From an uncultured Phycisphaera sp. (GTDB lineage Bacteria > Planctomycetota > Phycisphaerae > Phycisphaerales > SM1A02), in assembly GCA_937919685.1 (NCBI GenBank), contig CALFOM010000134.1, forward strand, positions 1 through 45,020: 45,020 nucleotides of DNA. Reading direction: 5' to 3'. Made by a program: the position numbers and the translations under genes. The stretch's first letter is position 1. Each line of letters opens with the position of its first letter. This document shows positions 1-45,020 of this stretch, one piece after another. A model generated the notes under the pieces. The model ran no database searches, was not told the origin of the DNA, and was given only the letters and a program-made list of their open reading frames with translations.

Positions 1-53
1 GGACCGTAGAGGTCAAAGAGGTTCTGAACGAAATGATCCGCGGTTTCGTGCAT
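1..53 (-). CDS. 5' end of an unidentified gene, cut by the window edge
   Basis: Read on the reverse strand, an ATG at 53 opens a frame of 17 full codons (MHETADHFVQNLFDLYG) that runs off the window edge. An in-frame TGA lies five codons upstream, so this ATG is the first possible start. The peptide looks protein-like, but it is too short to assign a family and no clear Shine-Dalgarno sequence precedes it. It would be divergent from lgt, leaving an 85-bp shared upstream region. The call rests on an open frame and plausible composition only. Confidence 0.35.
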   Translation of the reverse strand, partial: MHETADHFVQNLFDLYG

Positions 54-138
54 GGCTTGGCGCTTTCAGAAACCAGTATCCACAGTTCTGATCAACTGTG
101 CAGCGAGGATTCCAAGCGACGGCGGTACACTTCGCCGG

Positions 139-1167
139 ATGCTCCTCCTCGCCCAAAGCTACATGCACGATCTCTCTCCGTTCGCGATTCGGGTCGGGGA
201 CGGATTCGGGATCCGCTGGTACGGACTCGCCTATCTCGCTGGGTTCGTCGGCGGTTGGCTCGTCCTTCGCTGGATGGCCCGGACGGGGCGGGGCCTTCTC
301 CGGCCCGAACAAGTCGGGGATTTCATGACCTGGATGGTCATCGGCGTCCTGGTCGGCGGACGTCTCGGATACGTCCTCTTCTATTCAATTGATCTCCTCT
401 GGACGTTCTCGGGATCGTTCCCGTTCTGGGGCGTGCTCGAAATTCACAAGGGCGGCATGGCGAGCCACGGTGGAATCCTGGGCGTGATGGCGGCCTGTAT
501 CTTCTATGGTCTGCGGCATCGAATCACCCCATGGCACTTGGTCGACTGCGTCGCATTCTGCGCCCCGATCGGGCTGGGCCTGGGTCGACTCGCCAATTTT
601 GTGAACGGTGAACTCTGGGGCCGACCGCTGTCCCCCGAACGACAGGCCGCCGCGCCATGGTGGGCCGTCAAGTATCCCGACGAGATGCTCGACCCCGAAT
701 TCCAGAACGGCGCAAACGTCGACAGCCTCGCGACGATGGTGTCCAACCCGAACGGCGAATGGGGACGGCAGACCCTTCGCGACGCGGTGTATGCCGGCCG
801 GTCGGATGTCTCGGAGGCGATCGCGCCGTATCTCACCGCGTACTACCCAAGCCAGTTGTTCCAAGCCTGCACCGATGGTCTCCTGCTGTTCGCGCTGCTC
901 GCGATCGTGTGGTGGAAGCCGCGCAAGCCCGGAATCATCGGTGGCTGGTTCATGATCGGCTACGGCGTGATGCGCATCGCCTCGGAACAGTTCCGAGCCC
1001 AGTACCTGACGAACTGGGGCGTCTCCAGCATCTGGCCCGCGGCGGGCCTTAGCGCCGTCATGATCGCGATCGGACTCGGGATGATCTGGTGGTGCCTTCG
1101 GCGGCAGGGTGACAAGGTCGGCGGACTTCTCTCTCCACACGCCATCGCCGACATTCCGGGCGCCTGA
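139..1167 (+). CDS. lgt: Prolipoprotein diacylglyceryl transferase
   Basis: Lgt moves a diacylglyceryl group from phosphatidylglycerol to the lipobox cysteine of prolipoproteins in the inner membrane, the first step of lipoprotein maturation. Family signatures are present: the RWYGLAYLAGF first helix, HKGGMASHGGILG, the GLGRLANFVNGELWGR signature and YPSQLFQ before the last helices. About 342 residues, multi-spanning. The open frame extends upstream to 52, but that leader (MAWRFQKPV...) is not Lgt-like. The ATG at 139 and the ATG at 163 (MHDLSPFAI) are both reasonable starts, and neither has a strong ribosome site. The TolC-family protein at 13480 carries a lipobox and would be a substrate. 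The gene converges with the B12-binding-like gene. Confidence 0.95.
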   Translation: MLLLAQSYMHDLSPFAIRVGDGFGIRWYGLAYLAGFVGGWLVLRWMARTGRGLLRPEQVGDFMTWMVIGVLVGGRLGYVLFYSIDLLWTFSGSFPFWGVLEIHKGGMASHGGILGVMAACIFYGLRHRITPWHLVDCVAFCAPIGLGLGRLANFVNGELWGRPLSPERQAAAPWWAVKYPDEMLDPEFQNGANVDSLATMVSNPNGEWGRQTLRDAVYAGRSDVSEAIAPYLTAYYPSQLFQACTDGLLLFALLAIVWWKPRKPGIIGGWFMIGYGVMRIASEQFRAQYLTNWGVSSIWPAAGLSAVMIAIGLGMIWWCLRRQGDKVGGLLSPHAIADIPGA

Positions 1168-1174
1168 ATGAAGA

Positions 1175-1202
1175 CACCGCCCGGTCTGTAGACCGAGCGG
1201 TG
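1175..1202. terminator. Hairpin between two convergent genes
   Basis: CACCGC (1175-1180) pairs with GCGGTG (1197-1202), and inside it CGGTC pairs with GACCG, with one C/A mismatch between the two stems and a TGTA loop. It lies 7 bp after the lgt stop and before the convergent stop at 1251, the expected place for a two-way terminator. No U-run follows directly; a short T-run (GTTTAAAA) occurs near 1230. Confidence 0.5.
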
Positions 1203-1250
1203 CATCGGAGGGCAAGGCCCTTCGCTTCGTTTAAAAGGGAATCGAGTAGA

Positions 1251-1952
1251 TCAGGCGGCGCGAGTGGCCTTGCCACGTCCCACGGTTCGATCGTCGAGGC
1301 TCGATCGGACTTCGGGGTACTCCTCGAGCTGTTCGAGAAGGTCGTCGGGTCCGGTGGCCCAGAGGTCCGCGCCGATCTCCTCGGCCAGTCCTGCGGCTCG
1401 ATTGAAGATCCCGCCGCCGACCACGATCTGCATTTCAGGAAAAGCGTTGATCCCGCGGATCTGATCGATGAGCTGTCGGATGCCTGGTGCATCCGATCCG
1501 CCGGAGCTGAACATGAGAAGGATGTCGGGACGCCGTTCATGGGTCTCCTGCATGATGTCGTCATGGGCAATGTTGCCGCCGCCATAGGTCACGTCATAAC
1601 CATCAGCTTCGAGAAGGTCGACGATCACCCGAGCAGCCAGATCGTCGAGTTCGGTGGGCCCACAGAACATGCAGATCGATCGATTGCGAGAAGCCTTCGG
1701 TTCGTATCGACTCTGGTTCTGCGCGATCAGGCCAGAGAGCGTTCGCGTGGCGTATTGCTGTGCGAGCTGCGTCATCTGGTCGTTTCGATAAAGCGTGGTG
1801 ATGTTGTTGATGGTCGGCCAGAAGACTTCGCGAGCCAAGGTCTGGGGGCTGATCTCATGCTCGGTCGCGGCGTCCACCATTCGGCGAGCGGCGTGGCGGT
1901 CGCCCGAGATGAGTGAGGAGAAGAGGCTTTCGATAAAAAGGTCGGTGTTCAT
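1251..1952 (-). CDS. B12-binding-domain-like protein lacking the axial histidine motif
   Basis: About 233 residues in two parts: a helical N-terminal bundle (residues 1-85) like the cap domain of MetH/CarH-type proteins, then a Rossmann-type fold like the B12-binding domain (ICMFCGPTELDDLAARVIVDLLE ... VVGGGIFN ... GADLWATGPDDLL). The family's DxHxxG motif, whose histidine binds cobalt, reads GPTELDD here, and the cap's usual EH reads QQ. It may bind cobalamin differently or have lost it. The ATG at 1952 is chosen because AGGA lies 6 bp upstream. The same frame continues upstream to an ATG at 2144 (64 extra residues of low-complexity look), which I consider untranslated. The roughly 290-bp leader shows no riboswitch I recognise. 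Role unknown, possibly regulatory. Confidence 0.75.
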   Translation of the reverse strand: MNTDLFIESLFSSLISGDRHAARRMVDAATEHEISPQTLAREVFWPTINNITTLYRNDQMTQLAQQYATRTLSGLIAQNQSRYEPKASRNRSICMFCGPTELDDLAARVIVDLLEADGYDVTYGGGNIAHDDIMQETHERRPDILLMFSSGGSDAPGIRQLIDQIRGINAFPEMQIVVGGGIFNRAAGLAEEIGADLWATGPDDLLEQLEEYPEVRSSLDDRTVGRGKATRAA

Positions 1953-2242
1953 GTCGATTCCTGCTTTGGCCCGGTGTGGGCGAGGCGATCCCGTACGGCG
2001 CCGATCCTTCGGCGTCGGAAAGCGGTCTCTAGAAGCTGATGGAGTCGAGATCCTCTCGACGGTGATGGTTTCTCCGACGGGCGTGTCTCCGTCGCTGGAG
2101 AGTTTTTCGACGCAATCGCCGCCCGGCCCGCACCACAGTTGCATTTCGAGTTACCGGATCTCGTAAGACCGGTTATCGACCTGTCTTCTCAGGGAAAATC
2201 GTCCTTGTCGGTGATTATCGGCCTCGATTCGAGTGCCACAAA

Positions 2243-2746
2243 TCAGGCGGACGGTGGAAATGCCATCATCCATTGGAAGACACTGTTCTCCGGGAGGCCA
2301 TCCACCCCGAGATGCCGCAGCATGTTGAGGCATTGGGCTCGATGGTGCATGGAATGCGTCATCACATGAGCGCAGATTCCGCCCCGTGTGAATACGACGG
2401 TCTTCTCCTCGCGTTCTCGAGTCATGGTGTCGTCAAAGCTCCCGGTGAGGACGGCGGCATGAAACGCCTTGCTCGCCGACAACTGGGTGGCCCGTATTTC
2501 CTCAATGGAATGCGCGTTCTCCTCTCTCATACCCGCGAACGGATCCTCCACCTTTTGCAGGACGCCGGTCCAACCGATCATCGCACCGAGATTGTGAAGC
2601 AATGACTTTCGAATCGAGCCGAGGCCCATCTCGAATTCCCGATCGAGCGCCGTATTGTCGAGCAACTCGCACGCATCGAAGAGTCGCGCGTTGGCCCATG
2701 TGTCGAATTCGAGCAGCACGAGATCGGGTCGGGTTGCCGGTTTCAT
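2243..2746 (-). CDS. DinB-family protein (putative metal-dependent enzyme)
   Basis: A 167-residue four-helix-bundle protein of the DinB/YfiT type. The expected metal-binding histidines are visible: H51 (LLHNLGAMIGW) and the HxxxHRxQ motif H131/H135 (THSMHHRAQ). Family members are nickel- or zinc-binding proteins, some of them thiol-dependent transferases; the substrate here cannot be told. It is the last gene of a four-gene reverse operon, and its ATG overlaps the TGA of the SLC13 transporter gene by 4 bp, suggesting coupled translation. No clear terminator follows; only a 5-bp stem (ACCGG/CCGGT) lies near 2155-2180. Confidence 0.85.
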   Translation of the reverse strand: MKPATRPDLVLLEFDTWANARLFDACELLDNTALDREFEMGLGSIRKSLLHNLGAMIGWTGVLQKVEDPFAGMREENAHSIEEIRATQLSASKAFHAAVLTGSFDDTMTREREEKTVVFTRGGICAHVMTHSMHHRAQCLNMLRHLGVDGLPENSVFQWMMAFPPSA

Positions 2747-4308
2747 GAAGAGGTCTCCGAATCAAGTTGAGCAGTGGAAGGAGGCGTTGGCACGAGATCC
2801 GGATCGACCCCTTCCGACGCCTTAGAAACAAGAAAAACGGCAACGGTCGAGATGATGACCACACCGATCAAGTTGAGGACAAACCCCTCCCGCATCATGC
2901 GATTGATGGGGACTTCCTCGGTACCGTAGATCGCCGCATTCGGCGCCGTGGCCACTGGAAGCATGAAGGCACAGCTGGCGCTCATTGCGGCAGGGGCCAT
3001 CAGGATCACCGGATCGATGCCGAGGGCCATCGCCGTCGCGCCAAGAATAGGCATCAACAATGCGGTCAATGCGGTGTTGCTGGTGATCTCCGTCAGAAAG
3101 GTGGTCAACAGACAGACCAAACCGACCATCACGGGAATCGGTATCCCCCGCATCCCCGTGAGCGTACCGGCGATGACTTCGCTCAATCCGGTCGACTTAA
3201 AGGCTTGAGCCAGCGCGATGCCGCCACCGAACAGGAGAAGCACGCCCCAGGGAATGGTGCGGGCGTGCGCCCAGTCGAGCAACCGACTTCCTCTGGAATC
3301 GGGCATTGCGAAAAGGGCCACAACCACGAGTGCCGCCACCGTTGCCGAACCGGAACCTCGAGCATCGATGGTTCCTGCCGTTGCGAGACGGAGCAGGCCG
3401 GTCCATCCGCCGCCTCCATCGTCCAATCCTTGTGCCGCGAACCAACCGATCGGGAGGGCTGGGTACTTCTGGAAGATCCACAAGCCCGCCGCCACCGCAA
3501 ACATGATCAGAACTCGCCGCTGTCCCGGAGTCCATGGCTCGCCCTTCGGAAGATTGAAGGTCTCTTTTCCGGAGAGGCCGCGAGTGAGCCACCACCAGGC
3601 GATCGGAACGAACAGGACGACAATCGGCACCCCAGCCTTCATCCACTCGAGAAAACCGTATGGCTCGTCGCGGATGCCGAGCTTGTCGAACGCACCCATG
3701 AATATGATGTTCGGCGGGGTACCGATTGGCGTACCGATGCCACCGATGTTTGCGGCGTAGGCAATGCCCAACAGCAGCGGAATGGCAAATTTCTTGTCAT
3801 TGGAACCGCTGATCACCGCGAGCGCGACCGGGAGCATCATCAACGTCGTCGCGGTGTTCGAGATCCACATGGAGAGCACCGCGGTAGCGATCATGAATCC
3901 AAGGATCACACTCCGACCACCATGCCCGCCCAGCCGCGCCACGCCTTGAACGACCGCGATTGCGACCTTCTTATGCGCGCCGGTGCATTCCATCGCCCGA
4001 CTCAACATGAATCCGCCCATCAGCAGGAGGATCAGGCTGTCGCCATATGAATGCGCCGTCGCCTTGTGATCGAGTAACCCCAAGATCGGAAGGAATGCCA
4101 GTGGAATCAGACTCGTCGCCGGAACTGGCACCGGCTCGGTCACCCACCAGATGGCACACCAGAGCGTCACACCAGACAGCATCGAGTCATCAAGTTCGAG
4201 GCCGCCGGCGCGGAGCGCCATCGCGAAGACCACCGCCAGAATCGGGCCAAGTGGCAATGCCAGTCGCTTCACCACGGATCTCTGTGGTGCCGTTTCCTCG
4301 GTGCTCAA
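2743..4308 (-). CDS. SLC13/DASS-family sodium-coupled anion transporter
   Basis: A 521-residue inner-membrane protein with many hydrophobic segments. Two copies of the family's hairpin motif are visible: SNTATTLMMLP near residue 150 and SNTALTALLMP near residue 410. In the DASS family these Ser-Asn-Thr motifs form the sodium and substrate sites. The family imports dicarboxylates, citrate or sulfate with sodium; sequence alone does not choose between them, although the WWVTEPVPVPATSLIPL opening is typical of dicarboxylate carriers. It is the third gene of a reverse operon, overlapping both neighbours by 4 bp. The C-terminal tail after the last helix is short and hydrophilic. Confidence 0.9.
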   Translation of the reverse strand: MSTEETAPQRSVVKRLALPLGPILAVVFAMALRAGGLELDDSMLSGVTLWCAIWWVTEPVPVPATSLIPLAFLPILGLLDHKATAHSYGDSLILLLMGGFMLSRAMECTGAHKKVAIAVVQGVARLGGHGGRSVILGFMIATAVLSMWISNTATTLMMLPVALAVISGSNDKKFAIPLLLGIAYAANIGGIGTPIGTPPNIIFMGAFDKLGIRDEPYGFLEWMKAGVPIVVLFVPIAWWWLTRGLSGKETFNLPKGEPWTPGQRRVLIMFAVAAGLWIFQKYPALPIGWFAAQGLDDGGGGWTGLLRLATAGTIDARGSGSATVAALVVVALFAMPDSRGSRLLDWAHARTIPWGVLLLFGGGIALAQAFKSTGLSEVIAGTLTGMRGIPIPVMVGLVCLLTTFLTEITSNTALTALLMPILGATAMALGIDPVILMAPAAMSASCAFMLPVATAPNAAIYGTEEVPINRMMREGFVLNLIGVVIISTVAVFLVSKASEGVDPDLVPTPPSTAQLDSETSS

Positions 4309-5006
4309 CGCGAATTCTCCGTGGTTGAATCCGACGGGGAAGCGTTGGTGGCCATCGCCCAGACCGTAATCGGAAAATTAGGTTCATTGCGAAGTGAGTG
4401 AAAACGACTCCGATAGCCCATCCAACAGGAGAAGTTTGCCTTCACGCACGCCCGATTCCCCCATGATCCGGTTTTGATGCGGTCGAGTGGGAATCCCGCC
4501 TCGCCGAGAAAGTGACGGAGGCCATCTTCCGTCCACCTCGTGCAGTCGATCGGAAACTCGTGGACCCGGACCAAGAAAGGCGTCGAAATCAGGAATCGAC
4601 CTCCGGGCCGTAACATCGAAAGAACGTTCCCCGCGGCTCGATATGGACGGTCGAGATGTTCGAAGACCTGGTCGGCGATGATCAGGTCGAATCGTTCCTC
4701 CAGCGGCTGGTCGCAGACGTCGAATGCTGGAAAATTCGCGGTCCGATGCGTTTTCCAAGGCCGCGCATCACGCCACTCGTCACCCGAGATCTCCAGCACG
4801 TCAAGGTCTTCCGCGGGGAGCTCGTCAAGCCAGGATTGAATCTCCTGTTGCTGGATCACACGAAGCCACTGGATCGGCTCGAGACCGATCATCCTGTCGA
4901 TAAGCGAGCGAGCGCCCGTGGCGCCGACCAAAGAACTCAACGCACGATGCCAAGCGGGTCGGAGATTCTGACCGGCGGTTTCGCCTCGCGCAACTTTGGA
5001 AGTCAT
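4305..5006 (-). CDS. Class I SAM-dependent methyltransferase
   Basis: 233 residues. The Methyltransf_11-like core is recognisable: a first strand at LDVLEISGDEW, then FDLIIADQVFEHLDRPYRAAGNVLSMLRPGG, a classic motif II/III region, and FLISTPFLVRVHEFPIDCTRWTEDGL. The first motif has LEISGDEW instead of the usual GxGxG loop, which is a divergence, although the acceptor strand and later motifs are intact. Substrate unknown. Similar proteins often sit in polysaccharide clusters, but no such cluster is present here. Second gene of the SGNH-methyltransferase-SLC13-DinB operon, with 4-bp ATGA overlaps at both ends. Confidence 0.82.
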   Translation of the reverse strand: MTSKVARGETAGQNLRPAWHRALSSLVGATGARSLIDRMIGLEPIQWLRVIQQQEIQSWLDELPAEDLDVLEISGDEWRDARPWKTHRTANFPAFDVCDQPLEERFDLIIADQVFEHLDRPYRAAGNVLSMLRPGGRFLISTPFLVRVHEFPIDCTRWTEDGLRHFLGEAGFPLDRIKTGSWGNRACVKANFSCWMGYRSRFHSLRNEPNFPITVWAMATNASPSDSTTENSR

Positions 5007-6139
5007 TGGCCAGCCTCCTTCGAAACGCTGGCGGACAATGCGGATCGCAGCACCGGCTCGAACACGTCGGCATGTCGCATAAATCCAAGATCCGTGGGAT
5101 GTGAGGAATCAACCGTGGCCTCGCCGTCGTCCCCGAGCAAGGCGTCTCCTTCGATATAGAAGATGCGATCAACGCCCTCAGCCGTCAGTTCATCTCGAGC
5201 CACCTTCAATGCGGCTCGGCTCTCGCGATTGCGGGCCGCCTTGCCGGCGTTGAACATCGCGTCGGCGTAGGTCCGATCCTCGACCAAAATGATCGGTACA
5301 TCAGGCCGAAAGGACCGAAGGCGACGGACGAACGGTGCCGCCCGTGCAGCCACCAGCTCACCACGAAGATTCGGAAGACAGTCGATTACATACGCCGAAG
5401 CATCAATCTCCGCCATCAGGTCGGCGACCTCCATGTCCAGTGTTCCGCTCCCGCTGAAACCGAGATTGACGACCGGAACATCCAGACGGCGGCCAAGAAT
5501 CGCCACGTGCGCCATTCCGGGCCGAGAAGCAGAGGCGCCGTGGGTGATCGACGTGCCATAGAAGACAATCGGTCGGTTCCGCTTCTCCGCTGGTTCGATG
5601 GAGGCGCCTTCCGCCGTACCGATCTCGATCGACTCCACACCGTTGTAGAGCGGGAGATAAAGCAACCACTCTCGCACTGCGGGATCCAGTCCGTTCGCGA
5701 GGCGTTGCTCGTTCTCGACCGAGACAGGGCGACCATTCCCGACCCATCGCCAGCCGGAACTTCCCGGAAGAGCGGTCCGGACGTAGAGATCTACACCGCT
5801 CACACCGGTCGCGGGCATGTGCGGCATTTCCAATCGGTCGCTGGTCAATTTCCAACGAACGTCGATCGACGGCGAGTCCGAGATGAAGCGAATCGCGATT
5901 CCAGCCGATTGACGCGAGTTTCCCCAGACCGGCGTGCGGACCACGCCCTCGGCGCGGGCAGGGAAGCGATCCCAAGCAGACTTTCGATCGTCGAACGCCC
6001 GACCTTCGACCATCAATGAACCTGCGTCAGTCCAGTTGGTGTCCGCGACGGAGGTGCCGTGGAGATCAAGGTTCACCCACAACATCAGGACGAGCGAAAA
6101 AACACGAATTGTCATTGGGATGCGGAATGGGATCATCAT
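5003..6139 (-). CDS. Secreted SGNH/GDSL-type esterase
   Basis: 378 residues with an N-terminal hydrophobic signal segment (residues 9-30). It has an N-terminal beta-sandwich accessory domain (residues 35-180) and a C-terminal SGNH hydrolase domain. The catalytic serine is S197 in FYGTSITHGA, block II is NLGFSGSG, and the Asp/His block is DSSHPTDLGF near the C-terminus. This layout (carbohydrate-binding-like N-domain plus SGNH_3-like domain) is common in planctomycete sugar-ester hydrolases, so an exported esterase acting on acylated glycans is likely. First gene of a four-gene reverse operon; its TGA overlaps the methyltransferase ATG by 4 bp. An alternative start at the internal Met (residue 9) would still keep the signal segment. 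Confidence 0.85.
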   Translation of the reverse strand: MMIPFRIPMTIRVFSLVLMLWVNLDLHGTSVADTNWTDAGSLMVEGRAFDDRKSAWDRFPARAEGVVRTPVWGNSRQSAGIAIRFISDSPSIDVRWKLTSDRLEMPHMPATGVSGVDLYVRTALPGSSGWRWVGNGRPVSVENEQRLANGLDPAVREWLLYLPLYNGVESIEIGTAEGASIEPAEKRNRPIVFYGTSITHGASASRPGMAHVAILGRRLDVPVVNLGFSGSGTLDMEVADLMAEIDASAYVIDCLPNLRGELVAARAAPFVRRLRSFRPDVPIILVEDRTYADAMFNAGKAARNRESRAALKVARDELTAEGVDRIFYIEGDALLGDDGEATVDSSHPTDLGFMRHADVFEPVLRSALSASVSKEAGQ

Positions 6140-6223
6140 GCTGGTGCTCTCTATTTGGGTCGTAGTACCGCAACCATGCAGTCCCCCGGTGGATAGCGTT
6201 GGTTCGAATGATAAGGTGCCGCC

Positions 6224-7516
6224 ATGGGAACCACCAGAAACCGCTTCTTCATCCTGATTCTTTTGACCGTCTGGAATTCCGCCGACGGGGGAAACGGTTT
6301 GAACTCAAGTCCCAGCGCCGACCAACGGATCTCGAATGAGATCGACGCTCTTCGAGCGGAGATCGACGAATACCGCTCGGCCGTCACAGAAACTCCGATC
6401 GACGCCGTGCGACGGGAAGAAGTTCGGAATCTCATCATCGATGTTCTGGAAGATTCGCGAGGCCGGACCTCTTTCACCGACCGGCCGTGGAACCAGGTTG
6501 CCTCGGCGGACGGCTTGTTCACCGTCGAGGCTGAGGTATTCATCCAGTACGACTGGCTTCTGAACTCCACCCCGGGCGAGCACACGCAATACGGCGCGGA
6601 TCTCAATACGGTCTGGCTCACACTGAGCGGCACGGTCTTTAGTCCGGCATGGAGTTACGGTATCTCAACCTCCATCTACTCGGGCGGAGTACCCAGCCCC
6701 GAGTACGCGTTCTTGCAGTACGAGTTTGACGACGGCCTTTTCATTCAAGCAGGAATCCTCTCTGAGGCTTTCTCGCTTGAGCAGGCCATCGCCCTCACCG
6801 AACAACTTGGTGCGTCCCTCTCGTATGCCGCCGGACAATTCGACGCGGGCCGTCCTGAGGGCCTGCTGGTCGGAAAACAACTTGATGATCATCGTTTCTG
6901 GTTGACCTTTTCCAATGGCTGGGGACAGAGCGACATCGACCCGCTCCAAAATCAGCGGATGGGCGTCATGGGCCGCTTCGAGTTCAAGCCCTTCGGCGAT
7001 TGGGACTCTCTCTACAGTTTCAATCCCTACCCCGAATCAGTGACCGACGGCCTACTACTTGGAATCGGAGGCGCCTACGACTGGGGCGATTACGACATCA
7101 ATGGACCGTCCGCGATCTCGGGTGATGCGACCCGCGCCACCGTCGATCTCTCCTGGCAGCGTTCCGGGCTTGGACTTATGGCGGCCGGCTACTACCAAGA
7201 CGTTCCCGGCGGTGGTGGTGAGGGCGGGAGGCGATGGGCCGGCGTCGGCCAGGGCGCGTTCTTCCTCACTCCGAACTGGGATGTCTATGTGCGAGGCGAG
7301 TGGGGAACGATCCTCGACAGCGGTCAACAGGATGTCGTGATGGCCACCCTGGGAACCAGTTGGTTCCCCACTGGAGATTCCCGGGTAAAGGTGACCGCCG
7401 AGTTCATCCAATCATGGGGTTCGACTGTCGACTGGCTGGTCGACGGAGACCTCGGAATCCTCCGGGTCGATGAACCCCAGTCGATCATCCGTACCCAGGT
7501 TCAGCTGGCCTTCTGA
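6224..7516 (+). CDS. Outer-membrane porin-like beta-barrel protein
   Basis: 430 residues. There is a signal peptide (RFFILILLTVWNSADG), then a short coiled-coil-like segment (residues 35-75, SNEIDALRAEIDEYRSAV), then alternating-pattern beta strands up to a terminal phenylalanine (TQVQLAF), the classical outer-membrane barrel ending. It resembles the phosphate-selective porin O/P-like group, with stretches such as YSFNPYPESVTDGLLLGIGGAYDWG and repeated W/Y-rich strands. Likely role is passive solute uptake; specificity is unknown. It is divergent from the SGNH operon (84-bp shared upstream region). Its last 105 bp overlap, tail to tail, the reverse dsbB-like gene. Confidence 0.8.
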   Translation: MGTTRNRFFILILLTVWNSADGGNGLNSSPSADQRISNEIDALRAEIDEYRSAVTETPIDAVRREEVRNLIIDVLEDSRGRTSFTDRPWNQVASADGLFTVEAEVFIQYDWLLNSTPGEHTQYGADLNTVWLTLSGTVFSPAWSYGISTSIYSGGVPSPEYAFLQYEFDDGLFIQAGILSEAFSLEQAIALTEQLGASLSYAAGQFDAGRPEGLLVGKQLDDHRFWLTFSNGWGQSDIDPLQNQRMGVMGRFEFKPFGDWDSLYSFNPYPESVTDGLLLGIGGAYDWGDYDINGPSAISGDATRATVDLSWQRSGLGLMAAGYYQDVPGGGGEGGRRWAGVGQGAFFLTPNWDVYVRGEWGTILDSGQQDVVMATLGTSWFPTGDSRVKVTAEFIQSWGSTVDWLVDGDLGILRVDEPQSIIRTQVQLAF

Positions 7517-8152
7517 GACGTGGCGAAGGCGCTCTGCGGCCCGATGTCGCCGGAACTCATTAAATTCTTCGATGAGCTCATAGTTGGTCGGATCGTCTGG
7601 AAGGAACCAGGTCGTTCCGCTCTCAAAGAATACCGAAATCGCATTCGCCGCAATGACGAGCCCGAGTACCCAGGCGGTCAGTCGAGATGCCACTCTCGGA
7701 CGTCCGACGTGCGTACTGATCGTCATGTATCGGCTCATGACCAGCGTGATCCCGCTGGCCAAGAGAATCGTGCTGAAGACGGTGAACGCCCAGGTGTACA
7801 GGTGGAATCCGAACACTGTGCCGCCGTAACCAGGGTCACCAGGAATAATGTGAAGCAGCACCTGCCGACCGCTGATGAACAGACCGACGAGCGCGGCAAG
7901 AATCGACATGCCGAATCCGGTTGACAGATCTGATTTTGAATCGGACCCGTGAATCGAGGATCGATTGATGATGAACATCGGTCCCACCGCCGCCAAAAGC
8001 ATGGCCATTCGTTGAAGAATGCAGAGCGGGCAGGGAATTTCCTTTCCAAGGAACTGGACTGTGAACGCTCCGAGCACCACACCACAGACGCCGAGGACGT
8101 AGACGTGAAGCAAGACGAACGATGTTCGCTCCCATCCATGCAAAGTCCTCAT
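7412..8152 (-). CDS. dsbB: DsbB-like disulfide bond formation membrane protein
   Basis: DsbB reoxidises DsbA using quinone. The membrane protein has about four to five hydrophobic helices and the first periplasmic CxxC motif in CPLCILQRMAML. The second loop reads LLHIIPGDPGYGG...LYTWAFTVF, with no cysteine where family members carry the second pair, or at least one (HICPG-type). The C-terminus runs about 45 residues past the last helix, and its final 35 residues lie antisense to the end of the porin gene. The ATG at 8152 is preferred: GGAG (8163-8166 on the reverse strand) sits about 9 bp before it, and that same GGAG overlaps the alternative ATG at 8167. It follows the small two-helix protein by 37 bp, a pairing that supports the call. 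Confidence 0.85.
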   Translation of the reverse strand: MRTLHGWERTSFVLLHVYVLGVCGVVLGAFTVQFLGKEIPCPLCILQRMAMLLAAVGPMFIINRSSIHGSDSKSDLSTGFGMSILAALVGLFISGRQVLLHIIPGDPGYGGTVFGFHLYTWAFTVFSTILLASGITLVMSRYMTISTHVGRPRVASRLTAWVLGLVIAANAISVFFESGTTWFLPDDPTNYELIEEFNEFRRHRAAERLRHVSEGQLNLGTDDRLGFIDPEDSEVSVDQPVDSRTP

Positions 8153-8189
8153 ATTCAAGATCTCCATTTTTTGGTCGAGCGGTGAGCGG

Positions 8190-8348
8190 TTAGAAACTGA
8201 GTCCGAGGTCGTCGATCGCGTGATGAAGGAACAGAAGTGTTATGCAGGTCATCGATACTCCAAAGAAGATCAATGCCATCTTTGGCTTCGGCCGGTGGAG
8301 CATGAATACCGTCACCAGAATGAGGATGAAGATGGATGCTGCGACCAA
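8190..8348 (-). CDS. Small two-helix membrane protein, DUF5993-like
   Basis: A 52-residue open frame on the reverse strand with a TTG start at 8348. AAGGAG lies 5 bp before that start, an excellent ribosome site. The peptide begins MVAASIFILILVTVFML, has a basic loop HRPKPK, a second helix MALIFFGVSMTCITLLFL, and ends LHHAIDDLGLSF. Two transmembrane helices and the closing HHxxDxLxLSF pattern match my recollection of DUF5993, a small family found beside dsbB genes. It sits between the M48 protease gene (46-bp gap) and dsbB (37-bp gap), all on the same strand. It probably assists or assembles with the DsbB-like protein. The family name is from memory; the open frame, start signal and hydrophobicity are seen directly. 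Confidence 0.75.
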   Translation of the reverse strand: MVAASIFILILVTVFMLHRPKPKMALIFFGVSMTCITLLFLHHAIDDLGLSF

Positions 8349-8394
8349 GGGTTCTCCTTTTGGTGTGGTTCGGTATCTAGGATGAGGCAGTCAC

Positions 8395-10377
8395 TCAGGA
8401 CGAGACCCGCCCCGGAAGAACCGGGGGCATCGGACAATCGAGGGTCGACGAGAGGGCTCGAAGAAGTTCGACCTCTCCGATCGTCGCCTGACCATCCGCA
8501 CAGATTACATCAACCGCAGCATCGAGCAGGACCGATCGATCCTTCCAGCGAAGTCGTTTCAGTCGATCCATCGCTTGATCGAGCTCCGTCACCGAACAGT
8601 CGTTCCGGCCAGGAAGATCCAGATCGCCGAGTTTCATACGGCGGGCTCCAGCCTGGAAGGCGGCGAACGCCTGTTCCTCGTTTCTGGCGCCACTCCAGGC
8701 AATCATCGCGAGCACGAGCCGGGCGGGCTCCGCAAGGAGTGTGATCGATCGATTCGGGTTCAGGCTTCGTGTTGATTTTCCGCCTGTCAATCGATCGAAG
8801 TGAACGGAAAGGAGACGACCAAGCAGCCATTCGAAGCGATCGATTCGGCCGTCGGCGACCTGCATGGCCTCGACCGCCTGAAGGAAGGCCTTGGAATCGG
8901 ATTTATCCATTCGGGCAAGCGCGGGCATGGCGAGATCGACAAGGACGAGTCGCAGTTCTGGGTTTCCTGACACGAGCCCGGCCACCGTATGTCGAAGTCG
9001 TTGTATTTCTTGGATCGTTGACGAATCCAAAGTCTTGGAAAGCTCCTCGGCCTGAGTATGGCGGACTTTCTGATCTTGATCGACCAGAAGAAGGAGGCAG
9101 ACCGCCTTGGCCCCGATCGTGTCATGGACCGCGCTTCGAACGGTATCCGGGAGCAAAGAGATGAGCACGCGGGCGTACGCGAGATGTTCGGCATCGGCAT
9201 CCCCGAGATGCGAGAGGCTTTCTCGAACTTCATCCGCGCGTCGAACCTCGCGGCTCCTCGATGTTGCCACGCCTGCTGTGGCGGCGAATCCCGCGACCTG
9301 GCCGCTCATTGATGCTGCGTTTGGAACCGGTGGTGCCGCGGCTGAAGGATCGCCATCGATCTGTGGTCGAACGTCTGCCGGTGTTCGATTCTCGATCCGC
9401 GCGATACGTTCGGCTAGAGGCGGATGGGTTGCGAAAGACGTCGACAAGGCGGAGGTGAAGAAGAAGTGTTGAAACTCGCTGGCGGCAGCCTTTTCGATAT
9501 TGTTGGTTTGGAAGCCGCCAATGCGCCGGAGCGCACCGCCGATCCCTGCTGGATTTCGCGTGTAGTCAACAGCGGCCGCATCGGCGAGAAATTCCCGCTG
9601 TCGACTGACTGCCGCCTGAATCAAGCGTGCCGCCAACGTACCGAGTGCGCCGATCGCCATCAGAATAAGTCCCGCCACGATCACGCCGATACCGATCGCC
9701 GGCCCGGAGTTATTCTTGCCGCCGCTCCGGGTGTGAAGCAGTACCGGTCCGATGAATCGGAAGGCGATGTAGCCAATGAAGCCGATCGCCATGATTCCAA
9801 AGATGAGGCCTGTCAGACGGATGTTCAGTTTCATGTCGCCATGCACGATGTGACTGAACTCGTGCGCGATGACACCTTGTAACTCGTCACGCGAGAGTTG
9901 CTGGACACATCCCCGGGTGACACCGATCACCGCGCTATCGAAACCGAATCCGGCCGCGAACGCATTGATCGAAGGATCTTCCATGATGTACACCGGTGGA
10001 ACCGGGCATCCAGAGGCGATCGACATCTCTTCGACAACGTTGAGGAGTTTCCGGAGATCGGGGTCCCGTTCATCCGGATGGACGAGCACGCCTCCCAGAG
10101 CTTCCGCGACGGACTTGCCGCCGGAGGAGAGCTGCGCCATCTTGATCAGGGATCCGAGCAGGATGACCAAGATGGTTCCGCCGCCGACGACCAGCAGGAG
10201 TTCGGGGATCCACCATCCGAGCGGCGTCTCTTCTTCCTGAGAGGAGATCACCACGACGGTGGCGGCCACAAAGTAGACCGCTGCCACGGTTCCCAGCACT
10301 GCCAGCAGAAACAGAACGATCAAACGGCCAGTCTGAGATCTGGCGCGATCCTGATCACCGATGAAGTCCATCACCAT
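8395..10377 (-). CDS. M48-family membrane metalloprotease with long C-terminal extension
   Basis: 660 residues. The N-terminal half is HtpX-like: two helices (20-45 and 57-80), the zinc motif HEFSH (H172, E173, H176), two more helices (190-250), and the third zinc ligand E262 in RQREFLADAAAV. HtpX-type enzymes cleave damaged membrane proteins. The remaining 330 or so residues (from about 330) are soluble. They end in a segment (LLDAAVDVICADGQATIGEVELLRALSSTL) with the look of a TerB-like helical fold, carrying the typical 'DGxxxxxExxLL' pattern. Met1 (10377) and Met3 (10371) are both possible starts; GGGGTGA precedes. It lies 43 bp after the GH35-like gene and upstream of the small protein/dsbB pair, which suggests shared transcription around membrane-protein quality control. 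Confidence 0.88.
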   Translation of the reverse strand: MVMDFIGDQDRARSQTGRLIVLFLLAVLGTVAAVYFVAATVVVISSQEEETPLGWWIPELLLVVGGGTILVILLGSLIKMAQLSSGGKSVAEALGGVLVHPDERDPDLRKLLNVVEEMSIASGCPVPPVYIMEDPSINAFAAGFGFDSAVIGVTRGCVQQLSRDELQGVIAHEFSHIVHGDMKLNIRLTGLIFGIMAIGFIGYIAFRFIGPVLLHTRSGGKNNSGPAIGIGVIVAGLILMAIGALGTLAARLIQAAVSRQREFLADAAAVDYTRNPAGIGGALRRIGGFQTNNIEKAAASEFQHFFFTSALSTSFATHPPLAERIARIENRTPADVRPQIDGDPSAAAPPVPNAASMSGQVAGFAATAGVATSRSREVRRADEVRESLSHLGDADAEHLAYARVLISLLPDTVRSAVHDTIGAKAVCLLLLVDQDQKVRHTQAEELSKTLDSSTIQEIQRLRHTVAGLVSGNPELRLVLVDLAMPALARMDKSDSKAFLQAVEAMQVADGRIDRFEWLLGRLLSVHFDRLTGGKSTRSLNPNRSITLLAEPARLVLAMIAWSGARNEEQAFAAFQAGARRMKLGDLDLPGRNDCSVTELDQAMDRLKRLRWKDRSVLLDAAVDVICADGQATIGEVELLRALSSTLDCPMPPVLPGRVSS

Positions 10378-10420
10378 GGCGAATCACCCCGACCGCGTCT
10401 CGTGAGTCTAAGAGATCAGA

Positions 10421-13246
10421 TCAGAAGTCGATCGTCACTCTCGAAGGATCGGCACCAGCCTCATCGAACAGGAGCAACTCGATCGGGCCTTCGCCGAGAA
10501 AGGCGTTGGCGGGGATCAGAAGTTCGATCGACGCAGTACCGCGGGCGGTCCGTCCACCCGGTTCACGAAGAGCGTACCCGCCGAGATCAATTCCGTTCAC
10601 CTTTGCACGCCCCCGGGTGACACCCTCCAGGCGAAGCCGCCCGGACTGAACCTGCTTACGGCGTGCCGCCGGGACTTTAAACTCGCCTCGAAGCCAGCGT
10701 GGGGCCTTCATCCCAGTGGGAATCATGGGCACCCAGTCGCCAATCCGGGGGTCCGGAGTCGTCTCCCAGCGGCGAAGTCGCCATGCCTCGGCAGGAACGA
10801 TCTCTTTGACGACCTCGAATAAGCCAACCATGGTCTCGACAGATTCTTCGGTCACGTGCTCCAACGGCACGATCTGGAACTTGTTTCCGCCGGCCTTGAA
10901 TGCTTCGTCCAATGAGGAAGAGAACGATCGGCGATATCCCGCCCGACCAAAGACGTCGATCGGTGTCCCGTTGAGCAGGACCACTCCCGAAGAACCAGGG
11001 GCGATCTCGAGGACCACCGGGGTCTTCCTTCGATGATTGAACGCGAATTGCAGTCCTTGCTCAGAGGTCCTTTCGCCGTCCGCAGCGCCGGGAATAAACC
11101 GATGGAGAAGGAACGGATCGACAGGGTCGACATGAACGTTGCTTGACTCCACATCGCTCAATGGACAGATCGCAACCAGTGCTCCGGGTCGATCACCGTC
11201 TCCTGGAGATCTGATGCCGTCGACCGTTCTCGGAGCGTGCCTCGCGAAGATCGCGATCTGGTGCGGTCCGTGGATCGCCGGAATCGAAATCCGTGCCTCT
11301 GAGACCTGGTTCATCTTGCGGCCATCGAGCCAAAAGTCTCCTGATCGAAGTCCGCCAAGCAGCCGGTACTCCTGATCGGCCGTCGTCGTCGTCGAAAACG
11401 TCGTCTCCGCGGTGAACCACGCATGGTCTAGCCCGGCTCCGATAGAGGCGAGTCCGAGGTCGCCATCAACGGGAATCGAACGAGGATGATCAGGTTTCCG
11501 ACAGTCGGGCTCCTCCCAACTCAACCAGTTCTTGATTCGGCGACTCTTGCGGCCAGTGTTCTCTGTGATCTCTGGGCGCGATCTGGTTCCATCGACGGCG
11601 ATCCGAATCGGCGACATATTGTCCCACGGAACTACAGATCCATCAGATCCAACCCTGCTCGCACCGATCACGATCGATTCACCATCGTCAATCAGGGTTG
11701 CGGCCTGACGTTCATTGAGCACGACGATGGTGAATCCTGCGTGTTGTTCGATGATCGGACCGGATCCGTCCTGACGATTCCGAGGGGCAAAGGTGGTAAA
11801 CGGACGATCATCGATCGAGAGTTCAACCGCTTCACCTGACGGAGCGGATACGACCAGCAATCGGCCCGCGATCAGCGCGAGTGGCATCGCGGTGACATAG
11901 TCAAGGCGGCCCCTTCCCTGAAGATCTGCGTCCAGCAACGTCCAGGTGAAGTCATGATCTCCGAATCGCACCGGAAGCCGCCGTCCGGTCCGATCGATCA
12001 CATGGGTCGCCGCTGAATCACCTCGGCGAAAGAAGAAAATTACCGTGCCCGCGCCGCCGGAGCGGGGAATTGCGACCACCCCGGAGGAGGCATCATCTGG
12101 GTCGACCACCATCGGTTGGTCATCGGGGTCTAGATCGGCGAGCACACCACCAAAGTCACGGGCGAAGCGGAGAATCAGGGAGGCCTCCCGACCCTGATCG
12201 GTTGTCTCGCCTGAGGTGTCGAGGAGTGGGGCGGCGAAGGCATTTGGTGCGATCGCCCCAAAGTCGTCACAACCGGCCGCGCCCGCCGGAAGCACGCCGT
12301 CGACAGCATGGGCGATGAGCGGTTGCGCACCGGCGGCCAGAACTCTGACCAGACGCTCCGCAAGATCACCCGTGACCGGCGGAACATGCTGGATGCCGGG
12401 TCGGCGGAAGGCTTCCGCAGGTGATCGCTCGATCAGGCAGAACTTCGGTTTCTCAGATTGGAGGGTGCCGACCTGACGCAAGTTGGAGAACAGCTCGTCC
12501 CACCCGCTCCAAGTCTCGATCGCACCTTCGGTCTCCTGCCAGAATCCATTGGCGGTGAGAATCGGAACTGTGATCCCACACTCCCGCGCATATCGAACAA
12601 GTTCGACGAGATATCCCTCCGCAGAAGATTGTGAACCGCAATTCCACCCATGCTCGACCTGGATACCAACGAGCGGGCCACCGCCATCTCGATCTGCTTG
12701 ATGCTCAGTGATCTCGGTCGTGACCCGGCCGAACCATGCCGATGCCAGTTTGAGGAACTCGGGCGTTCCGGTTCTGGAAGCGACTTCCGGACGATCCCCG
12801 AGCCAGGTCGGAAGTCCACCCCCGTCGAAAGGAGCACCGATGACTGGCCCTATTCGGAGAATGACACGAAGGTCTGACGCGTGTGCCTCGGTGAGGAATT
12901 CGGAGATGTTGAGATCGCCCTCGAAGTCGAATTGCCCATTGATTGGTTCATGGAGGAACCAGGGACAGGATGCGATCACGGTGTTGAAACCGAGTCGGGC
13001 GACACCCCGCAGTCGATCGACCCGTTCGGCCTGTGGGAGCATGGCGTATTCACATCCGGCGCCAACCAGGGTGGTCCGTCGTCCGGCGATGAAAAGGCTC
13101 CGACTGTCAAAAGTGATTGGTGGCATATATAGATGTTCGCTCAGGACCTCATCGGGAGGCGGGACATTCCGTGAATGTGCCTGAATCGCCATAAGACGCT
13201 TCATTGGATACGCTTTCAAGGTGTCTGAGATCGCTGAAACCATCAC
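10421..13246 (-). CDS. GH35 beta-galactosidase-like protein with altered active site
   Basis: 941 residues. The N-terminal TIM-barrel region matches GH35: RVDRLRGVARLGFNTV, FLHEPINGQFDFEGDLNISEFL and RIGPVIGAPFDGGGLPTWL. The rest is beta-rich accessory domains, including jelly-roll-like C-terminal ones (ARGTASIELLIPANAF). Two usual catalytic regions differ. The acid/base motif normally QxENEYG reads QVEHGWN, placing glycine (residue 200) where the catalytic Glu should be, and the usual CAEW reads GAPF. A nucleophile candidate, E273 (CLIERSP), remains. No signal peptide is seen. The start is GTG 13246 or the adjacent ATG 13243; an internal ATG at 13126 (MPPITFDS) is also possible. The enzyme may have a different substrate or be non-catalytic. 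Confidence 0.75.
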   Translation of the reverse strand: MMVSAISDTLKAYPMKRLMAIQAHSRNVPPPDEVLSEHLYMPPITFDSRSLFIAGRRTTLVGAGCEYAMLPQAERVDRLRGVARLGFNTVIASCPWFLHEPINGQFDFEGDLNISEFLTEAHASDLRVILRIGPVIGAPFDGGGLPTWLGDRPEVASRTGTPEFLKLASAWFGRVTTEITEHQADRDGGGPLVGIQVEHGWNCGSQSSAEGYLVELVRYARECGITVPILTANGFWQETEGAIETWSGWDELFSNLRQVGTLQSEKPKFCLIERSPAEAFRRPGIQHVPPVTGDLAERLVRVLAAGAQPLIAHAVDGVLPAGAAGCDDFGAIAPNAFAAPLLDTSGETTDQGREASLILRFARDFGGVLADLDPDDQPMVVDPDDASSGVVAIPRSGGAGTVIFFFRRGDSAATHVIDRTGRRLPVRFGDHDFTWTLLDADLQGRGRLDYVTAMPLALIAGRLLVVSAPSGEAVELSIDDRPFTTFAPRNRQDGSGPIIEQHAGFTIVVLNERQAATLIDDGESIVIGASRVGSDGSVVPWDNMSPIRIAVDGTRSRPEITENTGRKSRRIKNWLSWEEPDCRKPDHPRSIPVDGDLGLASIGAGLDHAWFTAETTFSTTTTADQEYRLLGGLRSGDFWLDGRKMNQVSEARISIPAIHGPHQIAIFARHAPRTVDGIRSPGDGDRPGALVAICPLSDVESSNVHVDPVDPFLLHRFIPGAADGERTSEQGLQFAFNHRRKTPVVLEIAPGSSGVVLLNGTPIDVFGRAGYRRSFSSSLDEAFKAGGNKFQIVPLEHVTEESVETMVGLFEVVKEIVPAEAWRLRRWETTPDPRIGDWVPMIPTGMKAPRWLRGEFKVPAARRKQVQSGRLRLEGVTRGRAKVNGIDLGGYALREPGGRTARGTASIELLIPANAFLGEGPIELLLFDEAGADPSRVTIDF

Positions 13247-13314
13247 CTTTCATGCGGGAAGATCTGGCCTATTTGGTTAGAAAGTGTGTTTTAAACCCAT
13301 ATACAGGTGTTTTT

Positions 13315-13382
13315 GGTTTCAAAATCTGTCCGGTTTCAAGGTCTTAAGTTCGAATCAGATCCGATCTGAGAGGTTTGAAACC
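13315..13382. promoter_or_regulatory. Three GGTTTCAA repeats in the divergent GH35-like/TolC upstream region
   Basis: GGTTTCAA occurs at 13315-13322 and 13332-13339 (17 bp apart, same direction), and inverted (TTGAAACC) at 13375-13382 within the 11-bp palindrome GGTTTGAAACC (13372-13382). All lie in the AT-richer 233-bp region between the GH35-like gene and the TolC-family gene. Repetition and symmetry suggest binding sites for a transcription factor, but no regulator gene is adjacent. Confidence 0.35.
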
Positions 13383-13479
13383 GATCACCTCTCAAGGAAG
13401 AACCCGGAGACTGTTCACCGGTTCATTGATCTCGACCTTCCTTCGAATCCCGCCACGACTCCCGACTCCGGAGACGACC

Positions 13480-15210
13480 ATGTCCTCCCGCTCTTCCCTC
13501 ACCTGCAAGATGATCGCCAACGGGCTGCTGATCGGACTCGTTGGATGTGGCGAGCGGACTCGTCAGGTCGACATTCGAACCGACGATCTGGTGAAGGAGC
13601 GGAATGCTGTCCTCGCCGCCGGAATTCGAACCGCTCCAGAATTGTCGCCCGATTCGTATCCGGAAGGTGAACCGTTCCCCAAGGACACGCCGGAGCTGAA
13701 CGAGCCATCCACCGTGGACCCGGCTGCCGACGAGCTGGCCTTCACCGGCCGCAGCGAAGCTGAGAGTGAAGCCGACGCGATCATCAAACGGATCCAACGA
13801 CTCGCCGACACCCCGGCCAACGCCGAACCCCTGACGCTCGACTACGCGATCGCCTTTGCGCAACAGAATGCCACCGAATACACCGGCGCCGAAGAGACCT
13901 ATCTTCTCTCGGCACTCTCATTGATCGTGCAGGAGCATCTCTTCGAACCGCGATTCTTCAACGAGACCACGATCGATGCTGGTGAAGGCATCGGTCGCTA
14001 CGACGCGGCACTCCGAGTCGCGAACGACTTCGGGGTCCGGCAGCGACTGCCCTACGGTGGTGAGGTCACCGCTCGATTCCTCGCCGGTCTGACCCGGAAC
14101 ATCGATGACGCGTCGACCGAAAATGGAGTGCAGAACGCCGGTTTCATCATCGAAGGTCGACTCCCGCTCCTCCGAGGCGGAGGCATCGTCGCCAGAGAGA
14201 GTCTCATTCAGGCCCAACGAAACCTCGTCTACGCCTCCCGATCCTTCGAGATCTTCCGCCGGGATTTCTATGTCGCGATCGTCACCGATTATCTCGGACT
14301 CGTGTTGCAACTCCAGGCGATTACGAATGCTGAAGGCGGCCTGGCGCTGAACCGGCAGGTCGAAGAACTCCTCACCGCATTGGTCGAGACAGGAAGATCA
14401 CAACCATTCGAGGCCGACGAGGCTCGCAAGGACACACTTGATGCGGTTGATGATCTGGCATCACGCCAGGAGGCGTACAAACTCTCCCTTGATCGATTCA
14501 AGGTCCGAATCGGCATGGATCCCGAACGTCCGATGGTGATCATCCCGACTGAAATCCAACTTCCCATCCCGGAGGTTGATCGTGATCAGGCGATTCGATA
14601 CGCCATGGAGTATCGACTCGATCTTCAGACCAATCGTGATCAACTCGAAGACGCTCGTCGACAGATCGATCTCGCCGAGAATGGTCTCTTGCCGGATTTC
14701 GACCTTACGGCAGACTTTCGAGTCGGAGGAAATGATGTGCTCAATGGCGTCGACCTCAGTGATACTCGGGCAAGCGGTGGGGTTTTTCTGAGTCTCCCGC
14801 TCGACCGAGTTGATGAGTCGGTCGCCCTGCGTCAGGCCCAGGTTCGATTTGTGCAGGATGAACGCCTCTACAGCCGCTCCCTCGATGATGCGGCGGTTTC
14901 CGTCCGTCAGTCGATTCGAGATATTGATCGTGCCCAGTTCTCGATTCTGCTTCAAGAGCGAAGTGTGGAAATCGCGAAGAATCGAATCGCCTCGATCGAC
15001 GCGGCGCCGGACCGTGCCACCGCAAGAGACCGCACCACCGCGGTCGCCGGCCTTCGAACCGCTGAAGACCGGCGTGACACTTCCAAGCGAGACCTTCAGG
15101 TTGCGGTGCTGAAGTACCTCAACGCGGCGGGAATTCTTCGCCTCACGCCAGAAGGGCGACTCCAACCCCTTCCGAACATGCCGGTCGGTGAAGTCATCGG
15201 GCAGCGTTGA
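13480..15210 (+). CDS. TolC-family outer-membrane efflux lipoprotein
   Basis: 576 residues from the ATG at 13480, which has GGAG 6 bp upstream; the frame extends earlier (13375), but that leader is not protein-like. The N-terminus is a lipoprotein signal with lipobox LVGC (Cys23). The rest has the TolC pattern of two long helical repeats (ALSLIVQEHLF...; SLIQAQRNLVYASRSFEIFRRDFYVAIVTDYLGLVLQLQAI; QAIRYAMEYRLDLQTNRDQLEDARRQIDLAENGLLPDFDLTADF), with YRLDLQ and LPDFDL being typical family stretches. It would form the outer-membrane channel of an efflux or secretion system, but no inner-membrane pump or adaptor gene lies next to it. A low-complexity acidic/proline region (residues 45-110) follows the lipobox. 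Confidence 0.88.
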   Translation: MSSRSSLTCKMIANGLLIGLVGCGERTRQVDIRTDDLVKERNAVLAAGIRTAPELSPDSYPEGEPFPKDTPELNEPSTVDPAADELAFTGRSEAESEADAIIKRIQRLADTPANAEPLTLDYAIAFAQQNATEYTGAEETYLLSALSLIVQEHLFEPRFFNETTIDAGEGIGRYDAALRVANDFGVRQRLPYGGEVTARFLAGLTRNIDDASTENGVQNAGFIIEGRLPLLRGGGIVARESLIQAQRNLVYASRSFEIFRRDFYVAIVTDYLGLVLQLQAITNAEGGLALNRQVEELLTALVETGRSQPFEADEARKDTLDAVDDLASRQEAYKLSLDRFKVRIGMDPERPMVIIPTEIQLPIPEVDRDQAIRYAMEYRLDLQTNRDQLEDARRQIDLAENGLLPDFDLTADFRVGGNDVLNGVDLSDTRASGGVFLSLPLDRVDESVALRQAQVRFVQDERLYSRSLDDAAVSVRQSIRDIDRAQFSILLQERSVEIAKNRIASIDAAPDRATARDRTTAVAGLRTAEDRRDTSKRDLQVAVLKYLNAAGILRLTPEGRLQPLPNMPVGEVIGQR

Positions 15211-15252
15211 TCTGGGATTCGGAAACACTCCGCCACCGGTGACCAGTTCAAC

Positions 15253-17838
15253 TCAATCTTCGAACTTTGTGAGTTCTTCTGGTGACCAAGGCTGCACCCG
15301 GCCTTTGGTGTCCTCGCGTACCTTCGCGACGAATTCTGGTTCGATCGGATCTGCGATATTGTCCCACGCCTGACGGATGTAGCTCATCACCGCCGCGAGA
15401 TCGACGTCGCTGGTGTACGGCGCCGCTGGCATCGACTGGTTGTAGACGCGACCATCGACCTTGATCCGCCCTTGAAGTCCATGCAAGAGAATCCGGGTCA
15501 GCCGTTCCGGACTACCCGTCACAAAAGGGCTGTCATCAAGTGGGGGATACACCGGAGGAAGACCACGACCGGTCGCCTGATGGCAGGTCATGCAATGGCC
15601 ATAAAGACGCCGTCCTCTCGCCACCAAGCCGTCAGGTGACGTATCAATCGTCGTCACTGTCGTTGTTCCTGGTCGACCCACCCATCGCAGCGTCGTGTCG
15701 ACTGCACGGGCGGTTTCGATGATCCTTGGATCGCAATCTGCCGGATCCGCGGTCAGTACAGCGTCCCAACCCGCAGGACTTCCGAGCAGCATCATCGATT
15801 TTGCGTTCTTCGCGCCTGGACGGGTTTTTGTCGACACTTGGTCGAGAATCAAGAGGCTGGTTGCCGGCGCTTCGGCGTATTGATCGACCGCCACCGCAAG
15901 CAGTGCCGTCACCTCGTCCGGGCGACGGCGCTTCAAGACCGGCTCCACGAGCTCGCGGATCACCTGACGTTGGGCGGGCCCCGTACCGCCCAACCAACCA
16001 CCATTCCGAGGGTCACCCTGACTGCGAAGCATCGCGACTTCCCGGCCGGCGAGTCCACTCTGGATCGCGCTTCGAATCGCCGGATCTTCCACTTGTTCGG
16101 CAAGAACCGCATCGAACAATGGCATCGCCTCGCTCGAGGGAAGTTCGCCGATCGAAAGGACTGCTTGAAGACGAACCCGATCAACCTTGTCGAAGGCCAG
16201 CCTGCTCAGTGGGCCGGATCGGAGTCGGGGAGGAAGCGACTCGGACACTCTTGCGGCGTGCTCTCGAATCAATGGGTCTGGGTCGGTGGCCAGCATCTCG
16301 ATGATGGAAGAATCGATCGAATCGATACCTTGGAGCGTCCAGATCGCGTGAAGGCGGTATCTCGAAGCCATCTTTTGATCGCTCGCAAAGCGTCGAAGCT
16401 GATCGCTTACATCCAATGCGGTCCGCTCGACCAAGAGTCGTTGGGCGGTATCTCGAAGAGCGCCATTCGGATTCGAGGTCATCAACTCCGCCAACTCAAA
16501 ATTCTCCATTCGAGTTAGATCCGGCCGAACAATATCCGTCGCTGAGTCCTCGTCGACCACCCGCCAGATCCGGCCCATGCCGATCGGTGCCGCGAGTTCT
16601 CGCTCTTCGACCTGCTTTCGGAGCCAGGACGTCATATAGATTCGATGTTGGACGATCCCTCGCGCGAAATCGACGATGTACAAGCCGCCATCCGGACCAG
16701 TCAGCAGGTTGACTGGTCGGAATCGCTCGTCGGTCGACGCGAGGAATTCGGATTTCTCATGGACCGGAGTTGCGGTTGGAACACCATTTTGGTCTTGAAG
16801 GTCGTATCGCTTGACGAGGTTTCCCGCTGTCTCACAGACGAACGCGTCTCCTTCGGCACCTTTGACCAATGTCCCTCGGAACACTTCTGGACCGCACGCC
16901 GCGGTGAAGGTCCGAAGTGTGCCGTCTTCACGCAGCGTCGCCTTTTGATATCCACGATTGACCCCGGGGTTGATTCGAATCGGCCAGGTTGAACGATCGG
17001 TCGCCACATGTCGTGGAACACCTGGAAGTCCGCCGGCTTCCGTGTTCCGCGCCGAGTAGTGCTTCGGGAAGGCATCACCGATCAAGGGATCGGAATTTGG
17101 TGAATAGTAGAGACGACCAAGATCATCTCTCGCCACACCCCACTGGCCATGCTTCGGAACTTTTCTTGTTTCGACATCGAGATCACCATCGGCCCGCTGC
17201 CGGAACCGAAAAGACTGGTGATGCTGGGACGTCTCGTAGAAGTTGTCGATGCCGTACCGAAGGCCGTTACCAGCATGCTCTGGGTTCTCCAGGCCGTCGA
17301 AACCGGAGACCAGCACTTGGGTGTCATCGGCGCGACCATCTCCATCGGTATCCCGGCAATAGAGAAGATTCGGTGGTTCGATCAGCAAGAGACCATCGAA
17401 GGCTGGTGCAATTCCTCGGGGAAGAACGAGGTGGTCGAGAAAGACGTCGGCTTCATCCATGATGCCATCCCCGTCTTGATCATGAAGCTTGACCACCCGT
17501 CCGACCGGTTTCATCTCACCGGTTCCGTTCGCATCAGGCATGTACCCCCGCATCTCCACCACCCAGAGATCACCACGGCCATCAAATGCGATCTGGACTG
17601 GATCGCCGATCAATGGTTCGCTCGCGACGAGATCAATCCGGTATCCCGGTTGGAGAACGAACGCCTCCTTGGATGCGGCGGGGGTGAGCGGAGGGGATGC
17701 GGGCAGCCGCCACTCCTCTGGGAGTTCACGTTGGATCTCGCCTGCCCGATCACCATTCTGGGCGGTGACAGTGGAGACGGTGGAGACGCTCAGAACCAGT
17801 GTGGCCACAAACGAGAGGGATCGTTGTTTCAGGATCAT
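15253..17838 (-). CDS. PVC-type beta-propeller / HEAT / cytochrome c dehydrogenase-like protein
   Basis: 861 residues with a signal peptide (ending STVTAQ). Domain order: a glucose/sorbosone dehydrogenase-like propeller (residues 60-400; VQIAFDGRGDLWVVEMRGYMPD, DQDGDGIMDEADVFLD, LTGPDGGLYIVDFARGIVQH), HEAT-like helical repeats (440-680), and a C-terminal cytochrome c domain with the heme motif CMTCH (GHCMTCHQATGRGLP) and a distal Met candidate (NQSMPAAPYTSD). Such fusions are abundant in planctomycetes and are thought to oxidise sugars in the periplasm and pass electrons through the heme. It is divergent from the DUF1080 protein (85-bp gap), a common pairing in carbohydrate catabolism, and converges on the TolC gene with 42 bp between stops. 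Confidence 0.9.
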   Translation of the reverse strand: MILKQRSLSFVATLVLSVSTVSTVTAQNGDRAGEIQRELPEEWRLPASPPLTPAASKEAFVLQPGYRIDLVASEPLIGDPVQIAFDGRGDLWVVEMRGYMPDANGTGEMKPVGRVVKLHDQDGDGIMDEADVFLDHLVLPRGIAPAFDGLLLIEPPNLLYCRDTDGDGRADDTQVLVSGFDGLENPEHAGNGLRYGIDNFYETSQHHQSFRFRQRADGDLDVETRKVPKHGQWGVARDDLGRLYYSPNSDPLIGDAFPKHYSARNTEAGGLPGVPRHVATDRSTWPIRINPGVNRGYQKATLREDGTLRTFTAACGPEVFRGTLVKGAEGDAFVCETAGNLVKRYDLQDQNGVPTATPVHEKSEFLASTDERFRPVNLLTGPDGGLYIVDFARGIVQHRIYMTSWLRKQVEERELAAPIGMGRIWRVVDEDSATDIVRPDLTRMENFELAELMTSNPNGALRDTAQRLLVERTALDVSDQLRRFASDQKMASRYRLHAIWTLQGIDSIDSSIIEMLATDPDPLIREHAARVSESLPPRLRSGPLSRLAFDKVDRVRLQAVLSIGELPSSEAMPLFDAVLAEQVEDPAIRSAIQSGLAGREVAMLRSQGDPRNGGWLGGTGPAQRQVIRELVEPVLKRRRPDEVTALLAVAVDQYAEAPATSLLILDQVSTKTRPGAKNAKSMMLLGSPAGWDAVLTADPADCDPRIIETARAVDTTLRWVGRPGTTTVTTIDTSPDGLVARGRRLYGHCMTCHQATGRGLPPVYPPLDDSPFVTGSPERLTRILLHGLQGRIKVDGRVYNQSMPAAPYTSDVDLAAVMSYIRQAWDNIADPIEPEFVAKVREDTKGRVQPWSPEELTKFED

Positions 17839-17923
17839 GCCCTAAGTGTAGATCGGTACCGCTTCGGATCGAACGGTTCGAATTCGGAATCCTAGATCTT
17901 CCTGACGGGTATGCTCCGGCATC

Positions 17924-19165
17924 ATGATCAAGATCCTCCACCGAACCGTAGCTTTGATTGTGCTCCTGCTTGTCGGCTCACCAATCGTGAGTTTGGCCCA
18001 GGAACTCGACACAGAAGTCCGACCAACATGGTGGTCTTCGCTCCCGATGGCCCCACTCTTCGCCGCCCCCGCGACTGGAGATGTCCTTCCAAAAGGTTGG
18101 AATGTGGTGGGGGGTCCGGCGACCTTCAATTTCACCACTGATGCGAAGGGGCGGCTGGAGGTGCATGGAACCGGGTCCGCACCACAGAATGCGTTCCTTG
18201 TGAGCCCTGACTCATACGGCGACTTCCTTCTTGAATTCGACGTGTTTATCGAGAAGGATGGCGGCAATTCGGGCGTGCAAATCCGGAGTACGATCGATGG
18301 GTCGCGAATGTTTGGCTACCAGATCGAGATCGATCCCTCGGACCGTGCCTGGTCGGCTGGGCTTTATGACGAAGGACGTCGCGGCTGGCTCGCCTCGCTT
18401 CAAGACAATGTCGATGCACAGGAGGCATTCGCGCCTGGTGCGTGGAACAACTACAAGATTCTCGCGATCGGTCCTCGCATCCGAACTTGGATCAATGATG
18501 TCCCGGCGATCGACCACCTTGATTTCGTGGATGCCCAGGGGCGATTCGGATTCCAGGTCCACTCTGGAAACTGTGACGTGCGATGGCGGAACATTCGGAT
18601 CGCCAACCTTGGTGATCGAACCGAAACGATTCTGCTCGACGCTTCACAAAGGGTTGGATTTCGAGTTATGCCGGAAGATGGTCTCTCCCCTCAAGATGAT
18701 GGATGGAGAATGGACCGTGAAGGCGTTCGGCTCGAGAGTGTGAATTTGCTTCCGGATGTCCCCTGTGTGCTGACGATCAAGGCGACGCTCGGTCGAGGAC
18801 TTTTATTGGTCGAGATCGCTGATGTCGTCGCAGGTCCCGGATACAGCCTGAAGATTCCCGGCCCGCTCGGTTCTTCCGACACACCTGGCGTGATTCGTCT
18901 TCTTCGCTTCCCGGATCGATTGTGGGTTCTGGTCGATGATGTCCCGTTGATTCCGGGCCCCCGGGATATCGATGATGCCGTGCCGATGAGTCTGTCGTGC
19001 ACCATCGACACAGATGCCGTTATTCATCAGATCTCGATCGATCTCCCATCAGAGATAGAGTCAGCGTGGATCGACAAGACTCGGAAGGCCTGGTCTGTGC
19101 AACCTAAAAATGTTTCGCCGGCCCCTAAGGCTGCGAAACAAGAGACTCCGAGCGTCGATCCCTGA
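17924..19165 (+). CDS. Secreted DUF1080 (3-keto-disaccharide hydrolase-like) protein
   Basis: 413 residues with a signal peptide (ALIVLLLVGSPIVSLAQ). Residues 45-230 form a DUF1080/concanavalin-like sandwich: DFLLEFDVFIEKDGGNSGVQIRS, FGYQIEIDPSDRAWSAGLYDEGRRGWL, WNNYKILAIGPRIRTWINDVPAID and GRFGFQVHSGNCDVRWRNIRI, all typical. The second half (230-395) looks like another beta-sandwich of similar size, possibly a diverged duplicate. Members of the DUF1080 family hydrolyse 3-ketosugars or bind glycans. Its divergent neighbour is the PVC dehydrogenase-like protein, so oxidation of a sugar to a keto form followed by hydrolysis is a sensible joint role (inference). The stop lies 9 bp from that of the REC-GGDEF gene. 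Confidence 0.85.
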   Translation: MIKILHRTVALIVLLLVGSPIVSLAQELDTEVRPTWWSSLPMAPLFAAPATGDVLPKGWNVVGGPATFNFTTDAKGRLEVHGTGSAPQNAFLVSPDSYGDFLLEFDVFIEKDGGNSGVQIRSTIDGSRMFGYQIEIDPSDRAWSAGLYDEGRRGWLASLQDNVDAQEAFAPGAWNNYKILAIGPRIRTWINDVPAIDHLDFVDAQGRFGFQVHSGNCDVRWRNIRIANLGDRTETILLDASQRVGFRVMPEDGLSPQDDGWRMDREGVRLESVNLLPDVPCVLTIKATLGRGLLLVEIADVVAGPGYSLKIPGPLGSSDTPGVIRLLRFPDRLWVLVDDVPLIPGPRDIDDAVPMSLSCTIDTDAVIHQISIDLPSEIESAWIDKTRKAWSVQPKNVSPAPKAAKQETPSVDP

Positions 19166-19174
19166 TCAAACCGA

Positions 19175-20110
19175 TCAACCTGTCGCGGAGTGTGGCCAGA
19201 CCTGAGCATCCGCGGCGACCACCTGATTACGACCAGCCTTCTTGGCCCGATAGAGCGCTTGATCCGCCGCAGCGATCAATTTCTCTGGAGTCGGGGCTCC
19301 TGAGATGCAACTCAGATCCGCGACCCCAAAGGAAGCGGAGATCCTCACGCCTGGTCGATCAGTCCATTGGATTTCGGAAATCCTAACCCTATGCCGGTCC
19401 GCGACTTCCATCGTCTCCATGAGATCGGTTCCTGGCGCGATGAGTGCGAATTCCTCTCCCCCGTATCGGCAGGCGACATCGGGTGATCGACCGCTTCCGA
19501 GAATGCCTGCTGTTCGTTCGAGTACTTCATCACCGAACGGGTGGCCGTAGGAATCGTTGAGACTCTTGAACCGATCGAGATCACAAAGCACTAAGGACAA
19601 TGAGTTTCCGTAGCGGATCGCCGATGCGGTCTCTGCCTCCAGGCGATCATCGAGATACGCCCGGTTCCAGAGTCCGGTGAGCCCGTCGAGCTGGGCTCGT
19701 TGCGCGAGCATCTTCACCAGACGCTGCATCCGAAGGGCAGATCGAACTCTGGCTTTCAACTCCCCGACATCGAATGGTTTTCCAACGAAGTCGACCGCGC
19801 CCAGATCGAGGCCGCGAACCCGGTCCATAGTTTCGTTGCTCGCAGAAACAAAGATCACCGCAATGTCGCGGGTGATTGGATCGGCCTTGAGTCGGGCGAG
19901 AACCTCAAAGCCATCGAGATCTTCGAGATCGATATCAAGGAGAATAACCTCGGGTTGCAGCTTCTTCGCGGCAGCAATCCCTTCGTCCGCCGTATGGACG
20001 GAATGGAGATCGATCCGCTCATGACGCAGGCGTGCTCGCAAGAGTCGGTGAACGAGATCCGAGTCATCGATCGCGAGTACCCGCGGTCGCATCGGTTCAT
20101 CGTGAGACAT
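19175..20110 (-). CDS. Response regulator diguanylate cyclase (REC-GGDEF)
   Basis: 311 residues. The receiver domain (1-125) has acidic pocket D15/D16, phospho-acceptor D59 (VILLDID) and K112 (FVGKPFD). The GGDEF domain (140-305) has the active-site loop GGEEF (218-222), the conserved DGLTGLWNRAYLDDRL entry, and an RxxD inhibitory site (R209-D212) exactly five residues before GGEEF. Phosphorylation should switch on synthesis of cyclic di-GMP, with product feedback at the I-site. GGGAG lies 5 bp before the ATG. The Hpt protein gene starts upstream on the same strand with a 21-bp gap, so both are likely co-transcribed. No histidine kinase is encoded nearby. Confidence 0.95.
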   Translation of the reverse strand: MSHDEPMRPRVLAIDDSDLVHRLLRARLRHERIDLHSVHTADEGIAAAKKLQPEVILLDIDLEDLDGFEVLARLKADPITRDIAVIFVSASNETMDRVRGLDLGAVDFVGKPFDVGELKARVRSALRMQRLVKMLAQRAQLDGLTGLWNRAYLDDRLEAETASAIRYGNSLSLVLCDLDRFKSLNDSYGHPFGDEVLERTAGILGSGRSPDVACRYGGEEFALIAPGTDLMETMEVADRHRVRISEIQWTDRPGVRISASFGVADLSCISGAPTPEKLIAAADQALYRAKKAGRNQVVAADAQVWPHSATG

Positions 20111-20131
20111 ACTGACTCCCGGTAGTCGGCT

Positions 20132-20473
20132 TCAAGAATCCCCCGGACGCACCGCGGCCCGGCAACTACTGATGAGGTCCTCGACCCGTTCTGAAAGATC
20201 TGAGATCATCGCCTCGTCGGTGAGAAGGTCGTATTCCAACCGAGCCGCGGAGTCTCCGATCGAATCGAATCCGTATCCGCCGGCCGCACCCTTCAACTGA
20301 TGTGAGATTCGCTGCAACGCGACCACATCCTCAGAGAGGAAGGCTGATCGGATCGTCTCGACCCGTTGATCCATTTCCTCGACGAATCGAATGACGAGAT
20401 CTCGAAGGTCGAGATCGTCCTCGTAGATGCTGTGCAGCGGGGGTGTTCCGTTTGTTTCAGGAGTCTGATCCAT
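20132..20473 (-). CDS. Histidine phosphotransfer (Hpt) domain protein
   Basis: 113 residues from the ATG at 20473. A single Hpt four-helix domain with the phospho-acceptor H58 in ISHQLKGAAGGYGFDSIG, the usual HxLKGxAxxxG motif, followed by helix AARLEYDLLTDEAM. It should carry phosphate between a kinase or hybrid sensor and a receiver, most simply the REC-GGDEF protein encoded 21 bp downstream. The frame stays open far upstream (to 20941), but that part overlaps the divergent hydrolase gene and is spurious. An ATG at 20545 would add 24 residues rich in Arg/Lys and cannot be excluded. Confidence 0.85.
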   Translation of the reverse strand: MDQTPETNGTPPLHSIYEDDLDLRDLVIRFVEEMDQRVETIRSAFLSEDVVALQRISHQLKGAAGGYGFDSIGDSAARLEYDLLTDEAMISDLSERVEDLISSCRAAVRPGDS

Positions 20474-20668
20474 GCCAGATCCATCGGCATATCCCACGTC
20501 TCGCTTCCTTTTGCGGGCACCGTGGGATGGTGATCGGACGGGCATGATCGAATCTGTCGGCACAGACCTTACAAGTGGTATTCGTGGACCATCATGAATG
20601 ATCGCCGAGTACCATGCTTGATCACCTTGTCCGACGTCGGGGACGCCCCCGGCATCCGGAGTTTCAAC

Positions 20669-21658
20669 ATGATTCCCAAGCAACCACCCCGTGATGGGCA
20701 GTCCGGTTTCTTGTACCTCCCGCCTTACCGTGTCCACGGAATTAGTGTCGCGGGCGAGTACACCACCATCACGATTCCAGAATTCGGCGTCACCTTCGAC
20801 ATGGGTCAATGCACCCGTGCGTCGTTGACCAGTGACCTCATCGCATTGAGTCACTCCCACATGGATCATGTTGGGTCGATTCCATACTGGTTCAGTCAGC
20901 GGTACTTCCAGAAGTTGGAGGGTGGAAGGATCGTCTGCCATCCAGAGATCGCTGGCCCGCTGCGTCGAATGCTTGCTTCATGGGTCGATCTCGAACGTCA
21001 GAAGACGCCCAATGAAATCGTCGAGATCGAACCAGAATCTGAGATTGAACTCCGTCAGAACATTGTTCTCCGGGCCATCGAGACCAGGCACACATGTCCA
21101 AGTCTTGGTTATGCGGTCGTCGAACATCGTCATAAGTTAAAGCTGGAGTATCAAGATCTTCCCCAGAGCGAGTTGCGCCGAATCCGAAGTGAAGGAAATG
21201 ATCTCACTGTGAAGACAGAGATCCCCTTGATCGCGTACACCGGTGACACTGATCGTGGAGATTTTCTAGAGCGGGATGAATTTGCCAAGGCGAGAGTCGT
21301 CATCGCGGAGTGCACGTTCTTCGACGAGGATCATCGTGGACGAGCTCGAGTCGGCCGACATCTTCACCTTGACGATATCGCTGAGCTCCTTAAAAAGTGG
21401 GACGCGGAACATGTGGTGCTTGTTCATCTCTCGCGTAGAACTCTGCTCTCTGATGCGCGAGAGCGACTCGCAACCCTCGGATCTGATGCTGATCGAGTGC
21501 ATCTTCTAATGGACCATCGAACGAATCGGCGGCGATACGAAACACAGCTCGCGGAAGTTGCTGAAGTCTCTGTCGAAACAAGCGTGGGGGTTGGGGGTGA
21601 TTCCATCGAAAAGTCAAATGGTTCCACGAATTCTGAGGGGCTTCAAGAGAAAGGTTGA
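20669..21658 (+). CDS. Metallo-beta-lactamase-fold hydrolase, RNase Z-like
   Basis: About 329 residues. The metal motif HSHMDH (H62, H64, D66, H67) follows a strand TFDMGQCTRA; the later ligands are in TRHTCPSLGYAV, YTGDTD and RHLHLDD. The arrangement, with the short C-terminal ECTFFDEDHRGRARVGRHLHLDDIAELL, is that of the RNase Z/ElaC subgroup, so 3'-end processing of tRNA or a related phosphodiester hydrolysis is likely. The ATG at 20669 (MIPKQPP) is chosen because CGGAG sits 7 bp before it. An upstream ATG at 20594 lacks such a site and would overlap the possible Hpt leader. It ends 146 bp before the dnaA start. Confidence 0.85.
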   Translation: MIPKQPPRDGQSGFLYLPPYRVHGISVAGEYTTITIPEFGVTFDMGQCTRASLTSDLIALSHSHMDHVGSIPYWFSQRYFQKLEGGRIVCHPEIAGPLRRMLASWVDLERQKTPNEIVEIEPESEIELRQNIVLRAIETRHTCPSLGYAVVEHRHKLKLEYQDLPQSELRRIRSEGNDLTVKTEIPLIAYTGDTDRGDFLERDEFAKARVVIAECTFFDEDHRGRARVGRHLHLDDIAELLKKWDAEHVVLVHLSRRTLLSDARERLATLGSDADRVHLLMDHRTNRRRYETQLAEVAEVSVETSVGVGGDSIEKSNGSTNSEGLQEKG

Positions 21659-21804
21659 CGAGAGACCTTCTTCGGGAGTACATTCTTGTTCTCGGTCACG
21701 GTGGGCTTCGTTGATCGAGTGTTCTGAAATCAACCACATCAGGCATTGAGTTGTTCTAGATTTTCCTGATTCACGAGGGATGACGCCGCGTGGAGTCTGT
21801 CGAT

Positions 21805-23187
21805 ATGTCGAGACCAGATCCAGAACTCCGTAAGGACCTCATCGCATATTTGAGGTTGAATCACCCAGAAATGTGTCGTGCGTGGTTTGATGACATCGAG
21901 CCGGTTGATTTCGAAGGTGGCGTCCTTCGGCTTTGTGTTCGAGAACCAGTGCAACTTCGCTATCTCCAGCGAGCATGCATGGATCCGTTCAAGGAAGCTG
22001 CTCAGGCGGTCACTGGAATGCTCATCTCGGTGCGATTTGTCTCACCAGAGGAGTGTGAGCAGCCCGAACCAAGTGAATTGACCATGGGTCATGGCCGCCA
22101 GAAGGCGGTTCCTCGCAACGAGGGGATTGATCTCGCTGCAGAGCAGATGGTCTTAAGTCCTGATTACGTCTTCGACAATTTCATTGTCGGACCCGGCAAC
22201 CGTCTCGCGCTCATGGCGGCCTCGGCGGTCGCAGAGAAGCCCGGACGAGCCTACAACCCATATTTCATCCATGGTGGGGTCGGGCTTGGCAAGACACACC
22301 TTCTTCAGGCGATCTGTCAGTTGATTCTGGCTGATCAGCCCGACGCAAACATCTGCTACATCTCATGTTCCACCTTCATGGACCTTTTCCATGAGTGTGT
22401 GAAGGCGGGCCGGATGCAGGATTTCCGGCATCACTTCCGGACGGCTGATGTCCTGGTGATCGACGATATTCACTTCCTATCCAAGCATGATCGAAGTCAG
22501 GAAGAGTTCTTCCACACCTTCAACACCTTGTATCAGTCTGGCCGGCAGATCGTGCTCAGTTCCGACGCCGCTCCAGCGGAGATCCCCGACCTCGAGGAAC
22601 GATTGACGAGCCGTTTCAACTGTGGGCTTGTCGCCAGAATCGAGCGTCCTTGTTACGAAACGCGTGTTGCGATCCTCAAGGCGAAGGCACTACTGCACGA
22701 TCTGGAGCTTCCGGATGATGTTCCGGCCTACATTGCGGCCAGGTTGGACACGAATATCCGCGAGTTAGAGGGGGCCCTCTCGAGAATTCGTGGTTTTGCC
22801 CTCGCCGAGAACGAGCCAATCACTCTTGAGCTTGCCAAAAAAGCCCTCGCGGACGATCCTTCGAGGGGTGGTGGTGTGGAGGGGGCCGCCCCGTCGATCC
22901 AAACCATCATCGAATCCGTGACCCGGTACTACGACGTGAAGTTGACAGATCTGCTGAGCAAACGACGCCACAAGTCGATCACGGTTCCCCGACAGATCTG
23001 CATGTGGCTGGCTCGGCGGCACACCCGATTCAGCCTGGAAGAGATCGGTGGCTACTTCGGTGGCCGTGATCACACGACCGTGATGCATGCGATTCGGGCT
23101 GTGAACCGAAGACGAGACGAGGATTCCTCATTCTCAGATGCTCTAGACAGGCTGGAAACGAATGTTCTTGGGCGGGTTGAGATCTGA
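21805..23187 (+). CDS. dnaA: Chromosomal replication initiator protein DnaA
   Basis: DnaA binds origin boxes and opens the duplex. Present are the short N-terminal domain (residues 1-75), Walker A in FIHGGVGLGKTHLLQA, Walker B in VLVIDDIHFLSKHDRSQEEFFHTFN, sensor 2 region TNIRELEGALSRI, and the C-terminal DNA-binding signature in GGYFGGRDHTTVMHAI. About 460 residues; the linker between domains I and III is short. The ATG at 21805 is preferred: GGAG lies 9 bp before it, and that GGAG overlaps the alternative GTG at 21790 (which adds MESVD). A strong terminator and a candidate origin follow the stop. Neither dnaN nor gyrB is adjacent, as is common in planctomycetes. Confidence 0.97.
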   Translation: MSRPDPELRKDLIAYLRLNHPEMCRAWFDDIEPVDFEGGVLRLCVREPVQLRYLQRACMDPFKEAAQAVTGMLISVRFVSPEECEQPEPSELTMGHGRQKAVPRNEGIDLAAEQMVLSPDYVFDNFIVGPGNRLALMAASAVAEKPGRAYNPYFIHGGVGLGKTHLLQAICQLILADQPDANICYISCSTFMDLFHECVKAGRMQDFRHHFRTADVLVIDDIHFLSKHDRSQEEFFHTFNTLYQSGRQIVLSSDAAPAEIPDLEERLTSRFNCGLVARIERPCYETRVAILKAKALLHDLELPDDVPAYIAARLDTNIRELEGALSRIRGFALAENEPITLELAKKALADDPSRGGGVEGAAPSIQTIIESVTRYYDVKLTDLLSKRRHKSITVPRQICMWLARRHTRFSLEEIGGYFGGRDHTTVMHAIRAVNRRRDEDSSFSDALDRLETNVLGRVEI

Positions 23188-23233
23188 GCCTTGGACCCAA
23201 CGCAGCCCGAATCTGTGATTCTCAAAACCGACC

Positions 23234-23277
23234 AAAACCCCACCAAAGGCCCGATAACTGGCCTCTGGTGGGGTTTT
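23234..23277 (+). terminator. Intrinsic terminator after dnaA
   Basis: AAAACCCCACCA (23234-23245) pairs perfectly with TGGTGGGGTTTT (23266-23277). Inside, AGGCC (23247-23251) pairs with GGCCT (23260-23264) around an 8-nt loop, with one A/C mismatch between the stems. The stem ends in a T-run and lies 47 bp after the dnaA stop. The A-run at the left foot means it could also act on reverse-strand transcripts. Confidence 0.88.
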
Positions 23278-23302
23278 CTTGGTGTGGTCACTTCATCGGG
23301 TC

Positions 23303-23325
23303 TTCTCCACAGTTCTTGTGGATGA
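23303..23325. promoter_or_regulatory. Inverted pair of DnaA-box-like sites
   Basis: TTCTCCACA (23303-23311) and, on the other strand, TCATCCACA (23317-23325) face each other across a 5-bp spacer. Each differs from TTATCCACA at one base. The TCCACA cores form a perfect inverted pair. Confidence 0.5.
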
Positions 23326-23479
23326 ATCCTGCAGGAAGCGCCGGTAGGAATTTGTGTTTTGGATTGTGCGTGACGGCGGAAACCGGCTTGAAGCCCCGGG
23401 GCTCCCAGATGACCCCCGAGCCCAACACAAACCAGCGCTATCCGACGCTTAGTTGACAAACCACCAGCACGCCGCTTTG

Positions 23480-23512
23480 AACATAAACCCTTGTCTTGTA
23501 TTGGTTTATGTT
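23480..23512. repeat. Perfect 10-bp inverted repeat in the candidate origin
   Basis: AACATAAACC (23480-23489) and GGTTTATGTT (23503-23512) are exact inverse complements separated by 13 bp. TTGTCTT occurs in the spacer and again just after the right arm (23511-23517). The segment is the most AT-rich part of the gap and could be an unwinding element or a protein-binding palindrome. Confidence 0.75.
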
Positions 23513-23525
23513 GTCTTTTGGTTGG

Positions 23526-23534
23526 TTTTCCACA
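23526..23534 (+). promoter_or_regulatory. DnaA box
   Basis: TTTTCCACA matches the relaxed consensus TTWTNCACA at every position and sits inside the small palindrome GGTTT-TCCAC-AAACC. A weaker copy (TTCCCCACA on the reverse strand) lies at 23627-23635. Confidence 0.5.
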
Positions 23535-23544
23535 AACCGGCGCC

Positions 23545-23592
23545 TCTCTTCTAAGAGGAAGAGATAAAGAACCTTTTCCTCTCTAGAAGAGA
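23545..23592. repeat. Long imperfect inverted repeat beyond the DnaA box
   Basis: Left arm 23545-23563 (TCTCTTCTAAGAGGAAGAG) and right arm 23573-23592 are inverse complements over about 17 of 20 positions, with a 9-nt loop (ATAAAGAAC). It could be the terminator of the reverse-strand mutM gene, whose stop is about 65 bp away, or part of the origin. It lacks a clean T-run. Confidence 0.6.
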
Positions 23593-23656
23593 CCATTCGG
23601 TGGTCACTGGAGTCGTGTGTGTTAATTGTGGGGAACGTCTTGGCGAGTCATCGGGG

Positions 23657-24514
23657 TCAACGTTGGCATTTTGGGCAGAACGTTGTGGTTCGAGAGGCGA
23701 TCTGCACAACCTCGAGAGGGTGCCGGCAATGGAGGCAGGGTGCTCCGCCTCGGCCATAGACCTGATGCTGTCCAACAAACACGCCTGCTGATCCATCAGG
23801 AAGCACGTGATCCCGCAGAGTGCTTCCACCAGCTTGGATGGCACGGCGGAGTGTGAACCGAATCGCAGCTGCCAGCCGAGACGCTTCAGGCGAGGAGATC
23901 GAATCACCAGGTCGGGCCGGGTGAAGCCCTGCCCGGTGAAGTGCTTCGTCGGCGTAGATGTTCCCAACGCCAGCGAGCACGGCTTGATCAAGCAGGGCAG
24001 CCTTCACAGCCCGCCTGGTCCTCCTCAGAAGGCCACCAAGGCGCCTTCCCTGGATCGAGGTAGCCTCTGGTCCAAGACCCGCCAGAAGGCGGCTCTGGCA
24101 GTCCTCGGCGGAGGTGAACAGGTACACACCGCCAAACCGCCTTGGATCGATAAACGACATTCTGATCTTCGTTTCTGGAGAATTCGGAGACTCGATCATC
24201 CAGACCAGGTGCCTGTGCGCAAACACAGATTGCCGCGTCGAGCCATCTTCAAGGTTGATTCGTCCAGACATTCCCAGTCGGATGATCATCCCACCGCCAT
24301 CGGAAAACGAGATCATCAATTGTTTTCCTCTTCGGTCGACATCACGAATGACCCGACGTCGACCGAGATCATCCGGGGAAAGACGCCCCTCACGACGACC
24401 CAAACGATCCCGGACGACATCCCGTCGTTGGACTTTGGCCATGCAAATCAAGCCACCAGTCACGACACATCCGATTTGTCGGCGAATCGCTTCGACTTCT
24501 GGGAGTTCAGGCAT
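23657..24514 (-). CDS. mutM: Formamidopyrimidine-DNA glycosylase
   Basis: Fpg/MutM removes oxidised purines such as 8-oxoguanine and nicks the abasic site. The start at 24514 is set by the N-terminus PELPEVEAIRRQI: Pro2 is the catalytic nucleophile and Glu3 a catalytic residue, so the earlier ATG in the same frame (24592) must be wrong. Other signatures are GRRGKQL-like DRRGKQLMISF, the K/H2TH region LLDQAVLAGVGNIYADEALHRAGLHP, and the C-terminal zinc finger CLHC...CPKC ending in QR. 285 residues, the normal family length. Divergent from the MoxR operon with a 182-bp shared upstream region. Confidence 0.96.
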   Translation of the reverse strand: MPELPEVEAIRRQIGCVVTGGLICMAKVQRRDVVRDRLGRREGRLSPDDLGRRRVIRDVDRRGKQLMISFSDGGGMIIRLGMSGRINLEDGSTRQSVFAHRHLVWMIESPNSPETKIRMSFIDPRRFGGVYLFTSAEDCQSRLLAGLGPEATSIQGRRLGGLLRRTRRAVKAALLDQAVLAGVGNIYADEALHRAGLHPARPGDSISSPEASRLAAAIRFTLRRAIQAGGSTLRDHVLPDGSAGVFVGQHQVYGRGGAPCLHCRHPLEVVQIASRTTTFCPKCQR

Positions 24515-24605
24515 GGGTTGAGTGGGAGTTGGACAAGTTCGCAGGTTCCAACGCGAGGCGTGTTCATCAGGAAGAGCGAATACCAGAATCACGGGAGGGG
24601 CCGAC

Positions 24606-24611
24606 TATACT
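24606..24611 (+). promoter_or_regulatory. Possible -10 box for the MoxR operon
   Basis: TATACT, one base from TATAAT, lies 85 bp before the MoxR start in an otherwise GC-rich 182-bp divergent gap. No good -35 hexamer is seen at 16-18 bp spacing, so the assignment is weak. Confidence 0.3.
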
Positions 24612-24696
24612 CGGGGGTTCAAAACCACTCGGTGGTGGGCATGGTCCCCGGGCCTCTCCCGACGCCTTCCATCGCGGCACACGATACGGAAACACG

Positions 24697-25758
<1,062 letters not shown>

Positions 25759-25840
25759 TTCGATTGCGTCGGGTTGATTCAACCGGACCCGAACACAACC
25801 GTTTCTTCGATCGATTTCCGAACCCACCACGGAGAACCCG

Positions 25841-26827
25841 TTGACCGATTCGACCCCGGGATCCGCTGGCATGCGTGCCGAACAATATCTCGCTCCCGAG
25901 ACGATCGGGCAGCTGACGTCGTTCGAGTTTCGAGCGCGGATGATCGCCGAGGGGGTGATGAGTGGAATGCACCGCTCTCCGTATCAGGGTCTCGCCGTCG
26001 AATTCGCCGAACATCGACAATATGTTTCTGGTGACGATCTCAAGCACCTCGACTGGAAAGTCTTCGGTCGAAGCGACAAGCTCTACCTCAAGCAGTACCA
26101 GCAAGAGACGAACCTCGATGTGGTCATCCTTGTCGACGCATCCGCGTCGATGCGGTTTGGAACCCTCAAGGTGAAACAAGGGTGGGGCGGCACAGATGCT
26201 TCCACTCGGATCGGCACCTGGACGAAGTTCGATCACGCGACCGCGGTTGGAGCAGCACTGTGTTATCTCGCACTTCAACAACGAGACCGTGTGGGGTTGG
26301 CGATGTTCGCCGATGGAATCAAGGCTCAAGTAAAACGATCGAACGCGAAGTCGACTTGGCGAAGTGTCATTCGGACACTCGCGACCGAAACGGTCGACGA
26401 CACCACCGACTTCGGAAAGGTCGTCGAGCAGACACTGGCATCAGTGTCCAATCGATCACTCTTTGTGATCGTCAGCGATTTCCTTGTTCCGACCGACATG
26501 GTCAAAGCTGGGCTCGCCCGACTCCGACATCGCCGACACGACGTGATGCTAATGCAGGTGCTCGATCGTCAGGAACTGCAGTTCGACCTGGATGAACCCT
26601 CACCATTCGAAGGTCTGGAAGGGGAAGGTCGGATCAACATCGACCCCCGGGTCATCCGCGAGGACTATCTCGCCGCGCTCACGAAGCATTGCAGCACGCT
26701 TGAGAAGACCGCCCGAAGTCTGGGCTTCGACTATCTCCGACTCGACACACACGGATCGGTCGGTCCTGCCCTTGCCGCCTTGCTCGCTCGACGTGCCCTC
26801 CTCGCTCGCGGAGGACGGGCGGGATGA
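25841..26827 (+). CDS. DUF58 protein with VWA-like fold
   Basis: 328 residues. The DUF58 core is clear: GQLTSFEFRARMIAEGVMSGMHRSPYQGLAVEFAEHRQYVSGDDLKHLDWKVFGRSDKLYLKQYQQE, then a VWA-like strand with metal-site residues VILVDASAS (D99, S101, S103). The start is TTG at 25841, with GGAG 6 bp before it; an internal ATG at 25871 is the fallback. The protein would be the cytoplasmic VWA partner and substrate or adaptor of the MoxR ATPase. Its TGA overlaps the ATG of the next gene by 4 bp. Confidence 0.93.
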   Translation: MTDSTPGSAGMRAEQYLAPETIGQLTSFEFRARMIAEGVMSGMHRSPYQGLAVEFAEHRQYVSGDDLKHLDWKVFGRSDKLYLKQYQQETNLDVVILVDASASMRFGTLKVKQGWGGTDASTRIGTWTKFDHATAVGAALCYLALQQRDRVGLAMFADGIKAQVKRSNAKSTWRSVIRTLATETVDDTTDFGKVVEQTLASVSNRSLFVIVSDFLVPTDMVKAGLARLRHRRHDVMLMQVLDRQELQFDLDEPSPFEGLEGEGRINIDPRVIREDYLAALTKHCSTLEKTARSLGFDYLRLDTHGSVGPALAALLARRALLARGGRAG

Positions 26828-28992
26828 CCTTTGTGACCACATCACTCGCGATCGCTGGCGTGATTGCCGCCGCGATACCGATCTTGATCCACATCCTTCT
26901 TCGCCGTCGTCGCAAGCCTGTGCAGTGGGCCGCAATGTTGCTTCTGATCGAGGCCGCCCGTCGGCATCGACGGAAAGCCAGACTTGAGCAGATCATCCTT
27001 TTGACGGTTCGGGCCGCCATACTCATTCTGCTTGGTGCGGCGCTCGCCCAACCACTTCTCGGCGAACGGATCGGAGTGACTGGCGAAAGAACCACCCATA
27101 TTATCCTCGACGATGGAATCATCGGTGGCCTTGTGGAAGCCGACGGAAGAACCTCTTTTGAACGGCAGGTCAGTGAGGCATCCACGTTTATCGAGTCACT
27201 TCCCGGTGGTGACCGGATATCGATCGTTCTTGCAGGTGCACCCGTCCGATTCCTGATTGAATCACCAACCGCCGATCACCGGTCGGCAATCCGAGCCATC
27301 GAGAATCTCCCAAGCCGCGAGGGTGCCACAGACATCGCGTCTGCGTTGGAGCTCACCGAGACCGGCCTTGATCGAGAAGGAATGCAGGCGGTTCGGATCT
27401 TTAGTGATTTCCGGCGCGGAAGCGTTGACGATCGCCGCCGCCCACCAGTCCTACACGGCCCGGCGGGGGCACCAATCGAACTTATCGCCTCGATGCCGAT
27501 CGACGAACCCACGACCAACGTCCAAGTGGCCTCCATCACGACCGCCCGGAGTCCGCTGTCGACCATCGGAACTGGTGACCTGCTGCTTGTCGAAGTAGGA
27601 CTCCGTCGTACCGGGCTCACCCCCGAAGCGGTCTCCAATGTCCGCCTTGAAGGTGATGCGATGTCCGGGGTGGAGAATAGAAGAGTCGAGTGGTCACCGG
27701 GTCGCACGAAGGCACGGGTTGATTTCCAAGTGAGAGTCGACACCGATGGTGGTGTGTTGGAGGTCGCGGTCGATCCCGATGCACTCCCGCTCGATGATCG
27801 GCGATTTGTCACAGTCGAAGGTCGACAACCGACGCGTGTTCTCATGGTCGACCGGGATGAACTCGCGGGATCGACCAGGCTTGATCGACTTCGCGGAACC
27901 GACTGGTTCGAACGGGCGTTGCTTCCCATTCCAGATGCGGCGATCGCCGAGGCGATCACCATTGATCGTGTCGATCCCGCGACGATCAACGACCGCGATC
28001 TCGAAGGAACATCAATAGCCGTGATCGGCAGACCAGATCTGCTTCCTCTCGGATTCGAATTGACACTCGCGAACTGGATCCGCCGTGGTGGGATCGCGGT
28101 GGTCCTTCCCCCTGGTGAAACCACGATCCGGCCCTGGGCCACGCCGTTGCTTGAAGCCCTTGATGTTCCATGGGCCGTTTCACTCGAGCCCAAAGAGATT
28201 GATCCGCCTCGATCACTCTCAGCGGAACAACCCAACTCCGCACTCACCACCCTTTTGGACGCGGAACTCATCGAACTTGCTCCGAGTGTCAGAATCAACC
28301 GTCGATTGCCGGTCGAAGATGCCCCAGACGGCGACGTGGTGCTGATCGATGATCAAGGTGAGCCAGTCTTACTCGACGCTCCGATTGGCGCAGGAAGGCT
28401 CGTCTTCTTCGCGGTCAACCCCGAATTGGAATGGACAGATCTTCCGGTGCGACCACTCATGGTCCCACTGGTTCAAGAGATCGTTCGACAAGGATCAGCA
28501 CTTTCAAGGCGAGAAGTCGATGGTGTGGTCGGTGTCCGACCACCACTGATCCGGGGGTCGAGTGTCGCGACCATCACACTTCCCGGATCCGCTTCACAGG
28601 CGGTGACTGGTGCCATTGTTCAGATCCCAGATCGAACCGGAGTGGTGGAGGGATACGACCTTGGCGGCAATCTTGTGGAACGAATGGTGGTGAACCCAGA
28701 TGCCGATGGTGGCTTCGTCGACCTTCTCGCGAAGGACGCGGTGGCGGCCTGGCTCGAATCATCGGGTTCATGGCGGTTCACCGGTTCCGATGTTGATGTC
28801 GTCGAGATGATCGATGATCAGAGTAGTCTTGCGGTCATTCTCATTGCGATCGTGCTCTTTCTTGCGGTTCTAGAGACCCTGCTCGCTCGATGGTTCACCC
28901 GTGGCGGTCTTCGGACCCAGCGATCACTCGGTCTGACTGGTGCGAATGCAGATGCCGAGCAAGATCGCTCTCGCCGGGGAGCTGCCGCATGA
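26824..28992 (+). CDS. BatA-like membrane protein
   Basis: 722 residues. The N-terminal BatA domain is typical: one helix (residues 5-27), the basic LLRRRRKPVQWAAMLLLIEAARRHRRKARLEQ linker, then a second helix (58-78). A long periplasmic part with a degraded VWA region (HIILDDGIIGG, no intact DxSxS) and a GATase-like beta region follows (VLMVDRDE ... GGIAVVLPPG). A final helix (DQSSLAVILIAIVLFLAVLETLLARWF) anchors the C-terminus. The lost metal site suggests a structural role. It overlaps the DUF58 gene and the next VWA gene by 4 bp each. In related bacteria this protein forms membrane scaffolds with MoxR. Confidence 0.88.
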   Translation: MTFVTTSLAIAGVIAAAIPILIHILLRRRRKPVQWAAMLLLIEAARRHRRKARLEQIILLTVRAAILILLGAALAQPLLGERIGVTGERTTHIILDDGIIGGLVEADGRTSFERQVSEASTFIESLPGGDRISIVLAGAPVRFLIESPTADHRSAIRAIENLPSREGATDIASALELTETGLDREGMQAVRIFSDFRRGSVDDRRRPPVLHGPAGAPIELIASMPIDEPTTNVQVASITTARSPLSTIGTGDLLLVEVGLRRTGLTPEAVSNVRLEGDAMSGVENRRVEWSPGRTKARVDFQVRVDTDGGVLEVAVDPDALPLDDRRFVTVEGRQPTRVLMVDRDELAGSTRLDRLRGTDWFERALLPIPDAAIAEAITIDRVDPATINDRDLEGTSIAVIGRPDLLPLGFELTLANWIRRGGIAVVLPPGETTIRPWATPLLEALDVPWAVSLEPKEIDPPRSLSAEQPNSALTTLLDAELIELAPSVRINRRLPVEDAPDGDVVLIDDQGEPVLLDAPIGAGRLVFFAVNPELEWTDLPVRPLMVPLVQEIVRQGSALSRREVDGVVGVRPPLIRGSSVATITLPGSASQAVTGAIVQIPDRTGVVEGYDLGGNLVERMVVNPDADGGFVDLLAKDAVAAWLESSGSWRFTGSDVDVVEMIDDQSSLAVILIAIVLFLAVLETLLARWFTRGGLRTQRSLGLTGANADAEQDRSRRGAAA

Positions 28993-31388
28993 ACACCGAC
29001 TTTGGACGATGGCTCCTCGGGCTTCGTGACCTCCCAGTCGACGCGGGAGATCTTCAGATCGCATGGGAGCGACCGCTTCCGGGATGGATGTGGTTCCTGG
29101 CGATTGCCGTCTGTCTTGGAGTCGCGATTTGGTCGTACAGCAGACTCGACGCCAGCCGGCGAGCTTGTGGGATCCTGGCGACCGCGCGGACCGGCTTGCT
29201 CGTTCTGCTTTTGGTAGCGCTCGCCGGACCGATGATCGAACTCCCGAGGGAGTTGGTCGAGCCGGACTGGGTCGCGGTGCTTGTGGATCGAAGCCGGAGC
29301 ATGCAGGTCCGCGATGGCCTGGAGGAATCCACAGGACGCCGAAGTCGCGAACAAGATCTACAACGCATCCTCGAGGAGGCTGGTCCGTCATGGCGGAATC
29401 CTGGCGAGACCCGCGAGGTGATCTGGCTTGGATTCAGCGATGGGGTATTCGATCTTCAGCGGGTCGAAGAAGGAACCAGTCTCGACGAATCACCGGTTCT
29501 AGAGACGATCGACCCACCCTCACCTCAGAATTTAGGCCCGATCATTGAAGGTGGCGAGGCCGACGGTTGGCGTACGAAAATCGCGCCCGCGCTGGAAGAA
29601 GTGCTGCGACGGACCGCGGGTCGGCCACTCGCCGGCGTCGTACTGATCTCTGATGGAAAGACCGATTCGCCACCAGATCGAGATCTGGTCCGCCGAATAA
29701 TCGGAGCAGCGGCAGGGGTGCATACGATCCCTCTCGGCGCCGAGATCCCGATCGGGGATGCGGGAATCAACAAGGTCGACGCTCCCCGGCGGGCCTTCTC
29801 ACGGGATGCGGTGCCGGTCGCGGTCCGTGTGGGTAATCGAGGTCGAAGCGGCACCATCAAGGTTTCACTCATCGACGATCGCGATGGAACGGTTCTAGAT
29901 TCAACCAGCCTCGAACTCAACCCCAACCAACTCACGATGGACACAGTTCTCACCGCGGCACCGTCGAAGTCTGAGGTGGATATCGGCTCTCGGCGTTGGT
30001 CTGTTCGCATCGAAGGCGAGGACGATCTTGTTCCCGAGAACAACACTGTCACACTCGACATCGACTTCGTCGATCGACCACTTCGAGTCTTGTACATCGA
30101 GGGGTATCCCCGTTGGGAATACCGGTACCTCAAGAATCTCTTGGTACGAGAGCCGTCGATCGAGAGCTCAGTGATGCTCTTGTCGGCCGACCGCGACTTC
30201 GCTCAAGAGGGGAACACACCGCTGGCGAGACTGCCGCGGACGGCAGAGGAATTCGCGGCGTTTGATCTCATCATCCTCGGCGATATTCCATCAGGTTTCC
30301 TGACGGATTCCAGGCAGGAACTCATCCAGGAGCAGGTTGCTCGACGTGGCGGTGGTTTGGTGATGATCGGTGGACCGCGCTCGATGCCTTCGAGTTGGAG
30401 TGGGACACCACTCGCGGATCTCCTCCCGTTTACTGGGAGTCTCGAACTCGACCGACGCGATGGGCCAGTTCTTGCTCGACCCACCGACGTCGCGACGCGA
30501 TTGGGTGTTCTACGACTTGTCCTCGGAGATGACTACGGCTGGCCCAAGGCGTTGATCGACCCGAGTTATGGATGGTCCCAATTGCAGTGGGTCCAACACA
30601 TTGATCCTGAACGATTGAAACCAACGGCGGAGATCCTCGCGGAAGTGATTCCTGCGGACGGTGATCAAGCCGATGCGACACCGTTGGTTCTGGGCATGCG
30701 GTACGGCGCAGGACAGGTCCTCTATGTCGCTACAGATGAGATCTGGCGATGGCGATATGGTCGAGGGGAACTCCTGCCCGAGCAGTTCTGGGTCCAACTT
30801 CTTCGTCTTCTCGGTCGCGAGGCGGTTCAAAACGATCAACCGATCCGCCTGCTTGTCGAACCCCGACAAGCGGTCATCGGCCGACCAGTCAGGATCACTG
30901 TCGATCTGCTCGACACCATTTCAGGTGTACTTCCCCCAGACTCTGTGGCGGTTGAAGCATTCGATGCCGACGGGACACTGATCGGCACCGTCGAACTCCC
31001 CGCAAGCGGCGAGGTTTCATGGGCCGGAACCTGGATTCCACCAGATGTCGGTTCGGTTGAGTTTCGTGTTGCCCAACCAGGACTTTCGGCACTCGCCAGT
31101 GGCATCACCACCTCCATCGATGTGGCCCGACCCGACGACGAACTTCGTGATGCCGATGCTGATCACGACTTCCTCACCACCCTCTCGAAAGAGACCGGTG
31201 GGCTTGTGTATCTCCCCGATGCGACACCTGGACTCCTCGATCGAGTCCATGAACAACTTCCCAATCGAGCCATCGTCACCGAACAACCACTCCGTGAGCG
31301 GATCTGGACCTCACCTCTCTTCTTCACCCTCTTCCTGTTGCTGGCCACACTCGAATGGACCGGCCGGCGACTCGCTCGGCTCGACTGA
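28989..31388 (+). CDS. VWA and glutamine-amidotransferase-like membrane protein
   Basis: 799 residues from the ATG at 28989, which overlaps the previous TGA. The frame is open from 28890, but that part is antisense to good coding DNA. Two N-terminal helices (residues 33-52 and 66-85), a VWA domain with intact metal site DRSRSM (D100, S102, S104) and LISDGKTDSPP, then a beta-sandwich and a class-I-amidotransferase-like fold (FDLIILGDIPSGFL; GGGLVMIGGPRSMP), and a single C-terminal helix (LFFTLFLLLATLEWTGRRL). This is the BatB/'glutamine amidotransferase-like' partner in planctomycete MoxR operons. The intact MIDAS suggests it binds a ligand protein in a metal-dependent way, unlike the preceding BatA-like protein. 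Confidence 0.88.
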   Translation: MNTDFGRWLLGLRDLPVDAGDLQIAWERPLPGWMWFLAIAVCLGVAIWSYSRLDASRRACGILATARTGLLVLLLVALAGPMIELPRELVEPDWVAVLVDRSRSMQVRDGLEESTGRRSREQDLQRILEEAGPSWRNPGETREVIWLGFSDGVFDLQRVEEGTSLDESPVLETIDPPSPQNLGPIIEGGEADGWRTKIAPALEEVLRRTAGRPLAGVVLISDGKTDSPPDRDLVRRIIGAAAGVHTIPLGAEIPIGDAGINKVDAPRRAFSRDAVPVAVRVGNRGRSGTIKVSLIDDRDGTVLDSTSLELNPNQLTMDTVLTAAPSKSEVDIGSRRWSVRIEGEDDLVPENNTVTLDIDFVDRPLRVLYIEGYPRWEYRYLKNLLVREPSIESSVMLLSADRDFAQEGNTPLARLPRTAEEFAAFDLIILGDIPSGFLTDSRQELIQEQVARRGGGLVMIGGPRSMPSSWSGTPLADLLPFTGSLELDRRDGPVLARPTDVATRLGVLRLVLGDDYGWPKALIDPSYGWSQLQWVQHIDPERLKPTAEILAEVIPADGDQADATPLVLGMRYGAGQVLYVATDEIWRWRYGRGELLPEQFWVQLLRLLGREAVQNDQPIRLLVEPRQAVIGRPVRITVDLLDTISGVLPPDSVAVEAFDADGTLIGTVELPASGEVSWAGTWIPPDVGSVEFRVAQPGLSALASGITTSIDVARPDDELRDADADHDFLTTLSKETGGLVYLPDATPGLLDRVHEQLPNRAIVTEQPLRERIWTSPLFFTLFLLLATLEWTGRRLARLD

Positions 31389-31477
31389 TCGGAGAAACCT
31401 CGCGGATTCGAGCTTGAAACCGCAATTCCGGTCGAAACAATTGAAGATCCTTTGGTTTTCAAGCCACAGGGTTCATT

Positions 31478-34400
31478 ATGAAACGAATCTTCTCCAAGGT
31501 GAATGACACCTGGTTGGAGCACACCATCACGATGTCCGCGATCGACGACCTTATCCCCAGACTTCACCGAGTCAGAAGAGCCCTGCAGCGAGCAGTGCTC
31601 GAACGCCGGATCGCCGCCATGGTCTCGGTCGTGATCCTGTGTTTGGTGGTGTTGGCGATCTTGGATCGCACCCTCCGATTCCCCGCCGGCCTCCGCTGGA
31701 CAACCTTGATCCTTGGTCTCACGTGGCTTGGCTGGTCGATTCGGACCCGCATCTGGTCAGCCATCCGGTTTCGTCCGACCCTTGTCGATGTCGCCCTGCG
31801 AATCGAGGCGGTGGCACCACCGCTTTCAGGTCGTCTTGCGAGCGGTGTTGAATTCGCCACTTCCAACGTCGGTGACACCAATCCCCTTGCCGCTCGGACG
31901 CTTCGTGACCTTCAACATCGAGTCTCGACCGTCCGGTTCGAGGAGATCATCGATGCGCGGCGGGCTCATCAACTTCTGGCGGTTGCGGTCTTCGCCTGTG
32001 CGGTGACAACAACACTGGTGATCTGGCGTCCGGTCGACGCATCGATCGCGACCCGGCGGGTACTCGCACCCTGGACGGATGCTCGATGGCCGGCCCGCAC
32101 AGAGGTGGTTGGCCTGCTCGACCCTGATCTTGTCCATGCCCGCGGCGAACCCCTCGAGATGGCAGCCGAACTCGTTCGGGGTGATCTGGAGAACGATCGA
32201 GTCTTCTTGGCAATTCGAAACATTCGCGACGGGGTCAAAGGGGACTGGCAGCGACTGGTGCTAACCCGACAACAAGGCCGACGATTCGAACGGATCATCG
32301 ACACTGATGCCGATGAGATCGAGTACATGTTCGCGACCGATGAGGTCGAAACACCACCATTGACCATCCGGTTGTTTCCAGCTCCGGCAATCCGTACCGC
32401 GACCGCGACCGTGACACCACCAACCTATGCATCGAGCCGTGGAGAGATCCTCGCTGAGCTTGGTCCTGGAACAGATCGAAGATCCCGACTCACCGAGCCA
32501 GTCCTTGAGGGATCGAGTCTTCGATTAGATCTTGTCCTGACCAGACCAGTGCCTGTTGATCGATCCGAGGATGGGAGTGTCTCCCGAGACTTCATCACGC
32601 GAACGGTTGTTGTTCCAGAAGAAGCGAAAGTTGATATCAAGATCGACACTGATGATTCGGCTCGCTGGCAGATTTCGGTTTCGATGGATCGCGGTGGTGA
32701 CATCAGCCTGTCGCTTCTCGACGAATACGGCCTGCAGAACATCGACCCCATCCGGTATCGGGTGGACACGATCCCCGATCGCGCGCCGACCACAACCATC
32801 AGCCGACCGGCGACAGACCAGACCATCTCAGCCGATGCAGTCGTCGAGGTTCAGGCGGAAGCTCGAGATGATGTCCGTCTCAAGTCTTTCGAGATCGAAG
32901 CGACCCTCGTTCGAGGAGGTGTCGATTCACAGGTCGAGTCGATTGCGGAAATGGCGAGAGATGCAACCGAAGATTCTTTGGCGACTGCGACCTTGCGAGT
33001 TGATTTTGGGGTGGCGGATCTGGAACCAGAGATTGGCGACGAAATTCTCCTCGTGGCGATCGCGTCCGACGAGTATTCAGCATCCGAGATTCCAAGGGAA
33101 TCGGTTCGAAGTGTCGCCAGACGACTACGCGTGGTCTCCAGCATTGACCTCGCCGAGCAGCTTCAGTCAGCACTGTCGTCGATCCGGCGTTCGGCGATCC
33201 GTCTTGATCAGGACCAGGGAGGTATTTCTGACGCGGTTCGTCAGGGAGGGGCGTCCCGGAGTTCTGTGCGGGAGCAAGGGCGACTCGGCGATCGGATCGC
33301 GAGTGCCCGAGACGCCCTCGAGTCGATCGAGCAACGGCGAAACGAGAATCGTCTCGACGACGAAATGCTCGAAGAGATCATCAAACAGGCTCAGGATCTT
33401 CTCGAGGCGGCCGGCGACGCCTCAGAGAGGGCGGTCGCGTCATTGGACGAGGCGGCCCGCGAACGAACATCAACAGGATCCGGTGCCGAATCGTCGAACT
33501 CGGATCCATCAGGGTCTGAAAGTTCCCCTCGATCCACAGAGGAAGGCTCGGGTGGCGAGGCGTCCGATCCAGGTTCTTCAGAGCAAGAAGAAGCCGCACC
33601 TTCGGAATCAGGAACGTCGGATGGCGAGGCGTCCGAGCAAGATTCTGGTGCATCGCAGTCCGCTGAGACAGGCGCCGCCACCGATCCAGCTTCTGGATCA
33701 TCTTCTGAGTCACCCCCTGGAGACGCTGGAGAGGCTGGAGAGTCAACACCTCCCGCCGAACCGAGCGAGTCGGGTGAATCACAGCCCTCGAGCTCCACAC
33801 CCCAGTCGGAACAGGACGCGATCGAAGCGCAGGATGACGTTCGAGCCGAATTGGCTGACCTCGCCGAATTACTGGATCGTGGCGAGGACGCTTGGGTGGT
33901 CTCCCGAAAAATCCAGCAGATGGCAGAGGATCTCGCAGGCCTTCAGGAACGCACCAACGAACTTGCCGAAGAGACCATGGGCCGAGATCGTTCAGAACTC
34001 ACCGCCGAAGAGCGCCGCGAACTCGACGACATCGCTCGCGAACAAGGTGAACTGGCGGAAGACGCTGCCGATCTCGTCGAAGAGCTTGAAGAACGCGGCA
34101 ACTCGCTTGATCAGATCGATCCGGCGCAGGCCGCCGGTCTTCGGGAAGCCGCACGGGAGGCTCGCGAACAAGGCCTTGAAGAGCAGATGAAGGAGGCCGA
34201 GCAGGGAGCGAGAGAAAATCGGTTGCAGCAGGCTGGTGAAGCCCAACAGCAGGCCGCCGCGGCGCTAGAGCAAATGCAGGAGACAATCGAGGAATCCCGA
34301 AAGGCGCAGGTCGCCGAACTCCAACGACGCATCGCCAGTCTTCTGGACAGCCTCCTGGGACTGATCGAAACCAGTGAGAACGAGATCATCGCACTCGCTC

Positions 34401-35398
34401 GTATCGAGGGACCGGCTGATCTTGATCGAATCGTCGCGCGGTCCAGAGCGTTGGTCACGTTGAACGGAAACACCCTCGCGGTCGGCGCCGAGGCCGCTGC
34501 GGCCGGACCGAGTGGAGAACGCATCTCAAGACTGATTCAACGGGCGGGACGAAACCAAGGTGCGGCCATCGGGGATCTTCGAGCGGCGCCGGTGCGTCTC
34601 GAGGATTCAAGAGCCAACCAAGAGCGAGCCCTTTCGGCACTTCGCGAGGCAATGGTGATCGCGGAGGAGGCCGCCGAGGAGCTTGCGCAGGAGCAAGCCG
34701 AGGAACGGCGCAACGCACTCTTGGCAGCGTATGCGGTGGTGCTCGAGACCCAGATCGGTATTCGGATCGAAACCGAGAAGATCAAGCCACCGGCCGGCGA
34801 ACAACTTGGCCGTCGAGGACTCGTGACCGCCCGTCGTTTGGCCACTGACGAGGGGCAGCTCGGATTGGAACTCGCGGCGATCCAGGATGAATTCGAGGAG
34901 ATCACTGACTCTTTGGTCTTCTCAATGACCCACCGAAACATCGACGCCTGGGTCGATTCCGCCGCAACTCGCCTTCGAGAAGGTCGTCTAGATGCGGAGA
35001 CGATCGAGCGGCAGACTATGATCATCGAAGCGATCGCCGGCCTCGCCGCATCGCTTGATCAGGAACAACCGGATGACGATCCCTTCGCCGAGCCCGAGGA
35101 CAGTGGTGGTGGTGAACAGGCGGGAGGCGAGCAGGGGGAGCAACCCCCAGATCCACTCATTCCGCCGATCGCGGAACTGAAAATGCTTCGGTCGACCCAA
35201 CAGCAGATTCTCGATGCCACTCGTCGACTCGACGTCGCACGGACACTTGATCCAGCGGTGGCAACCGGTGAGCGGATCGCCGACCTCGCCCGGCTTCAGG
35301 CGGACCTTCATGCGGTGGCGACCGCGTTGCTTGATCAACTTCAGCCAGCGGCCGTGGCCCCACCCGAAGGCGGCGGAGAAAAAGGACCCGATCGATGA
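31478..35398 (+). CDS. Giant DUF4175-like membrane protein
   Basis: 1306 residues. Two N-terminal helices (residues 45-66, 71-92 and a further one near 165-185) anchor a periplasmic region with beta-sandwich segments. A serine/glutamate/glycine-rich linker follows (about residues 660-795), then long charged helices with coiled-coil character (800-1190; AREQGELAEDAADLVEELEERG, AREQGLEEQMKEAEQGARENRL). Part of it matches DUF4175 by gene order and pattern. The alternative ATG at 31532 (MSAIDDL) has GGAG 12 bp upstream; the ATG at 31478 has AGGG 6 bp before it. It probably acts as a long scaffold in the MoxR-VWA complex. An 89-bp gap separates it from the VWA gene, and its stop overlaps the next start. 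Confidence 0.78.
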   Translation: MKRIFSKVNDTWLEHTITMSAIDDLIPRLHRVRRALQRAVLERRIAAMVSVVILCLVVLAILDRTLRFPAGLRWTTLILGLTWLGWSIRTRIWSAIRFRPTLVDVALRIEAVAPPLSGRLASGVEFATSNVGDTNPLAARTLRDLQHRVSTVRFEEIIDARRAHQLLAVAVFACAVTTTLVIWRPVDASIATRRVLAPWTDARWPARTEVVGLLDPDLVHARGEPLEMAAELVRGDLENDRVFLAIRNIRDGVKGDWQRLVLTRQQGRRFERIIDTDADEIEYMFATDEVETPPLTIRLFPAPAIRTATATVTPPTYASSRGEILAELGPGTDRRSRLTEPVLEGSSLRLDLVLTRPVPVDRSEDGSVSRDFITRTVVVPEEAKVDIKIDTDDSARWQISVSMDRGGDISLSLLDEYGLQNIDPIRYRVDTIPDRAPTTTISRPATDQTISADAVVEVQAEARDDVRLKSFEIEATLVRGGVDSQVESIAEMARDATEDSLATATLRVDFGVADLEPEIGDEILLVAIASDEYSASEIPRESVRSVARRLRVVSSIDLAEQLQSALSSIRRSAIRLDQDQGGISDAVRQGGASRSSVREQGRLGDRIASARDALESIEQRRNENRLDDEMLEEIIKQAQDLLEAAGDASERAVASLDEAARERTSTGSGAESSNSDPSGSESSPRSTEEGSGGEASDPGSSEQEEAAPSESGTSDGEASEQDSGASQSAETGAATDPASGSSSESPPGDAGEAGESTPPAEPSESGESQPSSSTPQSEQDAIEAQDDVRAELADLAELLDRGEDAWVVSRKIQQMAEDLAGLQERTNELAEETMGRDRSELTAEERRELDDIAREQGELAEDAADLVEELEERGNSLDQIDPAQAAGLREAAREAREQGLEEQMKEAEQGARENRLQQAGEAQQQAAAALEQMQETIEESRKAQVAELQRRIASLLDSLLGLIETSENEIIALARIEGPADLDRIVARSRALVTLNGNTLAVGAEAAAAGPSGERISRLIQRAGRNQGAAIGDLRAAPVRLEDSRANQERALSALREAMVIAEEAAEELAQEQAEERRNALLAAYAVVLETQIGIRIETEKIKPPAGEQLGRRGLVTARRLATDEGQLGLELAAIQDEFEEITDSLVFSMTHRNIDAWVDSAATRLREGRLDAETIERQTMIIEAIAGLAASLDQEQPDDDPFAEPEDSGGGEQAGGEQGEQPPDPLIPPIAELKMLRSTQQQILDATRRLDVARTLDPAVATGERIADLARLQADLHAVATALLDQLQPAAVAPPEGGGEKGPDR

Positions 35399-36174
35399 TG
35401 TTCGAACCTCCGACAACCAGACGACCCGGCTTGCCGGTCGGTCGAATCAGCGTTTTCTGCCTCGCTCTGACGGTGGCCGGATCAACGTTCGCTCTTCAGG
35501 ATGCGTCATCACCGTCATCACCGTCATCCAAGCCAGCTGCCGATCCACTGGTCGCTGATGCACCAGCAGACCCACCATCCCTCGACGACCTCCTTGAGAT
35601 TGAAGGCGCGGCTGATTCGGGAGCCGCGGCATCGGCGGCGGAATCCGAACGCCAGCGGTCACTTGAAGCGGCGCTGGCCGAACAGGAACCAGAACAAGCC
35701 TTTCGAGCCGCAGTCACTGAGATGCTCGAATCAGTGGACCGTCTTCGCGACGAACAAGCCACAGGACTCGGGACCCAGCGGCTTCAGGAACGCATCGTCG
35801 ATCGACTTCAAGTGCTGATCGACAGCGCGAAAAAACAACAAAAGCAACAACAGCAACAACAATCGAGTTCGAGCTCAAGCTCGAGTCCACAACAAGATCC
35901 AGGTCGTCGAAGTGAAGGTGAACCTCAGCAGCAGCAGCAGCAGGGGGCACAGCGGAACGAGGGCGAGGCCCAGGATGGGACTTCAAACCAACCTCCAGGG
36001 CCAGAGTCTGCCGATCTGGAGGGAGTTCTCGATGAGAGCCGGATCGAGTGGGGCGGTCTGCCACCTCGGGTACGGGATCTAATCACTCAGGGCATGCGTG
36101 ACCAGGTCTCCCAGCTCTATCGCTCATTGACCGAGGCGTACTATCGCCGCATGGCGGAGGAAGCCGGCGAATGA
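35395..36174 (+). CDS. Q/S-rich secreted protein of the MoxR operon, unknown function
   Basis: 259 residues. A signal or anchor segment (RISVFCLALTVAGSTFALQ) is followed by a low-complexity S/P/A region, a helical EMLESVDRLRDEQATGL...RLQVLIDSAKK core, glutamine and serine runs (residues 145-190), and a C-terminal block WGGLPPRVRDLITQGMRDQVSQLYRSLTEAYYRRMAEEAGE. That last block is the only conserved-looking part; I recall similar endings in planctomycete MoxR operons. Its ATG overlaps the DUF4175 stop (ATGATG) and its TGA overlaps the next ATG. The function is unknown; it may be a partner of the helical part of the DUF4175 protein. Confidence 0.7.
   Translation: MMFEPPTTRRPGLPVGRISVFCLALTVAGSTFALQDASSPSSPSSKPAADPLVADAPADPPSLDDLLEIEGAADSGAAASAAESERQRSLEAALAEQEPEQAFRAAVTEMLESVDRLRDEQATGLGTQRLQERIVDRLQVLIDSAKKQQKQQQQQQSSSSSSSSPQQDPGRRSEGEPQQQQQQGAQRNEGEAQDGTSNQPPGPESADLEGVLDESRIEWGGLPPRVRDLITQGMRDQVSQLYRSLTEAYYRRMAEEAGE
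35830..35943 (+). repeat. CAA/CAG and TCG/AGC microsatellite runs inside a coding region
   Basis: A CAA/CAG-rich run (about 35830-35862) encoding glutamines, then eight serine codons (TCG/AGT/AGC/TCA, 35863-35886), then six CAG units at 35926-35943. All keep the reading frame because the units are triplets. Such tracts can change length by slippage, so copy number may vary between strains. Confidence 0.85.
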
Positions 36175-37274
36175 GATTGAACAAAAGACAGCAAAGCAAT
36201 TTCATCGGGATGTTCCTCGGTATCACAGGGGCACTATGGATGACTGGACAGGCGATGGCACAAGAAGCTGTCGACCAAGCGATCCCCGGTGAAGCGGCAG
36301 ATCGACCCGGCGCTGAGAATGCACCCGCCAGCGATGAGATGACGCCAGCCTTGGATGAATCAGTCCGACGCGGTCTCACCGCGCTGGCGGCGATCCAGAA
36401 TACGGACGGTTCTTTTGGTCGAGGTCGATACGGCCGTCATGTCGGTATCACCGCGTTGTGTGGTCTTGCGTTCATGGCCGACGGCCATCTTCCCGATCGA
36501 GGTCGGTATGGAACAGTGGTCTCCAAGGCATTGCAGTTTGTGCTCGACAATGCGACCGAGACCGGCCTACTGGCCGCCGAGACTTCGCACGGCCCGATGT
36601 ATGGACATGGTTTCGCCACCCTCTTCCTCGGTGAGATCTACGGGATGAATCCCACCGATGAACGGGTTCGCGATGCTCTGGGACGCGCCATCCAACTGAT
36701 CGTCAACAGCCAGAACGATGAAGGCGGATGGCGTTACAACCCAGTACCCTTCGATGCTGACGTCTCAGTCACGATCTGCGAGATCATGGCGCTTCGTTCC
36801 GCACGGAACGCGGGAATCAAGATCCCGCGAAAGACCATCGATAAGGCGGTCGAGTACGTCCGAAAGTGCCAGAATTCCGACGGTGGATTTCGCTACATGA
36901 CCCAGCAGGGTGGTTCGGCGTGGCCGCGGACCGCGGCGGGAGTGGCAAGTCTCTTCTACGCCGGGATCTACGAGGACGATGCCATCGAGAAGGGACTCGA
37001 CTATCTCGTCAAGGTCGCATCGCCAGGTCGACCCGGAATGGGTCCAGGTAATGCGCACTACTACTACGGGCAGTACTACGCGGTTCAGGCGATGTATTTG
37101 GCGGGTGGCGAATGGTGGGAGCAGTGGTGGCCGGGGGTGCGCCGCGACCTGCTAACCCGACAGTCCGCGGACGGACTCTGGGTCGATCACCAGATCGGCG
37201 ACGCCTACGCCACCGCGATGGGGCTGATCGTTCTTCAGATGCCCAAGCGATACCTCCCGATCTTCCAGAAATGA
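36171..37274 (+). CDS. Secreted protein with terpene-cyclase/prenyltransferase-type repeats
   Basis: 367 residues with a signal peptide (MFLGITGALWMTGQAMAQ). The rest is an alpha/alpha-barrel-like protein with repeated QxxxGSFG-type motifs: AAIQNTDGSFGRG, NSQNDEGGWRYNP, KCQNSDGGFRYM and RQSADGLWVDH, each followed by a hydrophobic helix such as ITALCGLAFMADG. These are the repeats of squalene-hopene cyclases and prenyltransferases. The catalytic DxDD of cyclases is absent, so it is not a hopanoid enzyme; a binding or scaffold role in the envelope is more likely. Its position in the MoxR operon, overlapping the previous stop by 4 bp, ties it to that complex. Confidence 0.82.
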   Translation: MRLNKRQQSNFIGMFLGITGALWMTGQAMAQEAVDQAIPGEAADRPGAENAPASDEMTPALDESVRRGLTALAAIQNTDGSFGRGRYGRHVGITALCGLAFMADGHLPDRGRYGTVVSKALQFVLDNATETGLLAAETSHGPMYGHGFATLFLGEIYGMNPTDERVRDALGRAIQLIVNSQNDEGGWRYNPVPFDADVSVTICEIMALRSARNAGIKIPRKTIDKAVEYVRKCQNSDGGFRYMTQQGGSAWPRTAAGVASLFYAGIYEDDAIEKGLDYLVKVASPGRPGMGPGNAHYYYGQYYAVQAMYLAGGEWWEQWWPGVRRDLLTRQSADGLWVDHQIGDAYATAMGLIVLQMPKRYLPIFQK

Positions 37275-37293
37275 TGCCGTGGAGCTTCTGTTG

Positions 37294-38544
37294 ATGCGAC
37301 ATATCGATCATGCTCCGACCCCACTCACCCTCGCGATGGTTTCCGTCGTTCTGACGATGGGAGTTGGTGTTCATGGACAGGACGGTGATCATCCTCCAAC
37401 CCCGGTGGGTGGGTCTATTCCTGCGAGAATGCTCGATCAGGATCTCCAGGAACATCCAGCAGATCCGATCGTGATCGATGCAACCAAAGTCATCGGATGG
37501 GATCATCCTGGGGGAATTCCCGCAGCTGTCCCGATCGATTCCATGCTTACCGTGATCGTGGGCCCCGCGACAGCGCGAAGTTCAACCCCGGAATGGCGAT
37601 TCATCCGGAAGCGAGCAGGTGATGACGCCGCACTCCGCGGACCATACATCCGGTTCGTGGACGGTCAGCTCATCCCCGGAAACCTCACCACCAACGGGCC
37701 GATGCCGCTCTGGAGGAGTGCGTGGTTACATGATCTTCCGATCGATCTGGATCGGATCTCGGCGATGCGGCTCATTGACGGCGCAGAAGTTCCACAGGCC
37801 GGCGACGTCGACGAAGTGATCCTCGCAAACGGCGACCGACTACGTGGACTGATTGAATCGATCGGAATCAACCTGGTCATTGAACGGATGAACGAATCAG
37901 GCTCGAGCCTTGTGAGCATCCCGATCGACCGGGTAGCTTCCTTTGCGTTGGTCAATCCCGATGATGTGCCTCGCGGAATGAATGCCTGGTTTCTCGGTGG
38001 CCATCGCATCGCGGGTGCCGGCATCCGCATCGGTGACGACGGCTATGTTCGGATTGAACGCCCGGTCCTCGGTGGTGACATGGCGGAGGTGCCTATTGAT
38101 TTCCTGCGTGGGGTCGTGTTCGACGCGGAACTCGTGATTCCGCTGGCGGCGCTCCCGGTGAAGATCGATGCGGGTGATGCGGGACTAATCCGTCCCTGGA
38201 TCCCTGAGCCCACGGTGAGTCCGGGCAACTGGCCCATCGACGCCGCGCCGATCCGTCTTGACGGGCCACTTCGAGCGACCTGGCGACTTCCGGCCGCCGG
38301 ATGCAGACTCTGCGCCACCATCGAGCTTCCACTCGACTCGACTCGGGGCAGTTTCGACCTGGTCGTCCGTGACGATCAACAAGAGATTCGACGGGTCTCG
38401 ATCAATGCGTCAAATCCGGTGGAGCGGATCACCGTGCCACTGACCTCTGACCGGCTGACAATCGAGATCGAGATGGGTGACGACGGACCCTTCATGGACG
38501 TGGCGATGCTGCGTGAGGCGATCATCATTAGGCCGAGGAGCTGA
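37294..38544 (+). CDS. Secreted protein of unknown function in the MoxR operon
   Basis: 416 residues from the ATG at 37294, with GGAG 9 bp before it; the GTG at 37279 overlaps that GGAG. A signal segment (LTLAMVSVVLTMGVGVHGQ) is followed by beta-rich sequence with repeated 'DEVILANGDRLRGLIESIGINLVIERM' and 'VRIERPVLGGDMAEVPIDFLRGVVF' stretches. These have the look of small beta barrels that recur in planctomycete exported proteins. No catalytic motif is seen. The start lies 19 bp after the terpene-cyclase-like gene and the stop is only 4 bp before recO. Function unknown. Confidence 0.7.
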   Translation: MRHIDHAPTPLTLAMVSVVLTMGVGVHGQDGDHPPTPVGGSIPARMLDQDLQEHPADPIVIDATKVIGWDHPGGIPAAVPIDSMLTVIVGPATARSSTPEWRFIRKRAGDDAALRGPYIRFVDGQLIPGNLTTNGPMPLWRSAWLHDLPIDLDRISAMRLIDGAEVPQAGDVDEVILANGDRLRGLIESIGINLVIERMNESGSSLVSIPIDRVASFALVNPDDVPRGMNAWFLGGHRIAGAGIRIGDDGYVRIERPVLGGDMAEVPIDFLRGVVFDAELVIPLAALPVKIDAGDAGLIRPWIPEPTVSPGNWPIDAAPIRLDGPLRATWRLPAAGCRLCATIELPLDSTRGSFDLVVRDDQQEIRRVSINASNPVERITVPLTSDRLTIEIEMGDDGPFMDVAMLREAIIIRPRS

Positions 38545-38548
38545 CCGA

Positions 38549-39265
38549 ATGCCGACGCTTTGCGACGAAGCCGTCTGCGTGCGGCACTGGGACTTCAGCG
38601 AGACGAGCCAGACCGTCTCGCTCTTTCTCCGTGATCACGGGATACTTCGGGGGCTCGCGAAGGGCGCTCGCCGCGAGAGAGGATCCTTTAGTGGTGGCTT
38701 CGATCTGTTCACCAGAGGCGAGATCGTCGCGATCGTGAAGCCTGGCCGTGAACTTGCAACCTTGACCGAATGGACCCTCCTCGAGACGTTTCCGATTCTG
38801 CGCCGGCAGGCACCAGCAAATCGATGTGGTTGGTACCTCGCGGATCTGGTCGGTCGTTTCCTTCATCAGCCCGAACCACATCCGAAGACCTGGGACGCGA
38901 TGATCACGGCGCTTCGAGAACTCGATGCCGGATGTTCGACCGATCGGGTGATTCTCGCGTTCCACTGGCGGTTGCTCTGCGACCTTGGTTACCGACCTCG
39001 ACTCGACCTCACAGGTTTCTCAGGAGAGACTGTGGCATTCAGTGCCGAATCTGGTGGTGTGGTGGCGGATACCGGAGCTGCGGATCGCTGGCGGGTTCGA
39101 CGGCCGACGATCGAACTGCTCATTAAGGTGGGCGAAGGTGACGGCATGATCCCAGACGGAGCCGATCCGGACACGACAGCTCGTGCCAACCGTCTGCTTG
39201 CGACGTGGATTCGAGAGCTTCTCGGTACTGAAAGCGTCCCGATGCGCCTCTTGTTCGGGTCATAA
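38549..39265 (+). CDS. recO: DNA repair protein RecO
   Basis: About 238 residues. RecO loads RecA by moving SSB and anneals strands in the RecFOR pathway. The N-terminal OB-fold is typical: DEAVCVRHWDFSETSQTVSLFLRDHGILRGLAKGARR...GFDLFTRGEIVAIVKPGRELATLTEWTLLETF. The helical C-terminal part has LLCDLGYRPRLDLTGF. The four-cysteine zinc finger of some RecO proteins is absent. The start at 38549 has GGAG 8 bp upstream; the earlier frame opening (38477) is inside the previous gene. It follows the operon's last unknown gene by 4 bp, so it is probably transcribed with it. Confidence 0.9.
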   Translation: MPTLCDEAVCVRHWDFSETSQTVSLFLRDHGILRGLAKGARRERGSFSGGFDLFTRGEIVAIVKPGRELATLTEWTLLETFPILRRQAPANRCGWYLADLVGRFLHQPEPHPKTWDAMITALRELDAGCSTDRVILAFHWRLLCDLGYRPRLDLTGFSGETVAFSAESGGVVADTGAADRWRVRRPTIELLIKVGEGDGMIPDGADPDTTARANRLLATWIRELLGTESVPMRLLFGS

Positions 39266-39404
39266 GGTGCGAGGGCCGGTTTCCGGACCCCTCCGTGGCC
39301 GACTCCCCATCGATCTCTCTTCATCCTCGGGCGATGCGGGCCGAAGTTGCAGGTGCGACGACCTGGCTCGATTCGATTCAAGCCGTCGCGGGGAGGAGCA
39401 GGAG

Positions 39405-40880
39405 ATGAACGACACCGCATTGGCGCGGATCATGGAGAGTCCCCAGTTGCCCACACTGCCAGCAGTGGCGGTTCGGGTGCTGGAACTCACGAGTCGGCGG
39501 GACGTGGAACTCAGCGAAATCGCGAAGGCGGTAGAGCACGACCCCGCGATCGCGACCCGAGTTCTCAAGACCGTCAACTCGAGCTTCTACGGACTCACCC
39601 AACGGGTGGGGAGCATCCGTCAGGCGCTGGCCTATCTCGGCCTCGAGACGGTCAAGGGGTTGGTACTCGGTTTCAGTCTCGCTCAAGCCTTTAAGGGCGA
39701 AGAAGAGGTCCTCTTTGATTTTGAAGACTACTGGCGACGGAGCATCTACTCAGCCAGTGCCGCCCGTGCGCTCGCTTCGATCGTGAAGTGTGGTGATGCT
39801 GACGAGGCGTTTCTAGCGGCGTTGATCCAGGACGTCGGCATGATCGCGCTTTGGAAGCACTACGGCGACCGTTACATCCAAGTGCTCGATATCGCTGACG
39901 GTGATCATCAGGAGATCTCAGGGTTCGAGCGTCGACACTTCGACATCGATCACGCCGAGATCGGCGCGGCGATGCTCGACGGTTGGAAGTTTCCGACCCA
40001 TATTGTAGATGTCGTCTTGCTCCATCATCACGGCCCAGAAGTCGCCGCCCAGGACGAGGACATGCGTCGAATCGTGCTGCTCGCGACCATGGTCGCCGAG
40101 AGTCTTGGTCCTGATCCAGAACGAGCACAGAAGGCGTTGCGCCAGTACGAGGAATGTTGTTCGACCTGGTTCAACCTTCGTCGAGGAACCGCATTCGCGG
40201 TATTGAAGTCGATCACACAACACACTGACGAGCTCGGCCGGATGTTCGATCTCAAGACGAGTTCCAATCCAGATGTGGACGCGATCCTTGAGGAGGCCGA
40301 CCGCCTTCGGCGGGAAAATCGAGTCACGGCGCCGTCACCGGAGTTCCCAGAGAACACCGATCAACTCACAGGCCTTCCAGATCGAAACGCGTTCCAGCAG
40401 CGATTACTGTCGGTTTTCGAGACTGAGGCACCAGCCGCGATTCTGCTGGTGGGTATCGATGGCATGCGAGAGCTTAATCGCGAAGGTGGGCCGGGCAGCG
40501 GCGACGCCGCTCTAGCCAAGGTCTCAGACGCAGTTCTCCGAGCGTGCCGAGAGGCGGTCGGTACCCAGGCGAGCGTCTTTCGATTCGTCGGTGCCGAATT
40601 GGCCGTGGTGCTTCAGGGCGACAGCGTCGCTCGAGCGGGGATCCTTGCGGAACGACTTCGAGCTTCGATCCGTCTGGCACCCCTCGCGGACGAACGACTC
40701 GGCCTCCTCAAACTCGGCGCGTCATTGGGAATTGCCACAAGACTCGAGGGAACTCGAAATCTTGGAACACCGGACGAGCTCTTGAGAGCCGCGATGATGG
40801 CGATTAGCGAAGCCCGTCGGAATGGCGGCGATTCGATCTTTGCGTGGGGTGACGGCGAACCTGTTGCGCTCGCCGCCTGA
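39405..40880 (+). CDS. HDOD-domain protein with degenerate GGDEF domain
   Basis: 491 residues from the ATG at 39405, right after a very strong GGAGGAGCAGGAG site; the longer open frame from 39183 is spurious. The HDOD domain (residues 10-200) shows LPTLPAVAVRVLELTS, VEHDPAIATRVLKTVNSSFYGL and FLAALIQDVGMIALW; the HD dyad is not conserved, as usual for HDOD. A GGDEF-like domain follows (LTGLPDRNAFQQRLL from about residue 320), but the signature loop reads VGAEL instead of GGEEF, so diguanylate cyclase activity is unlikely. It probably works as a c-di-GMP-sensing or signalling scaffold. It lies 139 bp after recO and converges with the M16 gene. Confidence 0.88.
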   Translation: MNDTALARIMESPQLPTLPAVAVRVLELTSRRDVELSEIAKAVEHDPAIATRVLKTVNSSFYGLTQRVGSIRQALAYLGLETVKGLVLGFSLAQAFKGEEEVLFDFEDYWRRSIYSASAARALASIVKCGDADEAFLAALIQDVGMIALWKHYGDRYIQVLDIADGDHQEISGFERRHFDIDHAEIGAAMLDGWKFPTHIVDVVLLHHHGPEVAAQDEDMRRIVLLATMVAESLGPDPERAQKALRQYEECCSTWFNLRRGTAFAVLKSITQHTDELGRMFDLKTSSNPDVDAILEEADRLRRENRVTAPSPEFPENTDQLTGLPDRNAFQQRLLSVFETEAPAAILLVGIDGMRELNREGGPGSGDAALAKVSDAVLRACREAVGTQASVFRFVGAELAVVLQGDSVARAGILAERLRASIRLAPLADERLGLLKLGASLGIATRLEGTRNLGTPDELLRAAMMAISEARRNGGDSIFAWGDGEPVALAA

Positions 40881-40905
40881 TACCGCGTCTCACAGACGTT
40901 CCCAT

Positions 40906-42135
40906 TCAACCACCACCGCGGACCGCCAGAAGATCGTCGAGTGGATGGGCATCAAGGTAGGCGTGAATGTCGGCCAGGTCGACAGCACCGATCTTCTCGA
41001 TCTCATCGTCTAAGGTGGCATAGGGAAGTCCGTAACTCCAACGAGAACCGAGACGGGTCATCCGTCCCATCGGCCGCTCGCTGGCGAGCATCGCCGCAGT
41101 CGCGATCTTCGCACGACTTCTCACAAGGGCGTCTTCGTCGACGGTCTCGGCGAGCCGGCTCATCTCCTTGCGGGCGATGGCCTCGACTTCTTCGGCATTC
41201 TCGGAACCGCAGACCAGCGTCGCGATTGCTTCGCCGCATCTGTCATGGCTCTGCAGGTGCATCGACGCTTCTTCCGCGAGTCCGGTCTCGACCAGCTCCC
41301 AGAAGAAGGTCGACCCTTCACTGTCGCCGAGCGCCCGGAAAGCCTGAGCCACCGCGTACTTCGCAGGATTCTCGATGCCGATCGATGGCGCCATCAGCAT
41401 GATGTATCGCTGCTGAGTGTCAGGAAGATCAACTTCAAGTTCGCCGGGTGTGAAGATCGTATTTTGATGGGTTCGTCCTAGCTCACCTTTTGGCCAGTGA
41501 CCACAGAGTGCCTCGGCTCGGGCGACGAGATGATCGAAGTCGATCCGACCCGATGCCACGAGGACACTGTTGTCAGCGGAGTAACGTCGATCGAAGTACG
41601 TCCGCATTTGTTCTGGTCGGAGATCGGCGACGGTCTGTTTGGTTCCAAGCACGCGATGGGCGAGTTGATGATCGCCAAAGTACCGCTCGAGCCCCTGTTC
41701 GAAGAGGACCCAGAAAGGCTGGTCGTCGTACATCGCGATTTCTTCGAGGATCACCCCTTTCTCTTCGTCAAAGTCCTCGGTCCGAAGCGACGGTCGAAGA
41801 ATGTCGGCGAGGATGTCGAGGGAATCATCGAGTGCATCAAACGGGACATGGGCGTAGTACGCGGTGATCTCGGTGGTGGTGAAGGCGTTGTGATTCGCGC
41901 CAAGATCGTCGAATTCCCGGTTCACATCTTCTGCGGTGCGGGTCTCGGTGCCCTTAAACATCATGTGTTCAAGGAAGTGGCTCACCCCCATCACCGCGGG
42001 GTCTTCATCACGGGCACCCGTCCGAAAGAAGAACCCAGAGGCTGTGGTGAGGGCTCCCGGGACGATTTCGGCCTGAATGGTCAGACCATTGGGGAGGACG
42101 GCTTCTTTGAATTCAACAGCTGTGGCGGTGGTCAT
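40906..42135 (-). CDS. M16-family zinc peptidase
   Basis: 409 residues. The inverted zinc motif HxxEH is HFLEHMMFKGT (H53, E56, H57), with the downstream glutamate in EEKGVILEEIAMYDDQP. The two-lobe layout of one M16 half (HxxEH lobe plus non-catalytic lobe) is complete in a single 409-residue chain, like bacterial PqqL/ymxG-type processing peptidases. No signal peptide is apparent, so it probably works in the cytoplasm on peptides. There is no Shine-Dalgarno sequence before the ATG on the reverse strand; the upstream bases are in fact the complement of one. Its stop lies 25 bp from the HDOD stop (convergent). Confidence 0.9.
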   Translation of the reverse strand: MTTATAVEFKEAVLPNGLTIQAEIVPGALTTASGFFFRTGARDEDPAVMGVSHFLEHMMFKGTETRTAEDVNREFDDLGANHNAFTTTEITAYYAHVPFDALDDSLDILADILRPSLRTEDFDEEKGVILEEIAMYDDQPFWVLFEQGLERYFGDHQLAHRVLGTKQTVADLRPEQMRTYFDRRYSADNSVLVASGRIDFDHLVARAEALCGHWPKGELGRTHQNTIFTPGELEVDLPDTQQRYIMLMAPSIGIENPAKYAVAQAFRALGDSEGSTFFWELVETGLAEEASMHLQSHDRCGEAIATLVCGSENAEEVEAIARKEMSRLAETVDEDALVRSRAKIATAAMLASERPMGRMTRLGSRWSYGLPYATLDDEIEKIGAVDLADIHAYLDAHPLDDLLAVRGGG

Positions 42136-42211
42136 GGAAGGAGAATAGGGGAGTCGGGGCGATCAGGGCGTCGATTTCCTTTTGGGGTGATGTTAGAATC
42201 ATGGACGCGCC

Positions 42212-43354
42212 ATGAGCATTGATGCCAAACCCAACCCGGATTTCGAGATCACCGCCGGCACCGCCAGCGCGACGGGAGACTCCAACGTCGCCAGTCCGGC
42301 AGCGATCGGCCGAACGCTGGCCCGGCATCCACGGCCGCTCGGCGGCGATACGGCCCGCTCAACCCTGGGCACGGCGAGCCTCTCCCTCACCGGGATGGTC
42401 CTGGACAACCAGACCTCGGCCCAGCAGATGCGGGTCGGCCGCAAGCCAGACTGGCTTCGAGCAAAGGTTCCAGGTGGTGAGAGATATCTCAAGTTGAAGT
42501 CGCTTATCAACGAGCACCGCCTCCACACCGTCTGCCAGGAGGCGAGTTGCCCGAACATGGGGGAGTGCTGGGATCGCGGCACCGCGACGATCATGATTCT
42601 GGGTGACACCTGCACCCGGAGTTGCGGATTCTGCAACGTGAAGACCGGGAAGCCGATGCCAGTCGACGACGACGAGCCGCGTCGGGTCGCCGATGCGCTC
42701 GCTCAGATCAAACTGAAGCATGTGGTGATCACCAGTGTCGACCGGGATGACCAACCCGACGGCGGCGCCAGAATCTGGGCCGAGACGATCCAGGCGGTCC
42801 ACGAGGCATGCCCCGAGACCAGCGTGGAAGTTCTGGTCGGTGACTTCAAGGGCGTCGAGCGGGACATCCAACTTGTCTGTGATGCTCGGCCCGAGATCAT
42901 CAGCCACAACATGGAGACGGTGAAGCGGATGCACCCTGCCGTCCGACCGCAGGCCCGTTACGACCGAAGTCTCAAGGTGCTCCAACAGTTCAAGGCCAAC
43001 GGGCTCGTCACCAAGACTGGCATCATGCTCGGTATCGGTGAACATGAGCATGAGGTTCTCGAACTTCTTGATGACGTCCGCGCCTGGAGTGATTGTGACA
43101 TCCTCACCATCGGCCAGTACCTTCAACCGACTCGCAACCACCTTCCGATCGATCGCTGGGTGCACCCCGATGAGTTCGCCCGGCTTCGGGATGCGGCGCT
43201 CGAGAGGGGATTCGAAGTCTGCGAGAGCGGACCACTCGTGCGTTCGAGTTACCACGCCGAAGAGCAGGCTGAAAAGCTCAGCCCCGAACGGGCCGATGTG
43301 CACGGTCGGATGAAGAATCTCATCGCGCAGGCTCGGGCTCGCGGTTCGGCCTGA
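42212..43354 (+). CDS. lipA: Lipoyl synthase
   Basis: LipA inserts two sulfurs into octanoyl groups on lipoyl domains using a radical-SAM and an auxiliary iron-sulfur cluster. The auxiliary cluster cysteines are C108, C113 and C119 (CQEASCPNMGEC), the radical-SAM motif CTRSCGFC is C134/C138/C141, and the C-terminal RSSYHAEEQ follows the family pattern. The frame is 380 residues, about 40 longer at the N-terminus than the E. coli enzyme. The first 70 residues are of low complexity, with Ala/Thr/Ser richness. Internal ATGs at 42395 (MVLDNQ) and 42428 (MRVGRKPDW) are alternative starts; none has a clear ribosome site. No lipB is adjacent. Divergent from the M16 gene. Confidence 0.95.
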   Translation: MSIDAKPNPDFEITAGTASATGDSNVASPAAIGRTLARHPRPLGGDTARSTLGTASLSLTGMVLDNQTSAQQMRVGRKPDWLRAKVPGGERYLKLKSLINEHRLHTVCQEASCPNMGECWDRGTATIMILGDTCTRSCGFCNVKTGKPMPVDDDEPRRVADALAQIKLKHVVITSVDRDDQPDGGARIWAETIQAVHEACPETSVEVLVGDFKGVERDIQLVCDARPEIISHNMETVKRMHPAVRPQARYDRSLKVLQQFKANGLVTKTGIMLGIGEHEHEVLELLDDVRAWSDCDILTIGQYLQPTRNHLPIDRWVHPDEFARLRDAALERGFEVCESGPLVRSSYHAEEQAEKLSPERADVHGRMKNLIAQARARGSA

Positions 43355-43390
43355 GCACCAGACGGCGATCAGACCGCGACAAAACGACGA

Positions 43391-43421
43391 CGAGGCCCCC
43401 CTTTGATGAAGAGAGGCCTCG
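43391..43421 (-). terminator. Hairpin terminator after the trypsin-like protease gene
   Basis: CGAGGCC (43391-43397) pairs with GGCCTCG (43415-43421). On the reverse-strand transcript the stem extends inwards to 13 pairs using G-U wobbles; on the forward strand two of these become C/A mismatches. TTTT at 43384-43381 (reverse strand) follows. The hairpin is therefore stronger for the reverse-strand protease gene, although it may also stop lipA transcripts. Confidence 0.7.
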
Positions 43422-43452
43422 CGGTTGAGCGCTGTGGTCTTGAAGGAACGGC

Positions 43453-44940
43453 TTAGCCGCCCTGGCATGCACCCCACGCCCCGAGAATCAGACCGAGATC
43501 AGCTCCGTTGACTTCACCGTCATCGTTGAGGTCACCGGTGCAGGGAGTTTCGGTGCAAGGGCCCCAGGCACCAAGGATCAGACCGAGATCAGCGCCGTTG
43601 ACTTCGCCGTCGCCGTTGAGGTCGCCTACGCAGATCTCCTCGGCCTCGGTCACTGCGTCATCCTCACGGGTGTCCTGGGTCTCGGCGCCGTCGTCAGGCT
43701 GCGGCTGGAAGAAATCAATCTCATCGGCCTCGACCATCGCACGTTCCACGCCGATCACCTGATCTGAGATCGCTCGTCCTGCGGAACCAGAGAGGAGCAT
43801 CGTGGCTTTGTCGATCGAGAGCCACCCTTGACTTTGTGGATCGAAGGGCATTCCGGGGAACCATGCTCCTTCTTCGCCCTCAAGGTCCATTCCAGGGGCG
43901 GTGAGAAGTTGGATCATCCGACGCGACTGCGGCTTGCCGGGCTGAAGGTCGTACTCGACCCACTCGTAGAAGCCCCGCTCGATCACCTGCATCATTCGTC
44001 GAGTCGGTCCGGTCGGCGGCGGCCCCACGGGATTCGCGAGTCGGAGAACGTCCGGTTCGAGCAACCGGGCCGGGTGAGCTCCGAAGAATTCGATCAGGCC
44101 GGGGAATGGGAGAATTATCCACTCGACGCAACCGGCCGCAAACTTCTGGGCCAGCGTCGGTTCCCATCGCATCCAGTCTCGGATGAGCGTCTCGTTCTGC
44201 CAGACCAGTCGCGGACCACCGCCATCACAACTGTTCCAGTGGGTCGAGTTGATCGCGAACACCTCGACGAGCGTCTCGCTGGTCGACCAGTTCCATACCG
44301 GGCTCCCCGACGCGCCGCCGGTGGAGTGGGCGTCGTAGCGAACCCAGCGATCCGCGTTCTCAGTGACATCGCCATAGGCAAGCCACTGGTTTCGATCGAG
44401 TGAATCGTCAGGGGTCTCATCGGTCGGGTAGCCACTCATCTGCGCCCAGTCCGATGCGTACCCGAAACAGAGGGGCATGAACGTGGTGAGTTCTTCGAAC
44501 GGACAGACATAGTGGAGCGATCCGTAATCGACGGCTCGTCTCGGTGAGTAGTCCAGATCGGCATACTTGTTATTCGTATGCTTGTGAATCGCTTCACGGG
44601 TGCCGAACATATTCTCGTACCAGCCGCTCTCGCCTCGGCAGGCGCCCGGCATGAGGTGGATGTCGTCGGCCAAGAACCGCTGCCCATCGCGATCGTAGAC
44701 ACAGTGGCCGTTGGTGAGCGCGCAGTGTGGGCTGACGATGAAGCCAGTTCCGTATCCGGTCAAAGACCCGGAGACTGGGTTTTCGAAGAAGAGCTTTGAG
44801 ATGGTGTTGAAGGGGTAGATCGTGACCCAGGAGCAGTCGCTGGCCACCCGCTCTTCACATGGCGTGTCCGTCGCGAAGGCGGCTCCGGCGGCGATGGTGG
44901 TGGCGATGGTGGTGGTCGTCATGGCGGTTCGAAGTGACAT
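43453..44940 (-). CDS. Secreted trypsin-like serine protease with dockerin-like repeats
   Basis: 495 residues with a signal peptide (MTTTTIATTIAAGAAFAT). The protease domain has catalytic H79 (VSPHCALTNGHC), probably D138 (RRAVDYGSLHY) and S211 in GGASGSP, so it is a trypsin/V8-like fold with several cysteines. A middle region (about 270-430) has no recognised motif. An acidic stretch (QPDDGAETQDTREDDAVTEAEE) then leads to two dockerin-like repeats at the C-terminus, each with the calcium-binding DLNxDGxVNGADL pattern. These repeats may tie the enzyme to a cell-surface or extracellular partner. GGAG lies 9 bp before the ATG at 44940. Upstream, about 80 bp to the edge of the window, nothing else is recognised. 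Confidence 0.88.
   Translation of the reverse strand: MSLRTAMTTTTIATTIAAGAAFATDTPCEERVASDCSWVTIYPFNTISKLFFENPVSGSLTGYGTGFIVSPHCALTNGHCVYDRDGQRFLADDIHLMPGACRGESGWYENMFGTREAIHKHTNNKYADLDYSPRRAVDYGSLHYVCPFEELTTFMPLCFGYASDWAQMSGYPTDETPDDSLDRNQWLAYGDVTENADRWVRYDAHSTGGASGSPVWNWSTSETLVEVFAINSTHWNSCDGGGPRLVWQNETLIRDWMRWEPTLAQKFAAGCVEWIILPFPGLIEFFGAHPARLLEPDVLRLANPVGPPPTGPTRRMMQVIERGFYEWVEYDLQPGKPQSRRMIQLLTAPGMDLEGEEGAWFPGMPFDPQSQGWLSIDKATMLLSGSAGRAISDQVIGVERAMVEADEIDFFQPQPDDGAETQDTREDDAVTEAEEICVGDLNGDGEVNGADLGLILGAWGPCTETPCTGDLNDDGEVNGADLGLILGAWGACQGG
43471..43626 (-). repeat. Two dockerin-like tandem repeats in the protease gene
   Basis: Units at 43561-43626 and 43471-43536 (22 codons each, 90-bp period, 8-residue linker PCTETPCT). 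They differ by one residue only (LNGDG versus LNDDG), and their DNA is highly similar. Each carries the acidic loop D-x-N-x-D-G and a NGADLGLILGAWG helix, the pattern of Phycisphaerae dockerin-like tails. Confidence 0.9.
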
Positions 44941-45020
44941 GGGGGTTCTCCAATTCAGATTCCGTTTTCACACTGAAGGTGCGAGGCCGACCGAGAATTC
45001 GGCCGTCGGAACCCTGTAGT

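Follow-up and report, generated by a model that had tools for sequence, protein, structure and literature searches.

The locus considered here raises the question of whether a very short open reading frame is a gene at all and, if so, what its product does beside an oxidoreductase of the DsbB type. In the window, that is, the whole stretch of 45,020 nucleotides of DNA that was analysed, a sequence-only reading had described a TTG-started frame of 52 residues with an AAGGAG ribosome site and two membrane helices, located between an M48 protease gene and a DsbB-like gene. All of these elements are indeed present, and the features of the small gene and its two same-strand neighbours are as follows:

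8190..8348, minus strand: DUF5993 gene, 52 amino acids, TTG start, two membrane helices (list of open reading frames, Pfam, dN/dS)
8354..8359, minus strand: ribosome-binding site AAGGAG, five bases 5' of the TTG (sequence)
8220..8225, minus strand: His42-His43 codons, end of helix 2 (alignment of 95 proteins)
7412..8167, minus strand: gene of a DsbB-like (DsbI-type, five-helix) membrane oxidoreductase, 22 bases 3' of the DUF5993 stop (Pfam above its cut-off, NCBIfam)
8395..10377, minus strand: M48 (HtpX-like) protease gene, upstream, not part of the module (Pfam above its cut-off)

The best 15-residue Kyte-Doolittle means of the 52-residue protein are 2.9 and 2.3, as expected for two hydrophobic helices, and in the predicted structure of a relative (locus L028) the DUF5993 helices span residues 2-15 and 21-42. 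The TTG start is supported by the aligned start codons of seven other sequences of the genus, which are ATG in four (L013, L005, L007, L008), TTG in two (L009, L010) and GTG in one (L011). Concerning selection, the sequence-only reading had held that a ratio near 1 in close relatives would speak against the gene. The median dN/dS among eight genus sequences is 0.21 (25 unsaturated of 28 pairs), well below 1, and the median pN/pS of the same eight is 0.37 in frame versus 1.13 and 1.88 when the strand is read in its two other frames. The segment 8190-8348 is a true coding gene with purifying selection on its protein, and a chance open reading frame is ruled out by the Pfam score given below, the dN/dS and the conservation.

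The sequence-only reading had assigned the protein to DUF5993, and this assignment is right: against PF19455 the protein scores 38.6 bits (E 1.2e-9) with a cut-off of 27, its residues 6-52 aligning to positions 4-50 of the 50-position profile. None of the NCBIfam models matched it at E 1, and it is the sole copy found in the window genome, where no second DUF5993 above the cut-off was seen. With its 52 residues, two helices and a tail of the xHxTxxLxLSF kind it has the form of this family of proteins of about 50 residues, and it carries Ile at a tail position where 80 of 95 relatives have Thr. The small gene is thus, TTG start included, an ordinary member of a known but unstudied family, with no material difference from it. 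The literature searched assigns no function to DUF5993, which is mentioned there in one expression table, and no mention of PF19455 was found in it.

Residue conservation was followed in an alignment of 95 DUF5993/DsbB-like pairs (the window, 79 loci from the best 80 of at least 437 confirmed relatives, and 15 others). His43 is present in 94 of the 95 DUF5993 proteins, the exception being L061, and Leu48 in 90, while His42, and with it the HH pair, occurs in 57; a conserved Cys was looked for in the family alignment and none was found. The loop between helices 1 and 2 holds on average 2.5 Lys or Arg and 0.2 Asp or Glu, and 87 of 95 proteins have two or more Lys/Arg there. By the positive-inside rule, positively charged loops are located on the cytoplasmic side. 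The loop is therefore predicted to be cytoplasmic and DUF5993 to have both its N- and C-terminus outside, which would place its ends and its His in the periplasm, on the side of the CPLC motif of the DsbB-like protein.

Of the neighbours, the M48 gene ends 46 bases before the DUF5993 start. Among loci of the genus, it lies ahead of the pair in L001, L005, L007-L011, L013 and L028-L030 (the last three repeat L009, L008 and L005), and at E 1e-6 its protein matched no other of the loci L001-L107, many of which are short. We read this as synteny at the genus level, and the protease, being a neighbour only within the genus, is rejected as a functional partner. The M48 protein extends ca 330 residues past the protease domain, and this part shows only a weak TerB-like match (E 0.18). 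On the other side, a convergent gene at 6224-7516 on the plus strand encodes a protein of 430 residues with a C-terminal Phe, porin-like by eye, which matched no Pfam family above the cut-off and no NCBIfam model; it flanks the pair in genus loci, and at E 1e-6 no other of L001-L107 matched it. In a wider set of 80 loci, described below, a greedy longest-ORF script was used to call the neighbouring genes, and the family scan covered 76 of the 79 nearest proteins downstream and 70 of the 73 upstream. At E 1e-5 the highest count of any one family is 2/76 downstream and 7/70 upstream (GH16), so that the pair looks like a free-standing unit of two genes.

We now consider the pairing itself. The sequence-only reading had placed DUF5993 proteins beside dsbB genes, and an absence of homologues at such genes had been named as the finding that would count against the idea. 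The species genomes were scanned with an alignment of 22 DsbB-like sequences and two peptide patterns, and the best 80 of at least 437 confirmed relatives were used, so that the scan samples this DsbB subtype and not all DsbB. Upstream DUF5993 genes were detected with a home-made profile of 19 sequences from earlier loci. In 79 of these 80 loci a DUF5993 gene lies directly upstream on the same strand; the remaining one, L063, begins at a contig edge and shows no upstream DUF5993. For the four weakest upstream matches (L056, L051, L055 and L061, 13-18 bits) position counts as much as score. A copy in Legionella adelaidensis (29.6 bits on the home-made profile) is absent from the incomplete gene table of that genome; together with the 79 loci it bears out this placement, and homologues do adjoin dsbB genes. 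With the DsbB-like starts chosen by script, the distance from the DUF5993 stop to the DsbB-like start ranges from -7 to 83 nt with a median of 9, being at most 15 nt in 67 and an overlap in 23 of the 79.

The relation holds in the reverse direction as well. A DsbB-like gene adjoins 16 of the 17 DUF5993 loci above the cut-off, and three further loci below it (L019-L021), outside the 17, have no DsbB-like gene. Among 61 related genomes, the window's included, DUF5993 is found in 14 and a Pfam DsbB in 13, all of them among the 14. The exception is G008 (locus L015), which has a DUF5993-like frame of 31.7 bits in a genome without DsbB. This orphan, at 1483-1641 on the minus strand of L015, also has 52 residues and a TTG start, and is flanked by xylulokinase-like and isocitrate-dehydrogenase-like genes, named by eye. 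In G009 a second DsbB is located elsewhere in the genome. Across the phylum, DUF5993 was found in seven of 294 genomes at E 0.001, four of them above the cut-off, with the window's genome counted.

The named hosts of the pair are Planctomycetota, Actinomycetota, Pseudomonadota, Myxococcota and Thermodesulfobacteriota. Plasmids carry it too, and here the name is already in use: four of six plasmid loci annotate a 'DUF5993 family protein' next to a 'disulfide bond formation protein B'. A tblastn search of plasmids with the window DUF5993 protein gave no match, which is a matter of sensitivity because the DsbB search finds pairs on plasmids. No match was found either for the pair of a Salmonella plasmid in complete E. 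coli genomes (distant blastn) or for a Vibrio DsbB-like protein in phages. In Vibrio campbellii (L025, 2807-4465) two DUF5993-DsbB pairs stand in tandem in a stretch without annotated genes.

The distance matrices of the DUF5993 and DsbB-like proteins correlate with r 0.76, the largest value in 2000 shuffles being 0.08, although joint inheritance as one block would give the same correlation. In the genomes examined, DUF5993 nearly always directly precedes one kind of DsbB, and this near-constant position makes a role as a small helper subunit of that enzyme the most likely one. Linkage and co-presence thus strongly suggest the joint function with DsbB that the sequence-only reading had proposed, with the refinement that the partner is the five-helix, DsbI-like type and not DsbB in general.

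The relevant parts of the partner gene are the following:

8021..8032, minus strand: CPLC codons (Cys46, Cys49), first periplasmic loop, both Cys in 95/95
7790..7867, minus strand: conserved stretch Arg101-Trp126 (R..H106..P.GYG..H122.Y.W), where classical DsbB has its helix 3-4 Cys loop
7580..7624, minus strand: tail after helix 5 (ESGTTWFLPDDPTNY), free of Cys here; sister clade with a Cys pair (ECGxxxCPDNP)

Classical E. coli DsbB has a Cys pair in the loop between helices 3 and 4, and has neither a fifth helix nor an upstream DUF5993. The window partner matches PF02600 with 49.3 bits (cut-off 22.1) over residues 19-110 only. It shares with E. coli DsbB (PF02600; 2zuq, 6wvf, 2hi7) the four-helix core and the CXXC and Arg of the first periplasmic loop, but differs in the missing helix 3-4 Cys pair, the extra fifth helix and the DUF5993 upstream. 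Cys46, Cys49 and Arg53 of that first loop are invariant in all 95 proteins, as are Tyr124 and Pro193, and Arg101, His106, His122, Trp126 and Asn175 are present in 94. The second Cys pair of the helix 3-4 periplasmic loop is found in none of the 95, three of which have a single Cys there; the loop instead carries the motif HIxPGDPGYG...HxYTW. The window protein has Cys at 28, 46 and 49 only.

After helix 5, at alignment columns 183 and 189, both residues are Cys in 41 of the 95 proteins and both are non-Cys in 54, among them the window and its genus. Beyond these columns, additional Cys occur in four of the 54, two each in L051, L055 and L062, and in L031 within a fused extra domain. In a maximum-likelihood tree that kept both trait columns (183, 189) and has some long branches, the 41 and the 54 fall on either side of one branch with a support of 100/100, that is, a single change. 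Three proteins labelled Pseudomonadota (L065, L070, L071) lie within the Actinomycetota part, which suggests transfer between phyla. The L048 protein, from a contig titled as a Bifidobacterium breve MAG, nests among Mycobacteriaceae, and that contig is therefore probably mis-binned. In L031, a Gemmataceae MAG, the DsbB-like frame (2231 onward) runs into a C-terminal domain that by eye resembles a glycerophosphodiester phosphodiesterase, a fusion that recalls DsbI with its extra periplasmic domain.

It should be pointed out that the window DsbB-like frame is overlong. At 7412-7550 on the minus strand it overruns the stop used by the aligned genus relatives L010, L011 and L013, owing to a difference in length immediately ahead of the conserved CTCAGAAGGCCAGCTGAAC, and its last ca 36 residues read the convergent gene in antisense. 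This may be an assembly error.

As to the redox context, the draft genome of the window gave no match to DsbA, Thioredoxin_4 or VKOR, the three families searched. Among the 13 pair-bearing genomes, the window's included, DSBA and Thioredoxin_4 were matched in three (G009, G013 and, as a fragment at the start of a contig, G001) and VKOR in one (G013). Missing matches in draft genomes are no proof of absence. VKOR, which is likewise a disulfide-forming quinone oxidoreductase but of a different family, occurs in 23 of the 61 related genomes versus one of the 13 with the pair (hypergeometric P 0.010 by genome and 0.13 by genus), so that a complementarity between VKOR and the pair is only suggestive. 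As the window genome yielded no match to an obvious thiol donor (DsbA, Thioredoxin_4), the members of the window's clade can only be presumed to form disulfides.

Structures were predicted for loci in which the DUF5993 stop and the DsbB-like start share one frame, the stop or stops being read as Gly. The read-through chain of L028, from the window's genus (112 rows, 18 joined), has a mean pLDDT of 87.8 and a pTM of 0.86, with the DUF5993 helices in blocks of pLDDT 93-97, while that of L090, from the Cys clade (73 rows, 15 joined), reaches 85.9 and 0.75. By a hand estimate, a pTM of ca 0.75 is expected for either chain if DUF5993 is unplaced. A docking of DUF5993 on the DsbB-like core is thus suggested by the model for the window's clade, and is not reproduced for the Cys clade in L090. 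Residues 73-201 of L028 superimpose on E. coli DsbB 2zuq_A with Z 11.7 (2.6 Å over 122 residues) and on 6wvf with Z 11.1, the alignment covering barely anything outside model residues 66-210, and the first Foldseek match is 6wvf (E 0.037, probability 1.00). However, unrelated bundles in the same list score Z 8 to 10.6, the latter for a designed bundle, and the aligner itself cautions that a helical-bundle Z under ca 13 may be chance. The structural match alone is indecisive for this reason, and it is the Pfam match that is decisive.

The closest studied system is Dba-DsbI of Campylobacter. As described in excerpts of PMC3167755 and PMC4460558, the C. jejuni dba gene encodes a small membrane protein, lies 11 bp before the gene of an atypical DsbB and is translationally coupled to it, and DsbI has five membrane helices, one CXXC with Arg, no second Cys pair and a C-terminal beta-propeller. 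The window partner shares the five-helix membrane domain without the second pair, the helices being those of the L028 relative. The Campylobacter DsbI model NF050065 is matched by 21 of 22 DsbB-like proteins at E 0.001. The window protein reaches 36.7 bits with a cut-off of 800 on this 498-position model, which includes the C-terminal domain, and its residues 30-193 align to positions 23-185 only, with nothing matching the C-terminal part. The classical DsbB model PRK02110 is matched by all 22. DsbI is not mentioned in the excerpt of PMC4555120, on DsbB Cys pairs, and the literature searched yielded nothing on an operon of DsbB with a small membrane accessory protein or with phytochelatin.

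Taken together, we lean towards DUF5993 being an accessory subunit of the DsbI-type thiol:quinone oxidoreductase encoded just downstream, a reading that we consider somewhat probable. The two closely spaced genes would probably form one transcript, and DUF5993 would be an inner-membrane hairpin with both ends outside and its near-invariant His at the outer face. It would pack on the DsbB-like protein near the CPLC/quinone site, where it could either stabilise the enzyme or help to shape the active site, and electrons would pass from thiols to the CPLC and on to quinone with no need of the shuttle disulfide that DsbB usually has between helices 3 and 4. The subunit reading is backed by the pairing, the tiny gaps, the co-presence, the dN/dS, His43, the topology, the L028 model and the Dba-DsbI precedent; it is weakened by the L090 pTM of 0.75, the low margin in structural Z, the orphan of G008/L015, the failure to match a thiol donor in the window genome and the fact that DsbI is made without dba in C. 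jejuni. A bolder form of it, possible but doubtful in our view, would make DUF5993 an obligate structural subunit of quinone-linked thiol oxidases that form a family of their own. Such enzymes would have no shuttle Cys in the window protein and most of its clade and no recognisable partners of the DsbA, Thioredoxin_4 or VKOR type, the DUF5993 His would sit in the quinone/CPLC site, and target thiols, of proteins or small molecules, would be oxidised directly.

Another option is that the peptide matters little and that DUF5993 is mainly a translated leader, whose translation opens the ribosome site of the dsbB-like gene (translational coupling). The tiny gaps and the overlap in 23 of 79 loci would fit this, and so would the C. 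jejuni results excerpted from PMC3167755: stopping the translation of dba abolishes DsbI synthesis with the mRNA still present, while dsbI driven by a promoter of its own in the absence of dba yields DsbI, which migrates slightly faster. However, the same excerpts report that DsbI made without Dba is intensively degraded in E. coli, and the amino-acid sequence of DUF5993 is under purifying selection, with His43 kept in 94 and Leu48 in 90 of 95 proteins across several phyla. A pure leader would not need such conservation, and we regard this explanation as unlikely. The pair could also be a module for metal or envelope stress, in which the DUF5993 His bind or sense copper or another metal and the DsbB-like protein handles or repairs metal-damaged thiols. 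In the excerpted data of PMC12542790, the DUF5993 gene of Erwinia amylovora EaR2, listed beside spy, is up by 3.35 and 4.83 log2 at 1 and 3 mM copper sulfate in stationary phase, but strain Ea273 shows no induction (-0.64, 0.23). A phytochelatin synthase gene follows one plasmid pair, a nickel/cobalt efflux gene lies three genes upstream of another, and HH occurs in 57 of 95 DUF5993 proteins; yet only one His is near-invariant, and among the 25 most frequent neighbour families listed per side for the 80-locus set no metal family recurs, with one E1-E2 ATPase present. Metal resistance as a general role is thus unsupported by these neighbour families, and the module as a whole seems to us quite improbable. 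Finally, DUF5993 might be a periplasmic docking surface that recruits a putative thioredoxin-like donor to the CPLC in place of the missing shuttle Cys pair. The helix 3-4 pair is missing in 95/95 and the pair after helix 5 in 54/95, DUF5993 is kept in both clades, and its C-terminal tail is predicted to be periplasmic by the positive-inside rule. On the other hand, DUF5993 lacks a conserved Cys and has only ca 10 residues outside the membrane, and the sister clade keeps it in spite of a Cys pair of its own; we consider a docking role very unlikely.

The main result is thus a near-obligate, self-contained pairing, together with the split of the DsbI-type proteins into two clades, one with a relocated Cys pair and one lacking it. 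The latter clade, with no second pair, raises the question of how a DsbB core works without a shuttle disulfide and, in the window genome, without a recognisable DsbA. The almost one-to-one tie to a DsbB subtype in several phyla turns DUF5993 from an orphan family into a testable subunit and, if Dba proves to be related, the poorly understood Dba-DsbI system of Campylobacter would be linked to a far wider group.
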